Origin: Picrophilus oshimae DSM 9789
GTDB taxonomy: Archaea > Thermoplasmatota > Thermoplasmata > Thermoplasmatales > Thermoplasmataceae
DNA length: 64,000 nt
Assembly: GCF_900176435.1 (NCBI RefSeq)
Contig: NZ_FWYE01000001.1
Span: 496,001 to 560,000 of the forward strand
Reading direction: 5' to 3'
Both the position numbers and the translations under genes were made by a program. Positions 1-64,000 of the stretch are shown here, piece by piece (position 1 is the stretch's first letter; every line of letters begins with the position of its first letter). Under the pieces are notes generated by a model that saw nothing but the letters and a program-made list of their open reading frames with translations, was not told the DNA's origin and searched no databases.

Positions 1-2
1 AA

Positions 3-899
3 ACAATAGAGCCCAGCAGTCTAAGGGAGGTTACCGTGGAGGTTCCAAACGTTAAATGGGACGATATCGGTGGTCTCGAGAACGTTAAGTCTGAGCTAAG
101 GGAGGCTGTTGAATTACCATTATTAAATCCTGATGTCTTTAAGAGGCTTGGCATCCGTGCACCAAAGGGCTTTCTATTATATGGACCCCCTGGAACGGGC
201 AAGACGCTCCTTGCAAAGGCTGTTGCAAACGAGAGCAATGCCAATTTCATATCAATAAAGGGGCCTGAGGTGCTAAGCAAGTGGGTCGGAGAGAGTGAAA
301 AGGCCGTCAGGGAGATATTCAAAAAGGCAAAGCAGGTTGCGCCATCTATAGTATTCCTTGATGAAATAGATTCAATAGCCCCAAGACGCGGTGCATCCAT
401 GGATTCAGGCGTAACAGAAAGAATAGTTAACCAGCTCTTAACATCCCTTGACGGCATAGAGGTATTAAACGGTGTCGTCGTTATAGCAGCAACCAACAGG
501 CCAGACATAATAGATCCAGCGCTTCTAAGGGCAGGTCGTTTCGATAAAATAATGTACATACCACCACCGGATGAAGAGGGAAGATACAAGATACTTCAGG
601 TGCACACAAAGAACATGCCACTGGCACCGGACGTCGATCTTCGCGAACTTGCAAAGAAGACCGATGGCTTTGTCGGTGCTGATATAGAAAACCTATGCAG
701 GGAGGCTGGCATGATGGCATACAGGTCAAATCCAGATGCAACAGAGGTTACGCAGAATGACTTCCTAAACGCATTAAAGACGATAAGACCATCAGTTGAC
801 GAAAGCGTAATAAAATTCTATAATGACCTTGCAAAGAGCATGGGCCGCGATATAATCGAAAGGAAGAAATCCGTGGAGGATCTCGGTTTATATCAATAA
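3..899 (+). CDS. Cdc48/VAT AAA ATPase, C-terminal (D2) part, 5' truncated
   Basis: AAA+ unfoldase of the Cdc48/p97/VAT family, truncated by the window edge. The open frame continues upstream of the GTG at 36 ([18 protein letters not shown]), so 36 is an internal codon and not the start. Visible: the WDDIGGLE entry to the D2 module, Walker A GPPGTGKT, Walker B IVFLDEID, and the second region of homology with ATNRPD and an arginine finger region (LLRAGRFD). The protein ends in L-Y-Q, a hydrophobic-Tyr-any (HbYX) tail of the type that docks ATPases on the 20S proteasome. VAT unfolds substrates for the proteasome in the cytoplasm. Identity is firm; the N and D1 domains lie outside the window. Confidence 0.95.
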
Positions 900-953
900 A
901 TTTTTTAATGCACCTAAAACAATTGTTTTATATTTTATAAATATTATTTATTA

Positions 954-1169
954 ATGGAGGAATACACATATAAAGGCTCATTAAAAAAGGTCTTCGATTT
1001 TATAAGAGAAAGAAAGGTAACAACACTATGCGAGATTATTGAAAACACAAATCTGTCCAAGAGGACTGTTCTCTATGCAATAAAAAAGCTTGAGGCAATG
1101 GATTTAGTATATATTAGTATATGTTTAAATGATGCCAGGCGCAGGTATTATTGTATAAACATTGCATGA
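954..1169 (+). CDS. small winged-helix DNA-binding protein
   Basis: 71 residues that read as a single winged helix-turn-helix domain: a helix, then CEIIENTNLSKRTVLYAIKKLE as the HTH with recognition helix, then a short wing ending in RRRYYCIN. Probable transcription regulator or chromatin-associated protein of unknown target. The ATG follows a TTTATAT element by about 25 bases, so it looks leaderless and separately transcribed from the upstream ATPase. A similar small protein (3681-3923) ends in RRYYAIN and may be a paralogue. The fold is inferred from sequence pattern only. Confidence 0.75.
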   Translation: MEEYTYKGSLKKVFDFIRERKVTTLCEIIENTNLSKRTVLYAIKKLEAMDLVYISICLNDARRRYYCINIA

Positions 1170-1170
1170 T

Positions 1171-1180
1171 TTTATATATT
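1171..1180 (+). promoter_or_regulatory. TATA box of the tgtA gene
   Basis: TTTATATATT centred about 25 bases upstream of the ATG at 1199. At this distance transcription would begin at or near the start codon, implying a leaderless mRNA. No Shine-Dalgarno sequence precedes the ATG. Confidence 0.6.
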
Positions 1181-1198
1181 ATATAAAAATCGCACTCC

Positions 1199-3076
1199 AT
1201 GGAGATACTTTTCAGGGAAAATCTTGCAAGGATAGCCAGGTTTAAAACCCCGCATGGTGAGATAGAAACACCGACGGTTATGCCGGTTATCAATCCAAAT
1301 CTTAACTTTCTGGATGAATCAACATTAAGATCATATGGTGTTCAGGCCGTTATAACGAACAGCTATATTATAAAGAGAAATCAAAGGTTAAATGAGGATG
1401 CATTAAGACATGGTCTGCACTCATTGATAAAATTCAGCGGTCCAATAATGACAGACTCGGGAACATTTCAGAGCCACGTGTACGGCGATATAGAGTATTC
1501 AAATAAGGAAATAGTCGATTTCCAGAAGGCCATAGGCAGTGATATAATAACAATACTTGATGTTTTCACCGAACCTGATGAAAGTTATAATTCCGCCAGG
1601 TCAAAGGTCATTGAAACGTATAAAAGACTTAAGGAAATAGATTTTGAGGATAAAATTATAGCCGGGCCGGTGCAGGGATCAATATACCCGGATCTAAGGA
1701 GGCTGTCCGCATATCTAATGTCTGATGCATCATATCTGCCCATAGGCGGGGTCGTTCCACTTCTTGAGTCATACAGGTACAGCGACCTTGTAAAAATAAT
1801 ATTTAATTCAAAGGTTTCATCTGATTTTTCAAGGCCGGTGCACCTCTTTGGAGGCGGCCATCCCATGTTCTTTGCCTTTGCGGTGATGCTTGGAGTTGAT
1901 CTCTTCGATTCCGCATCATATATAAAATACGCAAAGGACAACAGGCTTTTATACAGTGAGGGCACAAGGGCGTTAAATGATATAAGGGAGTTTCCTGAAT
2001 GGAGTCCAATCCATGGTAAATACACGCCACAGGAGCTTCTTCATGAGGAAAGTGAAAAAAGAACAAGAATGCTTGCACTTCATAATCTTAAATCGATATT
2101 CATTGAGATTAACGAGATAAAGGAGAGAATCTATGAAAACACACTTTATAATTATGTTGAGGAAAAGGCCAGGAGTCATCCGGCGCTTTTCAAGGCCTTT
2201 ATGTCCATGATAAATTACGATACCTCTGATTACTCACCTTTATCATATAAATCACCGTTCTTTTACTATGATAAAACATCATTGAACCATCCAATTATAA
2301 AAAGAATTATGAAATTCACAGAGAATTATATATCAAACAGCAGGCACACATTGATTATAAGTTCAAAGTACTGGAGGCCCGGCGTTAAAAACGAAAACGT
2401 AATAAAAAATATTGTGGAATGCACAGATTTTAATCTTTTAGTTTCATGGAATGGAATATACATACCACTTTTTCTTGAGGATTCATATCCTGTTCAGCAG
2501 CTTGTATCAAGCGGTTTAAACGATAAAAAACTTGAGGAAGACTATTTAAAAAGGTTAAAATCAATAAACAATGACATTGAATTTTATGAGGGGGAACATT
2601 ATGATAAAAGGCTTCGCGATTATGATACTGAAAAGATTAATACAATAGCAATGTTTCAATTCAATATTAATGAAAGGTTCTTTGATAAATCAAACATAAT
2701 AAAATCAAAATCAACAGGGCATATAAGAAACATAATTGAGGATAATAACATCATTGCAACAATGAGGAACGATGGATATCTCACACTATCAATAAAAGGT
2801 GCATACAGGCTTTTATCAATGAAGCCATGGCCGGGGCTGAGGGTTGTTGTCGATGATGAGAGCGGGAGATTCAATGCAAACGGATACAACGTCTTTTTTA
2901 AATTTATTAAATCATTTGATACCGGAATCATACCAGGAAATGAAACGCTCGTTGTCAGCGAGGATGATGATCTTTATGCCGTTGGCAAGGCAGCTGTATC
3001 TGGAATTGAAATGTATTATTATAAAAGCGGCGTGGCCGTAAAGGTTCATGAGGGTATAAACAAAAAAGCAGCATAA
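1199..3076 (+). CDS. tgtA: archaeosine tRNA-guanine transglycosylase
   Basis: Exchanges guanine-15 of archaeal tRNA D-loops for preQ0, the first tRNA-bound step toward archaeosine. The 625 residues match the full archaeal architecture: catalytic TIM barrel (about 1-290), linker domains, and a C-terminal PUA domain (about 545-620, with LRVVVDDES and DDLYAVGKAAVSG). The general Asp86 in TDSGTFQ and the nucleophile Asp237 in LFDSASY are present. The usual zinc site FPCxCPxC is not: residues 265-272 read FPEWSPIH, so three Cys are replaced by Glu, Ser and His, while the distal His295 (LALHNL) stays. Leaderless start at 1199 after a TATA box. Function is likely but the metal site is unusual. Confidence 0.93.
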   Translation: MEILFRENLARIARFKTPHGEIETPTVMPVINPNLNFLDESTLRSYGVQAVITNSYIIKRNQRLNEDALRHGLHSLIKFSGPIMTDSGTFQSHVYGDIEYSNKEIVDFQKAIGSDIITILDVFTEPDESYNSARSKVIETYKRLKEIDFEDKIIAGPVQGSIYPDLRRLSAYLMSDASYLPIGGVVPLLESYRYSDLVKIIFNSKVSSDFSRPVHLFGGGHPMFFAFAVMLGVDLFDSASYIKYAKDNRLLYSEGTRALNDIREFPEWSPIHGKYTPQELLHEESEKRTRMLALHNLKSIFIEINEIKERIYENTLYNYVEEKARSHPALFKAFMSMINYDTSDYSPLSYKSPFFYYDKTSLNHPIIKRIMKFTENYISNSRHTLIISSKYWRPGVKNENVIKNIVECTDFNLLVSWNGIYIPLFLEDSYPVQQLVSSGLNDKKLEEDYLKRLKSINNDIEFYEGEHYDKRLRDYDTEKINTIAMFQFNINERFFDKSNIIKSKSTGHIRNIIEDNNIIATMRNDGYLTLSIKGAYRLLSMKPWPGLRVVVDDESGRFNANGYNVFFKFIKSFDTGIIPGNETLVVSEDDDLYAVGKAAVSGIEMYYYKSGVAVKVHEGINKKAA

Positions 3077-3105
3077 TTTTAATATTTATATTTTAATATT
3101 ATACC

Positions 3106-3663
3106 GTGAGATATACCATAGACGGCAATGAGGTCTTTGAGGATAATATAATGGTTGCAACAATAAAATACAGATATAAACATGGCAAAAGCATCGTTTC
3201 AATTAATGGCATAAGGGACATAACAATTGAAAGATCCGGAAAAAATCTAATGGCATATGAGGACGATGAAAAAATAGAGATAAATAATGACATGTCATTT
3301 AATTATAAAAATTCATTATTTAAGGCATTTTTTGATAATAATCCTGGTGCCGGCATAGAGATATTAAAAAATGGAAAACATGCAGGGACAATAAGCTATG
3401 ATGATACCATTTACATGGAAATAGAGGACGATAACGATCTATCACCATGCATGATACTGATGCTGGCATCGAACATTTATGAAAACGGCCTTGATTTTAC
3501 AAGATTAATAGGCATATTATTCTATTTCATTGGATTAATATTGCTTTACATACTTCCAAAATACATTGGCATTTTGTACACGGCATTAATATTTATAGCA
3601 GTGGTGGTCTCTGGTTTTTTAATAAGCCTACTAATTTATAAAAAAAGGAAGAATAATATATAG
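3106..3663 (+). CDS. unrecognised membrane-anchored protein
   Basis: 185 residues starting at GTG 3106, 29 bases after tgtA. Residues 1-120 are soluble and beta-rich (alternating hydrophobic strands such as YTIDGNEVFED). Residues about 125-180 hold two closely spaced hydrophobic helices (LIGILFYFIGLILLYILP and YTALIFIAVVVSGFLISLL) followed by a lysine-rich tail, which suggests a hairpin anchor with the tail in the cytoplasm. I do not recognise a family. The next gene starts 17 bases downstream, so the two may be co-transcribed. Confidence 0.7.
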   Translation: MRYTIDGNEVFEDNIMVATIKYRYKHGKSIVSINGIRDITIERSGKNLMAYEDDEKIEINNDMSFNYKNSLFKAFFDNNPGAGIEILKNGKHAGTISYDDTIYMEIEDDNDLSPCMILMLASNIYENGLDFTRLIGILFYFIGLILLYILPKYIGILYTALIFIAVVVSGFLISLLIYKKRKNNI

Positions 3664-3680
3664 TTATTTTATTAAACACC

Positions 3681-3923
3681 ATGCCGGTTAAAAGCGATGA
3701 TATAAAATCAAGGGGCGGTGATGCAGAGTCATTAATAACATCATTTCTTGAAAAGAACAGGGATTCATATTTTACATTAAAGGAGATATCTGAAAGCACA
3801 GGCATAGACATTATTGAGCTGCACGTTATAATTACAATGATGCTATGGTCAGGCAGGATTAAGTACAGGGACATATACGACCATGAAAATAAACTGAGAA
3901 GATACTATGCAATAAACAAATAA
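3681..3923 (+). CDS. small winged-helix protein
   Basis: 80 residues with a winged-helix pattern: YFTLKEISESTGIDIIELH as HTH, hydrophobic third helix, and a wing ending in KLRRYYAINK. The C-terminal RRYY-x-IN signature matches the 71-residue protein at 954-1169, so the two are probable paralogues that flank tgtA. Likely DNA-binding regulator; target unknown. Confidence 0.7.
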   Translation: MPVKSDDIKSRGGDAESLITSFLEKNRDSYFTLKEISESTGIDIIELHVIITMMLWSGRIKYRDIYDHENKLRRYYAINK

Positions 3924-3951
3924 TTTTTAAATTAGATAATTATAATCAGGC

Positions 3952-5019
3952 ATGCTTGGATTTATTTATGGACTTATCCTTGGCATTTTTCTTGGCCTAT
4001 TAATATTTTATTTAATTGCAAAAATACTTTCAAAATCCATAACAAAGAGCATAAAAAGTGATATAGAGCTCTATTATCAAAAAATTCTTGATGAAAATTC
4101 ACAGAAGCTGATAGAAAAAAACACGGAGGTTATATCAAATATAAATGAGAAGAACAGGCTTGAGATAAAAAATATCATGGAGCCTGTTTATGAATCATTA
4201 AAATCATACAGGGAGTACATAGAGCGTGTTGAAAATGAAAGAAAGCTTGATTCAGGCAGCCTAAAGGCAAGTATAGAGAACCTTTCAAAGTATCTAAACG
4301 AGATAGACCACGATACAAGGGCCCTTGCAAACGCATTAAAAAACCCGTCAATACGTGGCAAGTGGGGGGAGATAACATTGAGAAGAATCGTTGAAATAGC
4401 AGGCATGAATCCATACTGCGATTTTAGCGAGCAGGTGACAATAAACAATGAGTACAGACCTGATATGGTTATAAACCTGCCAAATGGAAGAAAAATCATA
4501 ATAGATTCAAAGGTGCCATTGAATTCCTATTTAAATTACGTTGATGAAACAAATGAAAAGTTGAAGCTCGATCATTTAAAAAGGTACATAGATGATTTTA
4601 ATAACCATGTAAGAACCCTGGAATCTAAAAGGTACTGGCAGAATCTTGAGGGATCCGTAGATTTTGTAATAATGTTCCTTCCACTTGAATCGCTTCTATC
4701 AATTATCATGGAGAGGTCCAGAGAAACGGTGGAAAATGCCTTTTCAAGGCATGTTATTGTTTCAACACCGGTAACGTTAATATCGCTTTTAATGACCGTT
4801 CATGCGGGCTGGAACGAGAAGGAACTATCATCGAATATAAATAATTTGATGCTAAAAATAAAGGATTTCAGGTCAAGGCTTGATACATTTATGAAGGACT
4901 ACGATGAAATAGGAAATAACCTTGGCAAGGCATTGGAATCATATCAAAGGACAAAAGGCTCCCTGGAACGCCGCCTTGAGCCGATAATGCGCGAGTTCGA
5001 AAGGAATCTTGATAAGTAG
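3952..5019 (+). CDS. rmuC: RmuC family protein
   Basis: RmuC-type protein, a PD-(D/E)XK-fold family linked in bacteria to limiting DNA inversions and recombination. An N-terminal transmembrane helix (about 3-26) is followed by a coiled coil (about 30-125) and the RmuC domain (about 135-330) with the signature GKWGEITLRRIVE, then YRPDMVINLPNGRKIIIDSK, which carries the nuclease-fold Asp and the DSK motif. At 355 residues it is a usual length. Its stop abuts the stop of the convergent DUF357 gene with no spacer. The cellular role in archaea is not established. Confidence 0.88.
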   Translation: MLGFIYGLILGIFLGLLIFYLIAKILSKSITKSIKSDIELYYQKILDENSQKLIEKNTEVISNINEKNRLEIKNIMEPVYESLKSYREYIERVENERKLDSGSLKASIENLSKYLNEIDHDTRALANALKNPSIRGKWGEITLRRIVEIAGMNPYCDFSEQVTINNEYRPDMVINLPNGRKIIIDSKVPLNSYLNYVDETNEKLKLDHLKRYIDDFNNHVRTLESKRYWQNLEGSVDFVIMFLPLESLLSIIMERSRETVENAFSRHVIVSTPVTLISLLMTVHAGWNEKELSSNINNLMLKIKDFRSRLDTFMKDYDEIGNNLGKALESYQRTKGSLERRLEPIMREFERNLDK

Positions 5020-5304
5020 TCATTTGTATTGCGTGAACAGTCTGTAATCACTGCCGCCATAGAATATTCCAAGCCTTATGCCGGCATCAATCCAGCCGTA
5101 TGAATAATTTAATGCCGCAAATGCATTTATAAGATCGTTTTTATCATAGAAATACAGGGCATCATTGTAATAATTTCTTATCATGTCCAAAAAATCCCTT
5201 GCAACAACCATAAGATGCGAAGTCTCTGGCACGGCTATCCTTATTTTATCAAGGGCCTCGGCCTCTATTTTTATGTATCTTTCCACCCTTTCCTTTAAAT
5301 CCAT
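5020..5304 (-). CDS. DUF357 family protein
   Basis: 94-residue all-helical protein matching the archaeal DUF357 family: the C-terminal half has the characteristic DALYFYDKNDLINAFAALNYSYGWIDAGIRLGIF. The pattern resembles a helical hairpin of HEPN/TPR type. Function unknown. Convergent with rmuC (ends abut) and divergent from the MFS gene at 5382, sharing its short upstream region. Confidence 0.85.
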   Translation of the reverse strand: MDLKERVERYIKIEAEALDKIRIAVPETSHLMVVARDFLDMIRNYYNDALYFYDKNDLINAFAALNYSYGWIDAGIRLGIFYGGSDYRLFTQYK

Positions 5305-5344
5305 TGAATACCATTGTATATTTGTAAAAGAACTTTATTATAAA

Positions 5345-5355
5345 GGTTAATAACC
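5345..5355. promoter_or_regulatory. short palindrome upstream of the MFS exporter
   Basis: GGTTA-A-TAACC, an 11-base palindrome about 27 bases before the probable ATG 5382, just upstream of the AT-rich element expected to bind TBP. It also lies between divergent genes. Possible operator; the palindrome is short, so chance occurrence is not excluded. Confidence 0.35.
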
Positions 5356-5381
5356 ATTAAATATTGTATTAAGTGATATCT

Positions 5382-6800
5382 ATGAGGCGTATCGCTCTAT
5401 TTGTCATAGTTCTTGGTCTGATGATGACCGGCGTTGATACAACAGCAGTTATACTTGCATTGCCGGATATAACAACAGACCTTCACTCATCACTATCAAC
5501 AACGATCTGGGTTATTATAATGTATTTGCTTGTCATAGCAGTTATGACAACCCAGCTTGGCAGGATAGGTGACTCGCTGGGCCGTGGAAAAATGTACAAT
5601 TCCGGATTTATAATTTTTACTCTTGGCTCTGCCCTTGCTGGCACGTCCATTTTTGCAGATGAATTAATATTTTTCAGGGCTGTTCAGGCATTTGGTGGCG
5701 CACTCATGCAGGCAAACAGCGGGGCAATAGTTGCAGATATTTTCCCTGTGAATGAGCGTGGAAGGGCCTATGGATACACATCAATAGGGTGGACAACCGG
5801 GGCAACCCTCGGGATTCTGGTTGGTGGATTGATAACAACGTATATTGGCTGGCAGTACATATTTTATATAAATGTACCGATAGGCATCATTGCCGCAGTC
5901 CTTGGCATAATGAACATAAAGGACGATAAAAGACAGGAGTCCCACAGCGATATACCGGGATTTTTATCACTGCTTGCATCCCTGGTTCTAATAGCATACG
6001 GTGCATCAAATATAACAGGATACGGCGTTGATAAATTTAACATATTATTAATAATAACAGGAATAGCCATTTTAATATTTTTTATATTCATTGAGAGGCG
6101 GGCAGAATATCCAATAATAAACATGAAGATCTTCAAAAATCATATATTTTCGTTTTCAATACTTGCCTCATTCTTCCAGAGCATGGGCTATCTATCGGTT
6201 GTTTTTATAGTTATAATGTATTTACAGGGAATACGTGGATTATCACCATTAAATGCCTCGCTACTTCTGGTTCCAGGTTATGTTCTTGGCTCTGTTATAG
6301 CACCATTTGCCGGCAGGCTAAGCGACAGGATAGGTTCAAGAATACCGGCAACATTGGGTTTATCGATGATGATGGCTGGCGTTCTAATATACATGAGCTT
6401 TAGCGTGACAACCCCGCTTTACTTTGTAATAATAGCATCACTTGTAGGCGGCCTTGGCACATCCTTATTCTATCCTGCAAACAACAGTGCCGTTATGGCA
6501 AATGCGCCCAGGGGATTTTACGGTGTTTCCTCTGGAATACTTAGAACATTCGCAAACATAGGAACATTAATAAGCTATGTTCTTGCAATAACAATAGCAT
6601 CGATAACAGTTCCAAGGTACGTTGCCTTCGAGGTTTTTCTTGGCCTTCATAATATCGTTGGAACAATAGCAGGAAAATTCATGACAGGTATCAGATCAGC
6701 ACTTATTATGTCATTCATAATACTGGTAATAGCTGTTATACTTTCAATATCAAGGGGCCAGGAAAATCGTGCTGAAAAGGCGGTTAAATTAAAAACATAG
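5382..6800 (+). CDS. MFS drug/proton antiporter, DHA2-like
   Basis: Integral membrane exporter of the major facilitator superfamily, closest in pattern to EmrB/QacA (DHA2) pumps that expel drugs or organic compounds against protons. Twelve to fourteen hydrophobic segments are visible. Motif A is seen as LGRIGDSLGRGKMY, and the first helix has the DHA2-type GVDTTAVILALPDI. The frame is open from a GTG at 5373, but ATG 5382 (MRRIALFV) is preferred because a basic N-terminus precedes helix 1 and it fits a leaderless start. Substrate unknown. Confidence 0.88.
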   Translation: MRRIALFVIVLGLMMTGVDTTAVILALPDITTDLHSSLSTTIWVIIMYLLVIAVMTTQLGRIGDSLGRGKMYNSGFIIFTLGSALAGTSIFADELIFFRAVQAFGGALMQANSGAIVADIFPVNERGRAYGYTSIGWTTGATLGILVGGLITTYIGWQYIFYINVPIGIIAAVLGIMNIKDDKRQESHSDIPGFLSLLASLVLIAYGASNITGYGVDKFNILLIITGIAILIFFIFIERRAEYPIINMKIFKNHIFSFSILASFFQSMGYLSVVFIVIMYLQGIRGLSPLNASLLLVPGYVLGSVIAPFAGRLSDRIGSRIPATLGLSMMMAGVLIYMSFSVTTPLYFVIIASLVGGLGTSLFYPANNSAVMANAPRGFYGVSSGILRTFANIGTLISYVLAITIASITVPRYVAFEVFLGLHNIVGTIAGKFMTGIRSALIMSFIILVIAVILSISRGQENRAEKAVKLKT

Positions 6801-6843
6801 GTTACAATAGGAACTATTTTATAATAAATTATTTTTAAATATT

Positions 6844-7686
6844 ATGTTTAATAACAATCTCTTAAAAAACAGAAGGATTATAATAACAGGCGGTGCAACA
6901 GGCCTTGGTTTTTCCATGGCGGAAACTTTTGGATCACTTGGTGCATCAATAATAATTATCAGCAGAAATGAGGAAAATTTGAAAAACGCTGAAAAGAATC
7001 TTAGAGATTTAAACATAGATTCATATTATTATAAATGTGATATACGTGATTATGAATCAATATCAAAGACCCTGGGCGATATTGAGAATTCAATTGGCAT
7101 TCCGGACACCCTGGTAAACAACGCTGCCGGAAATTTTATATCAAAAACGGATGATATATCAAGGAACGGTTTTGATGCCATAGTAAATATTGTGCTTCAT
7201 GGAACATTTTACTTTTCACAGCTCTTTGGGAAAATGATCATGAAAAATAATATAAGGGGTACAATACTTAATATTGTGGCATCATATGCATGGACAGGAA
7301 GCCCTTACCTTGCAGCATCCGCCGCTGCAAAGGCAGGTGTGCTTGCACTTACAAGATCCATGGCAGTTGAATGGGGTCCAAAGGGTATAAGAATAGTCGC
7401 AATAGCACCAGGGCTATTCTACAGTGAAAACACATGGAGAAACTTTGGCATATCAGAGGATATTGAAAAAATAGCCGTTGAAAAGACTCCATTAAAAAGG
7501 CTTGTTACAAAATCAGAGGTATCAAATCTGGCGGCATATCTAATATCTGATATGGCATCATTTATAAATGGTGAGGTTATTACAATAGACGGCGGGGCCT
7601 GGCTTTCAGGCAATATTATAAATGATATATTCTCTGGCCTTGGCGAGGATTTCTTTGAAAATTTAATGAAAAAATCAAGGAAATAA
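6844..7686 (+). CDS. short-chain dehydrogenase, 2,4-dienoyl-CoA reductase type
   Basis: SDR-fold oxidoreductase, 280 residues. The nucleotide site is TGGATGLG with a following SRNEE, where the Arg suggests NADPH. The NNAAGNF motif is conserved. The catalytic YxxxK of classical SDRs is replaced by S-A-A-A-K in YLAASAAAKAGV, the Ser/Lys arrangement found in 2,4-dienoyl-CoA reductases, which also share LTRSMAVEWGPKGIRI and the C-terminal DGGAWLS. It likely reduces an unsaturated acyl-CoA in fatty acid degradation; the exact substrate is inference. Confidence 0.85.
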   Translation: MFNNNLLKNRRIIITGGATGLGFSMAETFGSLGASIIIISRNEENLKNAEKNLRDLNIDSYYYKCDIRDYESISKTLGDIENSIGIPDTLVNNAAGNFISKTDDISRNGFDAIVNIVLHGTFYFSQLFGKMIMKNNIRGTILNIVASYAWTGSPYLAASAAAKAGVLALTRSMAVEWGPKGIRIVAIAPGLFYSENTWRNFGISEDIEKIAVEKTPLKRLVTKSEVSNLAAYLISDMASFINGEVITIDGGAWLSGNIINDIFSGLGEDFFENLMKKSRK

Positions 7687-7719
7687 AAAAATTTATAAAT
7701 ATATTTTAATTCAATAATA

Positions 7720-8460
7720 ATGTCACCAGATATAAACCCGCTTGGCTTTCTATGGCCTGTAATAAGCATAATTATAGGAATCGTTCCGGTCATAATGCTA
7801 AGGGTAAGGGCCAGGATTTTTGGCGTTGCGGCAATTTCATATTTTATTGCAATTGCACTTAAGATAATTATTCAAAATTTTACATTGAATTATATTATTT
7901 TATATCCATACTATGTTCAGGGTTTATACTATGTTATTCAGACAGCCATTTTGGAGGCGGGTTTTTCATTCATATTTGCCATAATGTTTAAAATAGATAA
8001 ACCACTTGAATTCGGTGTTTCCCTTGCCTTCTGGGAAAATGCAATCTTCCTTGGATTTTTATCAGGAATCACACTGCCAGAAGTTTCAATTTCATACTAT
8101 TTAATAGCTTCAAATGCACCGGGATCAAAAATAATATACGAATCCTTAAAAAACACACTGCTTTATTTTGGGAATTACCAGCTTTTAAGATACCTCTTTT
8201 ACCATACCCTGGATCGTTTGTCATCGCTGTTTGCCCATGGGGCATGGGGTGCCATGGCATCACTCTACTTTATAAAAAGGAAAAAATCATATTTTATTAT
8301 AATGCTTCTCGGCCTAATTGATTTTCTTGTACCACTATTTTATGATCACATCATAGATTATTTTGACATCTCTGTTCTAAGTTTTTTATTTTCAATGATA
8401 GGATTCCTGTCAATGTATCTTGTATATCAAAAATATATGAAAAATAAGGTTGGGAATTAA
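7720..8460 (+). CDS. polytopic membrane protein, weakly YhfC/PrsW-like
   Basis: 246 residues with about seven hydrophobic helices. The middle (LEFGVSLAFWENAIFLG) and later (DRLSSLFAHGAWGAM, then LIDFLVPLF) segments resemble the YhfC family of putative intramembrane glutamic proteases related to PrsW/CAAX enzymes, where Glu, His and Asp sit at these points. The first EExxR-type motif is not intact (ILEAGFSFIF). It may be a diverged or inactive member. Leaderless-type start after TTTATAAATATATTTT. Family assignment is tentative. Confidence 0.6.
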   Translation: MSPDINPLGFLWPVISIIIGIVPVIMLRVRARIFGVAAISYFIAIALKIIIQNFTLNYIILYPYYVQGLYYVIQTAILEAGFSFIFAIMFKIDKPLEFGVSLAFWENAIFLGFLSGITLPEVSISYYLIASNAPGSKIIYESLKNTLLYFGNYQLLRYLFYHTLDRLSSLFAHGAWGAMASLYFIKRKKSYFIIMLLGLIDFLVPLFYDHIIDYFDISVLSFLFSMIGFLSMYLVYQKYMKNKVGN

Positions 8461-8530
8461 AAATAATTTAATTATTAAAAAAGTAATTATTATAATTTTA
8501 TAAAATATATATTTTTCAAAATTGAAAAAC

Positions 8531-8538
8531 ATTATATA
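8531..8538 (+). promoter_or_regulatory. TATA box of the 16S rRNA transcript
   Basis: ATTATATA in the spacer before 16S; with archaeal spacing the transcript would begin around 8558-8565. The next T-rich AT stretch (8500-8515) is a second candidate. Chosen because it is the closest TATA-like element before the structured GC-richer leader begins. Confidence 0.5.
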
Positions 8539-8570
8539 GAAAATTGTAATTAAGATAATACAAAAAAGGG

Positions 8571-8641
8571 TACCAGCCCTTAGCGAATGAATAGACATGC
8601 CTTCTATGGCATAGGATGATATTCATAATCCAAGGCTGGTA
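8571..8641 (+). other. extended hairpin in the 16S leader
   Basis: A long imperfect hairpin: outer arms TACCAGCC(C)TT at 8571-8581 and AAGGCTGGTA at 8632-8641, middle arms ATGAATA 8587-8593 and TATTCAT 8620-8626, inner arms ATGCC 8597-8601 and GGCAT 8608-8612 with a six-base loop. It sits in the transcribed spacer upstream of 16S. It has no tRNA features (no T-loop consensus). Likely leader structure that aids folding or processing; an independent small RNA is possible. Confidence 0.6.
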
Positions 8642-8679
8642 AAGATGAGGTTCCTATCCATGTGATAGGTTCTGATAGG

Positions 8680-8689
8680 TAAGGCAGAG
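8680..8689 (+). other. 16S processing stem, 5' strand
   Basis: TAAGGCAGAG is exactly complementary to CTCTGCCTTA at 10216-10225, on the other side of the mature 16S. GCC just inside (8693-8695) can continue pairing with GGC at 10211-10213 across small bulges. This is the position of the archaeal pre-16S stem, normally cut at a bulge-helix-bulge by the splicing endonuclease. Confidence 0.75.
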
Positions 8690-8733
8690 CCTGCCAATTC
8701 TTCTTTAAAAGTCGACCAAGTCGACATGGATTA

Positions 8734-10204
<1,471 letters not shown>

Positions 10205-10215
10205 ACGAAAGGCGA

Positions 10216-10225
10216 CTCTGCCTTA
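10216..10225 (+). other. 16S processing stem, 3' strand
   Basis: CTCTGCCTTA, exact complement of TAAGGCAGAG at 8680-8689. Together they enclose the mature 16S and mark the primary cleavage region of the precursor. Confidence 0.75.
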
Positions 10226-10228
10226 TCT

Positions 10229-10257
10229 CCTTTTCTGTATTTTTCTATTTTTGCTTA
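10229..10257 (+). terminator. T-run region, probable 16S terminator
   Basis: Several runs of four or five T interrupted by single bases directly after the processing stem (TTTTCTGTATTTTTCTATTTTTGC). Archaeal RNA polymerase terminates at such T tracts without a hairpin. This would separate the rRNA from secE. Confidence 0.5.
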
Positions 10258-10300
10258 TTTATGGAAAAGATTTTATTTTATGTTTCTCTTATCTTCTATA

Positions 10301-10528
10301 ATGGAAAAGAATCAAAATAATATTCAGGATAAATTAATTGCGCAGCAGGAAAAAATAGAGAGGAAATTTCAGGGCATCGGTAAGGGAAAATATTCAAGAA
10401 TCATGAAGATGGCCAAGAAGCCCAATGGGGATGAGTACACCAAGGTTCTTTTAATAGCAGGCTTTGGCATCGTTTTCCTTGGGTTTATAGGCTTTGTTAT
10501 ATATCTATTGATGAGCGTTTATTTCTAA
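10301..10528 (+). CDS. secE: preprotein translocase subunit SecE
   Basis: Small essential subunit of the SecYEG translocon (SecE/Sec61gamma). A cytoplasmic amphipathic part with RIMKMAKKPNGDEYTKV, the conserved archaeal Lys-Pro signature, is followed by one transmembrane helix (VLLIAGFGIVFLGFIGFVIYLL). The frame opens at ATG 10280, but ATG 10301 (MEKNQNN, 75 residues) is preferred because it gives a normal length. Followed after 9 bases by spt5, the usual archaeal pair. Confidence 0.9.
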   Translation: MEKNQNNIQDKLIAQQEKIERKFQGIGKGKYSRIMKMAKKPNGDEYTKVLLIAGFGIVFLGFIGFVIYLLMSVYF

Positions 10529-10537
10529 GGTGATTTA

Positions 10538-11395
10538 ATGGAGAGTTACGAATGGATAAAGACCAGCGATGAGCATGCCATAAAATCCGGGTGCAATCAA
10601 AACGTAATGATATCATTAAAATTAAAGAACATAGGGAATTCAAAAAGGAAGTTCACATTAAGATTAAATACAGATTTCGAGCAGTCAGACAGCATGATAG
10701 AATGGCTTATAGAAATTGATAATGATTATAAGGTATCGCCATCAGATAATAAGGAAATAGATATTAACTATGATTTATCGCAGAACGAGGAAAGAAACAT
10801 ATCATTAAGGATATTAACGCCCAGGGGCGGGTATCAAAACGACAAAATCATTCTTGATGTCGATTTATCATCTGAGGATGGCGTCTATAAATTCCATGAT
10901 AAATATACAATAGAGCTTGTTCCTGTTATAGTAATAGCAAAGTGCACAATAGGAAAGGAGCTTGATACGGCCGTAGATCTGTCTGCCAAGGCTGAAACAG
11001 ATCTTAAGGAAAGATTAATATCAAACAAAAATGCAAGGAATGAGATACTATCAATTATGTCTCCATACGAGATAAAGGGATACATATTTATAGAGACCAT
11101 GCATGTTGACCGCGTTGAGTACCTTGCCAGAACCTTAAGAAACTTTAAGGGTATTATAAGCGGCACCGTTTCAATGGATGAAATAGAGCACTATCTTACG
11201 CCAAAGCCTGCAGTATCAGGTCTGTCACTTGGCGATCTTGTGGAGATCGTTGGCGGCCCTTTCAAGGGCGAGCGTGCAAAGATTATGAGCATAGATGCCT
11301 CAAAGGAGGAGGTAACGGTACAGCTCACAGAATCAATGGTGCCAATACCTGTTACCGTTAAGGCTGAATCCATAAGGCCGCTTGATTCAAAATGA
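10538..11395 (+). CDS. spt5: transcription elongation factor Spt5 with extra N-terminal domain
   Basis: Spt5/NusG homologue, which binds the RNA polymerase clamp and raises processivity. The NGN domain (about 128-222; VPVIVIAKCTIGKELDTAVDL, IKGYIFIETMH) and the KOW domain (about 229-283; LGDLVEIVGGPFKGERAKI) are clear. Residues 1-127 are an addition not expected in archaeal Spt5, which is normally about 150 residues. They read as a beta-sandwich of Ig-like type (MISLKLKNIGNSKRKFTLRL, then ISLRILTPRGG). The start is supported by GGTGAT three bases before ATG 10538. The stop overlaps the next start by ATGA, so translation is coupled. Confidence 0.93.
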   Translation: MESYEWIKTSDEHAIKSGCNQNVMISLKLKNIGNSKRKFTLRLNTDFEQSDSMIEWLIEIDNDYKVSPSDNKEIDINYDLSQNEERNISLRILTPRGGYQNDKIILDVDLSSEDGVYKFHDKYTIELVPVIVIAKCTIGKELDTAVDLSAKAETDLKERLISNKNARNEILSIMSPYEIKGYIFIETMHVDRVEYLARTLRNFKGIISGTVSMDEIEHYLTPKPAVSGLSLGDLVEIVGGPFKGERAKIMSIDASKEEVTVQLTESMVPIPVTVKAESIRPLDSK

Positions 11396-12708
11396 GGCTT
11401 AAGTCGAATTCAAGGGAAAACGAGGAAAAATTCCTTTCAAACCTTAAAAGCTTGCTTGATAATCCGCAGGTTATGATACCTGATTGCGATAATAAATCGA
11501 TTCTATGTCCAATAAAAAAATACCAGAAGCTTTTAAATCAGGGGAATTTCAAAAAGTCATCAAATTTCATATCAGCATTTCATGAATGCAAAATGATATG
11601 CGATGATAACAGGGCGCCGCTGATGGGTATTATAAAGACAAACTATGGTTCGGTTCCATACTGCAAGAGGGGGAATACCGATGAAACGGTACTTGCAGGC
11701 GTCCAGAATTATAACAATGATGTTTTCAGGCTTCTGGCATTTAAGGACGTTGTGTCAAAAAATATAAGTGTTTTCTCAACAAGGCATTACTTTACAGCAA
11801 AATGCAAGGATGGGCCTGATATATCAATATTCATGGATATACTTGATGAGGAAGGTATAAACTATAAGGTATCAGACAATAATATAATAATAGGCAGCTC
11901 CGGGGAAAAGATGCATGTAAAATACATGGGGACATCGTTTATAATATACCAGGACTTTAAGGGTAATTTATTCTATTACCTCTTCAAGCATATATTAACA
12001 AACGATATGAAAGCAGAAATAAATATTGATTTCCTAAAGGAAATAGATATAGATCCAGATGATTACGTAAAAAACAATAAAAACACAAATGACTTTATAG
12101 AAGGTGCAATTGAATACAAAAAAAGGTATGTTGTATCAAATAATCTTTATGCAATAGGGGATAAAATTTATACCATCAATGATTTTTGCAATGAGCTTAA
12201 CATAGAAAACAATCGATTAATTGAATTAATATCAAGGCATGGTATATACCTCGAGGATAAAAATGTGAACAAGCTCTACGAGTTATTATTTAAATATGAT
12301 AAAAATTCCCTTCTAAAGTCAATGTTCAATGTAGATGATAATGATATAAAAAACCTCCATGGCGATTATAAAAGCCAGATTGAACAGCTGAAAAAGCTCA
12401 TTGAATCAATAAATATTGATAGAGAGCTTCCTGAACCCTGGTCTGAAAACTCATCGTATCTAATTTCAATTATAAAGGAATACCGTTTAAATGGAAGGGA
12501 GCATGCATTATCATACGGTGAGAGGCACATGGATAATTACATTAAAAAGGCCATCTACTGCGCATTTACAGAATCCATGGGTGAAAACAGGCTCTTCATG
12601 TTCTCTGACAATGAGATAATACTTGGAAAAAGGATAAGGCCGTACATTGATGATCTAATCTCAGGAAATAAAATGAATATAAATGAATTAAAGAATATAA
12701 TAATGTGA
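11392..12708 (+). CDS. unrecognised 438-residue archaeal protein with N-terminal cysteines
   Basis: Not recognised. The N-terminal hundred residues contain Cys32, Cys39, Cys66, Cys70 and Cys91 (LCPIKKYQ, HECKMIC, PYCKRG), which could form a metal or Fe-S site. Residues about 100-200 are mixed alpha/beta and the remainder is helical and charged, with a possible helix-turn-helix around YTINDFCNELNIENNRLIELI. It overlaps spt5 by ATGA and is followed after 4 bases by a PUA-domain gene, so it is part of a transcription/translation operon; an RNA- or DNA-related role is inference. Confidence 0.75.
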   Translation: MRLKSNSRENEEKFLSNLKSLLDNPQVMIPDCDNKSILCPIKKYQKLLNQGNFKKSSNFISAFHECKMICDDNRAPLMGIIKTNYGSVPYCKRGNTDETVLAGVQNYNNDVFRLLAFKDVVSKNISVFSTRHYFTAKCKDGPDISIFMDILDEEGINYKVSDNNIIIGSSGEKMHVKYMGTSFIIYQDFKGNLFYYLFKHILTNDMKAEINIDFLKEIDIDPDDYVKNNKNTNDFIEGAIEYKKRYVVSNNLYAIGDKIYTINDFCNELNIENNRLIELISRHGIYLEDKNVNKLYELLFKYDKNSLLKSMFNVDDNDIKNLHGDYKSQIEQLKKLIESINIDRELPEPWSENSSYLISIIKEYRLNGREHALSYGERHMDNYIKKAIYCAFTESMGENRLFMFSDNEIILGKRIRPYIDDLISGNKMNINELKNIIM

Positions 12709-12712
12709 TAGC

Positions 12713-13168
12713 ATGTCAAGGCATATGATTTCAAAAAAGGATTTTAAATATATAAAGGCAAGGATGGAATCGCTTGGTATAGACATATCAAATCTTTCTG
12801 ATCTTGAGGTGGAGCAGTTAAAGAACAGCACAATTTATTATTACTCAAACATGCCTGTTATATACAATGATATACCAACGCTGTACCTTTTAAACAACAT
12901 AAAACCAAATAAAAATATAACAATCGTCGATGATGGCGCTGTTTCAAGGATATCAAACGGTGCCAACCTCTTCTCTCCTGGCATTGTTTCAATGGACATG
13001 AGCATGAAAAAGGGCGATATCACATACATAGCAAACAAAAAAAACCAGTTCATAGCGGTGTGCAGGTTAACAGACGATGCAGAAAATATAATGAGGGAAA
13101 GAAAGGGCATTGCGGCCGAAAACCTGCATTATTTAAATGATAATATAATAAAGAATCGTTATCTTTAA
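12713..13168 (+). CDS. PUA-domain RNA-binding protein, MCT-1/Tma20-like
   Basis: 151 residues with a C-terminal PUA domain typical of archaeal MCT-1-like proteins: VPTLYLLN-type strand (IPTLYLLNNIKP), then ITIVDDGAVSRISNGANLFSPGIV and KKGDITYIA. The eukaryotic relatives act with density-regulated protein in 40S recycling and reinitiation. Here it follows the 438-residue gene by 4 bases, suggesting translation-linked work. Confidence 0.85.
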   Translation: MSRHMISKKDFKYIKARMESLGIDISNLSDLEVEQLKNSTIYYYSNMPVIYNDIPTLYLLNNIKPNKNITIVDDGAVSRISNGANLFSPGIVSMDMSMKKGDITYIANKKNQFIAVCRLTDDAENIMRERKGIAAENLHYLNDNIIKNRYL

Positions 13169-13191
13169 TTACATAATTATTATATAATCTC

Positions 13192-13644
13192 ATGGAGCTT
13201 TTAAAAGTTGGTGATACCGCACCTGATTTTGAGACCGTTGACCAGAACGGAAAAACCGTTAAACTAAGTGATTTCCGTGGCATGCCCGTTGTACTTTATT
13301 TCTATCCAAAGGATAACACGCCGGGATGCACCGTGGAGGCAAAGAACTTCAGGGACAACATGGACATATTTGATTCCAGGGTAAAGGTCATAGGCGTTAG
13401 TGTTGATTCACAGGAATCCCATATGAAATTCCATGAAAAGCTGAATCTAAACTTTGATTTATTATCAGACAAGAGCAAGGAAATAGTAAAAAAATACGGC
13501 GTTCTTGGCGTTTCAACGGCAAAACGTGTAACATACATAATAGACCAGAACGGAAAGATTGCCCATGTCTTTGAAAAGGTCAAGCCTGACGGCCATGCAA
13601 AGGAGGTCTATGAAAAGTTAAAGGAATTAAAACTTATAAATTAA
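13192..13644 (+). CDS. bcp: peroxiredoxin, Bcp family, without the near resolving Cys
   Basis: Thiol peroxidase that reduces hydrogen peroxide and organic peroxides in the cytoplasm. The peroxidatic Cys is in DNTPGCTVEAKNF, with the expected SVDSQESHMKF and the C-terminal YIIDQNGKI. The resolving Cys that many Bcp proteins hold five residues after the peroxidatic Cys is Lys here, so it works as a one-Cys type or uses another partner. Compare the paralogue at 47967-48413, which keeps the C-x4-C pair. Single gene, convergent with the L12 operon. Confidence 0.93.
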   Translation: MELLKVGDTAPDFETVDQNGKTVKLSDFRGMPVVLYFYPKDNTPGCTVEAKNFRDNMDIFDSRVKVIGVSVDSQESHMKFHEKLNLNFDLLSDKSKEIVKKYGVLGVSTAKRVTYIIDQNGKIAHVFEKVKPDGHAKEVYEKLKELKLIN

Positions 13645-13650
13645 AAATTT

Positions 13651-13824
13651 TTATGCGAGTCTTGCCCTTTCCTCTGCTGTTGTGATTTCAATGGCCATGG
13701 CCGCAACGATCCATACTATTGATATCATTATCAGCAATGGATTAAAGAACACTATTGATATTATTAAAAGTGCAAGCGGAAATATGTATTTTATCACAAG
13801 CCAAAAATATGAATAAATATCCAT
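13651..13824 (-). CDS. 57-residue membrane protein downstream of L12
   Basis: Short open frame read on the minus strand from ATG 13824 to TAA 13651. It encodes about 57 residues: MDIYSYFWLVIKYIFPLALL begins a first hydrophobic helix, a second (IMISIVWIVAAMAIEI) follows, and the tail is TTAEERARLA. Two helices and a charged tail make a real small membrane protein likely. It starts 17 bases after the L12 stop, in the same direction, so it may be the last gene of the ribosomal stalk operon. Family not recognised; small size keeps confidence moderate. Confidence 0.6.
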   Translation of the reverse strand: MDIYSYFWLVIKYIFPLALLIISIVFFNPLLIMISIVWIVAAMAIEITTAEERARLA

Positions 13825-13840
13825 ATTGCATCAAAAAAAT

Positions 13841-14146
13841 TTATCCGAAGAGTGAGCTGAGGCCCTGCATTGCATCGGCTTCGCTTTCCTCTTTCTTCTC
13901 TTCCTTTTTCTCTTCCTTCTTCTCCTCTTTCTTCTCTTCCTTTGCAGGTGCCGGTGCTGCTACCGGTGCGGCAGCCGCGTTTTTAAGAACATCCTCTATG
14001 TTTATGTTCTTCATGCTCTCAACCAGGGACTTAAGCCTGGCCTCATCAGCGTTAACACCAGCATCCTCAAGTATCTTTTTCAGATTGTTTTCATCTATTT
14101 CCTTTCCTGCTGAATGCAACAGTAAGGCTCCATATATATACTCCAT
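13841..14146 (-). CDS. rpl12: ribosomal protein L12 (P1)
   Basis: Acidic stalk protein of the large subunit that recruits translation factors. 101 residues: an N-terminal dimerisation helix domain ([18 protein letters not shown]), an Ala/Pro-rich hinge, a Lys-Glu-rich repeat segment, and the conserved C-terminal tail ending GLSSLFG that binds elongation factors. GGTGAT precedes the ATG by 3 bases. The last ribosomal gene of the L11-L1-L10-L12 operon. Confidence 0.97.
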
Positions 14147-14155
14147 TATATCACC

Positions 14156-15103
14156 TCATCCAAACAATGCGCCAAGTCCGGAGGCTGCATCCTCATCACT
14201 GGATGTCTCCTTCTCCTCGGCCTTCTCTTCCTTTTTATCCGTTATATCTTCATTATTTAAATCTTTATTTATTAATGCTTCGATTGCGCTTGCATTTATA
14301 AATGCCTTTCTTATGAATATGTCTATGTTCTTCTCGTCGACAAAGTTTGCCTCAATTGCAAGTGACTGTGCCTCCAGATAGGCCTTTGATATCATGTCGG
14401 GAACAATCTCCGGTACTATGAAGTTTGCCTCAATTGCAAGTGACTTTGCACCAAGGAAGGCTGATGCAAGATCTGACATGATCTTTTCATCGCTTATTGA
14501 TAGCACATCCTTATTGAATATTAATCCATCCTCGTATGCCGCTATTAGGTCAAGACCTGCTGTTATTGGATATATCTCAAGATCCTTAAGAACAAGGGCC
14601 TTCTCCCTTGTAATGACATCGCCCTTCTTTACAAATGTTACCTCGCTTTTTATAACTATCTTTCCCTTTTCAATTGCTGCCGGCAGGCCGGCCTTCTGGA
14701 ACTCGCTTATCTTTGGTCCTGGCGGGAAATTTGTCTCCTTTGGTTCTATTACTATATCCTCCTCGGCTATCTCGCCACCCTTTGCCGGCGCCTTCGTCTT
14801 GCTTTTTTCAAGTATGTCGTAGATCTTTTTTGGCGATTCATCCGTGGTTATAAGTGCAACCTGGCCATGTGCATAATCCTTAAGCTTTACTATGTTGTTT
14901 TTTCCAGTATTTTCTATGGCAAGCCTCAGAAGCCTTGCCCTTGAGACCTTTATCCTTGCCTTATCCCTTATGCTGTTCCTTATCTTCTGAAACTCATTAT
15001 TTCTAAGACCCTTTATGCTTACTATGGCCGCAACCTTTCTGCTATTTATCTCATCCTCAAGGTTCTTAACAAAATCTATCTTCCACTGTGCTGGCTCAGT
15101 CAT
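14156..15103 (-). CDS. rpl10: ribosomal protein L10 (P0)
   Basis: Base of the ribosomal stalk; binds 23S rRNA and carries L12 dimers. 315 residues: the rRNA-binding domain ([13 protein letters not shown] onward), the archaeal/eukaryal insertion domain (about 108-180), then three helical spine segments with repeated LAIEANF motifs for L12 binding, and the shared C-terminal SGLGALFG tail. Two of the spine segments share a 25-base exact repeat at DNA level (14343-14367 and 14421-14445). GGTGAT precedes the ATG by 4 bases; overlaps the end of L1 by 8 bases. Confidence 0.97.
14343..14445 (-). repeat. 25-base direct repeat inside the L10 gene
   Basis: The same 25 bases occur at 14343-14367 and 14421-14445, 78 bases (26 codons) apart. 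They encode the SLAIEANF element in two successive L12-binding helices of L10. It reflects the repeat structure of the stalk spine, kept nearly identical at DNA level. Confidence 0.8.
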
Positions 15104-15737
15104 TTAAATCACCTGTTTCCACCTTAATGGCCTTCCCCATCGTTGTTTTTATATATATTGAATCTATGTTTCCAGGGCCCTTGTCCAGCCTTGATACAAT
15201 TCTCTTGTATACCGTAACAAAGTTGTTGTAAAGGTCATCATCGCTCATCTCTCTGGTTCCTATTGGTACATGGAATGTCCTTCTATCCCTGCTTCTAGCC
15301 CTCACGCTCTTTTTAAGGTTTTCTATCAGAGCTGTGGGGTCCTGACCAGGCGGCACCGGTCTTGGTATCTTTCCCCTTGGTCCAAGTATTACTCCAAGGT
15401 TCTTACCAATGCTTGACATTAATGTTGATTCTGCGACGAAGAAATCTACCTTGTTTGCAAGCTTCTTGAATGACTTTTTGTCATCAACAAACTTTGAAAC
15501 ATCCTCTGGTGAGAATGTGTAATCTGCATTCTTGGCCTTTAATTTCATCTCCTCGCTTGATATTAATGCAACCTTAAGATCCTTACCACGGCCGCTGGGC
15601 AGTACAATCTCCTCATTTATCCTCTTCTTTGGATCGCTTAGATCGACATCCTTTAGGTTTATGGATATCTCTATGCTCTCAAGAAAGTTTCTCTTCTTTG
15701 ATTCCTCTTTAACTGCCTTTATCTCATTTCTTACCAT
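15096..15737 (-). CDS. rpl1: ribosomal protein L1
   Basis: Large-subunit protein of the L1 stalk, which moves with the E-site tRNA, and in archaea often a translational repressor of its own operon. The sequence contains the conserved [15 protein letters not shown] and the [15 protein letters not shown] segments. The open frame extends to a GTG at 15746, but ATG 15737 (MVRNEIKAV, 213 residues) is preferred because GGTGG lies 5 bases upstream, overlapping that GTG. Confidence 0.96.
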
Positions 15738-15747
15738 GAAGACCACC

Positions 15748-16215
15748 TTATATCTCTATCTCACCGTTCTTTATCATCTTCTGTACTTCCTTTGGATCCC
15801 TGCCATCAACTGTTATTCCAAGTGATACTGCGCTTCCAAGAACCTCAAGAACGGCACCCTTCATATTATATGAAAGCAGGGCCGATCTCTTTGATTCTGC
15901 AACCTTCTTTATCTGCTCAAGCGTGGCATTGCCAGCTATCTTTTCCTTCTTCTTGGATGCCCCCTTCTCAATGCCAAGCTCCTTTTTAAGAAGTGCTGAT
16001 GTTGGTGGAACACCAACAATGATCTCATACTTCTTTGTTGCGGGATCTATAACATTTACCGTAACAGGAACCTGCATCCCGGCGAAGTTCTTTGTTTTTT
16101 CATTTATGTCCTTAACCACCTGGCCAAGATTAAGGCCAAGGGGACCAAGGGCAGGTCCAAGAGGCGGCCCGGTTGTTGCCTTACCACCCTCAACCATGGT
16201 TTTGACTGCTACCAT
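15748..16215 (-). CDS. rpl11: ribosomal protein L11
   Basis: Binds the GTPase-associated region of 23S rRNA with L10. 155 residues with the hallmark GGKATTGPPLGPALGPLGLN and VTVNVIDPATKKYEIIVGVPPTSALLKKELG. First gene of the minus-strand stalk operon; the GGTG motif upstream of ATG 16215 supports the start. In many archaea this operon follows secE-spt5, but here those genes lie 2-5 kb away on the other strand and converge on it. Confidence 0.97.
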   Translation of the reverse strand: MVAVKTMVEGGKATTGPPLGPALGPLGLNLGQVVKDINEKTKNFAGMQVPVTVNVIDPATKKYEIIVGVPPTSALLKKELGIEKGASKKKEKIAGNATLEQIKKVAESKRSALLSYNMKGAVLEVLGSAVSLGITVDGRDPKEVQKMIKNGEIEI

Positions 16216-16309
16216 ATACTTACACCTGTAAACCTCAATTTATATCTCATTTTTAATATTTTCCTTTTTTAGTGAAAAGTAAATTATATTGATTAATAAT
16301 AATGGCAAA

Positions 16310-16957
16310 ATGATAAATATAGTTGACGGTAGAAGGACCAGGGACTTCTCAAAGAACACAAAGGTTCTTATTGATATATACAGATCAACAACAACAATAT
16401 CAATAGCATTAATGAATGGCGTTTCCTATATAATACCGGCAAGGAGCATAAAGGATGCCTTTTCACTGAGAAAAAGGATTAATAATTCATTTATAAGCGG
16501 TGAACGCTACGGCATGAGGATTCCGGGCTTTGATTATGGAAACAGCCCATCTGAGATAATAAATCTGGATCTATCCGGCAAAATAATGATATTAACATCA
16601 ACAAATGGTATTAAGGTGCTCTTTAAGCTGTTAAAATTCCCTGGTGACATTTTTATATCATCATATATAAATTTCTCTGCAACTGTAAGAGCTTTAACGG
16701 ATAAAGATGTTGATATAATAGTATCAAACAGGCCTGACGGCACCAGCGACGAGGATCTAATCTTTGCCGAGCTTTTAAGAAAGGCACTTTTAAATGATTA
16801 TTATGATGTAAATGATTATATAGATAGAACAAGAAGATGCAGCGGCTCAAGGAGGCTTAAACTCATGGGCTTTGAAGATGATATAGAAAATACACTAAAG
16901 ATTGATATATATAATAAGGCAATAGTATACAGGGATAATAAAATTATATCTCTATAA
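16310..16957 (+). CDS. ComB-like phosphosulfolactate phosphatase family protein
   Basis: Matches the ComB family (2-phosphosulfolactate phosphatase, a coenzyme M biosynthesis enzyme in methanogens): VLIDIYRSTTTISIALMNGV, ISGERYGMRIPGFDYGNSP and ILTSTNGIKVLF are family signatures. About 215 residues from ATG 16310; a TTG-started frame from 16289 exists, but TTATATT at 16284-16290 places transcription start near ATG 16310, favouring a leaderless start. The true substrate in a non-methanogen is unknown. It overlaps the convergent MptE-like gene by 14 bases. Confidence 0.82.
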   Translation: MINIVDGRRTRDFSKNTKVLIDIYRSTTTISIALMNGVSYIIPARSIKDAFSLRKRINNSFISGERYGMRIPGFDYGNSPSEIINLDLSGKIMILTSTNGIKVLFKLLKFPGDIFISSYINFSATVRALTDKDVDIIVSNRPDGTSDEDLIFAELLRKALLNDYYDVNDYIDRTRRCSGSRRLKLMGFEDDIENTLKIDIYNKAIVYRDNKIISL

Positions 16958-17618
16958 TGCCTGATTCCGTGAATTTACTTCCACGTGATTCCGCAAGCAT
17001 TTTAATTAATTTTAACGCCCACTGGAGCTTTTTTCTCTTCATTATTATATCATTAACCGTGTAATAGTCCTTTATATACGGCCTATTAAAATCAAAGCCT
17101 ATTAAAACTATCTCATTGAAATTGAAATAATCTGCAATATATGCGGCCCTGTCACCATCTGTAAAACCGCCAAAATTGTATATATTTTTTATTGGTATGT
17201 GTTGTGTTGTGCCTATAAAATTTTTGAAGTATTTTATATAACTGTTTATCTTAATAATATTATCTCCATGGGCATGTATAAAAGTTAAAACACCATTTTT
17301 ATTTGCATTTATAATATCATTTATGTTTCCGTCAAGATCCGTTACGATTATGTCAGGATAACCACACCTCATTAAATACCTGGTTATTGCGGAATCTGCA
17401 ACGATCTTAATCCCGGACGATATCGATGGCAAATAATCTTCCATATCCGGGGAGTTGCCTATTATATAGGCAGTTCTTTCATTGAATTTTATATCTTTCA
17501 TGGTAAATGCATAATTCTGAAGCATCTTTGATGCATAATAATCGTTGAACGTTCTTATATTAAGATCGGCTGCTATTTCCCTGTATAATGGTATCCAGCG
17601 TTTAAGCCTCATCTGCAT
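16944..17618 (-). CDS. 6-hydroxymethyl-7,8-dihydropterin pyrophosphokinase, MptE-like
   Basis: DUF115/MptE family, which activates 6-hydroxymethyldihydropterin for folate or methanopterin synthesis in archaea. Signatures: TAYIIGNSPDMEDYLP, ADSAITRYLMRCGYPDIIVTDLDGN, FIHAHGDN, NFGGFTDGDRAAYIADYF and IVLIGFDFNR. The frame is open to 17660, but a start at 17618 or 17612 keeps only a short overlap with the upstream DUF373 gene and gives a normal length of about 223 residues. Probably co-transcribed with that gene. Confidence 0.88.
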   Translation of the reverse strand: MQMRLKRWIPLYREIAADLNIRTFNDYYASKMLQNYAFTMKDIKFNERTAYIIGNSPDMEDYLPSISSGIKIVADSAITRYLMRCGYPDIIVTDLDGNINDIINANKNGVLTFIHAHGDNIIKINSYIKYFKNFIGTTQHIPIKNIYNFGGFTDGDRAAYIADYFNFNEIVLIGFDFNRPYIKDYYTVNDIIMKRKKLQWALKLIKMLAESRGSKFTESGIIEI

Positions 17619-18705
17619 CAGATCTGTAATATCTGTGTATAAATGATGATGTGACCGCAACTACTATGCCTATTATTATTAAAGATATGCTGATAACAGC
17701 CGATGAAAACGATATAAATGACATGGCATACATCATGTAATTTATCATTCCATATATTATAAATGTAAGCGAGAGCATGAAGAGTATTCCAAACCATGGC
17801 TTAATGTTTTCATTGTTTACTATTATATTCTCTATATATATTCCAATCTCACGTATTAAAAAGGCTGCAAAAGCCCACCATACAAAGTATGCTATAAAAA
17901 CAAAGATCTTGTCAATGACCGGGCCATACTTTATTGTTGCGGTGTAACTGTAAACAATGCCTGAAAGGACTATTAATATTGATATTACAGAGAAAAGAAA
18001 AGATATCTTTGTTTCCCTTGCGTTTGTAATCATTCTTGATAATATATTTCTTATTGATGACCTTATCTCAAGGCCGCGCTCTATAAAATATGATCCAAGA
18101 ACTATTGTAACAAGCATTATTGCAGCGGCGCTTGGGTCTATATAATAAGAATGGAAGGCATATATTGTGTATAATGTGAATATTAATGCCGAGATGCCGT
18201 ATGTAAGAAAGACAAGGCCTACTGGAATCGTAAACTTCCTTGCTATCTTTTTATCCTTTACAGCCCTGACGATGTAATAGTACATGGATTCTATATTCTG
18301 GTTGTGCCTTACTATAATATGTTTTACATACCTTATCTTTATTCTTGAGGCTATTATTGGGATTATGTAATCATCCTCGGCCCCATCAGAAACAAGTATA
18401 ACATCATCAAACCTATCATTTGACAGCACATCATCTATCTGCGCTGCTATTATTTCATCTGATTTTTCACCAACATCATCATCGCCTGTTATGAGTGCTA
18501 TCTCAACATCCTCGCCCCTTCTTTTTAAATCCTCGTAATGTTTTAGGGCTCCGAACAGCCCGTTTCCGTCAGAATCCTCAGGATCCGTGGATATAAGTCT
18601 TAATGCCGCATTATAACAATCAGCATAGCCAATAACAGGTCCCTCAACACCGGCCTTCATGCCAAAATCGTTATCACGATCTATGTTGATTATTAAACTC
18701 CTCAC
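17602..18705 (-). CDS. DUF373 family membrane protein
   Basis: 367 residues. Residues 1-135 are a soluble Rossmann-like domain (LIINIDRDNDFGMKAGVEGPVIG, IALITGDDDVGEKSDEI, DVILVSDGAEDDYIIPII); the remainder has about six transmembrane helices. It is the archaeal DUF373 family, of unknown function. It overlaps the start of the MptE-like gene, with which it forms a two-gene operon. Confidence 0.85.
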   Translation of the reverse strand: MRSLIINIDRDNDFGMKAGVEGPVIGYADCYNAALRLISTDPEDSDGNGLFGALKHYEDLKRRGEDVEIALITGDDDVGEKSDEIIAAQIDDVLSNDRFDDVILVSDGAEDDYIIPIIASRIKIRYVKHIIVRHNQNIESMYYYIVRAVKDKKIARKFTIPVGLVFLTYGISALIFTLYTIYAFHSYYIDPSAAAIMLVTIVLGSYFIERGLEIRSSIRNILSRMITNARETKISFLFSVISILIVLSGIVYSYTATIKYGPVIDKIFVFIAYFVWWAFAAFLIREIGIYIENIIVNNENIKPWFGILFMLSLTFIIYGMINYMMYAMSFISFSSAVISISLIIIGIVVAVTSSFIHRYYRSDADEA

Positions 18706-18775
18706 AGATATAAATAAACAAATTCAGTATATAATTATTGTTTAACCAAAAGGTGAAAAAATATTAAATAAAGAG

Positions 18776-18994
18776 TTATTTCAATGTATAGTAACCGGCA
18801 CTCTTCTGCCTTGCCACTCTCTTGACATATCCCTTGTTTGCAAGTTCCTGAAGTGCTGATGTTACAATACCCTTGCCAACACCGGCAGCCTTCATTATAT
18901 CATCTGCCGTCTTTAATTTTTCTTCTGAATTTGCACCCAGTTTTTTCATTGCATCGTATACCTTTTTGGCATTGAGTGACAGTTCATCTGCCAT
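18776..18994 (-). CDS. small winged-helix protein, likely abundant
   Basis: 72 residues, one winged-helix domain: AKKVYDAMKKLG, then KTADDIMKAAGVGKGIVTSAL as HTH and GYVKRVARQKSAGYYTL as wing. Lysine-rich with high predicted charge. It is a single gene that has both a TATA element (about 19023-19034) and an upstream AGGTGA ribosome site, a layout seen here for highly expressed genes. It may be a general DNA-binding protein rather than a specific regulator; this is inference. Confidence 0.8.
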   Translation of the reverse strand: MADELSLNAKKVYDAMKKLGANSEEKLKTADDIMKAAGVGKGIVTSALQELANKGYVKRVARQKSAGYYTLK

Positions 18995-19114
18995 GTATTC
19001 ACCTAAATCAGTATTTAAAAAGAATATATAAATATTTTTAGTTTAAAAAAATATTAATTATAAAATAAAAGAATTATCAACAAAAAATATAATTGAATAA
19101 ATACTTATGTATGC

Positions 19115-19849
19115 ATGCTAAACTTTCTGAACATAGCATCAGGCAGCAGGGGCAATTCAACAGTTATATGGGACGAATACGATGCAATAATAATTGATTT
19201 TGGCATATCTTTAAAAAGGTATAAAATTATAGAAAATAAATTTTCAATACCTGGAAACAGATCACTTTTTATAACCCATGAGCACGGTGATCACTCAAGG
19301 AATGCCAGGGCCATGTCAAAATACGCCGATGTTTATTCAAGGGCCGCAACCCTTGAATCACTTGGAATCAATGGATATAAAATAAACGACGAGGTCGCAA
19401 TAGGCAACTTTTTTATAAATGCTGTGAGCATAAGCCACGATGCCGTTGACCCGGTAGGCTATATAATAAAGAATAAAAACATCAAGATCTCTGTTGTATC
19501 AGATCTTGGATTTGTTGGCGATTCATTAATAGACGAAATAAAGAATTCGAATTTAATAGCCCTGGAGGCAAATCACGATCCGGAGATGCTTGCCTCCGGG
19601 CCATATCCGGAGCATTTAAAGGCAAGGATAAAGGGCAGGTACGGGCACCTTTCAAACGAGCAGAGCGCCGAGGCAATATACCTTTCAAATAATAATTCAT
19701 ACATCCTTTTAACGCATCTCAGCGAGAAAAACAACACACCAGAGCTTGCATACAAAACCGTTTATAACTATCTAAAAAACAGGAATGCAAGATTTAAGTC
19801 AATAGAATGCGCATCCCAGTATCATGGGAGCTCCCTTTACAATTTTTAA
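19115..19849 (+). CDS. metallo-beta-lactamase-fold hydrolase, YycJ/WalJ-like
   Basis: 244 residues. LASGS-type opening (LNIASGSRGNSTVIW), the metal motif THEHGDHSRNA (HxHxDH), downstream His in SISHDAV, Asp in SVVSDLG, and the terminal LLTHLSEKNN. The pattern resembles the YycJ/WalJ group, exonuclease or phosphoesterase members of the MBL fold. It probably acts on DNA or phosphodiesters; substrate not known. Confidence 0.85.
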   Translation: MLNFLNIASGSRGNSTVIWDEYDAIIIDFGISLKRYKIIENKFSIPGNRSLFITHEHGDHSRNARAMSKYADVYSRAATLESLGINGYKINDEVAIGNFFINAVSISHDAVDPVGYIIKNKNIKISVVSDLGFVGDSLIDEIKNSNLIALEANHDPEMLASGPYPEHLKARIKGRYGHLSNEQSAEAIYLSNNNSYILLTHLSEKNNTPELAYKTVYNYLKNRNARFKSIECASQYHGSSLYNF

Positions 19850-19907
19850 TGGAATAAAATTATTGTTTACCTATTAATATTTATTAACATCATTTATATA
19901 CATACGC

Positions 19908-20903
19908 ATGGAAGATTATGATCTTGTCATTATAGGTGCCGGGCCCACCGGCCTTTTTGCGACGTTTCTCGCAGGCTTAAGGGATATAAAGAGCATAACG
20001 CTTGAGGCACTTGATTATGTTGGTGGTCAGATACCTGAGCTTTATCCGGAGAAGCCTGTATATGATGTCCAGGGAATACCGAAGATAAATGCAATAAAGC
20101 TAAGGGATCAAATGTACGAGCAGGCAAAAACATTCAATAATAGAATAGAATTGAACAGCAAGGTCACGGACATTATAAAGGAAAATGACATATTTAAAAT
20201 AGAGGTCAATGGCGTATATAAATACAATGCCAGGGCCGTTCTCTTATGCACGGGCATAGGTGATTTCACGCCAAGGAAGATAGGCTGCGAGGGCGAGGAT
20301 AGGTTTTTCAATAAAGGTTTAACATACACAGTAAAGGACACAGAGAAGTTCAGGGATTTAACAGTTGCCGTTGTCGGCGGTGGTGACTCGGCCCTTGATT
20401 ACGCAACAGAGCTTGCAAACACGGCAAGGCACGTTTATATAATACATCATAGTGAGAACTTCAAGGCCGCAGAAAAGACAATAGACCTTGCAAGGAAGAA
20501 TGAAAAGATAACATTTATAGTAAACAGCTCTGTTATCTCAATAGATGGTGGCTCAAAGCTTGAGAGCATAAAGATAAAAAATGAGCTGACAAATGATATA
20601 TCTGAGCTTGGCCTTGATGCACTGGTTGTTGCCATAGGCCATGTTGGAAGGGCAAATATATACAAATCACTGCCGCTGCAGTTAAGCCCAAACAAGAGAG
20701 GCGTTCTTGTTAACAGTAAACTGGAGACAAACATACCAGGAATCTATGCTGCCGGAGACGTTGCAAGTGTCGAGGGTGAGCCGGCAAACCCACTAATAGC
20801 AATAGGCGGTGCGCAGGCATACCAGGCAATAAACTATATAAAAAAGTACATAAATCCACAGGCATCATTCTTTGGTGGCCACAGCTCAAACCTAAAGATA
20901 TAA
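19908..20903 (+). CDS. ferredoxin-NADP reductase, thioredoxin-reductase-like type
   Basis: FAD protein of the YumC/TrxR-like class. FAD site IIGAGPTGLFA, second nucleotide site VVGGGDSALDYATELA, and C-terminal AAGDVASVEGEPANPL. The CxxC redox pair of true thioredoxin reductases is missing between the two domains (RHVYIIHHSENFKAA follows directly), which is typical for ferredoxin-NADP reductases of this fold. It likely exchanges electrons between ferredoxin and NADP in the cytoplasm. Confidence 0.87.
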   Translation: MEDYDLVIIGAGPTGLFATFLAGLRDIKSITLEALDYVGGQIPELYPEKPVYDVQGIPKINAIKLRDQMYEQAKTFNNRIELNSKVTDIIKENDIFKIEVNGVYKYNARAVLLCTGIGDFTPRKIGCEGEDRFFNKGLTYTVKDTEKFRDLTVAVVGGGDSALDYATELANTARHVYIIHHSENFKAAEKTIDLARKNEKITFIVNSSVISIDGGSKLESIKIKNELTNDISELGLDALVVAIGHVGRANIYKSLPLQLSPNKRGVLVNSKLETNIPGIYAAGDVASVEGEPANPLIAIGGAQAYQAINYIKKYINPQASFFGGHSSNLKI

Positions 20904-20954
20904 AAAACCTTTTCAATTTATAAATTTATTTATAATTAATAACAATGCTTTTCC

Positions 20955-21923
20955 ATGGATGTTATTGAACAGCTGAAGGCAATGAATGCAAAGAGGATAC
21001 TATTGCAGATACCTGATGGTTTAAAACCATCCGCCTTCAGGCTTTTTAATATGTTTTCAAAGGATTTTAACGTTATTATAAGCTCCCAGGGCTTCTATGG
21101 TGCCTGTGATATAGGCAACAGGGAAATATACGATAATGTTGACTGCATAGTTCAGTTCGGCCACTCAGAGATACCAAATATAAAGTACCCAAAGCCCGTG
21201 ATCTTCATTGAATACAGAAATGATGTTATAGAACTTGATGAATCGATATTTTACGATCTTAAAAAGTATAATACCATTGGTCTGCTATCATCGATACAGT
21301 ATTACGATGAGATGCTTTACGTTTCTGATATATTAAAAAGGCTTGGCATAAAAACGGTTATAGGTAAAACTGATAAAAGGATGAAATACCCGGGGCAGGT
21401 GCTCGGCTGCAATTTCAGTGCTGTGCACAGCTCTGCCCTTGATGTTGATGCATTTCTTGTTGTGAGTACCGGCATGTTCCATGCAATTGGTGCACAGCTG
21501 GCATCTGACAAGGATGTTTACCTTCTTGATTTAAATGAGAGAAGAATAAAAAACATAAAAAATGATGTCGATCTATTTATAAGAAGGAGGTATTTGAGAA
21601 TATCCAGGGCCCTTGACGCAAGGAAATTCTGCGTTTTGATGGATACAAAGATAGGCCAGTACAGAAGAAGGCTTGCAGAGCATATATACAGGGAATTATT
21701 ATCACTTGGCAAGGATGCAATACTTGTTACAGCGGATAACGTTAATCCGTACGATATAGAAAATCTTAGGTGCGATGCTGTTGTTTTCACCGGCTGTCCA
21801 AGGGTTTCACTGGATGATGAGGAAAAATTTAGCGTTCCTGTATTGACACCGCAGGAATTCAAATCGCTCTTTATAAAAAGATCAAATAAATATATAATGG
21901 ACGAAATAGTTTCCGTTGATTAA
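20955..21923 (+). CDS. dph2: 2-(3-amino-3-carboxypropyl)histidine synthase
   Basis: Radical-type Fe-S enzyme that begins diphthamide synthesis on the conserved His of EF-2 (the EF-2 gene is at 34907-37105). The three cluster cysteines appear in FYGACDIGN, QVLGCNFS and FTGCPRVSLDD. 322 residues, a normal archaeal length. Its TAA stop shares the TTAA tetranucleotide at 21920-21923 with the convergent methylthiotransferase gene. Confidence 0.94.
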   Translation: MDVIEQLKAMNAKRILLQIPDGLKPSAFRLFNMFSKDFNVIISSQGFYGACDIGNREIYDNVDCIVQFGHSEIPNIKYPKPVIFIEYRNDVIELDESIFYDLKKYNTIGLLSSIQYYDEMLYVSDILKRLGIKTVIGKTDKRMKYPGQVLGCNFSAVHSSALDVDAFLVVSTGMFHAIGAQLASDKDVYLLDLNERRIKNIKNDVDLFIRRRYLRISRALDARKFCVLMDTKIGQYRRRLAEHIYRELLSLGKDAILVTADNVNPYDIENLRCDAVVFTGCPRVSLDDEEKFSVPVLTPQEFKSLFIKRSNKYIMDEIVSVD

Positions 21924-23122
21924 ATTTTTCCTATTAAATATGTATCCCCATGATCAACGATCTCAACATTTAATCTATCATATAATTTTACATCGCCTTT
22001 TATTATAACCGGCCTGTAGTTGACATCCCTTGCAAGGTATGCATTTTCGGTTCTTTCTGTTACAATAACTTTTAATATCCTTCCATGGTATCTGGAAAGC
22101 TTTTCATCCATGTATTCTTTATGCATTTCCATGATTTTCTTTGAGAATTCCTTTGTAATGTTCGATGGCATCGTCTTCCTTGAAAAATCCGGCGTGTATG
22201 GCCTTGGTGAAAACCTTGTTATGTTTATTATATCTGGCATGTAGGTATCTATGAATTTGTAAGTGTTCTCCATGCTCTCGCTGTTCTCTGTATAATATCC
22301 AGCTATTATATCTGTGGAAAACACCATGTCCGGGAATTCCTCTTTGAATCTTTTTATCACATGCCCGGCTTCCTCTATCTTATATTCCCTGTTCATGGAA
22401 TCAAGAATTCTGTTGTCCCCGCTCTGAACAGGCAGATGCAGGAATTTAAAGACCTTATCATTTTTATAGGCATCTATTAATTTCTCCAGTATATCATATG
22501 TGTTCCTGGGCTCCATCATGCCAACCCTTAGCATAAAATCCACGTCAAGTCTTGTTATACTATTTATTAAATCCGCAAGATCTGTATTTATATCCTTTCC
22601 ATAGGCGGCCGTATCCAGCGATGTTATCCTGATCTCCCTTATTCCTGATTCGATTTGCATCCTTACCTGGCCAACTATCTTCTCCGGGCTTCTTGATAAA
22701 AGCTTCCCCCTTGATATATGTGATATGCAGAAGTTGCAATGGCCGGTGCATCCCTGGTTTATTGGAATTCCATCAAGTATCGATGGCTCCTTTATTTTAA
22801 CATCATCAAGTGTTCCTGTGTAAAAGCTTCTGAATTCCCTTGGCTTTATCACCCTAATATTTTCTGATTCAAGTGTGTTTCCGTTTACTGTTGCCAGGCA
22901 TCCAAGAACAAGCACGTTCCTTGATTTTTTTGACAGCTCACCTATCCTTTTAAGCATATGGTCTTCTGTATGCTTTATAACAACGCAGGTTCCTATAACG
23001 CTTACATCGGCCCTTTCAGGGTCATCAACAAGTTCGCCACCATCCTGCAACATCTTATTAACGTAAAGGGCAGCCTCTGATTTTTCAAGGGTACAGCCAT
23101 AAGATTCAAAGTAAACCTTCAT
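21920..23122 (-). CDS. tRNA t6A37 methylthiotransferase, MtaB/CDKAL1-like
   Basis: Radical SAM enzyme that adds a methylthio group to t6A at position 37 of tRNA. N-terminal UPF0004 domain with three Cys (YFESYGC, GTCVV, LGCLA), radical SAM triad in NQGCTGHCNFCISH, and a C-terminal TRAM domain (KLSRYHGRILKVIVTERTE). The open frame reaches 23200, but ATG 23122 (MKVYFESYGC) is the family start; the upstream 26 residues are hydrophobic and unlike the family. Confidence 0.92.
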   Translation of the reverse strand: MKVYFESYGCTLEKSEAALYVNKMLQDGGELVDDPERADVSVIGTCVVIKHTEDHMLKRIGELSKKSRNVLVLGCLATVNGNTLESENIRVIKPREFRSFYTGTLDDVKIKEPSILDGIPINQGCTGHCNFCISHISRGKLLSRSPEKIVGQVRMQIESGIREIRITSLDTAAYGKDINTDLADLINSITRLDVDFMLRVGMMEPRNTYDILEKLIDAYKNDKVFKFLHLPVQSGDNRILDSMNREYKIEEAGHVIKRFKEEFPDMVFSTDIIAGYYTENSESMENTYKFIDTYMPDIINITRFSPRPYTPDFSRKTMPSNITKEFSKKIMEMHKEYMDEKLSRYHGRILKVIVTERTENAYLARDVNYRPVIIKGDVKLYDRLNVEIVDHGDTYLIGKI

Positions 23123-23323
23123 GCTTTTAATATGTTTTATATCGTTATTAATGTTACTGAATGCAGTTAATAAAAATAAATTTATTATAAGTATTTCCAT
23201 ATATATTTATATTAAAAATTTATAAAAGGAAATCATATAAAATATTCATAATTTATCATTTCATAAAAGCATCATTTTAATGATTAATAGAAAACTCTAA
23301 ATATTGTCTTAAAATATCATATT

Positions 23324-23854
23324 ATGGCAGATAATAATAATGAAAATTACCTAAAAAAATATGAATGTGACCTAACGCTAAGATGGAGCAAGATAGACCA
23401 ATCAATACTACCATTTGACGAGCTTGACCGTGATATAATGTGCTTCCTGAGATATAACGCAAGGATGTCTAATGCGGAGATTGCAAAGATGCTAAATACA
23501 AGCGAGGCAACGGTTAGAAGAAGGATAAATGAGCTTGTAAGAAAGAAGATAATAACAGGTTTCTCGGCCCTTGTGGATTTGCATACCATAGAAAACAGTA
23601 TTAAAGTATGCATAAGGGTCGATACCGACGCCGAAAGAATAGATGAAATAGCATCAAAGATAGCGGAGAACCCTGATATTATATCTCTTTACAGAAGACG
23701 TGGCCAGAACCAGCTCCTGCTGCAGGGGCTCTTCCTTAATCTCGAGGCAGTCCAGGACTTTGAGGACAACCTTGCAAGGACACAGGGTATAATAAAATTT
23801 GAAACCATGGTGGTTTCAAAGGTATATAAAAAGGACCCATGGGTCGGTATATAA
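23324..23854 (+). CDS. Lrp/AsnC family transcription regulator
   Basis: 176 residues: an N-terminal extension, HTH (LDRDIMCFLRYNARMSNAEI, TSEATVRRRINELVRKKIITGFSALVD) and a RAM ligand-binding domain. These regulators sense amino acids and often control amino acid metabolism. Aspartase lies next door in convergent orientation, and an asparaginase-like gene is 2.5 kb further on, which makes aspartate metabolism a possible target (inference). Confidence 0.92.
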   Translation: MADNNNENYLKKYECDLTLRWSKIDQSILPFDELDRDIMCFLRYNARMSNAEIAKMLNTSEATVRRRINELVRKKIITGFSALVDLHTIENSIKVCIRVDTDAERIDEIASKIAENPDIISLYRRRGQNQLLLQGLFLNLEAVQDFEDNLARTQGIIKFETMVVSKVYKKDPWVGI

Positions 23855-23856
23855 AA

Positions 23857-25224
23857 TTATTCATTCATGAACGAGAATATTTTATCGTACTGCTCCTCAG
23901 TTATTTTTCCTGTTTGCAGGACAAGATCCCTGATATTCTCGCCGGTTTCAAGGGCCCTTTCAACTATTGCAGCAACGGTATCATAGCCAAGGTATGGATT
24001 AAGCAATGCGGCAGATCCAAAGCTGTTCTGTAGATGCAGCCTGCAGTGCTTTAAATCTGGTTTTATACCATCTATGGCCCTTTCCCTGAGCATGTCCATG
24101 CCATTTTTAAGTATTGTTATTGATCTTGTTATCTCATAATCTATATTTGGCATAAAGACGTTTAATTCAAGCTGCCCTGCCTTTGCCGACATGTTTACCG
24201 CCTGCTGGGCACCAAGTATAGAATTGCATATCATGTTCATTGCCTCCGGTATTGATGGATTTATCTTTCCAGGCATTATTGATGACCCCTGCTGCACTGC
24301 CGGCAACAGTATCTCACGGATTCCGGCTCCAGGTCCCGAGTATAAAAGCCTTAAATCGTCAGAGATCTTGCCAAGGTCTATTGCAGTGTTCGCAAGAGAG
24401 TTCATGAACCTGGAAAAATCAGTCATAAACTGCATAACACCCATCATGTTTCCAGAGGTTCTAAAGTTCACCTTTAACATATTTGAAAGTGCCTCAACGG
24501 CGTAATCCCTGTATCCATCAGGTGTATTGGCGCCGTTTCCAACAGCCGTTCCGCCTATGTTTAATTCTAATATGTAATCCAGTGCATTTTTTATTTCCTT
24601 CATATCCTTTGCAAGGGCATAGGCCCAGGCACGGAACTCATCGCCAAGTGTAACACGAACGGCGTCCTGCAGGTGTGTTCTTCCTGTTTTGTATATCTTT
24701 GAGAATTCCTCGCCCTTCCTGTTAAGAGACATTATCAGCTGGTTCATTGATTCCAGAAGGTCAGGAGCCTTTATCATTATTGCAACGCGCATCATTGTTG
24801 GGTATATATCATTTGTTGACTGGCTCATATTTACAGTGTCATTTGGATGTATTATCTTATAATCGCCCTTTTTATGGCCAAGCCTTTCCAGTGCTATGTT
24901 GGCAATAACCTCGTTTGCGTTCATGTTAAATGAGGTTCCTGCACCTGCCTGGTAAACATCTATAACAAACTGGTCATTGTATTTTCCTGATATAACCAGG
25001 TCACACGCCTGGTCTATTGCACTGTAAAGCTCATCGTTAAGCTTCCCGGCTCTATGGTTTCCATAGGCAGCTGCCTTCTTGACCATTGCTATTGCCTTTA
25101 TATGGTCATCATCCTCCTTTATTCCTGATATTTTAAAATTGTTCATGGCCCTGTATGTATTTATGCCATAGTAAACAGAATCATCAAGCTCAACACTGCC
25201 TATAACATCGTGCTCTGTTCTCAT
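23857..25224 (-). CDS. aspA: aspartate ammonia-lyase
   Basis: Aspartase/fumarase superfamily, 455 residues. Signature loop GSSIMPGKINPSIPEAMN; substrate-site segments TGRTHLQDAVRVTLGDEF and NMSQSTNDIYPTMMRVA. The AGQLELNVFMPNI segment favours aspartase over fumarase. The reaction splits aspartate into fumarate and ammonia. The neighbouring asparaginase-like and Lrp genes fit amino acid catabolism. Fumarase activity cannot be wholly excluded by sequence alone. Confidence 0.88.
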   Translation of the reverse strand: MRTEHDVIGSVELDDSVYYGINTYRAMNNFKISGIKEDDDHIKAIAMVKKAAAYGNHRAGKLNDELYSAIDQACDLVISGKYNDQFVIDVYQAGAGTSFNMNANEVIANIALERLGHKKGDYKIIHPNDTVNMSQSTNDIYPTMMRVAIMIKAPDLLESMNQLIMSLNRKGEEFSKIYKTGRTHLQDAVRVTLGDEFRAWAYALAKDMKEIKNALDYILELNIGGTAVGNGANTPDGYRDYAVEALSNMLKVNFRTSGNMMGVMQFMTDFSRFMNSLANTAIDLGKISDDLRLLYSGPGAGIREILLPAVQQGSSIMPGKINPSIPEAMNMICNSILGAQQAVNMSAKAGQLELNVFMPNIDYEITRSITILKNGMDMLRERAIDGIKPDLKHCRLHLQNSFGSAALLNPYLGYDTVAAIVERALETGENIRDLVLQTGKITEEQYDKIFSFMNE

Positions 25225-25276
25225 GTTTATTAATTTATTTCTATTATAAAAGAATTTATCTGTGAAAATAAATCTG

Positions 25277-25301
25277 CATAAGTATTTATAACATACTTAT
25301 G
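25277..25301. promoter_or_regulatory. inverted repeat around the TATA box of the ICDH-like gene
   Basis: CATAAGTA (25277-25284) and TACTTATG (25294-25301) are exact 8-base inverted arms with a 9-base spacer that holds TTTATA. The element ends 11 bases before the GTG start at 25312, which sits about 25 bases after the TATA sequence. A repressor bound here would cover the TBP site. Confidence 0.55.
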
Positions 25302-25311
25302 ATAATGAATC

Positions 25312-26379
25312 GTGTACATAAAACTGGATGGCAATCATTTAATCATACCTGATGATGTTACGATAGGTTACATAGAGGGAGACGGTGAGGGTACAGAACT
25401 GACAAGGGCCATGATAAATGCTGTTAACTCTGCAATTGAAATTGCATATTCAGGATCAAAATCAATAGAATGGAAGAAGATATACATTGGTAGAGAAGCA
25501 TACGAAAAATATGGCAAGTACCTGCCAAGGGAATCAATAGAGGATATAAGAAAGACAGTTTTTGTAATGAAAGGCCCGCTGAGCTCAAACATAAACGGCC
25601 ATGATATAAACATAAATATAAAGAGAATATTGAATCTATACACAGACGTGAAATGCATAACCGGCCTGCCAGGGCTATCTGAAGGAAAGGAGATCTTTAT
25701 CTTCTCACCGTCCATTGATGAGGTATATCACTTTTCATACGATTCCGAGGACTCGGATATGCTAAGGCAGTACCTTCAGCAGAGCTTCAATATTTCAATA
25801 GGCGGTGACAGCGATATATTCCTAAAGGGTACAAGCAGGTACAGGATTATTAAAATAGCGTCGAAGATCGCCGAGATCTCATCATTATATGGTATAAAAA
25901 GAACACTGGTAGCTGATGATTACACGGGAAGCCATGCACCACTATGGGTTTATAACACACTTAACAAAATGGAGATGCCTGTTGAAATAGAAAATTTGTA
26001 CAATTTGTACGATGAGATGACATCAGAAAGCAGATTCAATATATTTATTCCTGATTCGAGGCTCTCATCATTAATAATAAAAATAATAAGCGCAAGAACA
26101 TTTTTTGGTGCAATACTTGGCGATTTCATATCATTATTTGAATCACAGAGCAGGCCGTCATTCACCGAGGAGGGTTATGATCTTGCCGATCCAACATCGT
26201 TTTTACTTGCATCATCCATGATGCTGCGCAGATTGAACTTTAATGATGCCGCGTTAATATTAAGAAACGCATTAAACTCCGTTTATTCAGATGGTATTCT
26301 TCCAGCGTCATTAAATTTAAACAATGGTTTAAAATGCTCGGATTTTATCGATGCCATTGTAAAGAGAATGAAAAGATAA
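25312..26379 (+). CDS. degenerate isocitrate dehydrogenase paralogue
   Basis: 355 residues that keep the N- and C-terminal frame of NADP isocitrate dehydrogenase: GYIEGDGEGTELTRAMINAV, AYEKYGKYLP, VMKGPLSS, and at the end DPTSFLLASSMMLRRLNFNDAA and LKCSDFIDAIV. The active site is lost. Where the family has the substrate-binding Arg of LRPV and RENxED, this protein has VKCI and FSPSIDE; the catalytic Lys region reads LVADDYTGSHA; and the metal-binding GDYxSD is GDFISL. It is shorter than ordinary enzymes. Likely a non-catalytic or re-purposed protein. GTG start, leaderless. Confidence 0.82.
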   Translation: MYIKLDGNHLIIPDDVTIGYIEGDGEGTELTRAMINAVNSAIEIAYSGSKSIEWKKIYIGREAYEKYGKYLPRESIEDIRKTVFVMKGPLSSNINGHDININIKRILNLYTDVKCITGLPGLSEGKEIFIFSPSIDEVYHFSYDSEDSDMLRQYLQQSFNISIGGDSDIFLKGTSRYRIIKIASKIAEISSLYGIKRTLVADDYTGSHAPLWVYNTLNKMEMPVEIENLYNLYDEMTSESRFNIFIPDSRLSSLIIKIISARTFFGAILGDFISLFESQSRPSFTEEGYDLADPTSFLLASSMMLRRLNFNDAALILRNALNSVYSDGILPASLNLNNGLKCSDFIDAIVKRMKR

Positions 26380-26405
26380 TTATAAAGACTAAACATATGT
26401 TTACC

Positions 26406-27227
26406 ATGAATGTGATAATGCTCCATGGTGGTGCAGGCTCAACAGGCGTTGAACAGAAATTAATGGAATACGCGGTTAAATCAAAATCAGGCAGTGCTCT
26501 TGATTCTGTATGCAATGCCGTTGTGCTTATGGAAAACGATCCGTGCTTTAATGCAGGAACGGGCTCATGCATGAGGCTTGACGGCTCAATACAGATGGAC
26601 GCTGCTGTCATGACATCAAAGGGCTTTGGTTCAGTCATGGCCATAGAAAATGTGAAGAATCCTGTGCTTGTTGCCAGGGCAGTTATGGAGAGATCACCGC
26701 ATCTTATAATGGCCGGTGATGGTGCCGAAAAGTTTGCGCACCTGCTTGGCTTCGAGAAATACGATCCATCAACGGAAAGGGCAGCAAAAAGAAGGGAAAA
26801 TGACATATCAATGATCCTAAGCAGGAAAATTGATTCATATAATAAAATGATGGAAACAGTTGACATATCAAAATTTGTTGATACCGTCGGCGCGGTTGCC
26901 AGGGTAAATGGTGAATTTGCTGCAGCAGTTTCCACTGGCGGTGCACCGCCAATGCTGAGGGGCCGTGTTGGTGACTCACCGGTTCCTGGTGCCGGCATAT
27001 TCTGCGGTGAAAACGGTGCCGTGGTTGCAACCGGCGTTGGCGAGGAAATCATAAAAAACATGCTGTGTATATCGATATACAACGAAATTGGAAGGGAAAG
27101 CTTAAGCAAAATAGTAATGAAAAATATATCAAGGTTCAGGTACCATGCTGGTGTGATAGCCGTATCAAACGAAGAGTACTTTGCATATTCCAATACAGAT
27201 ATGAGCTATGCTGCCCTTGAATTCTAG
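26406..27227 (+). CDS. isoaspartyl peptidase / L-asparaginase, Ntn-hydrolase type
   Basis: Plant-type asparaginase family; autocatalytic cleavage exposes the Thr nucleophile. Seen: IMLHGGAGS near the start, FNAGTGSCMRLDGSIQMDA, the cleavage site FVDTVGAVARV, AAAVSTGGAPP and ATGVGEEIIK. It removes isoaspartyl residues or hydrolyses asparagine to aspartate, which aspartase could then use. The frame is open from 26334, overlapping the ICDH-like gene, but ATG 26406 gives the family start and fits a TATA at about 26380. Its stop shares CTAG (27224-27227) with the convergent gene. Confidence 0.9.
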   Translation: MNVIMLHGGAGSTGVEQKLMEYAVKSKSGSALDSVCNAVVLMENDPCFNAGTGSCMRLDGSIQMDAAVMTSKGFGSVMAIENVKNPVLVARAVMERSPHLIMAGDGAEKFAHLLGFEKYDPSTERAAKRRENDISMILSRKIDSYNKMMETVDISKFVDTVGAVARVNGEFAAAVSTGGAPPMLRGRVGDSPVPGAGIFCGENGAVVATGVGEEIIKNMLCISIYNEIGRESLSKIVMKNISRFRYHAGVIAVSNEEYFAYSNTDMSYAALEF

Positions 27228-28864
27228 TTCAGATTTATTGTTGCCATTGCACCGCTGTAATTCTTGTATATTATTACTATCCATATCCTTGCATGGCCAT
27301 TTGATGTTATGTCCATTTTAAAGCTTGAGCCTGAATTTATTATTACATTTTTCATTGCATAGCTTTTACCCATGTCTATTGTTATGTTTCCTGTATGGTA
27401 ATAAACGTTGCCTGTTGAGAATATTAATATCGTAACATTTATGCTCTGGTCAAATGTATTGTAAATGTTCAGGGTGAAGTTTTTGCTTGAAACACCGTAA
27501 TATGGATTCGTCATATTATTAAACAGGATGCCTGAATTTGCCATGAGGCTGTATATATTTATTCCATCCGTCAGCTTCTGGGCACCTGTGTAAACATATA
27601 TACTGTATTTATAAATCCCGGGCCTGAATTTTTTATGTATCTCTATTATAAATATGCCGGAATGCCCGGGTTCAAGACAGCTTTTATTTGATAAAACATG
27701 GTATTTTACATCTGGAGATACCGAGAATTCCGGTCTTATAAGTGATGGGCCATTGTTGCTAATAATTACCTTTATGGATACGTTTTCGGGCCTGGCAGGT
27801 GTAACAACATAATCATTCTGATAAACATGTATTGATACATTGTTATAATCATGATAGGGAACAGGCACAAAGCCCATGACTATGATTATTATTGCGCCTA
27901 TGGCAAGAGCCTTCACAGATGCCTTCGGTATGACTATATTATTCAATGTTACCGGTTTAAGCCCCGTGACTATTATTATTGCTATTAAAATAAACATGTA
28001 ATAATAATATATTATCCCTATTATGCCAAGAATTCCGAGAAATGCATATGAAACATATTTAAATCTTTTATTTATTATTGATGAGAATATTAAACCACCA
28101 TCAAGATAGCCCACTGGCAGGGCATTTATGGCCGTTGTTATTAGCCCAGACCAGCCAGCAAATGCAACAGGATACGGCATAACATCCTGAGGCAGAATTC
28201 TGTTAAGGCCAAGGTAATATATTTCAGGAAAATTAAGCGATTTCAATGGAGAATATATAATCTCGGCCATCTGTGATCCGCCAATGGCGTTACCTATTAT
28301 AATAAAAATCATGGATGCAAAGAATCCGGAAAATATTGATGCAGACCCGGCATATATTGATACTTTATATGTTGAAAACTGTCTTTTATTTGAATTTACC
28401 ATGCCAAGGGTACCAAAACCAGGTGCAGGCACAAAAATTGGCATTTCATATTTTATATTCATCCTTTTTAAAATTATATATTTTGAAAGCTCTCTTATAA
28501 ATAATATCGACAGTAACGGCAGTGAAAACAGGATGATGCCGTAAAGATCATAAATATTGTGAATATTATAATAATATGAGTAATATATAATGCCTGTTGC
28601 AGCAATACTTATTAATGTTACCATAAACATTATTAATTTTAAAAGTATTGATTTTGTGCTCGAATTTCTTATTACAACTATGCTCATTGGATCATCATTT
28701 GTAAATGCTGTATAACCAATCCCGTTCAGTGATTCAAGCATTTTTATAAAATCATCATCACTGCCGGGATCATTTATATAGAAGACGCATGAATATTCGT
28801 TTTCCTCATATTTATAATATTTATAATATTTATTTATGATCTCATTTGTCTCCTGAAATATCAT
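27224..28864 (-). CDS. site-2 protease (M50) homologue lacking catalytic His
   Basis: 546 residues. The membrane core follows the S2P/EGY1 pattern: YEMPIFVPAPGFGTLGMVNS, YPVAFAGWSGLITTAINALPVGYLDGG. The zinc motif HExxH is replaced by RELSK (residues 124-128), though the Glu and the third ligand Asp255 in LDGG remain, so proteolysis is unlikely. Several transmembrane helices precede a C-terminal region (about 340-546) that looks like two beta-sandwich, extracytoplasmic domains (ENVSIKVIISNNGPSLIRPE). The start overlaps the alaS stop by 4 bases, so it is translated with AlaRS. Confidence 0.85.
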   Translation of the reverse strand: MIFQETNEIINKYYKYYKYEENEYSCVFYINDPGSDDDFIKMLESLNGIGYTAFTNDDPMSIVVIRNSSTKSILLKLIMFMVTLISIAATGIIYYSYYYNIHNIYDLYGIILFSLPLLSILFIRELSKYIILKRMNIKYEMPIFVPAPGFGTLGMVNSNKRQFSTYKVSIYAGSASIFSGFFASMIFIIIGNAIGGSQMAEIIYSPLKSLNFPEIYYLGLNRILPQDVMPYPVAFAGWSGLITTAINALPVGYLDGGLIFSSIINKRFKYVSYAFLGILGIIGIIYYYYMFILIAIIIVTGLKPVTLNNIVIPKASVKALAIGAIIIIVMGFVPVPYHDYNNVSIHVYQNDYVVTPARPENVSIKVIISNNGPSLIRPEFSVSPDVKYHVLSNKSCLEPGHSGIFIIEIHKKFRPGIYKYSIYVYTGAQKLTDGINIYSLMANSGILFNNMTNPYYGVSSKNFTLNIYNTFDQSINVTILIFSTGNVYYHTGNITIDMGKSYAMKNVIINSGSSFKMDITSNGHARIWIVIIYKNYSGAMATINLN

Positions 28865-31473
28865 CTTTTTATCTTTACTAAAATCTCCTTTATTAAGTTT
28901 TCATTTGCATTACAATCACATATTGCAACCCTTTTTGAACCGCTGTAATTATTTGACAGCATTGAGGCAATTACATCGGCATCGTTGTATGATGATGATA
29001 TGTATATTCTTGAGCCTGTATTTATTATAAACCTGCCATTACGCGCCCCTGTGTATTTTAATATGATCCTTGATAATATTTCATTTGATTTTATGTAAAA
29101 GCTTTCATCATCAATCCTTAATGCGTTTTTTATGTAAATCTCTGCAAGCTCCCTTTCCAGGCTGTTAATCATCTTTTTATTCTCTATGTTCTCCCTTACA
29201 AGCTTAATCGACTGCTCCGGTATTTTTTCAGGCGGAACCTTTAAATATTCCTGCTCATCATTTATAATGCTGTAAAGCTTCTGTGAGTATCTTAACGCTG
29301 CGGGTCCTGCGGTGAATACAATCCTTTGTATTCCTTCCTGAACTGTTTCCGTTGAAACAATCTTTAGCATTAAAATATCCTTTGTGTTCTTTAAATGTGT
29401 GCCGCCACAGCCCTCAGAATCTATATCATCTATTGTAACAACCCTTATAGTATCTGATAACGGAAACCCACCCTCAAACAGCCTGAAGCCGTACTCAGAT
29501 ATTGCCCGGTTCCATTCTATGTTTTTTACATGTATATTCTTTGATGCCATGATCGCATCAAGGCACATATTCTCTATGTTTTTTATATCATCCTCAGTGA
29601 TTTTTTTATAATGTGTTATGTCAAGCCTGGATTCATCTATATCCTTTTTTACACTGTTCTGCCATACGTGCTCGCCGAAGTATGCCCTGCATATGCCAAG
29701 CAGGAGGTGTGTTGCAGAGTGATGTATCATTAACTGCGTTCTTCTTTCCTTATCCACGAAGCCCTTTATTCTTGAATGCTCCGGGATGCTTCCATTTATT
29801 ATATGAACTATGGAATTACCATATTTTTGCACATCAAGAACCTCTATCTTCTTACCATTGTATAAAAAGTACCCGTGATCAGCCGGCTGGCCACCACCCT
29901 CGGGGTAAAAGGCTGTTTGGTTAAGTATTATCTCATTGCCATTTGAGTACATAACTATGCCTGTAAACTCCATTATGCCCGTGTCATTGTAATATAAAGG
30001 TCTTGTGTTTATATCCGGATAATCCTTAACAGTTTTCTCCGGTTTTTTTACATTTTCATGAAGTTTTACAAGATACTCCTGGAAGTTTTCTGGAACATCC
30101 AGTTCTTTGTTTGTTAAATCCTTAAAGACCTTTGATATAATTTCCAGTGGTATTCCATATGTATCGTATATTTTTGCAATGTTTTCATTGCTTATTGTGT
30201 TTTTATTTATGTGTTTTCTTATTATCTCCGGTGCGGATCTGAGCATCTCTTTGTATTTTTCAGTCTCTATTTTTATAATGTTGTTTATAAAGTCTTTATC
30301 GTAATTTTTTATTATCTTATTAAATTCATCATATACAGCATCGAAAATATCGTTTATGCTGCCATTGAATTTTATCTTCTCCATGAATCTAAACGATCTC
30401 CTTAGGAGCATCCTTGCAAGATATCCGACCTTAACATTTGATGGTATAACATAATCTGAAAACATTAAAAGCAGCGTCCTTGCATGGTCAACGAGCCCAT
30501 AGGCGCTTCTTATGTTATCAAGCATTTCCATAAATTTTTTGTCCCCGGTTTTATTTATCCTTGATAGGACCAGCTCATCGCTGTACGGATCTATCTCTGC
30601 GGCTATCTCCGAGATTCTGGCCATAATCTCTGGTGAAACATACTCAGCATTTGAATTTTTTATTATATAGTCAAGCGATCTTTTATATATTGACTCATAG
30701 ACCGTTGGCGTTCCTGTTGAAAGCCACACAAGCCTTTCCAGTCCATAGCCGGTATCAACGACCCTCAATGGCATCCTTGAATACCTTGTGCCCTCTAGCT
30801 CTATATCGCCGTTCTTATCCTCCTTAAGATCCATAAAAACAAGTGTTGCAACCTCAAGGCCCATAACAAAGACCTCAAGGGCATTGCCTGCGTTTCCACC
30901 ACCGAACCATGGCTTCTCCTTATATGTTATTAATAATGGATCAACCCTTAATCTCTCTGTAAGGAACCTAAAAGAGTATCTTACGGTTTCATCCTTCCAG
31001 TAAATATAATTATCATCATAATTAAATGAATCATGGCATAGCATTTCAAAGCTTGTTAGATGCCTGCCGGTTTTCCCAACAAGGTCTATGTCCAGCATCC
31101 TTATGCTTGGCTGTGACATTACAATTGGATTTCCGGGCGGTTTTGCAAGACCCGATGTTACCTGAGGCTGAAAATCATATATTGATGCATTTACAAGTAA
31201 GACGTCGTCCCTCCACCTTGGCACAACAGGATACGGTTCAACAAATTTATGCGGAAGTGAATCGTTCTCGAAAAATTTTATGAATTCATCTCTCATCTCA
31301 TCCACATTGTATTTTTTGTAAACCGGGGATTTATTTATAAAGGAATAACCATTACATGCCGGATCACCGCATGTGCTTCTTTTATCATCCAGCGTCCAGA
31401 AGTATGAGGAGCATACCCTGCACTGTTTTCTTACAAAATTGTTCTCCCTAAAGAATTCAAGGTCAAATTCCAT
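28861..31473 (-). CDS. alaS: alanyl-tRNA synthetase
   Basis: Class II synthetase that charges tRNA-Ala, 870 residues, archaeal type. N-terminal zinc-like module CRVCSSYFW...CGDPAC; catalytic core with VPRWRDDVLLVNASIYDFQPQ and RFLTERL; editing domain motifs HHSATHLLLG and GCGGTH that deacylate Ser- and Gly-tRNA-Ala; C-terminal DHHA1-like part. First gene of a two-gene operon with the degenerate site-2 protease. Confidence 0.96.
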   Translation of the reverse strand: MEFDLEFFRENNFVRKQCRVCSSYFWTLDDKRSTCGDPACNGYSFINKSPVYKKYNVDEMRDEFIKFFENDSLPHKFVEPYPVVPRWRDDVLLVNASIYDFQPQVTSGLAKPPGNPIVMSQPSIRMLDIDLVGKTGRHLTSFEMLCHDSFNYDDNYIYWKDETVRYSFRFLTERLRVDPLLITYKEKPWFGGGNAGNALEVFVMGLEVATLVFMDLKEDKNGDIELEGTRYSRMPLRVVDTGYGLERLVWLSTGTPTVYESIYKRSLDYIIKNSNAEYVSPEIMARISEIAAEIDPYSDELVLSRINKTGDKKFMEMLDNIRSAYGLVDHARTLLLMFSDYVIPSNVKVGYLARMLLRRSFRFMEKIKFNGSINDIFDAVYDEFNKIIKNYDKDFINNIIKIETEKYKEMLRSAPEIIRKHINKNTISNENIAKIYDTYGIPLEIISKVFKDLTNKELDVPENFQEYLVKLHENVKKPEKTVKDYPDINTRPLYYNDTGIMEFTGIVMYSNGNEIILNQTAFYPEGGGQPADHGYFLYNGKKIEVLDVQKYGNSIVHIINGSIPEHSRIKGFVDKERRTQLMIHHSATHLLLGICRAYFGEHVWQNSVKKDIDESRLDITHYKKITEDDIKNIENMCLDAIMASKNIHVKNIEWNRAISEYGFRLFEGGFPLSDTIRVVTIDDIDSEGCGGTHLKNTKDILMLKIVSTETVQEGIQRIVFTAGPAALRYSQKLYSIINDEQEYLKVPPEKIPEQSIKLVRENIENKKMINSLERELAEIYIKNALRIDDESFYIKSNEILSRIILKYTGARNGRFIINTGSRIYISSSYNDADVIASMLSNNYSGSKRVAICDCNANENLIKEILVKIKR

Positions 31474-31645
31474 TAACTTGTAATGTATTTTATCATAATA
31501 AATATTATTAAACTTTATATCATATCATTAAAAGAATTTAATAAAATTATAATATAAAATAAATCAGAATTTTATCTATTATATAAATCATATGTGCAGC
31601 ATCACCTTTAGATATCTTTATTAATCTGTTATTTCTCTTATAAAT

Positions 31646-32164
31646 ATGGAAGGTATCTACAAGAGGCCAACATGGGACGAGTACTTCATGAGGATGGCCT
31701 ACCTTGCAGCCTCAAGATCGAACTGCACAAGACGCAAGGTTGGGGCCGTCATCGTGAAGGATAACCAGGTGCTGGCCACCGGCTATAATGGCCCGCCAAC
31801 ACATGCTGTAAATTGTGATTTGGTTGGATGCATACGCGATGAGCTTGGCATTCAGTCAGGTGAAAGACATGAACTGTGCCGCGGTCTTCATGCCGAGCAG
31901 AATGCAATAATACAGGCCGCAGTTAATGGTGTAAGTATAAAAGGTGCAAAGATCTATGTAACAACGCATCCATGTGTTGTATGCTCAAAGATGTTAATGA
32001 ATGCATATATTGACGAGATTATATATTCAGAGGGTTATCCTGACGATCTTGCAAAACTCATGTTGCTTGAAAGTGATATAAAGGTAAGAAGATTTGAGCT
32101 TCCAGATTCTGAAGTCGAGAATATTATAGGAGAATACTATATACATAAATCAGGAGAGGATTGA
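31646..32164 (+). CDS. dCMP deaminase
   Basis: Zinc deaminase of the ComE/dCMP deaminase family, 172 residues. [19 protein letters not shown] and RRKVGAVIV at the start; zinc ligands in [11 protein letters not shown] (His and the catalytic Glu) and [10 protein letters not shown]. It converts dCMP to dUMP, feeding dTMP synthesis. A single gene, with a TATA-like element near 31620. Confidence 0.92.
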
Positions 32165-32255
32165 TTTTTAATCATCCAATTGTTTATTAAAATTTTTCGT
32201 ATTGCATCTTATTTTAATATATTGATTTTTATATTATATTTTATTAAATAGTAAA

Positions 32256-32264
32256 TTTTATATA
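32256..32264 (+). promoter_or_regulatory. TATA box of hsp20
   Basis: TTTTATATA, predicted to set the transcription start at about 32284-32290, inside the palindrome at 32283-32305. Unlike leaderless genes here, this leaves a leader of about 30 bases with a strong ribosome-binding site. Confidence 0.6.
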
Positions 32265-32282
32265 CTTAATTATGATTAAGTA

Positions 32283-32305
32283 GTTGTCAACCAATGGTTG
32301 ATAAC
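32283..32305. promoter_or_regulatory. palindromic operator at the hsp20 transcription start
   Basis: GTTGTCAAC, CAATG, GTTGATAAC: nine-base arms that are complementary except for one position (G against T, a wobble in RNA), with a five-base spacer. It begins about 20 bases after the TATA box, covering the predicted transcription start. The form resembles operators of archaeal heat-shock repressors. The next gene downstream encodes a winged-helix regulator that is a good candidate ligand. Confidence 0.6.
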
Positions 32306-32306
32306 T

Positions 32307-32314
32307 GGAGGTGA
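32307..32314 (+). promoter_or_regulatory. strong ribosome-binding site of hsp20
   Basis: GGAGGTGA is complementary over eight bases to the 16S 3' end (TCACCTCC) and ends five bases before ATG 32320. It decides the start in favour of 32320 rather than the GTG at 32311. Confidence 0.8.
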
Positions 32315-32319
32315 GATGT

Positions 32320-32856
32320 ATGGTTACAAGAAGGGATGAGGATGACTGGGATGAGATATTCAGAGAACTCTATGAGGAGTTCGGCCTTGACATGAGAAGG
32401 ATCAACAATGAGATTGCAAGGTTCTGGGAATCCGTGATGAAGGATCCTGACAAGATAAAGATCTCAGGGCCATATGTATACGGCTTCTCATACAAGATAG
32501 GGCCGGATGGGAAGCCAGTATTCCAGGAGTTTGGCAACGTGCCCGGGAGGAGATCACTCTACGAGGAGCGCGAGGGTTACAGGGAACCATTAACCGATAT
32601 AAATGAGGATAAAAACAACATCTACGTCACATTTGAGCTGCCCGGTGTCAACAAGGAGGATATATCATTAACCGTAAGCGATAACAACATGACGCTATCA
32701 GTTGACAAGGGTGCAAGGAAATACTATAAGAATGTAAACTTTGACAGCGAGGTTGATTCAAACAAGGTCACTGCCAAATTTACAAATGGCATCCTTGATG
32801 TTACGGTTCAGAAGAAGAAATCAGAGGGAACTGGCAGATCAGTTAAAATAGATTAA
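32320..32856 (+). CDS. small heat-shock protein Hsp20
   Basis: Holdase chaperone, about 178 residues from ATG 32320. An N-terminal charged helical region with WDEIFRELYEEFGLDMRR is followed by an alpha-crystallin domain (about 88-165: IYVTFELPGVNKEDISLTV, AKFTNGILDVTV) and a C-terminal SVKID that contains the I/V-x-I oligomer contact. It is preceded by a palindromic operator and followed after 15 bases by a winged-helix regulator. Confidence 0.95.
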   Translation: MVTRRDEDDWDEIFRELYEEFGLDMRRINNEIARFWESVMKDPDKIKISGPYVYGFSYKIGPDGKPVFQEFGNVPGRRSLYEEREGYREPLTDINEDKNNIYVTFELPGVNKEDISLTVSDNNMTLSVDKGARKYYKNVNFDSEVDSNKVTAKFTNGILDVTVQKKKSEGTGRSVKID

Positions 32857-32871
32857 ATTTTTTTGATTTTT

Positions 32872-33447
32872 ATGTACGATGACTGGGACTTTTTATCAAT
32901 TTTTTCAAATAAAACAAGAAGGGATATATTAAAATCTCTCTGTGATGCGAGCTCCTATGCGTTAAACATAAGCAGGCAGATGCGTATATCATCGCAGGCG
33001 GTGAATAAGCAGATTGATATACTAGAATCAATGGGAATAATATCACCGGTTAACATGCAATCAAGAATAGGCCCTGCAAGAAAGGTCTATGAACCAGGCG
33101 GATTCTCAACAATAATAATAGATTACTCCAGAAGCTTCATGGGAATAAAAAGAATGGAACTAACCGAAATAGCAGGTGACAAAAAAACTGTTGATGAAAT
33201 GCTCTCTGAGCTTAAAAGCGTAAACAATGAAATAAATGAAATGGATAAAAAAAGGGCGGCCCTTGTCTCTGTAAAGGACAGCATTATAAAGTCATTAAAG
33301 GAAAAATCATCGATGATGGGTGAGTTTCACAGAAACATTATAAATACATACATCGAAACAATGGATGCAAAAGTAACGGCATCATATTACGGCCTGCCAG
33401 AGGCCATGGTACGTAAACTAATAAACGAATTCAAAAACATTGGATAA
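32872..33447 (+). CDS. winged-helix regulator, probable heat-shock repressor
   Basis: 191 residues from ATG 32872. An ArsR-like winged helix (DWDFLSIFSNKTRRDILKSL, ALNISRQMRISSQAVNKQIDIL) is followed by a long helical coiled coil (about 95-145). This is the layout of archaeal HTH repressors such as Phr. Its location directly behind hsp20, whose promoter carries a palindrome, suggests autoregulated control of the pair. The TTG at 32863 is in frame but less likely as start. Confidence 0.85.
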   Translation: MYDDWDFLSIFSNKTRRDILKSLCDASSYALNISRQMRISSQAVNKQIDILESMGIISPVNMQSRIGPARKVYEPGGFSTIIIDYSRSFMGIKRMELTEIAGDKKTVDEMLSELKSVNNEINEMDKKRAALVSVKDSIIKSLKEKSSMMGEFHRNIINTYIETMDAKVTASYYGLPEAMVRKLINEFKNIG

Positions 33448-33476
33448 AATATTATATTAATTTATTATAACGTTTT

Positions 33477-33893
33477 ATGAAGGTATCATTTAAATTTGAT
33501 CCTGATACCGGCTTTATCAGTGATGATGAGAAAAGTCCTGTTAGCATAAAGAATTCAATAATTAATAATGATTCGCATCATTCACCAACAGAGCTGTTAA
33601 TGCTTGCCATGGGTTCATGCACAAGCGATGACGTTTTAAATATATTAAAAAAGATGAGGCAAAACGTCAAAAATTACAGATGCGAGATCGAGGGTGAAAA
33701 AAGGGACGAGCATCCAAGAATACTAAGATACGCTGTAATACATTATATATTTGAGGGTGACATCGATCCTGAAAGCGCAAGAAAGGCAATAGAACTATCT
33801 CTGGAAAAGTACTGCTCTGTATCAATAATGGCAAAGCGCGGCGGCGTTGATGTTTCATACTATTACACGATAAATAATATTGATTATCACTGA
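33477..33893 (+). CDS. OsmC family protein
   Basis: 138 residues with the OsmC fold signature SPTELLMLAMGSCTSDDVLNILKKM and a second Cys in LSLEKYCSVSIM. OsmC/Ohr proteins reduce organic hydroperoxides with two cysteines on adjacent strands; both cysteines are here. It follows the probable heat-shock repressor by 29 bases. It overlaps the end of the convergent threonine synthase gene by 7 bases. Confidence 0.87.
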   Translation: MKVSFKFDPDTGFISDDEKSPVSIKNSIINNDSHHSPTELLMLAMGSCTSDDVLNILKKMRQNVKNYRCEIEGEKRDEHPRILRYAVIHYIFEGDIDPESARKAIELSLEKYCSVSIMAKRGGVDVSYYYTINNIDYH

Positions 33894-34873
33894 TTTTTTA
33901 ATCCATTTCCTGTGAGTATCAGCATTGAATTATCAAGTCTCACCTTTTTGTAGGCCGCGTAAACCGTTGCCGAGCTGTACTCAACGTATATGCCTGACGC
34001 CGCAAGCTCATCCCTTGCTATTTTTATTTCGTCCTCGGATACAGATATGCATTTATAAAGTGCCTCAAGCATCCTTTCAATAAGCACGGGTCTTTTTGAT
34101 ACAAGAGCATCGGCTATGGACGTTAAATTATTATCAGGGTCATATTTAATGTTGTTAAGCCTTGAGCATACCGGTGATATATTTTCGGGCTGGACACCTA
34201 TGATCTTTGGCATGGTTTTTATTTCAGATGATTCATAAAGGTGCTTCAATCCTGAATAAAGGCCGAGCAACAGGGTTCCTGCAGATACAGGCACATATAT
34301 ATGATCCGGCATGCCCTGATTAAATATTTCGTATGCCAGCGTTCTTATGCCATCCCTGAACTCCGGCCTAAGTATATGGCTTGCATAGAAACCATCGGAT
34401 GCCTGGGCGGCCCTCTGAACATCATCCCTTGAACCTTTTATTTTTATTACCTGTGCACCATAGCTCATAATCTGACTTAATTTTGCGGCGCTTGCATTCT
34501 CAGGAACAAAAATTTTTACCTTAATTCCGGCGGCAGCACCATAGCCGGCAATTGATGCACCGGCATTACCTGAAGAATCCTCATTTATCTCATTTATTTT
34601 AAGATCATTAACATACGATATTAAAGTCCTTGAACCACGATCCTTGTATGAGAACGTTGGCGAGAAATAATCAAGCTTCATTGAAAAATTATGCTTCTTT
34701 ATTACAGGGGTTTCCACCTCGCCAAGGCTTATGAACCTCTTTATATATGGAAAATTTCTATTTATATCATCATAATATTTAAAATCTGGAATAATCTCAA
34801 ATGGAGAACCACATTCACAAAATAATTCATTTCCCTTTCTATCCCTTCCGCAGGATATGCATCTTATCTTCAT
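33887..34873 (-). CDS. thrC: threonine synthase
   Basis: PLP enzyme that converts phosphohomoserine to threonine. A zinc-ribbon-like start (CISCGRDRKGNELFCECG), the PLP Lys in FSYKDRGS, and the substrate loop DSSGNAGASIAGYGAAAG, PVSAGTLLLGLY. 328 residues is slightly short. Some threonine-dehydratase-like or cysteate synthase enzymes share this layout, so the substrate is probable rather than certain. Confidence 0.85.
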   Translation of the reverse strand: MKIRCISCGRDRKGNELFCECGSPFEIIPDFKYYDDINRNFPYIKRFISLGEVETPVIKKHNFSMKLDYFSPTFSYKDRGSRTLISYVNDLKINEINEDSSGNAGASIAGYGAAAGIKVKIFVPENASAAKLSQIMSYGAQVIKIKGSRDDVQRAAQASDGFYASHILRPEFRDGIRTLAYEIFNQGMPDHIYVPVSAGTLLLGLYSGLKHLYESSEIKTMPKIIGVQPENISPVCSRLNNIKYDPDNNLTSIADALVSKRPVLIERMLEALYKCISVSEDEIKIARDELAASGIYVEYSSATVYAAYKKVRLDNSMLILTGNGLKNQ

Positions 34874-34906
34874 AAATGTAAAATAAATTATTAAATATTA
34901 ATATAT

Positions 34907-37105
34907 TTAAAGGGATGCGTAGTATTCCTCGTTGTACGGCTCTGGCTTAAGTCCCTTTCTCTCCCTGATCTTTGCAACGACATCCTTCTGCATTTCGTAT
35001 GGCACCCTCTGGTATCCTGCATTCTCAGAGTTCCATATGACCTTTCCACCGGTTGCGCTTCTTATTGCAGATGCAAAACCTATCATTCCGGCCACAGGTA
35101 CCTTTGCTATGATTGTTATCTCCTCGCCGTTCTGCTGCATATCCTCTACAACACCACGCCTCTGCTGCAGCTCGTTTGTAACAGAGCCCATGATCTCCTG
35201 TGGAACGCTTATAAAGACCTTCTGCATTGGTTCCAGGAGAACACGACCGGCCTCGCACATTGCACCGTATATTGAGTTTCTTCCTGCAGGTATAACCTGT
35301 GCAGGCCCCCTGTGTATGCTATCCTCATGGAGCTTTGCATCCATCAGGCTTACCTTTAAACCATAGACCTTTTCATTTGCCAGCGGTCCCTTATCCATGG
35401 CCTCGTTGAAGGATTCTATTAGCAGCTCCATGGTCTCGTCAAGGTACTGTATTCCCTTTGTCATGTCAAGCATAACGTTTGTTCCATAGATGCAAACAAG
35501 CCCCCTGGCCTCGTCATGTGTAAGACCTGCCTCCTCAAGGTTTGCCATTACGGCCTTTTTATCCTTGAATTTTGAGCCCTCGGGTATCTTTCCATCGAGT
35601 ATTGCCGAGACAACATTCTCTGGCAGTGGCTCAACCTGGAAGTAGAATCTGTTATGCTTGTTTGGTGATTTGCCCTCAAACGGGCCGCCCTTTTTATCAA
35701 CTGTTTCACGGTATACAACGAGCGGTTCGGATGTTACAACGTCAACCTTGTAATCATTCTTTATTCTGTATATTGTCACCTCGAGATGCAGCTCTCCCAT
35801 ACCGGATATTAAATGCTCACCGGTTTCCTGGTTTATATCTACCTGTATTGATGGATCCGCCTTTGATATCGTTCTCAAAACATCTATTAACTTTGGAAGA
35901 TCTGCGGTATGCTTTGCCTCTATGGCAAGCGTAACAACAGGATCTGTGTAATGCGTCATTGGCTCGAACGGCTCCATGTCGCTCAATGATGATACTGTTG
36001 AACCTGCTATTGCACCCTTTAATCCTATTATTGCAACGATGTTTCCTGCAGCTATCTCATCTATTGGTATCCTGTCAGGGCCAACCATCATTGAAAGGAC
36101 CTGAACCTTTGTTTTTCCGGCACCTGAGACATAGAGCTCGCTGCCCTTCCTTATTATTCCAGAGAATAACCTTCCAACGGCTATTTCACCGGCATGTGGA
36201 TCTATTATTATCTTTGTTACCATCATGCTTACAGGACCGTTGTCATCGCAGCTTAGCATGGCCTTTCCTATTTCACTGTCAAGATCACCCTTCCATATCT
36301 GCGGTATCCTGTACTTCTGTGCCTCCCTTGGGTTGGGCAGATTCTTTATAACCATATCAAGGACAACCTTGTGCAGCGGTGCCTTCTTTGCAAGCTCCTT
36401 CTGCCTGCCGGTGCTAACGTAATCGTATATCTCCTTAAATGATATCTTAAATATGTTCATTGCCGGAACAGATAATGCCCAGTTATTGTATGCAGATCCA
36501 AAGGCAACAGTTCCAGCCTGCACATTTACCTGCCACTGCTTTGAGAACTCCGGCGGTGCATACTTTGTTATTAACCTGTTCACATCGGTTATGATCTTTA
36601 CAAATCTTTTCTGCATCTCCTCTGCGTTTAACTTTAGCTCATTTATTAAACGATCAACCTTGTTTATGAACAGCACTGGTTTTACCTTCTCCTTAAGGGC
36701 CTGCCTTACAACGGTCTCTGTCTGTGGCATTACACCCTCAACAGAATCGACAACGATTATTGTTCCATCAACGGCCCTCATGGCCCTTGTAACGTCACCG
36801 CCGAAATCAACGTGGCCTGGAGTATCTATAAGATTTATCAGGTACTCCTTTCCATCAACCTCGTGAACCATTGATGCATTTGCGGCATTTATTGTAATAC
36901 CACGTGCCTGCTCCTGTTCATCGTAATCAAGCAGGAGCTGCTTTCCGGCGAGATCCTCACTCATCATGCCTGCGCCAGCTATTAGGTTATCACTTAAGGT
37001 TGTTTTTCCATGGTCTATGTGTGCAGCTATATCAATGTTCCTGATCCTCTCCGGTATCTCAATTAACTTCATTGCCTTGGCAATATTATCCTCTTTTCGA
37101 CCCAT
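34907..37105 (-). CDS. fusA: elongation factor EF-2
   Basis: Translocation GTPase, 732 residues. G motifs: AHIDHGKTTL, DTPGHVDFGGDV, INKVDR. The diphthamide target His lies in HEDSIHRGPAQVIPAGR. GTP-driven tRNA and mRNA translocation on the ribosome. Its own promoter (TTTTTATATAAC region) lies in the 72-base gap after S10, with GGTG before the ATG. The diphthamide enzyme Dph2 is encoded in the same window. Confidence 0.98.
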   Translation of the reverse strand: MGRKEDNIAKAMKLIEIPERIRNIDIAAHIDHGKTTLSDNLIAGAGMMSEDLAGKQLLLDYDEQEQARGITINAANASMVHEVDGKEYLINLIDTPGHVDFGGDVTRAMRAVDGTIIVVDSVEGVMPQTETVVRQALKEKVKPVLFINKVDRLINELKLNAEEMQKRFVKIITDVNRLITKYAPPEFSKQWQVNVQAGTVAFGSAYNNWALSVPAMNIFKISFKEIYDYVSTGRQKELAKKAPLHKVVLDMVIKNLPNPREAQKYRIPQIWKGDLDSEIGKAMLSCDDNGPVSMMVTKIIIDPHAGEIAVGRLFSGIIRKGSELYVSGAGKTKVQVLSMMVGPDRIPIDEIAAGNIVAIIGLKGAIAGSTVSSLSDMEPFEPMTHYTDPVVTLAIEAKHTADLPKLIDVLRTISKADPSIQVDINQETGEHLISGMGELHLEVTIYRIKNDYKVDVVTSEPLVVYRETVDKKGGPFEGKSPNKHNRFYFQVEPLPENVVSAILDGKIPEGSKFKDKKAVMANLEEAGLTHDEARGLVCIYGTNVMLDMTKGIQYLDETMELLIESFNEAMDKGPLANEKVYGLKVSLMDAKLHEDSIHRGPAQVIPAGRNSIYGAMCEAGRVLLEPMQKVFISVPQEIMGSVTNELQQRRGVVEDMQQNGEEITIIAKVPVAGMIGFASAIRSATGGKVIWNSENAGYQRVPYEMQKDVVAKIRERKGLKPEPYNEEYYASL

Positions 37106-37177
37106 ACTATAACACCTTTACAAGTTATAAAACACCTATTAAAATATCTTATTTAATGTTATATAAAAATAAAAAAT

Positions 37178-37489
37178 TTAGCTTTTTATCTGTATCTCTA
37201 TTCTAACGCCATCCGGTATGGATATCCTCATCAGCTGTCTTAAGGTTCTCTCGTCTGCATCAACGTCGATTAATCTCTTGTGAACCCTCATCTCCCAGCG
37301 ATCCCATGTTGGGGAACCCTCCCCATCAGGGCTCTTCCTTACTGGTACGACGAGCCTCTTTGTTGGAAGCGGTATCGGACCGTGTATTTCAACGCCTGTC
37401 CTCTTTGCTATTCCCTTGATCTCCTCACAGACAACGTCGACGATCTTATTCTCGGTGCCGCTTAAGGATATCCTGGCCTTGTAAACCAT
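37178..37489 (-). CDS. rps10: ribosomal protein S10
   Basis: Small-subunit protein of the head, 103 residues: [44 protein letters not shown] and [21 protein letters not shown] are diagnostic. It follows EF-1alpha by 10 bases in the same direction, the standard archaeal order (tuf-rps10). Confidence 0.97.
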
Positions 37490-37499
37490 CTATATCACT

Positions 37500-38774
37500 T
37501 TACGCTTTTTCAAGATCTATGCACTGACCTGCAGCAACGGTCATGCCCATATCACGTATGGCAAACCTGCCAAGCTGCGGAAACTCTGATACCTTCTCTA
37601 TGACAAGCGCACGGTCTGGAACGACCTTGACTATTGCTATATCTCCGGTCTTTATGAAATCTGGCTTTTCCTTTAATGTTGTGCCATCCTTTGGATTTAT
37701 TGTCTTTACTATTTCATCTATTCTGCATGCAACCTGCGCTGTGTGAACATGGAATACAGGCTTGTATCCTGCAGCTATGACGCTTGGGTGGTTTAGCACA
37801 ACGATCTGTGCTGTGAAGCCCTTGACAACTGTTGGCGGGTTGTTTGCAGGACCGCAGACATCTCCCCTCTTTAACTCGTTCTTTGCAATTCCCCTAACGT
37901 TGAATCCTATGTTGTCACCTGGGCCTGCCTGCTGCATCGGCTCATGGTGCATCTCTATTGATTTTACATCTCCAGCCTTGTTTGCCGGCATGAATATAAC
38001 CTTGTCGCCGACCTTCATAACACCGGTTTCTATTCTTCCAACAGGAACCGTTCCTATACCGGTTATTGAGTAAACATCCTCTACTGGTAACCTTAATGGC
38101 TTGTCCACAGGCTTTGCAGGTACCTGTAATGCATTCAATGCCTCCATTAATGTTGGGCCCTTCCACCATGAAAGGTTCGGGCTTGGCTTCATTATATTAT
38201 CTCCCTTGTATCCGCTCAATGGTATTATTGGTACGTTCTTAAAGCCTATTGGTGTTAACAGCTTTGTTATCTCGTCCTTTACCTCATTGAATCTCTTCTC
38301 ACTGTACGGTGGCTGTGTTGCATCCATCTTATTAACAACGGCTATGAGCTGCGGCACACCCAGTGTTCTTGCAAGGAAGGCATGCTCCTTTGTCTGTGCC
38401 ATGACTCCCTCTCCTTCCCTTGCAGAAACAACGAGAACTGCTGCATCTGCCTGGCTTGTACCTGTTATCATGTTCTTTACGAAGTCCCTGTGTCCGGGGG
38501 CATCAATGATTGTGAAGTAATACTTGTCAGTTTCAAACTTCCTGTGTGTTAAATCTATTGTAACTCCTCTTTCCCTTTCCTCTTTGAAGCGATCCATAAC
38601 CCAGGCGAACTCAAATGTTGCCTTTCCCTTCTCCTCAGCTTCCTTCTTGTACTCGTCTATTATATGCTGTGGAATCTCTCCATGCTCGAATAATAGCCTG
38701 CCGACTAATGTTGATTTACCATGGTCAACGTGGCCTATTATTACCAGGTTCATGTGTGGTTTTTCTGATGCCAT
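37500..38774 (-). CDS. tuf: elongation factor EF-1alpha
   Basis: Delivers aminoacyl-tRNA to the ribosome. 424 residues; GTPase motifs [26 protein letters not shown] and NKMD; domain 2 with [15 protein letters not shown]; domain 3 with the tail [18 protein letters not shown] element at 38823-38833 and a GGTGA site before the ATG give it a short leader, unlike the leaderless genes. Heads the tuf-rps10 operon. Confidence 0.98.
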
Positions 38775-38822
38775 ATTCTTTCACCTTTTTAATTAAGCCT
38801 CTGTTAAAGTATAATACAATGC

Positions 38823-38833
38823 TATTTATATAC
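38823..38833 (-). promoter_or_regulatory. TATA box of tuf
   Basis: AGTATATAAAT read on the minus strand, about 50 bases before the tuf ATG, predicting a leader of about 25 bases that contains the GGTGA ribosome-binding site. Confidence 0.6.
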
Positions 38834-38911
38834 TTTTTTATGGATTTTTAAATATATATAATATCAATAATAAATTAAGAAAACCTATATTATCATAAGT
38901 GATTTATCCAC

Positions 38912-39691
38912 ATGATAGAACGCATCTATGTTATACCCCACGGTGATGAGATCATAGACATGCCGGATAAAGAAAGCGCTGAAATGAACAAAAAAATAAG
39001 AGAGGTATCAAAGAACGATAAAAGCGATGTTAAATTAATAATATCGCCGCATGGGTTAAGGCTTGAAAACGGTACAGTGATTCCGATGGATTCATATTAT
39101 TATGGATACTATAAAACAAAGACAAGAACCTTTAGATCAAAATTCAGAAACGATCTAGAGCTTGCATCATTGATATATAAAAATACATCATATATAACAA
39201 GTCCGGGGTATTACATAACATCATCTGGCGAGCACTCAATCTTTCCACTGGATTTTGGCTCGATAATACCCTTGAGTTTCTTTAAAAAGGGCGATATTAT
39301 CTCTATTGGGCAGCCAAGAATAAATTGCAGGCAAAAATTAATAGAATTCGGCAACGATCTTTATAAAACTCTGGAACCGTATAATAAAAAAGTTTCTGTT
39401 ATAATAAGTGCTGATCAATCACATACGCATTCAAACGGCATCTATGGTTATTCAGATCTTTCAAATGTATATGATAATAAAATCATATCATGGATAAAAA
39501 ATAATGACGATTCAATAAAGGATCTTGATGATAATATAATAGAAAGGGCAAAGCCTGATAGCTACTGGAACATGTTAATACTTTATGGCATGATAAAAAA
39601 CAGGTACAGGCTGATTTTTAAGTACTATTATGTCATGGATTACTTCTCGATGCTGCTTGCCGTTGCAGATAAAGAATATATATATGAATAA
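38912..39691 (+). CDS. LigB-like extradiol dioxygenase superfamily protein
   Basis: 259 residues of the class III extradiol dioxygenase (LigB/Memo-related) fold: LIISPHGLRLENG near the N-terminus, EHSIFPLDFGSIIPLSFF in the middle, and VSVIISADQSHTHSNGIYGYS. His residues in the first and third motifs correspond to metal ligands. No aromatic catabolic genes are nearby, so the physiological reaction is unknown; the neighbour is rpo11. Confidence 0.78.
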   Translation: MIERIYVIPHGDEIIDMPDKESAEMNKKIREVSKNDKSDVKLIISPHGLRLENGTVIPMDSYYYGYYKTKTRTFRSKFRNDLELASLIYKNTSYITSPGYYITSSGEHSIFPLDFGSIIPLSFFKKGDIISIGQPRINCRQKLIEFGNDLYKTLEPYNKKVSVIISADQSHTHSNGIYGYSDLSNVYDNKIISWIKNNDDSIKDLDDNIIERAKPDSYWNMLILYGMIKNRYRLIFKYYYVMDYFSMLLAVADKEYIYE

Positions 39692-39702
39692 GATAAACCG
39701 GT

Positions 39703-40005
39703 ATGAACGATGCCCATTTTAATATTATTTCAAAGGACAAAAATTCAATAACCGTTGAAATGATTAACTATGATAATACATTATTAAGGCCCCTTGTTGA
39801 GGAAATATCAAGGGACGACTCTGTTGATGAGATTCATTACTATATAAAGCATCCAAATCTTGATAATCCGCAGATACATGTAAAGGTAAAATCCGGCAAG
39901 CCACAGTCTGCAATAAAAAAATCGATAAGACGCATTGACAGGATATATAACTCATTGATAGACGATCTTGAAAGGGAAGAAAAGCGTTTAAATGTCTCAA
40001 AATAA
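39703..40005 (+). CDS. rpo11: RNA polymerase subunit Rpo11 (L)
   Basis: Alpha-like assembly subunit that dimerises with Rpo3. 100 residues: ITVEMINYDNTLLRPLVEEISRDD and EIHYYIKHPNLDNPQIHVKVKSGKP match the L subunit. It follows the LigB-like gene by 11 bases and overlaps the TrmG10 start by 14 bases. Confidence 0.92.
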   Translation: MNDAHFNIISKDKNSITVEMINYDNTLLRPLVEEISRDDSVDEIHYYIKHPNLDNPQIHVKVKSGKPQSAIKKSIRRIDRIYNSLIDDLEREEKRLNVSK

Positions 40006-40954
40006 ATATTTAATTGAGACTTCAAAGGAGAACTACGATATTGTATCAACAGAGCTGAAGGCCATATCAGAAACCTTTCTGGATTTTAATATAAATTTTT
40101 CGTCAAATGGTTTTTTTATAATCTCTGGAAGCTTTGAAAAAATTCGTTACTCAGGCTTTGTGAATAATATATCAAATATTATATACGAATCAAATGATTA
40201 CAAAGATTTTCCGGAGGTTAATGTCAAAAGCTTCTATGTCCGGGTTGTGAACGTTGAAAAGGATAAAACAGAGGCTCTTGAAAGGGAAATAGGCAGAATA
40301 ATAAAGGGTAAATCAGCAGTTTCTTTTAACAATCCTGAGGGAATATACCGTGCGGTAAAGCTTGATAAATGGTACCTGTGCAGGCTTGTTTACTCAAGGA
40401 GCACAAGGGAATTCGAGTCAAGAAGGGCCCCGTTAAGGCCATTCTTCTCACCGGTTTCAATGCATCCAAAGTACGCAAGGTACCTTGTTAACATGACCTT
40501 TACAAGGGAAAATGAAACCATACTAGATCCATTCTGTGGAACTGGCGGAATACTAATTGAGGCTGCCCTAACAGGAAGAAAGATCATAGGAAATGATTAT
40601 TTACTATCAATGGTAACAGGAACAAAGATGAACCTTAAGTATTATAATATATATGATTACAAGATATATAATAAAAACATAGAGGATCTCTATCTTGATG
40701 ATAAAATAAATGGCATTGCAACAGACATGCCATACGGCAGGAGCTCATCAGTTTCAGGAAACATAGAAGATCTTTATAACATTTCATTTGAGAAGTTTAA
40801 TGAATTTTTGATTGATCATGGCAAATGTGCAATAGTAATCAATGATACCTCAAGGTTAATATATTCAAAAAAATACTTTAAAATATTGTTTATTGTTCCT
40901 GTTTACCAGCACAGGTCATTGACAAGGTACTTTGTAACACTTGAAAAAATATAG
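39992..40954 (+). CDS. tRNA guanosine-10 N2-methyltransferase, Trm11/TrmG10
   Basis: 320 residues. An N-terminal THUMP-type RNA-binding region (about 1-150) and a Rossmann methyltransferase with SAM site LDPFCGTGGILIEA and catalytic TDMPYGRSS (DxPY type, for exocyclic amines). Makes m2G/m2,2G10 in archaeal tRNA. Its stop abuts the stop of the convergent ileS gene. Confidence 0.9.
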   Translation: MSQNKYLIETSKENYDIVSTELKAISETFLDFNINFSSNGFFIISGSFEKIRYSGFVNNISNIIYESNDYKDFPEVNVKSFYVRVVNVEKDKTEALEREIGRIIKGKSAVSFNNPEGIYRAVKLDKWYLCRLVYSRSTREFESRRAPLRPFFSPVSMHPKYARYLVNMTFTRENETILDPFCGTGGILIEAALTGRKIIGNDYLLSMVTGTKMNLKYYNIYDYKIYNKNIEDLYLDDKINGIATDMPYGRSSSVSGNIEDLYNISFEKFNEFLIDHGKCAIVINDTSRLIYSKKYFKILFIVPVYQHRSLTRYFVTLEKI

Positions 40955-43900
40955 TTATTTAACTATCTTTATATAAACTGTCTTATCATCTATGTCCCAG
41001 GCCCTCGCCCCAGGATCATTTTTGAACAATATCTCGCTGCTCAGGGTCTCATTTTTTATCTTTTCCATGTACCTCTCAACAGCACTTCTTATATCCTCAT
41101 CGGCATCTATGTAGGTTTTTATTTTTTCTGAGTATTCTAAATTAAGATCCTTTCTCATGACCTGTATACGTCTTATTATCTCACGTGCATAGCCCTCAAG
41201 TAATAGATCATTATCTATCTCCCTGTTTATGAATAGATAGATGCCGGACCTTTCGTCCTTGTTAAAGCCGTAGTTTCCATTTACCTCCTCGTTCATTATA
41301 AACATGTCATCTGTTAAATATATACCATCAAAGTTTATCTTCCTCTTTGATTTTAACTCCCTGTATACAAGATCATTGTTCCTTTCAAGGTATAGATTAA
41401 AATCATTTATTCTGCTCTTTAGCAGCTTTGCGACCTTTGATATATCGGCGCGTACTGTTATTTTGAGTGGCATTTCATCGCTTTTTATGAATCTTATTGA
41501 TTCTGCGTTTAGCTCAGGTGATATAATATCTATTATATCGTCTCTAAGCTTTATATCCGAGTATATAAGTATCTCCTTAACAGGCTGCCTTCCCTTTATG
41601 TTTAATTCCTGCCTTGTCCTTCTTGAGAGTTCCATGATCTCTATGGCATGCTCCATCTCATTTTCAAGGTCATTGTCTATGAACCTTTCAATGGCCTCAG
41701 GATATGACTCCATGTGAACACTCGGCATTCCAGGGGATAATTTCTGATAAAGATACTCTGAGAAGAACGGTGTTATTGGTGCCATCATCTTTATTGTCTC
41801 CCTTAATGTATAGTAAAGCGTGCTGTATGCCCTCTCCTTTGAATCATCGAGGTTTCCCTCCCAGAAGCGCTTTCTTGATAATCTTAGATAAACATTGGAA
41901 AGTTCAGAGATTAGATCCTCAATGTACCTTAATGCTGTGTGTATATTGTAATTATCCATATTCTCCCTTACCTTTATTATCGTTGTGTTAAGCCTTGACA
42001 GCATCCAGCGATCAAGAAGGTTTTCCGGTTCTTTAATCTCTGTGAACCTGTACTCATCGATGTTTGCATTTGATGCAAAGAAAGAATAAACATTTAATAG
42101 TGTTGATAGATTCTTCCTTGTTATCTCGCCGATCAGTTTTTTGTTTACAGACTTTGAATTCCATGGTGCACCGGTAAAAAAGAACATTCTTGCAGCGTCC
42201 GCACCGTAATCATTTAAAAAGTCTATAGCGGCTATGAAATTTCCCTTGCTCTTGCTCATCTTCTGTCCATTCTCATCCAGTATATGACTTATGGAAACCA
42301 CGTTTTTATAAGCGTTTTCGTCAAAGAGAAGTGATGCAACAACATGCAATGTGTAGAACCAGCCCCTGGTCTGATCTATTGCCTCCGTTATAAAGTCCAC
42401 AGGGAAATGGCTCTTTGTAAAGTCCTTTGAGAACGGATAGTGCATTGCAGCATAGCTGGCACTTCCGGAATCGAACCATGTGTCTATAACATATGACTCC
42501 CTGTGCATTTCAGATCCGCATTCAGGGCACTTTAATACAACGTCATCTATATATGGTCTATGTAAATCCTCAGGTATGTAACCACCGTACTTTAAAAGAT
42601 CATCCCTGCTTCCTATGGCAAGGTAATGGTTTTTATTACACCTCCATATGGGCAGTGGGGTTCCCCAGTATCTATCACGGCTCAACGCCCAGTCCTTTGC
42701 CTCCTCAAGGAAATTCCCAAATCTGCCGTTCTTTAAATAGTCGGGCACCCAGTTTATCTTTTCGTTATTTTCAAGCAGCTTTTTCCTTATTAACGAGACC
42801 TTTATAAACCATGTATCCAGTGGATAATAGAGCAGCCTGGTGCCACACCTGTAGCAGAATGGATAATCATGCTTCATCGTCTCGGCCTTAAAAAGCAGGT
42901 TGTTCTCCTTTAAATAATTTATTATGGATTTATTTGCATCGGTTACAAAGAGGCCACTCCATGGAAGCTTTTCATTAAATCTTCCATCCTGGTCAACAGG
43001 ATTGAGTATTTCCACTGAAAAGCGCCTTCCTATCTCAAAATCATCAGCACCGAATGCAGGTGCTGCATGCACTATTCCTGTACCATCCTCTGCTGTTACA
43101 AATGATGCCGCAACAACCCTGAAAGCATTTTCAGGTTTTTCCAGAAACGACATTAGCTGCTCGTACTCTATGCCCTCAAGATCCTTACCTTTAAAGGTCT
43201 TTATTAATTTATAATCATTGAACAGCGATTCTACCTTTGATGATAATAAATAGTACTCAAAGCCATCGCTCTCTATTAAAGAATAATCCATATCAGGATT
43301 GACAACCAGGAACTCATTTGACGGCAGCGTCCATGGCGTTGTGGTCCAGGCTATAAAATATCTATTTTTTCTGCCTTTTTCTGCAAATTTGACAAATACT
43401 GAAGGATCATCAACGTTTTTATAACCCTGTGCAACCTCATGCGAGCTTAGTGATGTGCCACATCTTGGACAGTATGGCACTATTTTATAATCCTTTACCA
43501 GAAGGTTATTTTCATACAATGTTTTTAATGCCCACCACTCACTTTCCATGTAGTCATTTTTTAATGTTATGTAAGAATTTTCCTTATCAACCCAGAATCC
43601 AACAAGGTCATCAACAATGTTCCATTCATCTATGTATCTAAAAACACTATCCCTGCAGTACTGGTTGAACTTTTCTATGCCGAAGTTCTCTATGTCCTTT
43701 TTGTTTTTAAAACCAAAGTGTTTCTCTGCCTCAAGCTCAACCGGAAGCCCATGGCAGTCCCAGCCGCCAGTCCTTCTCAATATGTCATGACCGGTCATGT
43801 ACTTATACCGCATTACTGTGTCCTTTACAGCACGCGTCATCAAATGTCCAACGTGAGGCCTGCCATTTGCCGTTGGCGGCCCCTCCAAAAAGGCAAATGG

Positions 43901-44029
43901 CTTCAGGTTTCTATTGCTTTTTATTATATTCTCGTCTATGTGATTCTCCTTCCAGTAATTTAAAATTTCATTGTTAATATCAATCATGGATTTGTTTACA
44001 TTTATATTCTCATAAAGTGTGGCTTTCAT
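40955..44029 (-). CDS. ileS: isoleucyl-tRNA synthetase
   Basis: Class I synthetase, 1024 residues from ATG 44029; a TTG four codons earlier (44041) is less likely. HIGH motif as GRPHVGHLMTRA, KMSKS as NGQKMSKSKGNF, and the CP1 editing domain with WTTTPWTLPSNE. Cys pairs (YCPRCGT, CYRCGTR, CPECGSE) are zinc-like. Archaeal/eukaryal-type length and features. Confidence 0.96.
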   Translation of the reverse strand: MKATLYENINVNKSMIDINNEILNYWKENHIDENIIKSNRNLKPFAFLEGPPTANGRPHVGHLMTRAVKDTVMRYKYMTGHDILRRTGGWDCHGLPVELEAEKHFGFKNKKDIENFGIEKFNQYCRDSVFRYIDEWNIVDDLVGFWVDKENSYITLKNDYMESEWWALKTLYENNLLVKDYKIVPYCPRCGTSLSSHEVAQGYKNVDDPSVFVKFAEKGRKNRYFIAWTTTPWTLPSNEFLVVNPDMDYSLIESDGFEYYLLSSKVESLFNDYKLIKTFKGKDLEGIEYEQLMSFLEKPENAFRVVAASFVTAEDGTGIVHAAPAFGADDFEIGRRFSVEILNPVDQDGRFNEKLPWSGLFVTDANKSIINYLKENNLLFKAETMKHDYPFCYRCGTRLLYYPLDTWFIKVSLIRKKLLENNEKINWVPDYLKNGRFGNFLEEAKDWALSRDRYWGTPLPIWRCNKNHYLAIGSRDDLLKYGGYIPEDLHRPYIDDVVLKCPECGSEMHRESYVIDTWFDSGSASYAAMHYPFSKDFTKSHFPVDFITEAIDQTRGWFYTLHVVASLLFDENAYKNVVSISHILDENGQKMSKSKGNFIAAIDFLNDYGADAARMFFFTGAPWNSKSVNKKLIGEITRKNLSTLLNVYSFFASNANIDEYRFTEIKEPENLLDRWMLSRLNTTIIKVRENMDNYNIHTALRYIEDLISELSNVYLRLSRKRFWEGNLDDSKERAYSTLYYTLRETIKMMAPITPFFSEYLYQKLSPGMPSVHMESYPEAIERFIDNDLENEMEHAIEIMELSRRTRQELNIKGRQPVKEILIYSDIKLRDDIIDIISPELNAESIRFIKSDEMPLKITVRADISKVAKLLKSRINDFNLYLERNNDLVYRELKSKRKINFDGIYLTDDMFIMNEEVNGNYGFNKDERSGIYLFINREIDNDLLLEGYAREIIRRIQVMRKDLNLEYSEKIKTYIDADEDIRSAVERYMEKIKNETLSSEILFKNDPGARAWDIDDKTVYIKIVK

Positions 44030-44076
44030 TTTATAGTTCAATTATAAAAAGTATATATTATTTTTTATGTAAATTC

Positions 44077-44937
44077 TCAGCCATTAATATTAATTCCTGC
44101 CTTTATGGATTTTCTTGATGCTGAAATCCAGACGCCGCCGCCTATAAGAAACACGGCACCTGCAATTGTATAAACACCAGGTACCTGTTTTAATAATATA
44201 AATGCAAAGATTATTGCAAAAACAGGATCAAGGTATGTTAATATTGAAACAGGCTCAATACCTATCCTTTTCATAGAATCGTACCATAAAAATAATGCAA
44301 GAACAGTCTGGATTGCACCGGAGAATATAATTATAAAAACAACGTTAAAATCAATTTTAAACCTAAGTAAAAATATAAATGGAAACAGTATTATTATTGA
44401 TATAAAGGATTGCATAAAAATTAAATTGAATGCACCCTTTTTTGATGAAAGCCTGCTGAATATTGTTAAAAGGCCATATGTTATTCCTGATAACAATGCA
44501 ATTATTATTCCTGCAATGTTTATATCAATGGACGTCACAGCCATGATAAAAACACCAAGAAGCGATGCAAAAGATGCGATATATCCACGCATGGTAGTTT
44601 TTTCACCTGCCAGTGGGGCAAGCAGTATTGCTATTACAGGCCCTGTGTAATAAAACACTATCGCCTCAGAAACAGGTATTAAAAATATTGAATAAAACAA
44701 AAGGATCCAGTTAAGTGAAAGCAGTATTCCTGAGGCTATTTCATTATATTTTATATTCCATATTAACTTTATTGATTCTCTCTTTAATATAAATAGAATA
44801 ATAATGAATGAAATTAACACCCTGAAAAATACAAAAACCGGGGATGGCAGGCCAGACCATAGGGCAAAAACAGGTATCGATCCCCATATGACTGTTGATG
44901 CAAGCATTTCGGAAATCCCAAGGTTTTCACTTCTCAT
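44077..44937 (-). CDS. EamA/DMT family transporter
   Basis: 286 residues with ten hydrophobic helices, made of two EamA repeats (about 10-140 and 150-278; PVSEAIVFYYTGPVIAILLAPL and PVSILTYLDPVFAIIFAFILL are equivalent). Drug/metabolite transporter superfamily; probable exporter of small metabolites or amino acids. Substrate unknown. Confidence 0.87.
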   Translation of the reverse strand: MRSENLGISEMLASTVIWGSIPVFALWSGLPSPVFVFFRVLISFIIILFILKRESIKLIWNIKYNEIASGILLSLNWILLFYSIFLIPVSEAIVFYYTGPVIAILLAPLAGEKTTMRGYIASFASLLGVFIMAVTSIDINIAGIIIALLSGITYGLLTIFSRLSSKKGAFNLIFMQSFISIIILFPFIFLLRFKIDFNVVFIIIFSGAIQTVLALFLWYDSMKRIGIEPVSILTYLDPVFAIIFAFILLKQVPGVYTIAGAVFLIGGGVWISASRKSIKAGINING

Positions 44938-44970
44938 TTAAGCATAGATATATTATAAAATTATTTTTAA

Positions 44971-45294
44971 TTATGCTATTTTATCACCAGGCTCGCCGCC
45001 ATCAGGGGTTAAAAGCTTAACACCATCACCTGTAATTGCACCAAGAACAAGAACCTCTGAGATAAAATTTGCAATCTGTTTTGGTGGAAAATTGACAACA
45101 GCTATTATTTTTTTATTTATTAATTCATCCTTTTTATAGTTTGTAATCTGTGCCGAGGAGTTTTTATATCCTATAATATCACCAAAGTATATTTTTAACT
45201 TATATGCCGGCTTTATTGCCTCCTTAAAGTCAGAAACCTCCTTTATAATTCCAACACGAATATCGATTTTTGAAAAATCATTGTATGTAATCAT
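44971..45294 (-). CDS. csaA: CsaA-like tRNA-binding domain protein
   Basis: 107 residues forming one OB-fold tRNA-binding domain: FSKIDIRVGIIKEV, KPAYKLKIYFGDIIG, VVNFPPKQIANFISEVLVLGA. CsaA proteins bind tRNA as homodimers and have been linked to chaperone or export roles. Single gene, 34 bases from the EamA gene on the same strand. Confidence 0.9.
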   Translation of the reverse strand: MITYNDFSKIDIRVGIIKEVSDFKEAIKPAYKLKIYFGDIIGYKNSSAQITNYKKDELINKKIIAVVNFPPKQIANFISEVLVLGAITGDGVKLLTPDGGEPGDKIA

Positions 45295-45397
45295 AAAAAA
45301 TTATAATAATAAAATATATTTATTGTTTATTATTGTTTATCACGATAATTTCATTACCGCAAAAAAATATTTATATTATTAAAAAATCTTTGTATAA

Positions 45398-45682
45398 ATG
45401 AATACAAAAAACAGGCATAATAATCAAAAAAGAAGGTATACAAAAAAGCTTGATATGAGAAAGAACGCGGAGTTTAACTACATGCTGGGAACCATAGTCA
45501 GGGACCTGCCTGATAGCGTACGCGGTGCAATACGCGGTGGTATATACTCAATAGCCTCAAAAAAGGGTATATTTGAGGCCAAGGACTTTATAATAAAGCA
45601 GAGGGAGGCCGGTATAATAGATGAAAATACCGAGAAAAAGCTGATTGATCTAATTTTTGATTACAGTAAATACAGGCAATAA
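45398..45682 (+). CDS. unrecognised basic protein upstream of the L44e operon
   Basis: 94 residues. The first 25 are strongly basic and disordered-looking (NTKNRHNNQKRRYTKKL); the remainder (YMLGTIVRDLPDSVRGAIRGGIYSIA...) is helical with conserved-looking glycines. Nucleic acid or ribosome binding is plausible from charge and neighbourhood, but I do not recognise a family. Confidence 0.65.
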   Translation: MNTKNRHNNQKRRYTKKLDMRKNAEFNYMLGTIVRDLPDSVRGAIRGGIYSIASKKGIFEAKDFIIKQREAGIIDENTEKKLIDLIFDYSKYRQ

Positions 45683-45757
45683 ATATTTATAACAGGCTTT
45701 AATGTTAAAAAGATATTAAATACAAGTTACAAATAGGGATTATATTAAGGTGATATA

Positions 45758-46039
45758 ATGAAGATGCCAAAGCAAATTGAAGCTTACTGTCCGTACTGCA
45801 AAAAACACACAACACATGATGTTGAGCGCGTTCGTAAGAGAAAGGCCAGCGAGCTTAAGGCCGGTCAGAGGAGATTCAGAAGGGTAACATCTGGTTATGG
45901 AGGTTTCCCAAGGCCAAGGTACGAGGGCCGTGAGAAGCCAACAAAGAGAATAGCCTTAAGATTAAGATGCACCGTCTGTAAAAAGGCTGTGACACCTCCA
46001 AGCATAAGGGCAAAGAAGTTTGAGATTGTGGAGGAGTAA
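45758..46039 (+). CDS. rpl44e: ribosomal protein L44e
   Basis: 93 residues, zinc-ribbon with CPYCKK and CTVCKK, and the family segment [26 protein letters not shown]-site protein of the large subunit. GGTGAT three bases before the ATG. First gene of L44e-S27e-aIF2alpha-Nop10-PAC2, a well-known archaeal operon. Confidence 0.97.
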
Positions 46040-46041
46040 AC

Positions 46042-46251
46042 ATGAAAGACTTTGTTAAGATAAGGCATGTTAACGACCATTTTGTTAAGATAAAGTGCAG
46101 GAACTGCGGGAACGAGCAGCTGGTCTTTGCAAGAATATCATCGCAGGTAACATGCAATATATGCGGGTCCACCATAGCAAAGCCGACAGGAGGCCTTCTT
46201 GCAGCGGCCGGCGATCTTGTAGGCGGAGGCAAAGATGAAAAGCCTGCCTGA
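46042..46251 (+). CDS. rps27e: ribosomal protein S27e
   Basis: 69 residues with a C4 zinc ribbon (IKCRNCGNEQ and VTCNICGST). Two bases after L44e; its end overlaps the aIF2alpha start by 17 bases, so the genes are translationally coupled. Confidence 0.97.
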   Translation: MKDFVKIRHVNDHFVKIKCRNCGNEQLVFARISSQVTCNICGSTIAKPTGGLLAAAGDLVGGGKDEKPA

Positions 46252-46990
46252 TGTTGGCGATCTTGTAGTCGTTACAATAAAGGAAATAAAGAACTACGGT
46301 GCAATAGTAACACTTGATGAGTACGAAAATGTAACAGGTTTCATTCATATAACCGAGGTTGCCACAGGCTGGATAAAGCATATAAAGGATTATCTCAAGG
46401 AAAACCAGAAGACCGTATGCAAGGTTCTGGACGTCGATAAAAGCAGAAGGCATGTTGATCTTTCACTTAAAAGGGTGAATGAGCATCAGCGCAGGGAGAA
46501 GATTGAGGAATGGAAGAACGAGGAAAAGGCCTTTAAGCTGCTGGAAATCGTTGCAAACAACCTTGGCATATCAAAGGAAGATGCAATGAAGGAATTTGGT
46601 GACCGTTTAATAGAAAACTACGGTACATTATACGATGCATTTTTTGACGCCGCATCAAATGATGAATTCATGTCATCAGACAATTCAAAGTGGCGCAGTG
46701 TTTTTGTCAGGATTGCAAGGGAAAACATAGTAATACCAAAGGTTGAGATATCCGGCTACCTTGAGCTTTATTCATTATCATCAAACGGCATAGAAAACAT
46801 CAAAAAGGTTCTTGAAAACGAGGAATCAGAAGATGTAACCATAAGCTATGCCGGTGCCCCAAAGTACCGTATAGTGGTCACGGAATCAAACTACAAAGTT
46901 GCAGAGGAGGTCTTAAAAAACAAGCTGAATGAGATATCAGAAAAATCAAAGAAAAATAACGTTTCATATGATTTTGAGCGTGAGGAGTGA
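46235..46990 (+). CDS. eif2a: translation initiation factor aIF2 subunit alpha
   Basis: 251 residues: N-terminal S1 domain (VGDLVVVTIKEIKNYGAIV, CKVLDVDKSRRHVDLSLKRV), helical middle, and C-terminal alpha/beta domain that binds the gamma subunit. Part of the aIF2 complex that brings initiator tRNA. TGATG overlap with nop10. Confidence 0.96.
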   Translation: MKSLPDVGDLVVVTIKEIKNYGAIVTLDEYENVTGFIHITEVATGWIKHIKDYLKENQKTVCKVLDVDKSRRHVDLSLKRVNEHQRREKIEEWKNEEKAFKLLEIVANNLGISKEDAMKEFGDRLIENYGTLYDAFFDAASNDEFMSSDNSKWRSVFVRIARENIVIPKVEISGYLELYSLSSNGIENIKKVLENEESEDVTISYAGAPKYRIVVTESNYKVAEEVLKNKLNEISEKSKKNNVSYDFEREE

Positions 46991-47166
46991 TGAAATCTTT
47001 AATAAGAAGGTGCCCCTCATGCAATATTTACACATTGAAGGAGTACTGTCCGAGATGCTCTGCAAGAACATGCATGGCAATACCTGTCAGGTTCTCACCT
47101 GCTGATAAATTCCAGAGGTATCGCCTTATGGAAGAAAGTGATAATTATGGAAAAGATAGTGATTAA
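46990..47166 (+). CDS. nop10: H/ACA RNP component Nop10
   Basis: 58 residues, shorter than common ORF cut-offs. Zinc ribbon from RRCPSC and EYCPRCSARTC, then IPVRFSPADKFQRYR, the Nop10 signature that contacts the Cbf5 pseudouridine synthase. It starts at ATG 46990 within the aIF2alpha stop (TGATG) and overlaps the PAC2 gene by 20 bases. The position after aIF2alpha is the standard archaeal order. Confidence 0.94.
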   Translation: MKSLIRRCPSCNIYTLKEYCPRCSARTCMAIPVRFSPADKFQRYRLMEESDNYGKDSD

Positions 47167-47899
47167 ATATTATAAAAAGCCCAGGCTTAGCAATCCTGTA
47201 TTAATTAGTGGCCTTCCCGGTATAGGCAACGTTGGCAAGATAACCGTCGATTATCTAATAGAGAAGTTAAAACCGGAAAGGCTCCTTGATATTATTTCAG
47301 AGCATTTTCCACCACAGGTCTTTATTGATAGTAACTCTGTGGTAAGCATAGCAAAGAACACAATGTATTATAAAAAGAGACGCGGTAAGAGCGATTTAAT
47401 CTTCCTCACAGGTGATTTCCAGGGAACAAGCCAAGAGGGGCAGTACGAATTATCAAGTAAGATACTTGAGATCTGCAAGGAATTAAAGGTTTCAATGATA
47501 TATACACTTGGCGGTTACAGCATAGGCAGAATCGTTGATAACCCAAGGGTGCTTGGTGCTGTTACAGACATTGATTTAATAGATGATATAAGCAGGGCCG
47601 GCGTAATCTTTCCAAAGGGTGAACCTGCAGGCGGTATAGTTGGCTCTGCCGGTTTGATGCTCGGCCTTGGAAAGGAGGTCTTTAACATGAAGGGTGCATG
47701 CCTGATGGGTGAAACCTCGGGCTATTTTGCCGACCCAAAGGGAGCAATTGCAATACTAAGGGCGTTAACAAGGATCATAGATGTAACCGTTGATGAAAAG
47801 GACATTGAGGAAAAGGCAAGGCAGATAGAGGAAATCACAGAAAAGATGAAGGAAGAAACAACCAGCAAGAACAGGGATGATTTAAACTACTTTGGATAA
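47147..47899 (+). CDS. PAC2 family proteasome assembly chaperone-like protein
   Basis: About 250 residues from ATG 47147 (a GTG at 47138 is also in frame). Signature GLPGIGNVGKITVDYLIEKL, LTGDFQGTSQEGQYEL, YTLGGYSIGRI and CLMGETSGYF. Homologues of eukaryotic PAC2, which helps 20S proteasome assembly; the archaeal role is inferred from the family. Last gene of the L44e operon. A helical Lys/Glu-rich tail ends the protein. Confidence 0.88.
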   Translation: MEKIVIKYYKKPRLSNPVLISGLPGIGNVGKITVDYLIEKLKPERLLDIISEHFPPQVFIDSNSVVSIAKNTMYYKKRRGKSDLIFLTGDFQGTSQEGQYELSSKILEICKELKVSMIYTLGGYSIGRIVDNPRVLGAVTDIDLIDDISRAGVIFPKGEPAGGIVGSAGLMLGLGKEVFNMKGACLMGETSGYFADPKGAIAILRALTRIIDVTVDEKDIEEKARQIEEITEKMKEETTSKNRDDLNYFG

Positions 47900-47966
47900 T
47901 TTATATAAAACAATATTAAAAACTTTCTTTACATAGTTATAATAAAGATGCAGGGCTTATATAAAT

Positions 47967-48413
47967 ATGCTTAAGGTTGGTGATAATGCACCTGATTTTG
48001 AGGCCATTTCTGACAGTAATGAAAAGATAAGGCTCAGCGACGAGGTAAAAAAGCACAGGGTCGTTCTATATTTTTATCCAAAGGATGATACACCCGGATG
48101 CACAACAGAGGCCTGTACATTCAGGGATAACTACAATGAGCTTTTATCACTCGGTGGCAACGTCATTGGTGTCAGCTCAGACTCAATAGAATCGCACAGA
48201 AAATTCAAGGAGAAATACAGGCTGCCATTTACATTAATAAGCGATCCTGATGGCAAGATACGAAAATTATACGATGCAACAGGCTTGATGCTGCCTCCAA
48301 GGATAACATATGTTATCGATAAAAACATGAAAATAATCGAGGCCTTTAATTCACAGATGCGGCCAAGGGATCATGTTGAAATATCAATAAATGCATTAAA
48401 ATCAAAAAATTAG
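47967..48413 (+). CDS. bcp: peroxiredoxin, Bcp family, two-Cys type
   Basis: 148 residues. Peroxidatic and resolving cysteines are spaced C-x4-C in DDTPGCTTEACTF, the classical atypical 2-Cys Bcp. Detoxifies peroxides with thioredoxin-like reductants. Shares its stop region (TTAG) with the convergent LutB-like gene. Paralogue of the one-Cys form at 13192-13644. Confidence 0.94.
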   Translation: MLKVGDNAPDFEAISDSNEKIRLSDEVKKHRVVLYFYPKDDTPGCTTEACTFRDNYNELLSLGGNVIGVSSDSIESHRKFKEKYRLPFTLISDPDGKIRKLYDATGLMLPPRITYVIDKNMKIIEAFNSQMRPRDHVEISINALKSKN

Positions 48414-49534
48414 TTTATATCCAGGAATTTTATTTTTTCTATAATCTTTGGTATATCTATATTCATTGGGCACACCTCACGGCAGCCTCCTGAGTGCATG
48501 CACAGTTGCGATTTTGAGTAATCCTGCATTGTTATTGCGGACCACATGATGCCCGTTGGCCCTGTATATGGCGGATTCCCAAATTTCCTTCCATAAAGCC
48601 TGTATGCAGGGCATGAAAAGTAGCAGCGGCCGCATCTTATGCATAAAAGCGATTCCTTCATTGTTTCATCCCTTGATGCCTCAAGTCTTCCGTTGTCTAT
48701 TAAAATTAAATGGAACTCTGCCGGACCGGTTGCAGGCGTTACCTTTTTCAATTCTATGTCACCTGTTGAGCTTGGCCCAGAGGTTACATTTATATATGTT
48801 GGTGGGTAAAATCCTGCATATGCAGCCTGGACCATTGCCTCCTCAAAGGCATCTGAAAGCCTTGGGACAATCTTGTCTATTCCTGTAACGGCTATATGTA
48901 TCCTTGGCATGACAGTATCCATTCTTATATTACCCTCGTTCTCGACAAGTATTACAGAGCCTGTATCAGCAGCAATAGCATTTGCGCCGGTTATGCCAAC
49001 ATCAGCATTTACATACTTTTCCATCAAAAAATCACGAACATACTTTACCATGTCCTCTATTGATGTATTATTATTTATACCATCTGAAAGGTTTTTATTT
49101 AATAGCCCTGCAACATCATCCTTTGAAAGATGTATTGCAGGCGCAACAAGGTGTGATGGCATATCGTTTCCTATCTGGACAAGGTACTCCCCAAGGTCCG
49201 TTTCCCAGACGTCTTTGTTATGTAAATGCTCCCTTAATGATATTTCATATAAAACATTTGATTTTGATAAAACTATTCTGTTTTTATCCTTTATTATATT
49301 ATCTATTATTGAAAGTGCCTCTTCTTTATTTCTTGCAAAGTGGAAATTGCCGTTTGATGCCTCCACATTTTTTTTAACAAGATTTATATACATTTCAATG
49401 TTGTTAATGACCTCAAGCTTTTTATTTCTAAGATCCCTTGCCGCCTCAATTATATATGGATGCTCCTCAAGTATTTTATGAACCTTTGGTGCGTTGTTTT
49501 TTATAGCATTTGATACATTTACCGTCCAGTTCAT
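48410..49534 (-). CDS. lutB: LutB-like Fe-S protein of lactate utilisation
   Basis: 374 residues: LUD domain (about 60-270; GITGANAIAADTGSVILVENEGN) and a C-terminal double 4Fe-4S module (CIRCGRCYFSCPAYRLYG and CMHSGGCREVCPMNIDIP). Matches LutB/YkgF, the electron-carrying subunit of LutABC, which oxidises L-lactate. It overlaps the stop of the upstream LutA-like gene by 4 bases (ATGA). No LutC gene is seen nearby. Confidence 0.88.
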   Translation of the reverse strand: MNWTVNVSNAIKNNAPKVHKILEEHPYIIEAARDLRNKKLEVINNIEMYINLVKKNVEASNGNFHFARNKEEALSIIDNIIKDKNRIVLSKSNVLYEISLREHLHNKDVWETDLGEYLVQIGNDMPSHLVAPAIHLSKDDVAGLLNKNLSDGINNNTSIEDMVKYVRDFLMEKYVNADVGITGANAIAADTGSVILVENEGNIRMDTVMPRIHIAVTGIDKIVPRLSDAFEEAMVQAAYAGFYPPTYINVTSGPSSTGDIELKKVTPATGPAEFHLILIDNGRLEASRDETMKESLLCIRCGRCYFSCPAYRLYGRKFGNPPYTGPTGIMWSAITMQDYSKSQLCMHSGGCREVCPMNIDIPKIIEKIKFLDIN

Positions 49535-50400
49535 GAAACAACCTCCGCTATATCCTTAACATTTTTTGAGAATTTTGATAGATTTTCATAGCATAGCGGG
49601 CAGGCAACAAGTATATTCTCATTCAATGAGCTCAGCTGTTTATATCTTAGCTCTGCCACACCCTCGCTGTCTTTTTCCGAGATTATTCCCAATGGCCCAC
49701 CGCAGCAGAAACCCATCTCCTTTGATGTTATTAAATAATCCTCTGTTAGCTCTATTCCGGAATCATTTATAAGCGATCTTATCTTATCGTACATGTTATA
49801 ATGCCTTGAGTAAAGGCATGAATCATGGAAAACATATGATCCGGTTCCGGTGAATTTCACAAGCTCAAGGTAGTTTTTTACATCAAGATCAAGATTGGCC
49901 CTCTTAATAGCGTTATGTGTATGCGGATCAAGGGTTATTATCCTTTTTACACCATGCCCTTTAAAGAAATCGTTTAATCTCTTCGAGTAATCATTGAACG
50001 CATCAATCATGCCAAGCTCAATTAACAGTGCGCCGCTGTATGGCTCCTCATCATAAAGATATCCAAATTCCACGTCTGACTTTTTAAGCATTTCAGAGAT
50101 ATTTTTTAATATTTTAAATGACCTGTTCATTTGATCCATATCAGGTTTAAAAAGGCCTGCGAGGGACATTAAGCTCCTTGGTATTTTTATTTTTGAAAAT
50201 GAATTTGCATATCTTTCAAATTTTTTTAATAACGGTGCGATCTGATACATGTAAGATGTGTAGATTACTGTTTCACCTCCATGCCTTATATCGTTTGTCC
50301 ATGATGAGAAAAGCTTTTTATCCAATGGAAATGGTAAATAGCTTTCCATGAGGTTTTTGTATATAATGTCCCTTATATTTTTTAGATAATTCACGTACAT
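49531..50400 (-). CDS. LutA-like CCG-domain Fe-S protein with one degenerate repeat
   Basis: 289 residues related to LutA/GlpC/HdrB. The second CCG domain is intact (FHDSCLYSRH, GFCCGGPLGI, ACPLCYENL). In the first half the equivalent place reads EEPYSGALLIE with no cysteines, so only one cluster can be formed. Upstream partner of LutB-like protein; likely forms the catalytic side of a lactate or similar 2-hydroxyacid oxidising complex. Confidence 0.82.
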   Translation of the reverse strand: MYVNYLKNIRDIIYKNLMESYLPFPLDKKLFSSWTNDIRHGGETVIYTSYMYQIAPLLKKFERYANSFSKIKIPRSLMSLAGLFKPDMDQMNRSFKILKNISEMLKKSDVEFGYLYDEEPYSGALLIELGMIDAFNDYSKRLNDFFKGHGVKRIITLDPHTHNAIKRANLDLDVKNYLELVKFTGTGSYVFHDSCLYSRHYNMYDKIRSLINDSGIELTEDYLITSKEMGFCCGGPLGIISEKDSEGVAELRYKQLSSLNENILVACPLCYENLSKFSKNVKDIAEVVS

Positions 50401-50431
50401 ATAAATAATAAAATAAGTTTGTATTTAATGT

Positions 50432-52150
50432 TTATTCCTTACATGTCTTAAGATACCTATCAAACCATGCAAGCTTTTTATACAGTCTATCGATCATATT
50501 TTTTGGTATGCCGGCCCTGGCATGCTCATGGTTATCACCAAGGTATCTTATTAATTCCGTATCTATATTGTTAAGCTTTAGTCCAATGAAAAACTGCTCT
50601 GCCTGCTCTATAGGGCATCTATAGTCCTCCTCGCCCGTTATTAACATCAATGGCGTTTTTACGTTTTTAACATATTTTATAGGCGAATATTTCATTAGTT
50701 TTTCAATGGATTCGTCCTTGTATGGATCATCTATGTTAAGCTGTATTGCATTGAACCAGAATCCTATGTCGCTTGTTCCTATCATGCTTAAAAGGTTTGA
50801 TATGCTTCTCTCTGAAATGCCGCACTTAAAGTAATCATAATGCGATACTATCCAGTTTGTTAAATAGCCGCCATAGGAACCACCGGTAATGCCAAAGCAG
50901 TTTTTTATATTATATCTTTTCCTTATGTATTCTATTAGATCAAATATGTATTTTGTATCAAGATTTCCCCAGTCACCAACACAGGCCTTTTCATATTCCT
51001 GGCCGTAGCCGGTGCTGCCCGGGGGATTTGAATATAATATGTTATATCCGTTATCATAAAAGTACTGGAACTCTATATAATATGATCTTCCGTATGCCGC
51101 ATTTGGTCCGCCATGTATAAAAAGTATCGTTGGTGCATCCCTTGAATAAAGCATAAAAAATGCCTCCCCATTCATAAAGTCAATGATCTCCGTGGTTTTT
51201 CCATTTACATTGTTTATATCAATCTCGCCATTAAAATTTATAATACATGGTTTTTCCGGCGTTGAATATATGTAAGCAAGTCCAGAGTCATTCACGTCGA
51301 ACTCCCTTATGTAATAATTATTATCGGTTACCTTCTCTATCTTATCAGAGATTCTGTATATGTTTGAATATGATCTTTCCTGTGCTATTATATAAAGATC
51401 ATCATTATAAAATTTCATCTGCCTTCCGGTGGACATAAATGAATCGCTTATTATGCTAACCGCAGAGTCGCTGCCAACGATTAAATCATTATTATCCATT
51501 CTCAGCCTCCTCACCTCACCTGCCTTCATTGCCGGACTCCATGTGAATGCAATTTTTCCTCTTTCTGATACTGCAATTGATGACACATCAATGTTTTCTG
51601 CGATCTTTTCCATGATGTTTCCTGAAAAATCTATTTTATAAAGATTTGATATATTATAATCGTTCAGCTCATTTACAAGTATAAAATCATCGTTTGCGGC
51701 CGCATCGCCCACATCACCACTGAATATGCATCTTCCATTAATGTCATATAAATGGAAGTTCGTTGATAAATAACCGTATCCATTGAACCTGTATTTTAGC
51801 CTTTTTGCCTCAAAGAATGTTTTTTCCTCAGGTTTTTCCCTGGCTATTGCAAGTATTCTGTTGCCTGCTGAAATGATCTTTTTTATTTTAAAGAATGATG
51901 CAACCCTCTGCGGTTCGGAGCCATAATCAAGCCTTATTATGCTATCTTCATCCTTACCAGATCTTATATAATAAAGGGCTCCATTAAAAACAGGATTATG
52001 ATCATTTCCGGAGAAGGTTATTTTTTTATCTCCATGGTATATATAAGTCCTGTACTCGCCGTTCTCTATCTCCTTTACGGTGTAAAAAAGGCCGCCGTCA
52101 AGAGAAAGGTCACCTGCAATTCTTATACCATAAGCTTCCTCTGGTTTCAT
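50432..52150 (-). CDS. S9 family acylaminoacyl/prolyl oligopeptidase
   Basis: 572 residues: beta-propeller (about 1-310) and alpha/beta hydrolase domain. Oxyanion region FIHGGPNAAYG; nucleophile in GITGGSYGGYL; Asp in LITGEEDYRCP; His in GDNHEHARAG. It cleaves short peptides in the cytoplasm, consistent with peptide scavenging in a heterotroph. Single gene. Confidence 0.92.
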   Translation of the reverse strand: MKPEEAYGIRIAGDLSLDGGLFYTVKEIENGEYRTYIYHGDKKITFSGNDHNPVFNGALYYIRSGKDEDSIIRLDYGSEPQRVASFFKIKKIISAGNRILAIAREKPEEKTFFEAKRLKYRFNGYGYLSTNFHLYDINGRCIFSGDVGDAAANDDFILVNELNDYNISNLYKIDFSGNIMEKIAENIDVSSIAVSERGKIAFTWSPAMKAGEVRRLRMDNNDLIVGSDSAVSIISDSFMSTGRQMKFYNDDLYIIAQERSYSNIYRISDKIEKVTDNNYYIREFDVNDSGLAYIYSTPEKPCIINFNGEIDINNVNGKTTEIIDFMNGEAFFMLYSRDAPTILFIHGGPNAAYGRSYYIEFQYFYDNGYNILYSNPPGSTGYGQEYEKACVGDWGNLDTKYIFDLIEYIRKRYNIKNCFGITGGSYGGYLTNWIVSHYDYFKCGISERSISNLLSMIGTSDIGFWFNAIQLNIDDPYKDESIEKLMKYSPIKYVKNVKTPLMLITGEEDYRCPIEQAEQFFIGLKLNNIDTELIRYLGDNHEHARAGIPKNMIDRLYKKLAWFDRYLKTCKE

Positions 52151-52219
52151 AATGGTTTATCTATGTTAAATATTAACATTTTTGCCAATTTATTTATAAT
52201 GATTTTTGATAAGCATTTA

Positions 52220-52810
52220 ATGAGGGCCATTCTTATAAACAAGAGCAATGTAAAAAAGATATCAAAGTTTTTCAATGGTGATAGGGAAAAGATGAATATT
52301 ACAGAAAAATTCATAGAATACTTTGGCGATAATATAGTCTTTGTAAAATACTATGAGGACTCCGATATAGATCTCAAGGTTAAAACATACAAAAATGATT
52401 ATAAATACATAAAAATAATAATATCAAGCAACAACGTCTTTAATATTATGCTACTGGATTTAAAAAGCAGGAGGATTGGCAGGTCCAATCTTTACTCAAT
52501 AATAAGGTCTTCAGCAGATCTTTCCAGGGAAACAAGATCTGAGATCTCAAGATTTCTGGACGTTATAATAGGCAGAAAGAATTTAATATGGTTATTATAC
52601 GATAGCAATACCGGGTATACGTTCCCTGTTAATAATTATATAATAAAGGATATAATAATGGATCAAATATACAGCTTGAACAGATCCTCGACACTGCAGC
52701 CGGAACATAATATAGAGGTGCCGGTATCATACATAACATCATACTGGAAAAACTATCTAAAGAGAAACAATAAGAGATCAATCGATGTATGGCACCAGAT
52801 GATCTTTTAA
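52220..52810 (+). CDS. unrecognised protein
   Basis: About 196 residues from ATG 52220. The frame is open from 51998, but that would overlap the S9 gene promoter; TTTATAAT at 52193-52200 lies about 25 bases before 52220, favouring a leaderless start there. Alternative ATGs at 52163 and 52199. Mixed alpha/beta, charged, with no membrane segments after this start. WKNYLKRNNKRSIDVWHQMIF closes the protein. No family recognised. Confidence 0.6.
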   Translation: MRAILINKSNVKKISKFFNGDREKMNITEKFIEYFGDNIVFVKYYEDSDIDLKVKTYKNDYKYIKIIISSNNVFNIMLLDLKSRRIGRSNLYSIIRSSADLSRETRSEISRFLDVIIGRKNLIWLLYDSNTGYTFPVNNYIIKDIIMDQIYSLNRSSTLQPEHNIEVPVSYITSYWKNYLKRNNKRSIDVWHQMIF

Positions 52811-52856
52811 ATTAAATAAAACTTATTTATTAATTATGGATATCATTTAGATATAA

Positions 52857-54065
52857 ATGGATTACGATATCGATCTTGCAATTGTTGGTGGCGGCCTTGC
52901 CGGTCTTTCAGCTGCCATTACCGCATCCAGGCTTGGGATATCTTGCATAGTCCTTGAACGCGGTGAGTACTCAGGATCAAAGAACGTAAGCGGTGGCAGA
53001 ATGTACATTCATTCACTGAAGCGGCTCCTTGGCGATAGATTTGATGAGGCCCCTCTGGAACTGCCCGTTGAGTCAGAGCGCTATTTTATAAAATGCGGTG
53101 AAAAATCAATTAGCTTCTCATTTTCTGAGGAGAATAAAAAAAATAGCTACACTGTGCTCCGTGCAAAGTTTGACCGCTGGCTATCGCAGTTTGCAGAGGA
53201 AGCCGGTGTGCCAGTTTCATATAGTACCCTGGTAAAAAATGCATCAAGGGACAATGGAATAATGCTTGAGACAAACCGTGGTGATATAAGGGCGCCACTT
53301 GTTATAGAGGCGGATGGCGTTGGCTCCTCATTATCAAGGTTTCTTGATAAAAAGGAGTTAAAACCAGAGTTTTACATGCTTGGCATAAAGGAGATCATTG
53401 AAAGCGGTGAAAACAAAACAGGTGAGGCCAATACATTTATAGGCTACAGCGGGGGCGTCAAGGGCGGTGGCTTTATGTACACGAATAAAAACTCAATATC
53501 GCTCGGTCTAACATTGAAGATCGAATCATTGCAGAATAATAACGAAATATCACACGAACTGATAGAGAAATTCCGTGAATCACTGAACATAGATGGCAAA
53601 ATACTTGAATACTCGGCGCATATGATACCATTCTACGGATATAAAAACATAAAAAATATATCATCAGAGAACCTGCTTGTAACAGGCGATGCAGCCGGAC
53701 TTTTAATAAACGATGGTTTTGCAATACGCGGCATGGACCTTGCAATAGAATCAGGAATGATAGCGGCGCAGGCGGCAGAAAAGATCTTAAAATCAAAGAA
53801 TTATGGTGATACATCAATATACAATAAAATGATGTATGGCAGCCAGGTCATGAACGATCTAAAAACGGCATCCAGCATCTTTGATTTATTTAACAGCGAT
53901 GAGTTCTTTAATGTCTATCCAAAGGTTTTATGCGATGCCTTTTCAAAGGTCTTTACCGTTGATGATGATTACAGAAAGCCCTTTATAAAGTATGCAATGG
54001 AGGGCGCGCACGATAATAATATAAGCCTGTTATCGATGCTTAGAAATATCATGAGGGTGATGTGA
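52857..54065 (+). CDS. fixC: FixC-like electron-transfer flavoprotein-quinone oxidoreductase
   Basis: 402 residues. FAD motif LAIVGGGLAGLSAAITASRLG, then NVSGGRMY, and C-terminal LLVTGDAAGLLINDGFAIRGMDLA. Fits the FixC family that passes electrons from ETF to quinone. Ends at the start of the FixX ferredoxin. FixA/FixB (ETF subunits) are not in the window. Confidence 0.9.
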   Translation: MDYDIDLAIVGGGLAGLSAAITASRLGISCIVLERGEYSGSKNVSGGRMYIHSLKRLLGDRFDEAPLELPVESERYFIKCGEKSISFSFSEENKKNSYTVLRAKFDRWLSQFAEEAGVPVSYSTLVKNASRDNGIMLETNRGDIRAPLVIEADGVGSSLSRFLDKKELKPEFYMLGIKEIIESGENKTGEANTFIGYSGGVKGGGFMYTNKNSISLGLTLKIESLQNNNEISHELIEKFRESLNIDGKILEYSAHMIPFYGYKNIKNISSENLLVTGDAAGLLINDGFAIRGMDLAIESGMIAAQAAEKILKSKNYGDTSIYNKMMYGSQVMNDLKTASSIFDLFNSDEFFNVYPKVLCDAFSKVFTVDDDYRKPFIKYAMEGAHDNNISLLSMLRNIMRVM

Positions 54066-54332
54066 ATGGATCTTTTAAAAAGATTATCACTTGAAAAGCA
54101 CGATGTTGATTCAAAACCACATATAACGGTTAATCTGGATATCTGTGCAAAATGTAAGGAAAAGCCATGCGTAAGGGTTTGCCCCGCAGGCACATATGAT
54201 CCTGACCCAGAAAAAATAATGATAGTACACTATGAAAGATGCGTTGAATGCAGCGCTGCCCTTGTGGCATGCCCTTACGGCTCCATAAAGTTTAGCTATC
54301 CAGAAAAGGGTGTTTCGTACACCTATGGATAA
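54066..54332 (+). CDS. fixX: FixX ferredoxin-like protein
   Basis: 88 residues. Cysteine sets CAKCKEKPCVRVCPAGTY and CVECSAALVACPYGS. The second set lacks one Cys of the full motif, as in other FixX proteins with one 4Fe-4S cluster. Starts right after the fixC stop. Ends 10 bases inside the convergent nuclease gene. Confidence 0.9.
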   Translation: MDLLKRLSLEKHDVDSKPHITVNLDICAKCKEKPCVRVCPAGTYDPDPEKIMIVHYERCVECSAALVACPYGSIKFSYPEKGVSYTYG

Positions 54333-55621
54333 TTTCTGAAGATCTCTGATCTGCATGAGCATGATCTGAACTGGCAGGAATCTATTGAAAACTCAGGGCA
54401 CATATCAAGATCCTCTGGTTTATCATTTTTTAACGCATCATTTATTTTATCAATTAATGATTTTGCATTATTTTTTAATATATTAAGATCAAAGCTGTAT
54501 TTATATGCTAAGATCTTCATGTTCATTTTTGGATATAAAACTATTATATAACCAGTCTCTGAATTCCTGTTTGCGCATTCAAATGCAAGCTCCTTTACAT
54601 ATGTTTCAGGTGGATTACGCTCGTAAATGGAATTATTTACCTTTGCTATATATGGAATAAATTTGCTATCATAAATGTTTCTTGCAATGTACCTGTCATT
54701 GCTTATTATATTTAAACAGGAGCTTTTGTTTTGCCTCCTTTGCTCCTCTGGTGTTATTGCAAATTGTGATTCTGATATTGCATCATTTAATATATAGAAC
54801 AACCTGTTGTTTTCATATTTTGATGGCCCAATTGCCCTCTTTTTTACTATATCGTCATTTTTTATTCTGTGATAGTACCTCCTTGGATATATCAAATCAT
54901 GGTATGATATTCCAGGATAATTTGAAAGATTTACCTTTATATCAAAGCTTTTTATATCTATCAGGCCGTCAAGCCATTTATAATCCAGGGTGTCAAGCTC
55001 ATCGCATCTGCATAATTTATCATGGTGCAGTGTACAGCTCTGTATGTATCTGCATTTTGGCACCCCATTGCCATCATCGAACATTTTATATCTTCTTAGC
55101 ATTTCATTTTCAATTTCATTGCCTTTTATTATTTTTACAATAAAGCCATATGATTCCATTTTATCATTAACAAAGACAAGCCTGCATTCATCGTTTTTAT
55201 TCATTACAGCGTAAAATATGCACTGCTCAAGATCCATTATATATTTATTTTTAACGTCATCAATGGTTATTGCCTCGGCATGCTTGCTCTTGAACTCAAC
55301 AATGTAATTTTCAAAGACAAAATCTATCCTGCCTATTATACCCTTTAAATTGTTTTTACCTGCGACGGTCTCCTCAAAGGACATAAAACCAGGCATATTC
55401 TCGAAGAATGACCTTGCCATTTCATGCATCTCGCCGCCTGATTCAAGTATTCTTACCTGCTCCTCAGGTATCTTGTAGTCATTATTTCTTACATAGATGG
55501 AATATGCAGGATTTACAAGATCTGTTACATATATGTACCTTATATTTTTACTGTATTCCTTGATGAAGATATTCTTTATTATTCCTGATAGCTCATTATC
55601 CAGGGTAAATGATGAAATCAT
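54323..55621 (-). CDS. Cas4/RecB-like PD-(D/E)XK nuclease with cysteine clusters
   Basis: 432 residues. Nuclease motifs in order: a GxxxH-like element (GGEMHEM, His66), Asp100 in IGRIDFVF, E-F-K (109-111) in IVEFKSK, and QxxxY (133-137) in LEQCIFYAV. Directly after are four cysteines (190, 196, 204, 206; PKCRYIQSC, LCRC) as in Fe-S Cas4/AddB nucleases. A C-terminal domain of about 220 residues of unknown type ends in a second cluster, CPEFSIDSCQFRSCSC. No Cas genes or repeats nearby. Possible repair nuclease; overlaps fixX by 10 bases at its 3' end. Confidence 0.8.
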   Translation of the reverse strand: MISSFTLDNELSGIIKNIFIKEYSKNIRYIYVTDLVNPAYSIYVRNNDYKIPEEQVRILESGGEMHEMARSFFENMPGFMSFEETVAGKNNLKGIIGRIDFVFENYIVEFKSKHAEAITIDDVKNKYIMDLEQCIFYAVMNKNDECRLVFVNDKMESYGFIVKIIKGNEIENEMLRRYKMFDDGNGVPKCRYIQSCTLHHDKLCRCDELDTLDYKWLDGLIDIKSFDIKVNLSNYPGISYHDLIYPRRYYHRIKNDDIVKKRAIGPSKYENNRLFYILNDAISESQFAITPEEQRRQNKSSCLNIISNDRYIARNIYDSKFIPYIAKVNNSIYERNPPETYVKELAFECANRNSETGYIIVLYPKMNMKILAYKYSFDLNILKNNAKSLIDKINDALKNDKPEDLDMCPEFSIDSCQFRSCSCRSEIFRNYP

Positions 55622-55725
55622 GTTATGATTATATAATAAAAACTAAAAAGTTTTTCAAACAATTATATTTTAATATTATTTATGAATTAACTTACAAGAT
55701 ATTAAAATAGCAATAGGTGGAATCA

Positions 55726-56418
55726 TTGGAAATAAGGCAGATTGTTTATCCGGGTGAGAAGATAGATCTCGAAGGCCAGAAGCCAAGGAACGGCCTTTAT
55801 GAGGAGAATGACGAATACTACTCAGAATATTTTGGCGTTGTTCAGAAAAGTGATAAATTTATAGACATAGTACCATTCAACGGGCCCTACATGCCAAGGA
55901 TCAACGACAAGGTTATAGGCAAGGTAATCGATGTCAGTGCAACGATGTGGACCGTTGATATAAACTCACCATACTTCTCATTGATGCATATGAACGACAC
56001 GCCATGGCATGTTACATCCGGCGACCTAAGGAAATATTTAAATGTTGGCGATTACATATATGCAAAGGTATCAATACTCAACGAGATAAAGGAAAGCTGG
56101 CTCTCGCTTAAAGATGTAAACCTAAGAAAGCTTGAGGAGGGCAGTATAATATACATAAAGGCCCCAAAGGTGCCAAGGGTCATAGGCAAGGCCGGAAACA
56201 TGATAAACATGATAAAGAGCGAAACAAATACAAAGATCATCGTTGGCCAGAATGGTTTAATATGGATAGATGGTGAGCCCGAAAATGTTGATCTTGCCAT
56301 AAACGCAATAGGCATGGTTGAAAAGGAGGCACATACCTTTGGGCTTACAGACAGGGTAAAGGCATATCTTGATAAAATGAAGGGTGGAAACAATGGAAGA
56401 AGTGAAGTTAATCAATGA
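55726..56418 (+). CDS. rrp4: exosome RNA-binding subunit Rrp4
   Basis: Cap subunit of the archaeal exosome. N-terminal domain, S1 domain (INDKVIGKVIDVSATMWTVDI) and KH domain (VPRVIGKAGNMINMIKSETNT). A GTG at 55717 opens the frame, but AGGTGG at 55715-55720 ends 5 bases before TTG 55726, the same spacing as at rpl1 and rrp41, so TTG is preferred (230 residues). First gene of the exosome superoperon. Confidence 0.95.
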   Translation: MEIRQIVYPGEKIDLEGQKPRNGLYEENDEYYSEYFGVVQKSDKFIDIVPFNGPYMPRINDKVIGKVIDVSATMWTVDINSPYFSLMHMNDTPWHVTSGDLRKYLNVGDYIYAKVSILNEIKESWLSLKDVNLRKLEEGSIIYIKAPKVPRVIGKAGNMINMIKSETNTKIIVGQNGLIWIDGEPENVDLAINAIGMVEKEAHTFGLTDRVKAYLDKMKGGNNGRSEVNQ

Positions 56419-57112
56419 TGATGGTTTAAGGCTTGACGGCCGCGCATTTAATGAGATGAGGCCGATCAGGATAACAACAGGCGTTGTTGATAACGCTGAT
56501 GGCTCTGCATATATTGAATGGGGTGCAAACAAGATTGTTGTTGCCGTTTATGTAAGGGAGGCATATCCAAAGCATGCACAGAACATCGACAAGGCAATAG
56601 TAAAGGCCAGATACAACATGGCCGGTTTTTCCGTTGAGGAAAGAAAAAGGCCAGGCCCGGACAGAAGAACCATGGAGATATCAAAACTAATCTCCGAGGC
56701 ACTGGAATCGGCAATAATGGTTGAAAGGCTGCCGAGGGCCGAGATCGATGTTTATATAGAGGTTCTCGAGGCAGATGCCGGCACAAGGATAGCAAGTCTT
56801 ACAGCGGCATCTGTTGCTGTTGCGGATGCAGGAATACCAATGAAGGATCTTCCTGTTGGCTGCACTGCCGGCAAGGCAAACGGCAAGGTCGTCCTTGATT
56901 TATCAAAGGACGAGGACAATTACGGTGATGCAGACATACCAATGGCGATACTTCCAAAGAGTGGAAAGATTATACTTCTACAGCTGGACGGCGATGTCTC
57001 TGAGCAGGAACTTGAGGAGGCAATGGAAATGATGCTTGGTGCCATGAAGAATATATCAAGGATACAGAGGGAGGCACTCATGAATAGATACATGATAGAG
57101 GATGGTGAATAA
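56393..57112 (+). CDS. rrp41: exosome catalytic subunit Rrp41
   Basis: RNase PH-fold subunit carrying the exosome active site for 3'-5' phosphorolysis. LDGRAFNEMRPIRITTGVV, phosphate-binding ERKRPGPDRRTMEIS and catalytic region KDEDNYGDADIPMAIL. ATG 56393 (239 residues) with GGTGG 5 bases upstream is preferred over GTG 56384. Overlaps the rrp4 end by 26 bases. Confidence 0.96.
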   Translation: MEEVKLINDDGLRLDGRAFNEMRPIRITTGVVDNADGSAYIEWGANKIVVAVYVREAYPKHAQNIDKAIVKARYNMAGFSVEERKRPGPDRRTMEISKLISEALESAIMVERLPRAEIDVYIEVLEADAGTRIASLTAASVAVADAGIPMKDLPVGCTAGKANGKVVLDLSKDEDNYGDADIPMAILPKSGKIILLQLDGDVSEQELEEAMEMMLGAMKNISRIQREALMNRYMIEDGE

Positions 57113-57114
57113 GG

Positions 57115-57897
57115 ATGCCAATGGACACACTCGCAGTTATATCAGGCCTGAAAAGGGATATGATACTTAACAGCATAAAACGTGGTAAAAGGCTTGACGG
57201 CCGTGGTTTAAACGATTTTAGGGATATAAAAATATTCGAGAATTACATACCAAAGGCATCGGGCTCTGCCATGGTTGAACTTGGAAGGACCAAGGTTGTT
57301 GCAGGCGTTAAAATAGAGGAGGGTGAACCGTTTCCGGATACACCTGACCAGGGAGTCATGGCACTTAACATAGAGATGCTGCCAATGGCATTTCCAACCT
57401 TTGAGGCAGGTCCACCTGGTGAGGAGGCCATAGAATACTCAAGGGTTGTTGATCGTGGCATACGTGAGAGCAAGATGATCGATGTAACAAGGCTTGTAAT
57501 CGAGCCTGGCACAAAGGTCTGGATGGTCTTTATCGATATAGATATTATAAACTACGCAGGAAATATTATAGATGCATCGACAATAGCTGCCGTTGCAGCA
57601 TTGAGAAATGCCATAGTGCCGGCATCCAGGATTGGCGGCGAGGACTTTAAGCTGCCTGTAAACGCAAATCCGGTTTCGGTTACAATGGCAAAGATAGGCG
57701 ACGAGCTTGTTATAGATCCGGATCTTGAGGAGGAACAGGTATCAAATGGAAGAATAACAATAACAATGGCAGAGGACGATCATATACATGCAATACAGAA
57801 GGGCGACGTTGGTGAATTCACCATGGAAGATATAAGAAAAGCTATAAAAGCATCAAGAGATACAGGTAATAGAATAAGGTCACAGTATTTCAGGTGA
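57115..57897 (+). CDS. rrp42: exosome subunit Rrp42
   Basis: Non-catalytic RNase PH-fold partner that alternates with Rrp41 in the hexameric ring. 260 residues; [37 protein letters not shown] and [17 protein letters not shown]. Two bases after rrp41. Confidence 0.96.
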
Positions 57898-57902
57898 TGG
57901 GA

Positions 57903-58160
57903 ATGGCAAAACATACAGTAAAGGTTGGTGTTGCAGGCCGTTTTGGCCCAAGGTATGGTGTAACAGTAAGAAAGGAATGGTCAAAGTATTATGTGCAGAA
58001 GAAGGCATACTATGTATGCCCAAAGTGCAAGCAGAAAAAGGTAAGGCGCATAGCCAACGGCATATGGGAGTGCAGGCACTGCTCATATAAATTTGCCGGC
58101 GGCTCATACAATCCTGAGTACAGCGCCGAGATTGTCAGGGAGGTAGCCGGAAATGTATAA
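57903..58160 (+). CDS. rpl37ae: ribosomal protein L37Ae
   Basis: About 85 residues, zinc ribbon [28 protein letters not shown] over the rrp42 stop places the start at ATG 57903 ([15 protein letters not shown]). Overlaps rpo12 by 8 bases. Confidence 0.95.
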
Positions 58161-58284
58161 ATGCATAAGATGCGGCAGGCCTCTTGAGAAATCCTTTGGA
58201 ACCGCAGACATAGAATGCGAGTGCGGCTCCAGGGTTTTCGTAAAGGAGAGACCCAACATAGAGAAAAAGGTAATAGCAAGATAA
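58153..58284 (+). CDS. rpo12: RNA polymerase subunit Rpo12 (P)
   Basis: 43 residues, too short for common ORF cut-offs. [10 protein letters not shown] and [14 protein letters not shown] form the four-Cys zinc ribbon of Rpo12/Rpb12. Starts 8 bases before the L37Ae stop. The rpl37ae-rpo12 pair is conserved in archaea. Confidence 0.94.
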
Positions 58285-58285
58285 C

Positions 58286-59419
58286 ATGGATTTAAAGGAA
58301 CTGTTCGATCTAAACCTGTGCCTTAGATGCACGGGTCGTATTTTTGCAGCCGTGGATACAGGTTTGACAAACGAGGAGCGTGGCGCAAGGCTTTACTTCG
58401 CGTACAAATCCATCTACGGCGAAAGGGATGTACCGGAATCATGTTATCTTTGCAATGGGGTGTTCAAGAAATTTGATGAATTTTTTAATATATTAATGTC
58501 AAAATTAAATAATTACGAGTTTAACAGCATACTTGTTGGATCAACATTTGATGAAAATATTATAGAAATGGAAAAGGATATACAGTCCAGGTTTGGTTCA
58601 AAGGGCGAGAGCATAAAAAAGGAATTTAACAGGGAATTCGGTAAATACCTATCAAAGAGGCTTGGAAAACCATTTTCAAAGGATGCAGACCTTACAATTG
58701 AGGTCGATGCATTATATGAAAACGTGAATATAATAGTAAAACCCGTCTATATTTACGGTGTTTACATAAAAAAATCCAGGGACATATCACAGACAAGGTG
58801 GATACATAAAACTGGGGAGTCCATAGAATCAATAATAGGAAATGAGCTAAGATCAATGACCGGCTGTGAAAACTACTACCTGCACGGATCTGGCCGGGAG
58901 GACGTGGATGTCATGATGCTTGGCAATGGCCGCGAATTTGTAATTGAGGCAGCAATGCCAAAAAGAAGGTATATTGATTTATATGAGCTGCAGCTCAGGG
59001 TAAATGCATCAGGTATTCTTTTTATATATAATTTATCATATTCATCAAAGGCCACTGTAAGAAGGATAAAATCAGAGCTTCATGAAAAGCTTTACATTGC
59101 TGAGGTAACCGGTGATCTAAATAAAGATATTAAAAAAGCATGCAGTAAATTCAATAATTTAATAATTGAGCAGAGGACACCATTGAGGGTTATAAACCAC
59201 AGATCAGATCTTGTGAGGCGCAAAAAAATAAACTATATTAATATAATAAGTATAATGAATGGAAGGGCTCTCTTAAAGATATGTGCTGAGGCAGGAACAT
59301 ACATAAAGGAGCTTGTAAACGGCGATAATGGCAGGACAGTTCCAAGCCTGTCATCTGTTTACGGTTCCCAGCTTCAGGTATCGAGCCTTGATGTGGTAAA
59401 AATATATAGGGATGATTAA
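58286..59419 (+). CDS. pus10: tRNA pseudouridine synthase Pus10
   Basis: 377 residues. N-terminal zinc-binding THUMP-like part (CLRCTGR, CYLCNGV) and a C-terminal synthase domain with the catalytic Asp in HGSGREDVDVMMLG. Makes pseudouridine 54 and 55 in archaeal tRNA. One base after rpo12. Confidence 0.93.
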   Translation: MDLKELFDLNLCLRCTGRIFAAVDTGLTNEERGARLYFAYKSIYGERDVPESCYLCNGVFKKFDEFFNILMSKLNNYEFNSILVGSTFDENIIEMEKDIQSRFGSKGESIKKEFNREFGKYLSKRLGKPFSKDADLTIEVDALYENVNIIVKPVYIYGVYIKKSRDISQTRWIHKTGESIESIIGNELRSMTGCENYYLHGSGREDVDVMMLGNGREFVIEAAMPKRRYIDLYELQLRVNASGILFIYNLSYSSKATVRRIKSELHEKLYIAEVTGDLNKDIKKACSKFNNLIIEQRTPLRVINHRSDLVRRKKINYINIISIMNGRALLKICAEAGTYIKELVNGDNGRTVPSLSSVYGSQLQVSSLDVVKIYRDD

Positions 59420-59420
59420 A

Positions 59421-59714
59421 ATGACAAAGATGTCCAAGGGTCCGAGATCAGGTTCAAGAAGGGTTATGACAAAATCGGTAAAGAATAAGGGCATGCCAAA
59501 GGTAAATGAAATGATGAAGACATTCGAGGTTGGCGACAGGGCTGCAATAGTTATAAACTCGGCGGTTCCTGATGGTATGCCCCACCACGACTTCCAGGGC
59601 ATTACTGGCGTTATAACTGGCATGCAGGGTAGCTGTTACATACTTTCATTTAAGGTAGGCAACGTTGAAAAGAAAGTTATAGCCGCACCTGTGCATCTCA
59701 GGAAGGTCCAGTAA
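59421..59714 (+). CDS. rpl21e: ribosomal protein L21e
   Basis: About 97 residues: SKGPRSGSRRVMTKSVKNKG, AVPDGMPHHDFQGITGVI, APVHLRKVQ are typical. ATG 59412 and 59430 are alternative starts; 59421 is chosen because GGATGAT lies just upstream. The L21e, Rpo4, DUF655, KsgA order is the usual archaeal one. Confidence 0.94.
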   Translation: MTKMSKGPRSGSRRVMTKSVKNKGMPKVNEMMKTFEVGDRAAIVINSAVPDGMPHHDFQGITGVITGMQGSCYILSFKVGNVEKKVIAAPVHLRKVQ

Positions 59715-60023
59715 ATGAAGATAAGCTATATAACGAATCTGGAGGTTTATAACAGGCTTATTTCAAAGGATGAACACAACGACATAGAAAAGGATGAGCT
59801 TTCATATATAGAGAATTTCATGAAAATCAATCCATCAACTGACATTGAATCAATAAGAAAGGAAATTATGGCGCTTTCAAATCTTTCACAGGAGGTATCT
59901 TCAAAGATCATAGATATTATGCCAGTAACAAGGGAGGAATTAACAGCCATACTATCATCATATAATATAATGCCTGATGATAGCGTCCTTGAAAAAATTC
60001 TTGATTATATAAAGGGATTATAG
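59715..60023 (+). CDS. rpo4: RNA polymerase subunit Rpo4 (F)
   Basis: 102 residues, the Rpb4 homologue of the stalk with Rpo7: ELSYIENFMKINPSTDIESI and MPVTREELTAILSSYNIMPDDSVLEKILDYI. Abuts the L21e stop. Confidence 0.9.
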   Translation: MKISYITNLEVYNRLISKDEHNDIEKDELSYIENFMKINPSTDIESIRKEIMALSNLSQEVSSKIIDIMPVTREELTAILSSYNIMPDDSVLEKILDYIKGL

Positions 60024-60025
60024 TT

Positions 60026-60577
60026 ATGGAGGAGTACGCTTACGTTCTGGACTACCTTCCACAGGGTAGGCCGGATGAGAGAAATTTTAGATCACAGCAG
60101 CCATTGATACTGGCCATAGGCGAGGACGAATTCAAGCTGCTTGAAATCATTGCGAATCCAAATGCTGTTATAACGATAGGCGATAGGATATACATAGGCA
60201 AGGACCAGCAGAAAAGGGACAAGATCATATCAATAAAGCGCAGGATAACATACAAGGAGCTGACAAGTGCCGCTGTAAGTGAGCTGCCGTATATAATAGA
60301 GGATATAATAGATAAAAATCCAAAGAAGTTTATAGACTTCTTTAACAAGTCAGAGCCAATAAATTCAAGGCTGCACACACTTGAGCTTCTTCCAGGCCTT
60401 GGCAATAAAAGCATGTGGAGCATCCTTGAGGAGAGAAAGAAGAAGCCATTTGAGAGCTTCGAGGATATCTCTGAGAGGGTTAAGAGTGTTCACAATCCAA
60501 AGAAGATGATAGTTAATAGAATACTTGATGAGCTGCAGAACAGGTACGAAAAATACAAGCTTTTTGTTGCAAAATGA
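60026..60577 (+). CDS. DUF655 family protein
   Basis: 183 residues. N-terminal OB-like domain (AYVLDYLPQGRPDE, PLILAIGEDEFKLLEI) and a C-terminal helix-hairpin-helix (LELLPGLGNKSMWSILEERKKKPF). Archaeal family of presumed nucleic acid binding. Overlaps ksgA by ATGA. Confidence 0.9.
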   Translation: MEEYAYVLDYLPQGRPDERNFRSQQPLILAIGEDEFKLLEIIANPNAVITIGDRIYIGKDQQKRDKIISIKRRITYKELTSAAVSELPYIIEDIIDKNPKKFIDFFNKSEPINSRLHTLELLPGLGNKSMWSILEERKKKPFESFEDISERVKSVHNPKKMIVNRILDELQNRYEKYKLFVAK

Positions 60578-61293
60578 AATTTTCAAGAAAGTATGGCCAG
60601 GTTTTTTTAAAAAATTTAAACATCGCAAAAATCGAGGTGAACCTTTTAAATTTATCTCCGGGTGAAAGGGTTCTGGAAATAGGCCCCGGTCATGGAATTT
60701 TAACATCAATAATAATGGAAAAGAATGTTAATTTAACCGTTGTTGAACCTGACCATAGATTCTACAATGAAATAATATTAAGATTCCCGGGATTAAATGC
60801 AATAAAAAATAGCTTTCTGGATTTAAATCCTGATGCCTACGACAAGATAATAGGAAATATACCATATAATATATCATCACAGATCATCTTTAAATTATAT
60901 GATTTTGATTTTAAGCTGGCATTATTGATGGTTCAAAGGGAATTTGCTGAAAGGCTTGTAGCATCTCCCGGGAATAAAAATTACTCAAGGCTGAGCGCAT
61001 CATCAAAATTAAGGTTTGATATAAAAAAGGTTATGGACGTCTCAAGAAAAAACTTTTACCCTGTTCCTGAGGTTGATTCCTCCATTATTATTATAAAGAA
61101 AAACAATAAAAAAATACCCTGTAATCCTGATGATATTATAAAAATGGCATTTTCAATGAAGAGAAAGAAGATTTCAAGCATATTTAAAAATTATGATGGG
61201 CCATTAAAAGATAAAAGGCCCGGAGATTTAAGTCCAGAGGATTTCATTGACCTTTGCTGTTATCTTTTCCCTGAACGTTGCCAAGGCTCCTGA
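60574..61293 (+). CDS. ksgA: 16S rRNA dimethyladenosine transferase KsgA/Dim1
   Basis: 239 residues. SAM motifs VLEIGPGHGILT, VVEPDHRF, and the catalytic GNIPYNIS. Dimethylates two adenines in the last 16S hairpin; that loop is present in the 16S of this window. The C-terminal 50 bases overlap the convergent stomatin-like gene. Confidence 0.94.
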   Translation: MKFSRKYGQVFLKNLNIAKIEVNLLNLSPGERVLEIGPGHGILTSIIMEKNVNLTVVEPDHRFYNEIILRFPGLNAIKNSFLDLNPDAYDKIIGNIPYNISSQIIFKLYDFDFKLALLMVQREFAERLVASPGNKNYSRLSASSKLRFDIKKVMDVSRKNFYPVPEVDSSIIIIKKNNKKIPCNPDDIIKMAFSMKRKKISSIFKNYDGPLKDKRPGDLSPEDFIDLCCYLFPERCQGS

Positions 61294-62065
61294 GTGCGGT
61301 TGCCGTGTAAAATGATGAAAGATCACCGGCGACAGGCGTCATCTGTGGAACCATTATTATTGTGCCCTTGCCCTCAAGACCTATCTGATATATTATATCC
61401 ATCCATCTTAACTGGAATGCGGTTGGATCGTTTCTGTACTGCTGGCCGGCCTCTATCATCTTGCTTGCGGCCTCAACCTCTGCCTGTGCAAGCGTTACCC
61501 TGGATCTCCTCTCCCTCTCGGCTGCAGCCTGCCTGGACATCGCATCCTGGAGGTTCTGTGGAACAAGCACATCCCTTATTTCAACAGATGAAACCTTGAC
61601 ACCCCAGTGCTCGGTCTTCTCGTCTATGATCTCACGGGCAGCCTCTCCTATCTTCTCCCTTTCAGATAATATCTCATCGAAGTTGTACTTTCCTATAACC
61701 TCCCTAAGCGTCGTCTGGGCTGCAAGCTGGGTCGCGGTTCCATAATTCTCAACGTTTAAAACGGCCTTATCTGGATCTATTACCTGGAAATACATAACTG
61801 CATCGACGTTTATTGGAACGTTATCCCTTGTAAACGTTGACTCTGTTTTAAAGGCCACTGGCTGGATCCTTGTTGATATAACAACAGCTATTCTGCTTAT
61901 TATCGGGGTTACATACACCAGGCCAGGCCCCTTCATGCCTGTGTACCTGCCAAGCGTTAGAACAGGTGCCCTTTGCCATTCCTTTAATACATGTATTCCT
62001 GAGAGCAGGAATATCACTATTATTATCAATATTATTATGAGTAATATTGTTGTTGCCGCAATCAT
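61244..62065 (-). CDS. stomatin/prohibitin-like SPFH protein
   Basis: 273 residues: one N-terminal membrane helix (LLIIILIIIVIFLLSG), then an SPFH domain (RAPVLTLGRYTGMKGPGLVYVTPI, VDAVMYFQVIDPDKA, REVIGKYNFDEILSEREKIG) and a short coiled coil. The family forms membrane scaffolds. It is often paired with an NfeD gene, which is not visible next to it here. Confidence 0.92.
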   Translation of the reverse strand: MIAATTILLIIILIIIVIFLLSGIHVLKEWQRAPVLTLGRYTGMKGPGLVYVTPIISRIAVVISTRIQPVAFKTESTFTRDNVPINVDAVMYFQVIDPDKAVLNVENYGTATQLAAQTTLREVIGKYNFDEILSEREKIGEAAREIIDEKTEHWGVKVSSVEIRDVLVPQNLQDAMSRQAAAERERRSRVTLAQAEVEAASKMIEAGQQYRNDPTAFQLRWMDIIYQIGLEGKGTIIMVPQMTPVAGDLSSFYTATALRSLGNVQGKDNSKGQ

Positions 62066-62191
62066 GTATATTATTAAATAATTTTACTATTTAAATTTTT
62101 TTAAAAAAATATTATTAAAATACCATTATTTATCGGTTAACAGCGAAACAATCAACGTTAATTTTTAAATATAATAACAGGTTATCCATCC

Positions 62192-63247
62192 ATGTCAGGT
62201 ATAGTTACCTACGGCTCTTACATTCCAAGGTACAGAATAAGGCCGGAGGAGATAGCCAGGGTCTGGGGCGAGGACCCTGAAAAGATGAAGAATGGTATTT
62301 TTATATTAAGCAAGAGTGTTCCCGGCCCCGATGAGGATGTTGCAACAATATCTGTTGAGGCTGCAAGAAACGCATTAAAAAGATCAAATATAGATCCAAA
62401 TGATATCGGCGCAATATACATTGGTTCAGAGTCACATCCATACGCCGTGAAGCCAACCGCAACGATAGTTGCAGCCGCCATAGGCATGCCATTTAGAACG
62501 TTTGCAGCAGATTATGAATTTGCATGCAAGGCGGGAACGGCTGCAATGCAGAACATAAAGGCAATGGTCGATTCAAACATGATAAAATACGGTATGGCCA
62601 TTGGATCTGATACATCCCAGGGTGCGCCTGGCGATGCCCTGGAGTATACGGCATCTGCCGGTGGAACTGCCATGGTCATAGGCCGTGATAATGTTATAGC
62701 CGAGATAAACAAGACAATATCTGTTGCAACAGATACCCCTGATTTCTGGCGCCGCGAGGGCGAACCATATCCAAAGCACGGTGAGAGATTCACCGGTGAG
62801 CCCGGATACTTTAAGCATGTTATAGGTGCCGCAAGGGATATAATGTCAGAGTTGAACACAAAGCCTGATGATTATGATTACGTCGTTTTCCATCAGCCAA
62901 ACGGTAAATTCCCAACAAGGGCTGCAAAGATCCTTGGCTTCAGTGAGGAGCAGTACAGGGAGGGGCTTATAACGCCTTATATAGGTAATACATACTCAGG
63001 ATCAACAATGACCGGTCTTTCAGCAATACTTGATGTATCAAAGCCCGGCGATAGGATACTTGCAGTATCATTCGGTTCAGGGGCCGGTTCAGATGCCTTT
63101 GATATAACAGTTACCGATAATATACTTGATTATCATAGAGAGAACGCCCCGGGCGTAAGAAAGATGATGGAAAGCACAGAGTATATTGATTATGCTGTTT
63201 ATTCAAAATTCAGAAAGATACTTGTTTTTGGTGATAACCTTGAGTGA
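62192..63247 (+). CDS. hydroxymethylglutaryl-CoA synthase
   Basis: 351 residues, archaeal HMG-CoA synthase: SYIPRYRI start, [13 protein letters not shown], catalytic Cys in [10 protein letters not shown], His in [19 protein letters not shown]. First committed step of the mevalonate route to archaeal lipids. It overlaps the thiolase gene by 8 bases, which fits the thiolase-HMGS channel complex known in archaea. Confidence 0.94.
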
Positions 63248-64000
63248 TGTTTATATTATTGGTGCTGGAGAAACAAAGTTTGGCGAGCTATGGGACAAAT
63301 CATTGAGAAATCTTGCCGTTGAGGCCGGGTTAAAGGCAATAGAGAACGCAGGAATATATTCCAAGGATATTGACATAATATACGGTGCAAACGGTCTTGC
63401 AGGTGTGATAAACAAGCAGGAGAACATCGGCGCGTTAATAGCGGATTTCTCAGGTCTTTCAGAGGAGGGCATACCTGCAATAAGGATAGAGGCATCAACG
63501 GCGTCTGGTGCCGCAGCTGTTCATGAGGCATACCTTGCAATAAAATCCGGTGAATACAACGTTGCAGTGGTTGGCGGTGTTGAAAAAATGACCGATATAC
63601 ATGGGCACGAGATCAATGAAATCATGTCATCAATACTTGATCGCGAGTGGGAATCATTTTACGGCGCAACACCGGCATCAATGGCCGCATTAATAGCAAG
63701 GAAATACATGAAGGATTTCAATATAGAAAAGGAGGCACTTTCGATGATCTCTGTTAACGACCACGAAAACGCATCAAGGAATCCTGATGCACAGTACAGA
63801 AATAAAATATCATTGAAGCAGGCAATGGAATCCGTCATGGTTGCAGACCCGTTAACGTTAATGGACTGCTCTCCAATAAGCGATGGTGCTGCTGCCATTG
63901 TCCTTGCATCCGAGGATTTTGTTAAGAGAAATAAAAAGGATGGAGTTAAAATACTGGCATCTGCAATAGCAGAGGATTACCTTGACGTTGGTTCAAGAAA
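63240..64000 (+). CDS. thiolase (acetyl-CoA acetyltransferase family), 3' truncated
   Basis: The open frame runs off the window. A TTG start at 63240 is supported by GGTGAT at 63230-63235, four bases upstream. Residues match archaeal thiolases ([31 protein letters not shown]). At the usual nucleophile position the sequence is [10 protein letters not shown] instead of ACASG, so the Cys is Thr. The C-terminal catalytic His and Cys motifs are outside the window. It overlaps the HMG-CoA synthase stop, so it probably supplies acetoacetyl-CoA to that enzyme, if active. Confidence 0.85.

Follow-up and report, generated by a model that had tools for sequence, protein, structure and literature searches.

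The window, a 64,000-nucleotide stretch of the genome of Picrophilus oshimae DSM 9789, carries a gene for a small heat shock protein directly followed by a gene for an ArsR-type regulator, both on the forward strand. The hsp20 gene (32320-32856, ATG at 32320) encodes a protein of 178 residues, which scores 167.6 bits against a cut-off of 140 on the archaeal Hsp20 equivalog model of NCBIfam (NF041800) and also matches Pfam HSP20. The regulator gene (32872-33447) encodes a Phr/SurR-like protein of 191 residues, assigned as a probable repressor from Pfam HTH_5, its predicted fold and its conservation in the family. The two genes are separated by 15 bases (32857-32871), which are T-rich and contain no evident Shine-Dalgarno sequence before the regulator ATG. 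This T-rich stretch could weaken or separate the expression of the regulator, so that co-transcription with hsp20 is not certain in the window genome. An osmC-like gene (33477-33893, forward strand; Pfam OsmC) starts 29 bp 3' of the regulator, as a possible third gene of the operon.

The hsp20 promoter has three elements, all upstream of the ATG. The TATA box TTTATATA (32257-32264, forward strand), assigned from the sequence, is followed by the operator GTTGTCAACCAATGGTTGATAAC (32283-32305, no strand assigned), which begins 26 bp after the TATA box start and exactly matches GTTn3AAC-n5-GTTn3AAC. The operator is palindromic: two 11-bp arms flank a single central base, and 10 of the 11 arm pairs are complementary. 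The Shine-Dalgarno sequence GGAGGTG (32307-32313, forward strand), likewise assigned from the sequence, lies directly 3' of the operator, outside the palindrome. Archaeal transcription usually starts ~24-27 bp after the TATA centre, so the hsp20 transcription start predicted from the TATA box lies within the left operator arm, consistent with the overlap of palindrome and start described in the original prediction.

The same prediction had left the operator sequence unrecognised, a view that does not hold. Judged from its letters, the operator contains, twice, the published half-site of SurR from Thermococcales: the SurR motif is described as GTTn3AACn5GTT (PMC12162507), which is contained in GTTn3AAC-n5-GTTn3AAC and makes the operator recognisable. 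The site of HSR1 is described as CTAAC-N5-GTTAG (PMC9133787). The AAC-N5-GTT core and its spacing are common to this site and the operator, and the common part is limited to the core AACn5GTT.

Both the gene pair and the operator are conserved throughout the family. The regulator is present in 74 of the 77 family genomes, from each of which one locus was taken; the three genomes without it are 70-86% complete. In all 72 loci with enough contig, hsp20 lies directly 5' of the regulator, at a distance of -4 to 53 bp, whereas the other two loci start at a contig end. Promoters were readable at 70 of the 74 loci, since no sequence precedes the regulator in L054 and L077, L029 offers 32 bp of upstream sequence and L078 is cut by a contig end. 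Every readable promoter contains the operator with at most two mismatches (41 perfect, 22 with one and 7 with two), and the counts stayed the same when the best site per promoter was rechosen with weight on the palindrome and the core. Thus, none of the orthologous hsp20 genes with a readable promoter lacks the palindrome, an absence that had been named as evidence against the switch. The operator begins 27-41 bp before the hsp20 start codon and stands out as a high-information island beside variable DNA. In 51 of the 70 promoters, the best TATA-like 8-mer begins 25 bp upstream of the operator, and in 7 more it begins 26 bp upstream, whereas the other 12 distances (3 at 23-24 bp and 9 at 10-15 bp) probably include some false picks. 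Among the 45 distinct family sites, the core AAC and GTT are unchanged throughout, whereas pair 5-19 is A-T in 22, T-A in 22 and G-C in 1, a swap by which both arms vary together. In addition, a homologue of osmC lies 3' of the regulator in 15 family loci (L006-L020; genera g1, g2 and g5) and was not detected in the remaining loci of the 74 examined, which hints at a possible link between heat and peroxide stress in these three genera.

These sites also bear on the idea that the palindrome works at the RNA level, where it would be a 5' hairpin or an RNA thermometer for hsp20. When the RNA of 32283-32350 is folded, the palindrome forms a hairpin (-13.7 kcal/mol at 37 °C); however, this fold is weak against shuffled sequences, of which 9 of 200 fold as well (z -1.71), and the reading was set aside for this reason. 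Moreover, the Shine-Dalgarno sequence is outside the stem, the expected transcription start would cut the left arm, operator pair 1-23 is G-G in 16 of the 45 distinct sites, and the same motif is found before regulator genes elsewhere. A function in RNA is therefore extremely unlikely, and we read the palindrome as a DNA operator.

Within the 1,534,155-base window genome, the 12-letter generic pattern of the operator occurs without mismatch at a single place, the one before hsp20. Four more sites with one mismatch (L002-L005) were found, about as many as with the reversed control pattern, so they look like chance matches, and a wider regulon built on them was rejected. Three of them (L002, L003 and L005) are located within longer open frames, and L004 is flanked by two divergent frames without resemblance to chaperone genes. 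The genome search that had been suggested for other chaperone genes gave no operator with at most two mismatches before VAT (L253), the thermosome genes (L254, L255), the second hsp20 (L256) or DnaK (L258, L259). At the thermosome locus L255, two such sites are present, one in the gene and the other on its 3' side, as judged by strand. In the window genome, the circuit seems confined to the hsp20-repressor operon.

The regulator itself scores 23.9 bits on Pfam HTH_5/ArsR (cut-off 22), indicating an ArsR-type helix-turn-helix. Its AlphaFold2 model, built from 25 homologues, has a mean pLDDT of 88.2 and contains a 40-residue helix at residues 107-146 (33190-33309, forward strand; block pLDDT mostly 96-97), a coiled coil that probably serves as a dimer arm. 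The earlier reading of this gene as an ArsR-like winged-helix protein with a coiled coil is thus well supported. The probable recognition helix comprises residues 41-53 (32992-33030, forward strand), which form a helix in the model, and residues S40, Q42, A43 and K46 are invariant in the 25 aligned homologues. At the C-terminus, residues 151-188 are modelled as three short helices with no clear wing, compared to the second, C-terminal winged helix of SurR.

Structural similarity search of the model revealed Phr (PDB 2p4w) as the top match, with a Foldseek E of 1e-7, and a Z of 13.6 and an RMSD of 4.1 over 149 residues. SurR was ranked third by Foldseek and was absent among the best 50 VIA-align rows. 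A sequence search of the PDB gave SurR (2quf, E 4.1e-8) and Phr (2p4w, E 6.9e-5) as relatives. On the NCBIfam models, the regulator scores 49.2 bits for SurR (NF047699, cut-off 250) and 30.8 bits for Phr (NF053602, cut-off 320), far short of either cut-off. All 25 aligned regulators match both models at an E of 0.001 or better, and for ten regulators from outside the family the profile score was higher for Phr in seven, higher for SurR in two and level in one. The CxxC motif of SurR was found in none of the 74 family homologues and none of the 60 regulators outside the family, by which membership of SurR was ruled out. The regulator falls within the wider Phr/SurR group but is neither Phr nor SurR in the strict sense. 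The cysteine-rich metal site of ArsR/SmtB metalloregulators is likewise lacking: 56 of the 74 family homologues have no cysteine and the other 18 have one. A single Cys24 near the position of the SurR CxxC is found in both genomes of the window genus (L006, L007), and in L029 and L042 of another genus.

These features were weighed against the idea that the signal is redox or peroxide instead of heat, sensed by a SurR-like thiol switch over hsp20 and osmC. It would agree with an operator that follows the published SurR code (PMC12162507), with the higher score of the window protein on the SurR profile than on the Phr profile, with the osmC genes behind the regulator in 15 family loci, and with the Cys24 of the window genus. 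However, besides the general loss of CxxC, Cys24 is missing in two of the three osmC genera and present in a genus without osmC (L029 and L042), and in other orders the regulator is accompanied by chaperone genes and a protease gene. Altogether, we consider such a switch improbable. The loss of CxxC argues against redox switching as in SurR, and would leave the sensing of heat to protein stability or Hsp20 titration.

Beyond the family, a profile search revealed relatives of the regulator in 167 of 250 genomes of the class Thermoplasmata, 36 in the family and 131 outside. Sixty loci outside the family were chosen from the matches listed, and a gene was counted as near the regulator if it lay anywhere within the fetched 2.2-4.2 kb. 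In 56 of them, hsp20, cdc48, grpE-dnaK or htpX is near the regulator, with overlapping counts of 32, 29, 8 and 2, respectively, checked by Pfam; no chaperone gene was found near it in L152, L169, L175 and L183, two of which are on short stretches. All 16 loci of the same order (L129-L144) keep the order of hsp20 then regulator, and the regulator is often the first gene in the other orders. The operator pattern with at most one mismatch occurs at 36 places in the 233,840 bases of these 60 loci, 33 of which are near relevant gene starts, compared to 0-3 places for each of eight control patterns in the same bases. Counted by locus, 31 of the 60 have such a site near a relevant start and 29 do not. 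In regulator-first loci, the site usually lies before the regulator, as predicted by autoregulation, and in several of them another site precedes the chaperone gene that follows.

In some lineages of the class, members of the regulator family are found together with grpE and dnaK, at eight of these loci (L157, L160, L188, L165, L170, L173, L174 and L178). The archaeal grpE-dnaK chaperone set is thought to have been acquired from bacteria, so at these loci an archaeal repressor may control chaperones of bacterial origin. In L176 and L177, which belong to one family of the class, a gene for an M48 (HtpX-like) protease follows the regulator, and a weak operator match with two mismatches precedes the regulator.

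We also considered whether the regulator acts as an activator, or whether another protein binds the operator. SurR is described as both activating and repressing (PMC12162507), a precedent for activation, and the window genome contains a second, weakly related ArsR-like gene (L189, G000:C3:142741-143061), whose product scores 45.7 bits on the Phr profile, above the hsp20 regulator, and has cysteines in its C-terminal half. Against activation, the operator lies downstream of the TATA box, where SurR is described to repress (PMC12162507). Against another binder, the operator travels with the regulator family to other gene neighbourhoods, and the L189 locus has no site with at most three mismatches and adjoins SufC/SufB-like genes. 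Both possibilities are very improbable. If the genes adjoining L189 are SufC and SufB, as we presume, its product is perhaps a SUF regulator.

We therefore favour, with a probability of about 80%, an autoregulated hsp20-repressor operon of the Phr/HSR1 kind, in which the transcription start is blocked and heat releases the block. The operator, the gene pair, the fold, their conservation and the single perfect site in the genome are observed, from which we infer, by analogy with known systems, the binding of the regulator to the operator, repression, the heat signal and the feedback. A regulator dimer would occupy the operator (23 bp, 32283-32305), with one GTTnnnAAC half recognised by each subunit. 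As the site is just downstream of the TATA box and over the expected transcription start, the bound regulator would block RNA polymerase and keep both hsp20 and its own gene low; this rule for the position of the site follows that described for SurR, which represses downstream of TATA (PMC12162507). Upon heat shock, the repressor might be released either by loosening of the protein itself or by unfolded proteins that draw Hsp20 off the repressor. Hsp20 synthesis would follow, and repressor newly translated from the shared transcript would reclose the promoter. Heat is the proposed signal because of the Phr/HSR1 precedent and the chaperone neighbours. Of the self-contained heat-shock switch in the original prediction, the gene order, the operator position and the fold agree with this picture, whereas the operator code turned out to be a known one.

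HSR1 of Archaeoglobus fulgidus, which we take to be AF1298, reportedly goes back to Rohlin et al. 2005. It is described as a heat-shock regulator in one operon with hsp20, for which repression by promoter blocking was proposed (PMC9133787). Compared by description, HSR1 and the regulator here share the operon with hsp20, a palindromic site and the AAC-N5-GTT core, but hsp20 is downstream of the regulator in the HSR1 operon and comes first in Picrophilus, and the outer arms GTTn3 and n3AAC of the operator are unlike those of HSR1. Phr of Pyrococcus furiosus, the best fold match, is described to repress hsp20 by way of a site that overlaps the transcription start (PMC9133787), as would be the case here with the start placed by the TATA box. 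However, the described elements of the Phr site are TTTA, TGGTAA and AAAA (PMC9133787), in contrast to GTTn3AAC-n5-GTTn3AAC, and its regulon is given as ten and more genes (PMC10746257), compared to one perfect site in the Picrophilus genome. Phr and HSR1 are both described to control hsp20 and an AAA ATPase (PMC10653856, PMC5852551), and the same link is seen here with hsp20 in 72 of 72 family loci and cdc48 in 29 of 60 outside loci. SurR of Pyrococcus furiosus (PF0095) resembles the regulator in the operator code GTTn3AACn5GTT and in sequence (2quf), but the regulator lacks CxxC, adjoins hsp20 instead of the hydrogenase or sulfur genes of SurR, and is shorter, with 191 residues against SurR domains that run to 219 in the available description. 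Phr and HSR1 are assigned to arCOG01684, which is said to be ancestral and present in most euryarchaea (PMC5852551), so a member in Thermoplasmata is to be expected.

Heat-shock repressors of the Phr/HSR1 type are thus already known from other archaea; new here are the operator, its conservation, and the spread of the regulator to cdc48, dnaK and htpX loci. In a search of mainly openly accessible literature, no description was found of an hsp20-regulator circuit in Thermoplasmatales, of its operator or one-site regulon, or of the cdc48, dnaK and htpX neighbours. To our knowledge, Thermoplasmatales have no histones. It has been proposed that histone-lacking thermophilic archaea handle heat shock by DNA compaction and not by such factors (PMC10653856); the class-wide circuit described below would, if real, provide histone-less lineages with a dedicated heat-shock transcription factor, against that proposal. 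Phr and HSR1 are the only archaeal regulators of heat-shock transcription for which a characterisation is described (PMC9133787, PMC5852551); the operator and regulator of Thermoplasmatales would add a third, directly testable system. The shared sequence suggests that one ancestral half-site underlies the variants read by SurR, HSR1 and the Thermoplasmata family, with the DNA code retained and the signal changed. For the class as a whole, we give even odds to one old circuit. In it, a relative of SurR without the redox switch would use the sulfur code of SurR, GTTn3AACn5GTTn3AAC, for chaperone control, and the repressor would itself be the thermometer. Its targets would have been exchanged over time, with cdc48, grpE-dnaK and htpX in other orders and a narrowing to a single hsp20-repressor operon in the family of Picrophilus.

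A stricter-pattern scan of the family gave matches in 70 of the 77 genomes, mostly at one place per genome among the matches listed. Extra operator-like sites in the relatives were followed up in 17 stretches. In L088, the site is that of an hsp20 promoter, in a genome with a broken regulator contig. L087 ends just past a site, L086 is a locus without hsp20 or regulator, and in L098 and L099 nothing matched when a stricter pattern was applied to the stretches. The other 12 stretches (L083-L085 and L089-L097) have repeated DNA in common, and we take them for mobile elements; one of their long ORFs, that of L084, was compared with Pfam and matched no family. In several relatives, a repeated transposon-like element of ~1.27 kb (L083, L084, L085, L091, L096 and similar) bears the near-operator ATTGTCAACTTCCGGTTGATAA at one end, adjoining the stop of its long ORF, which might be either a chance match or a captured operator.
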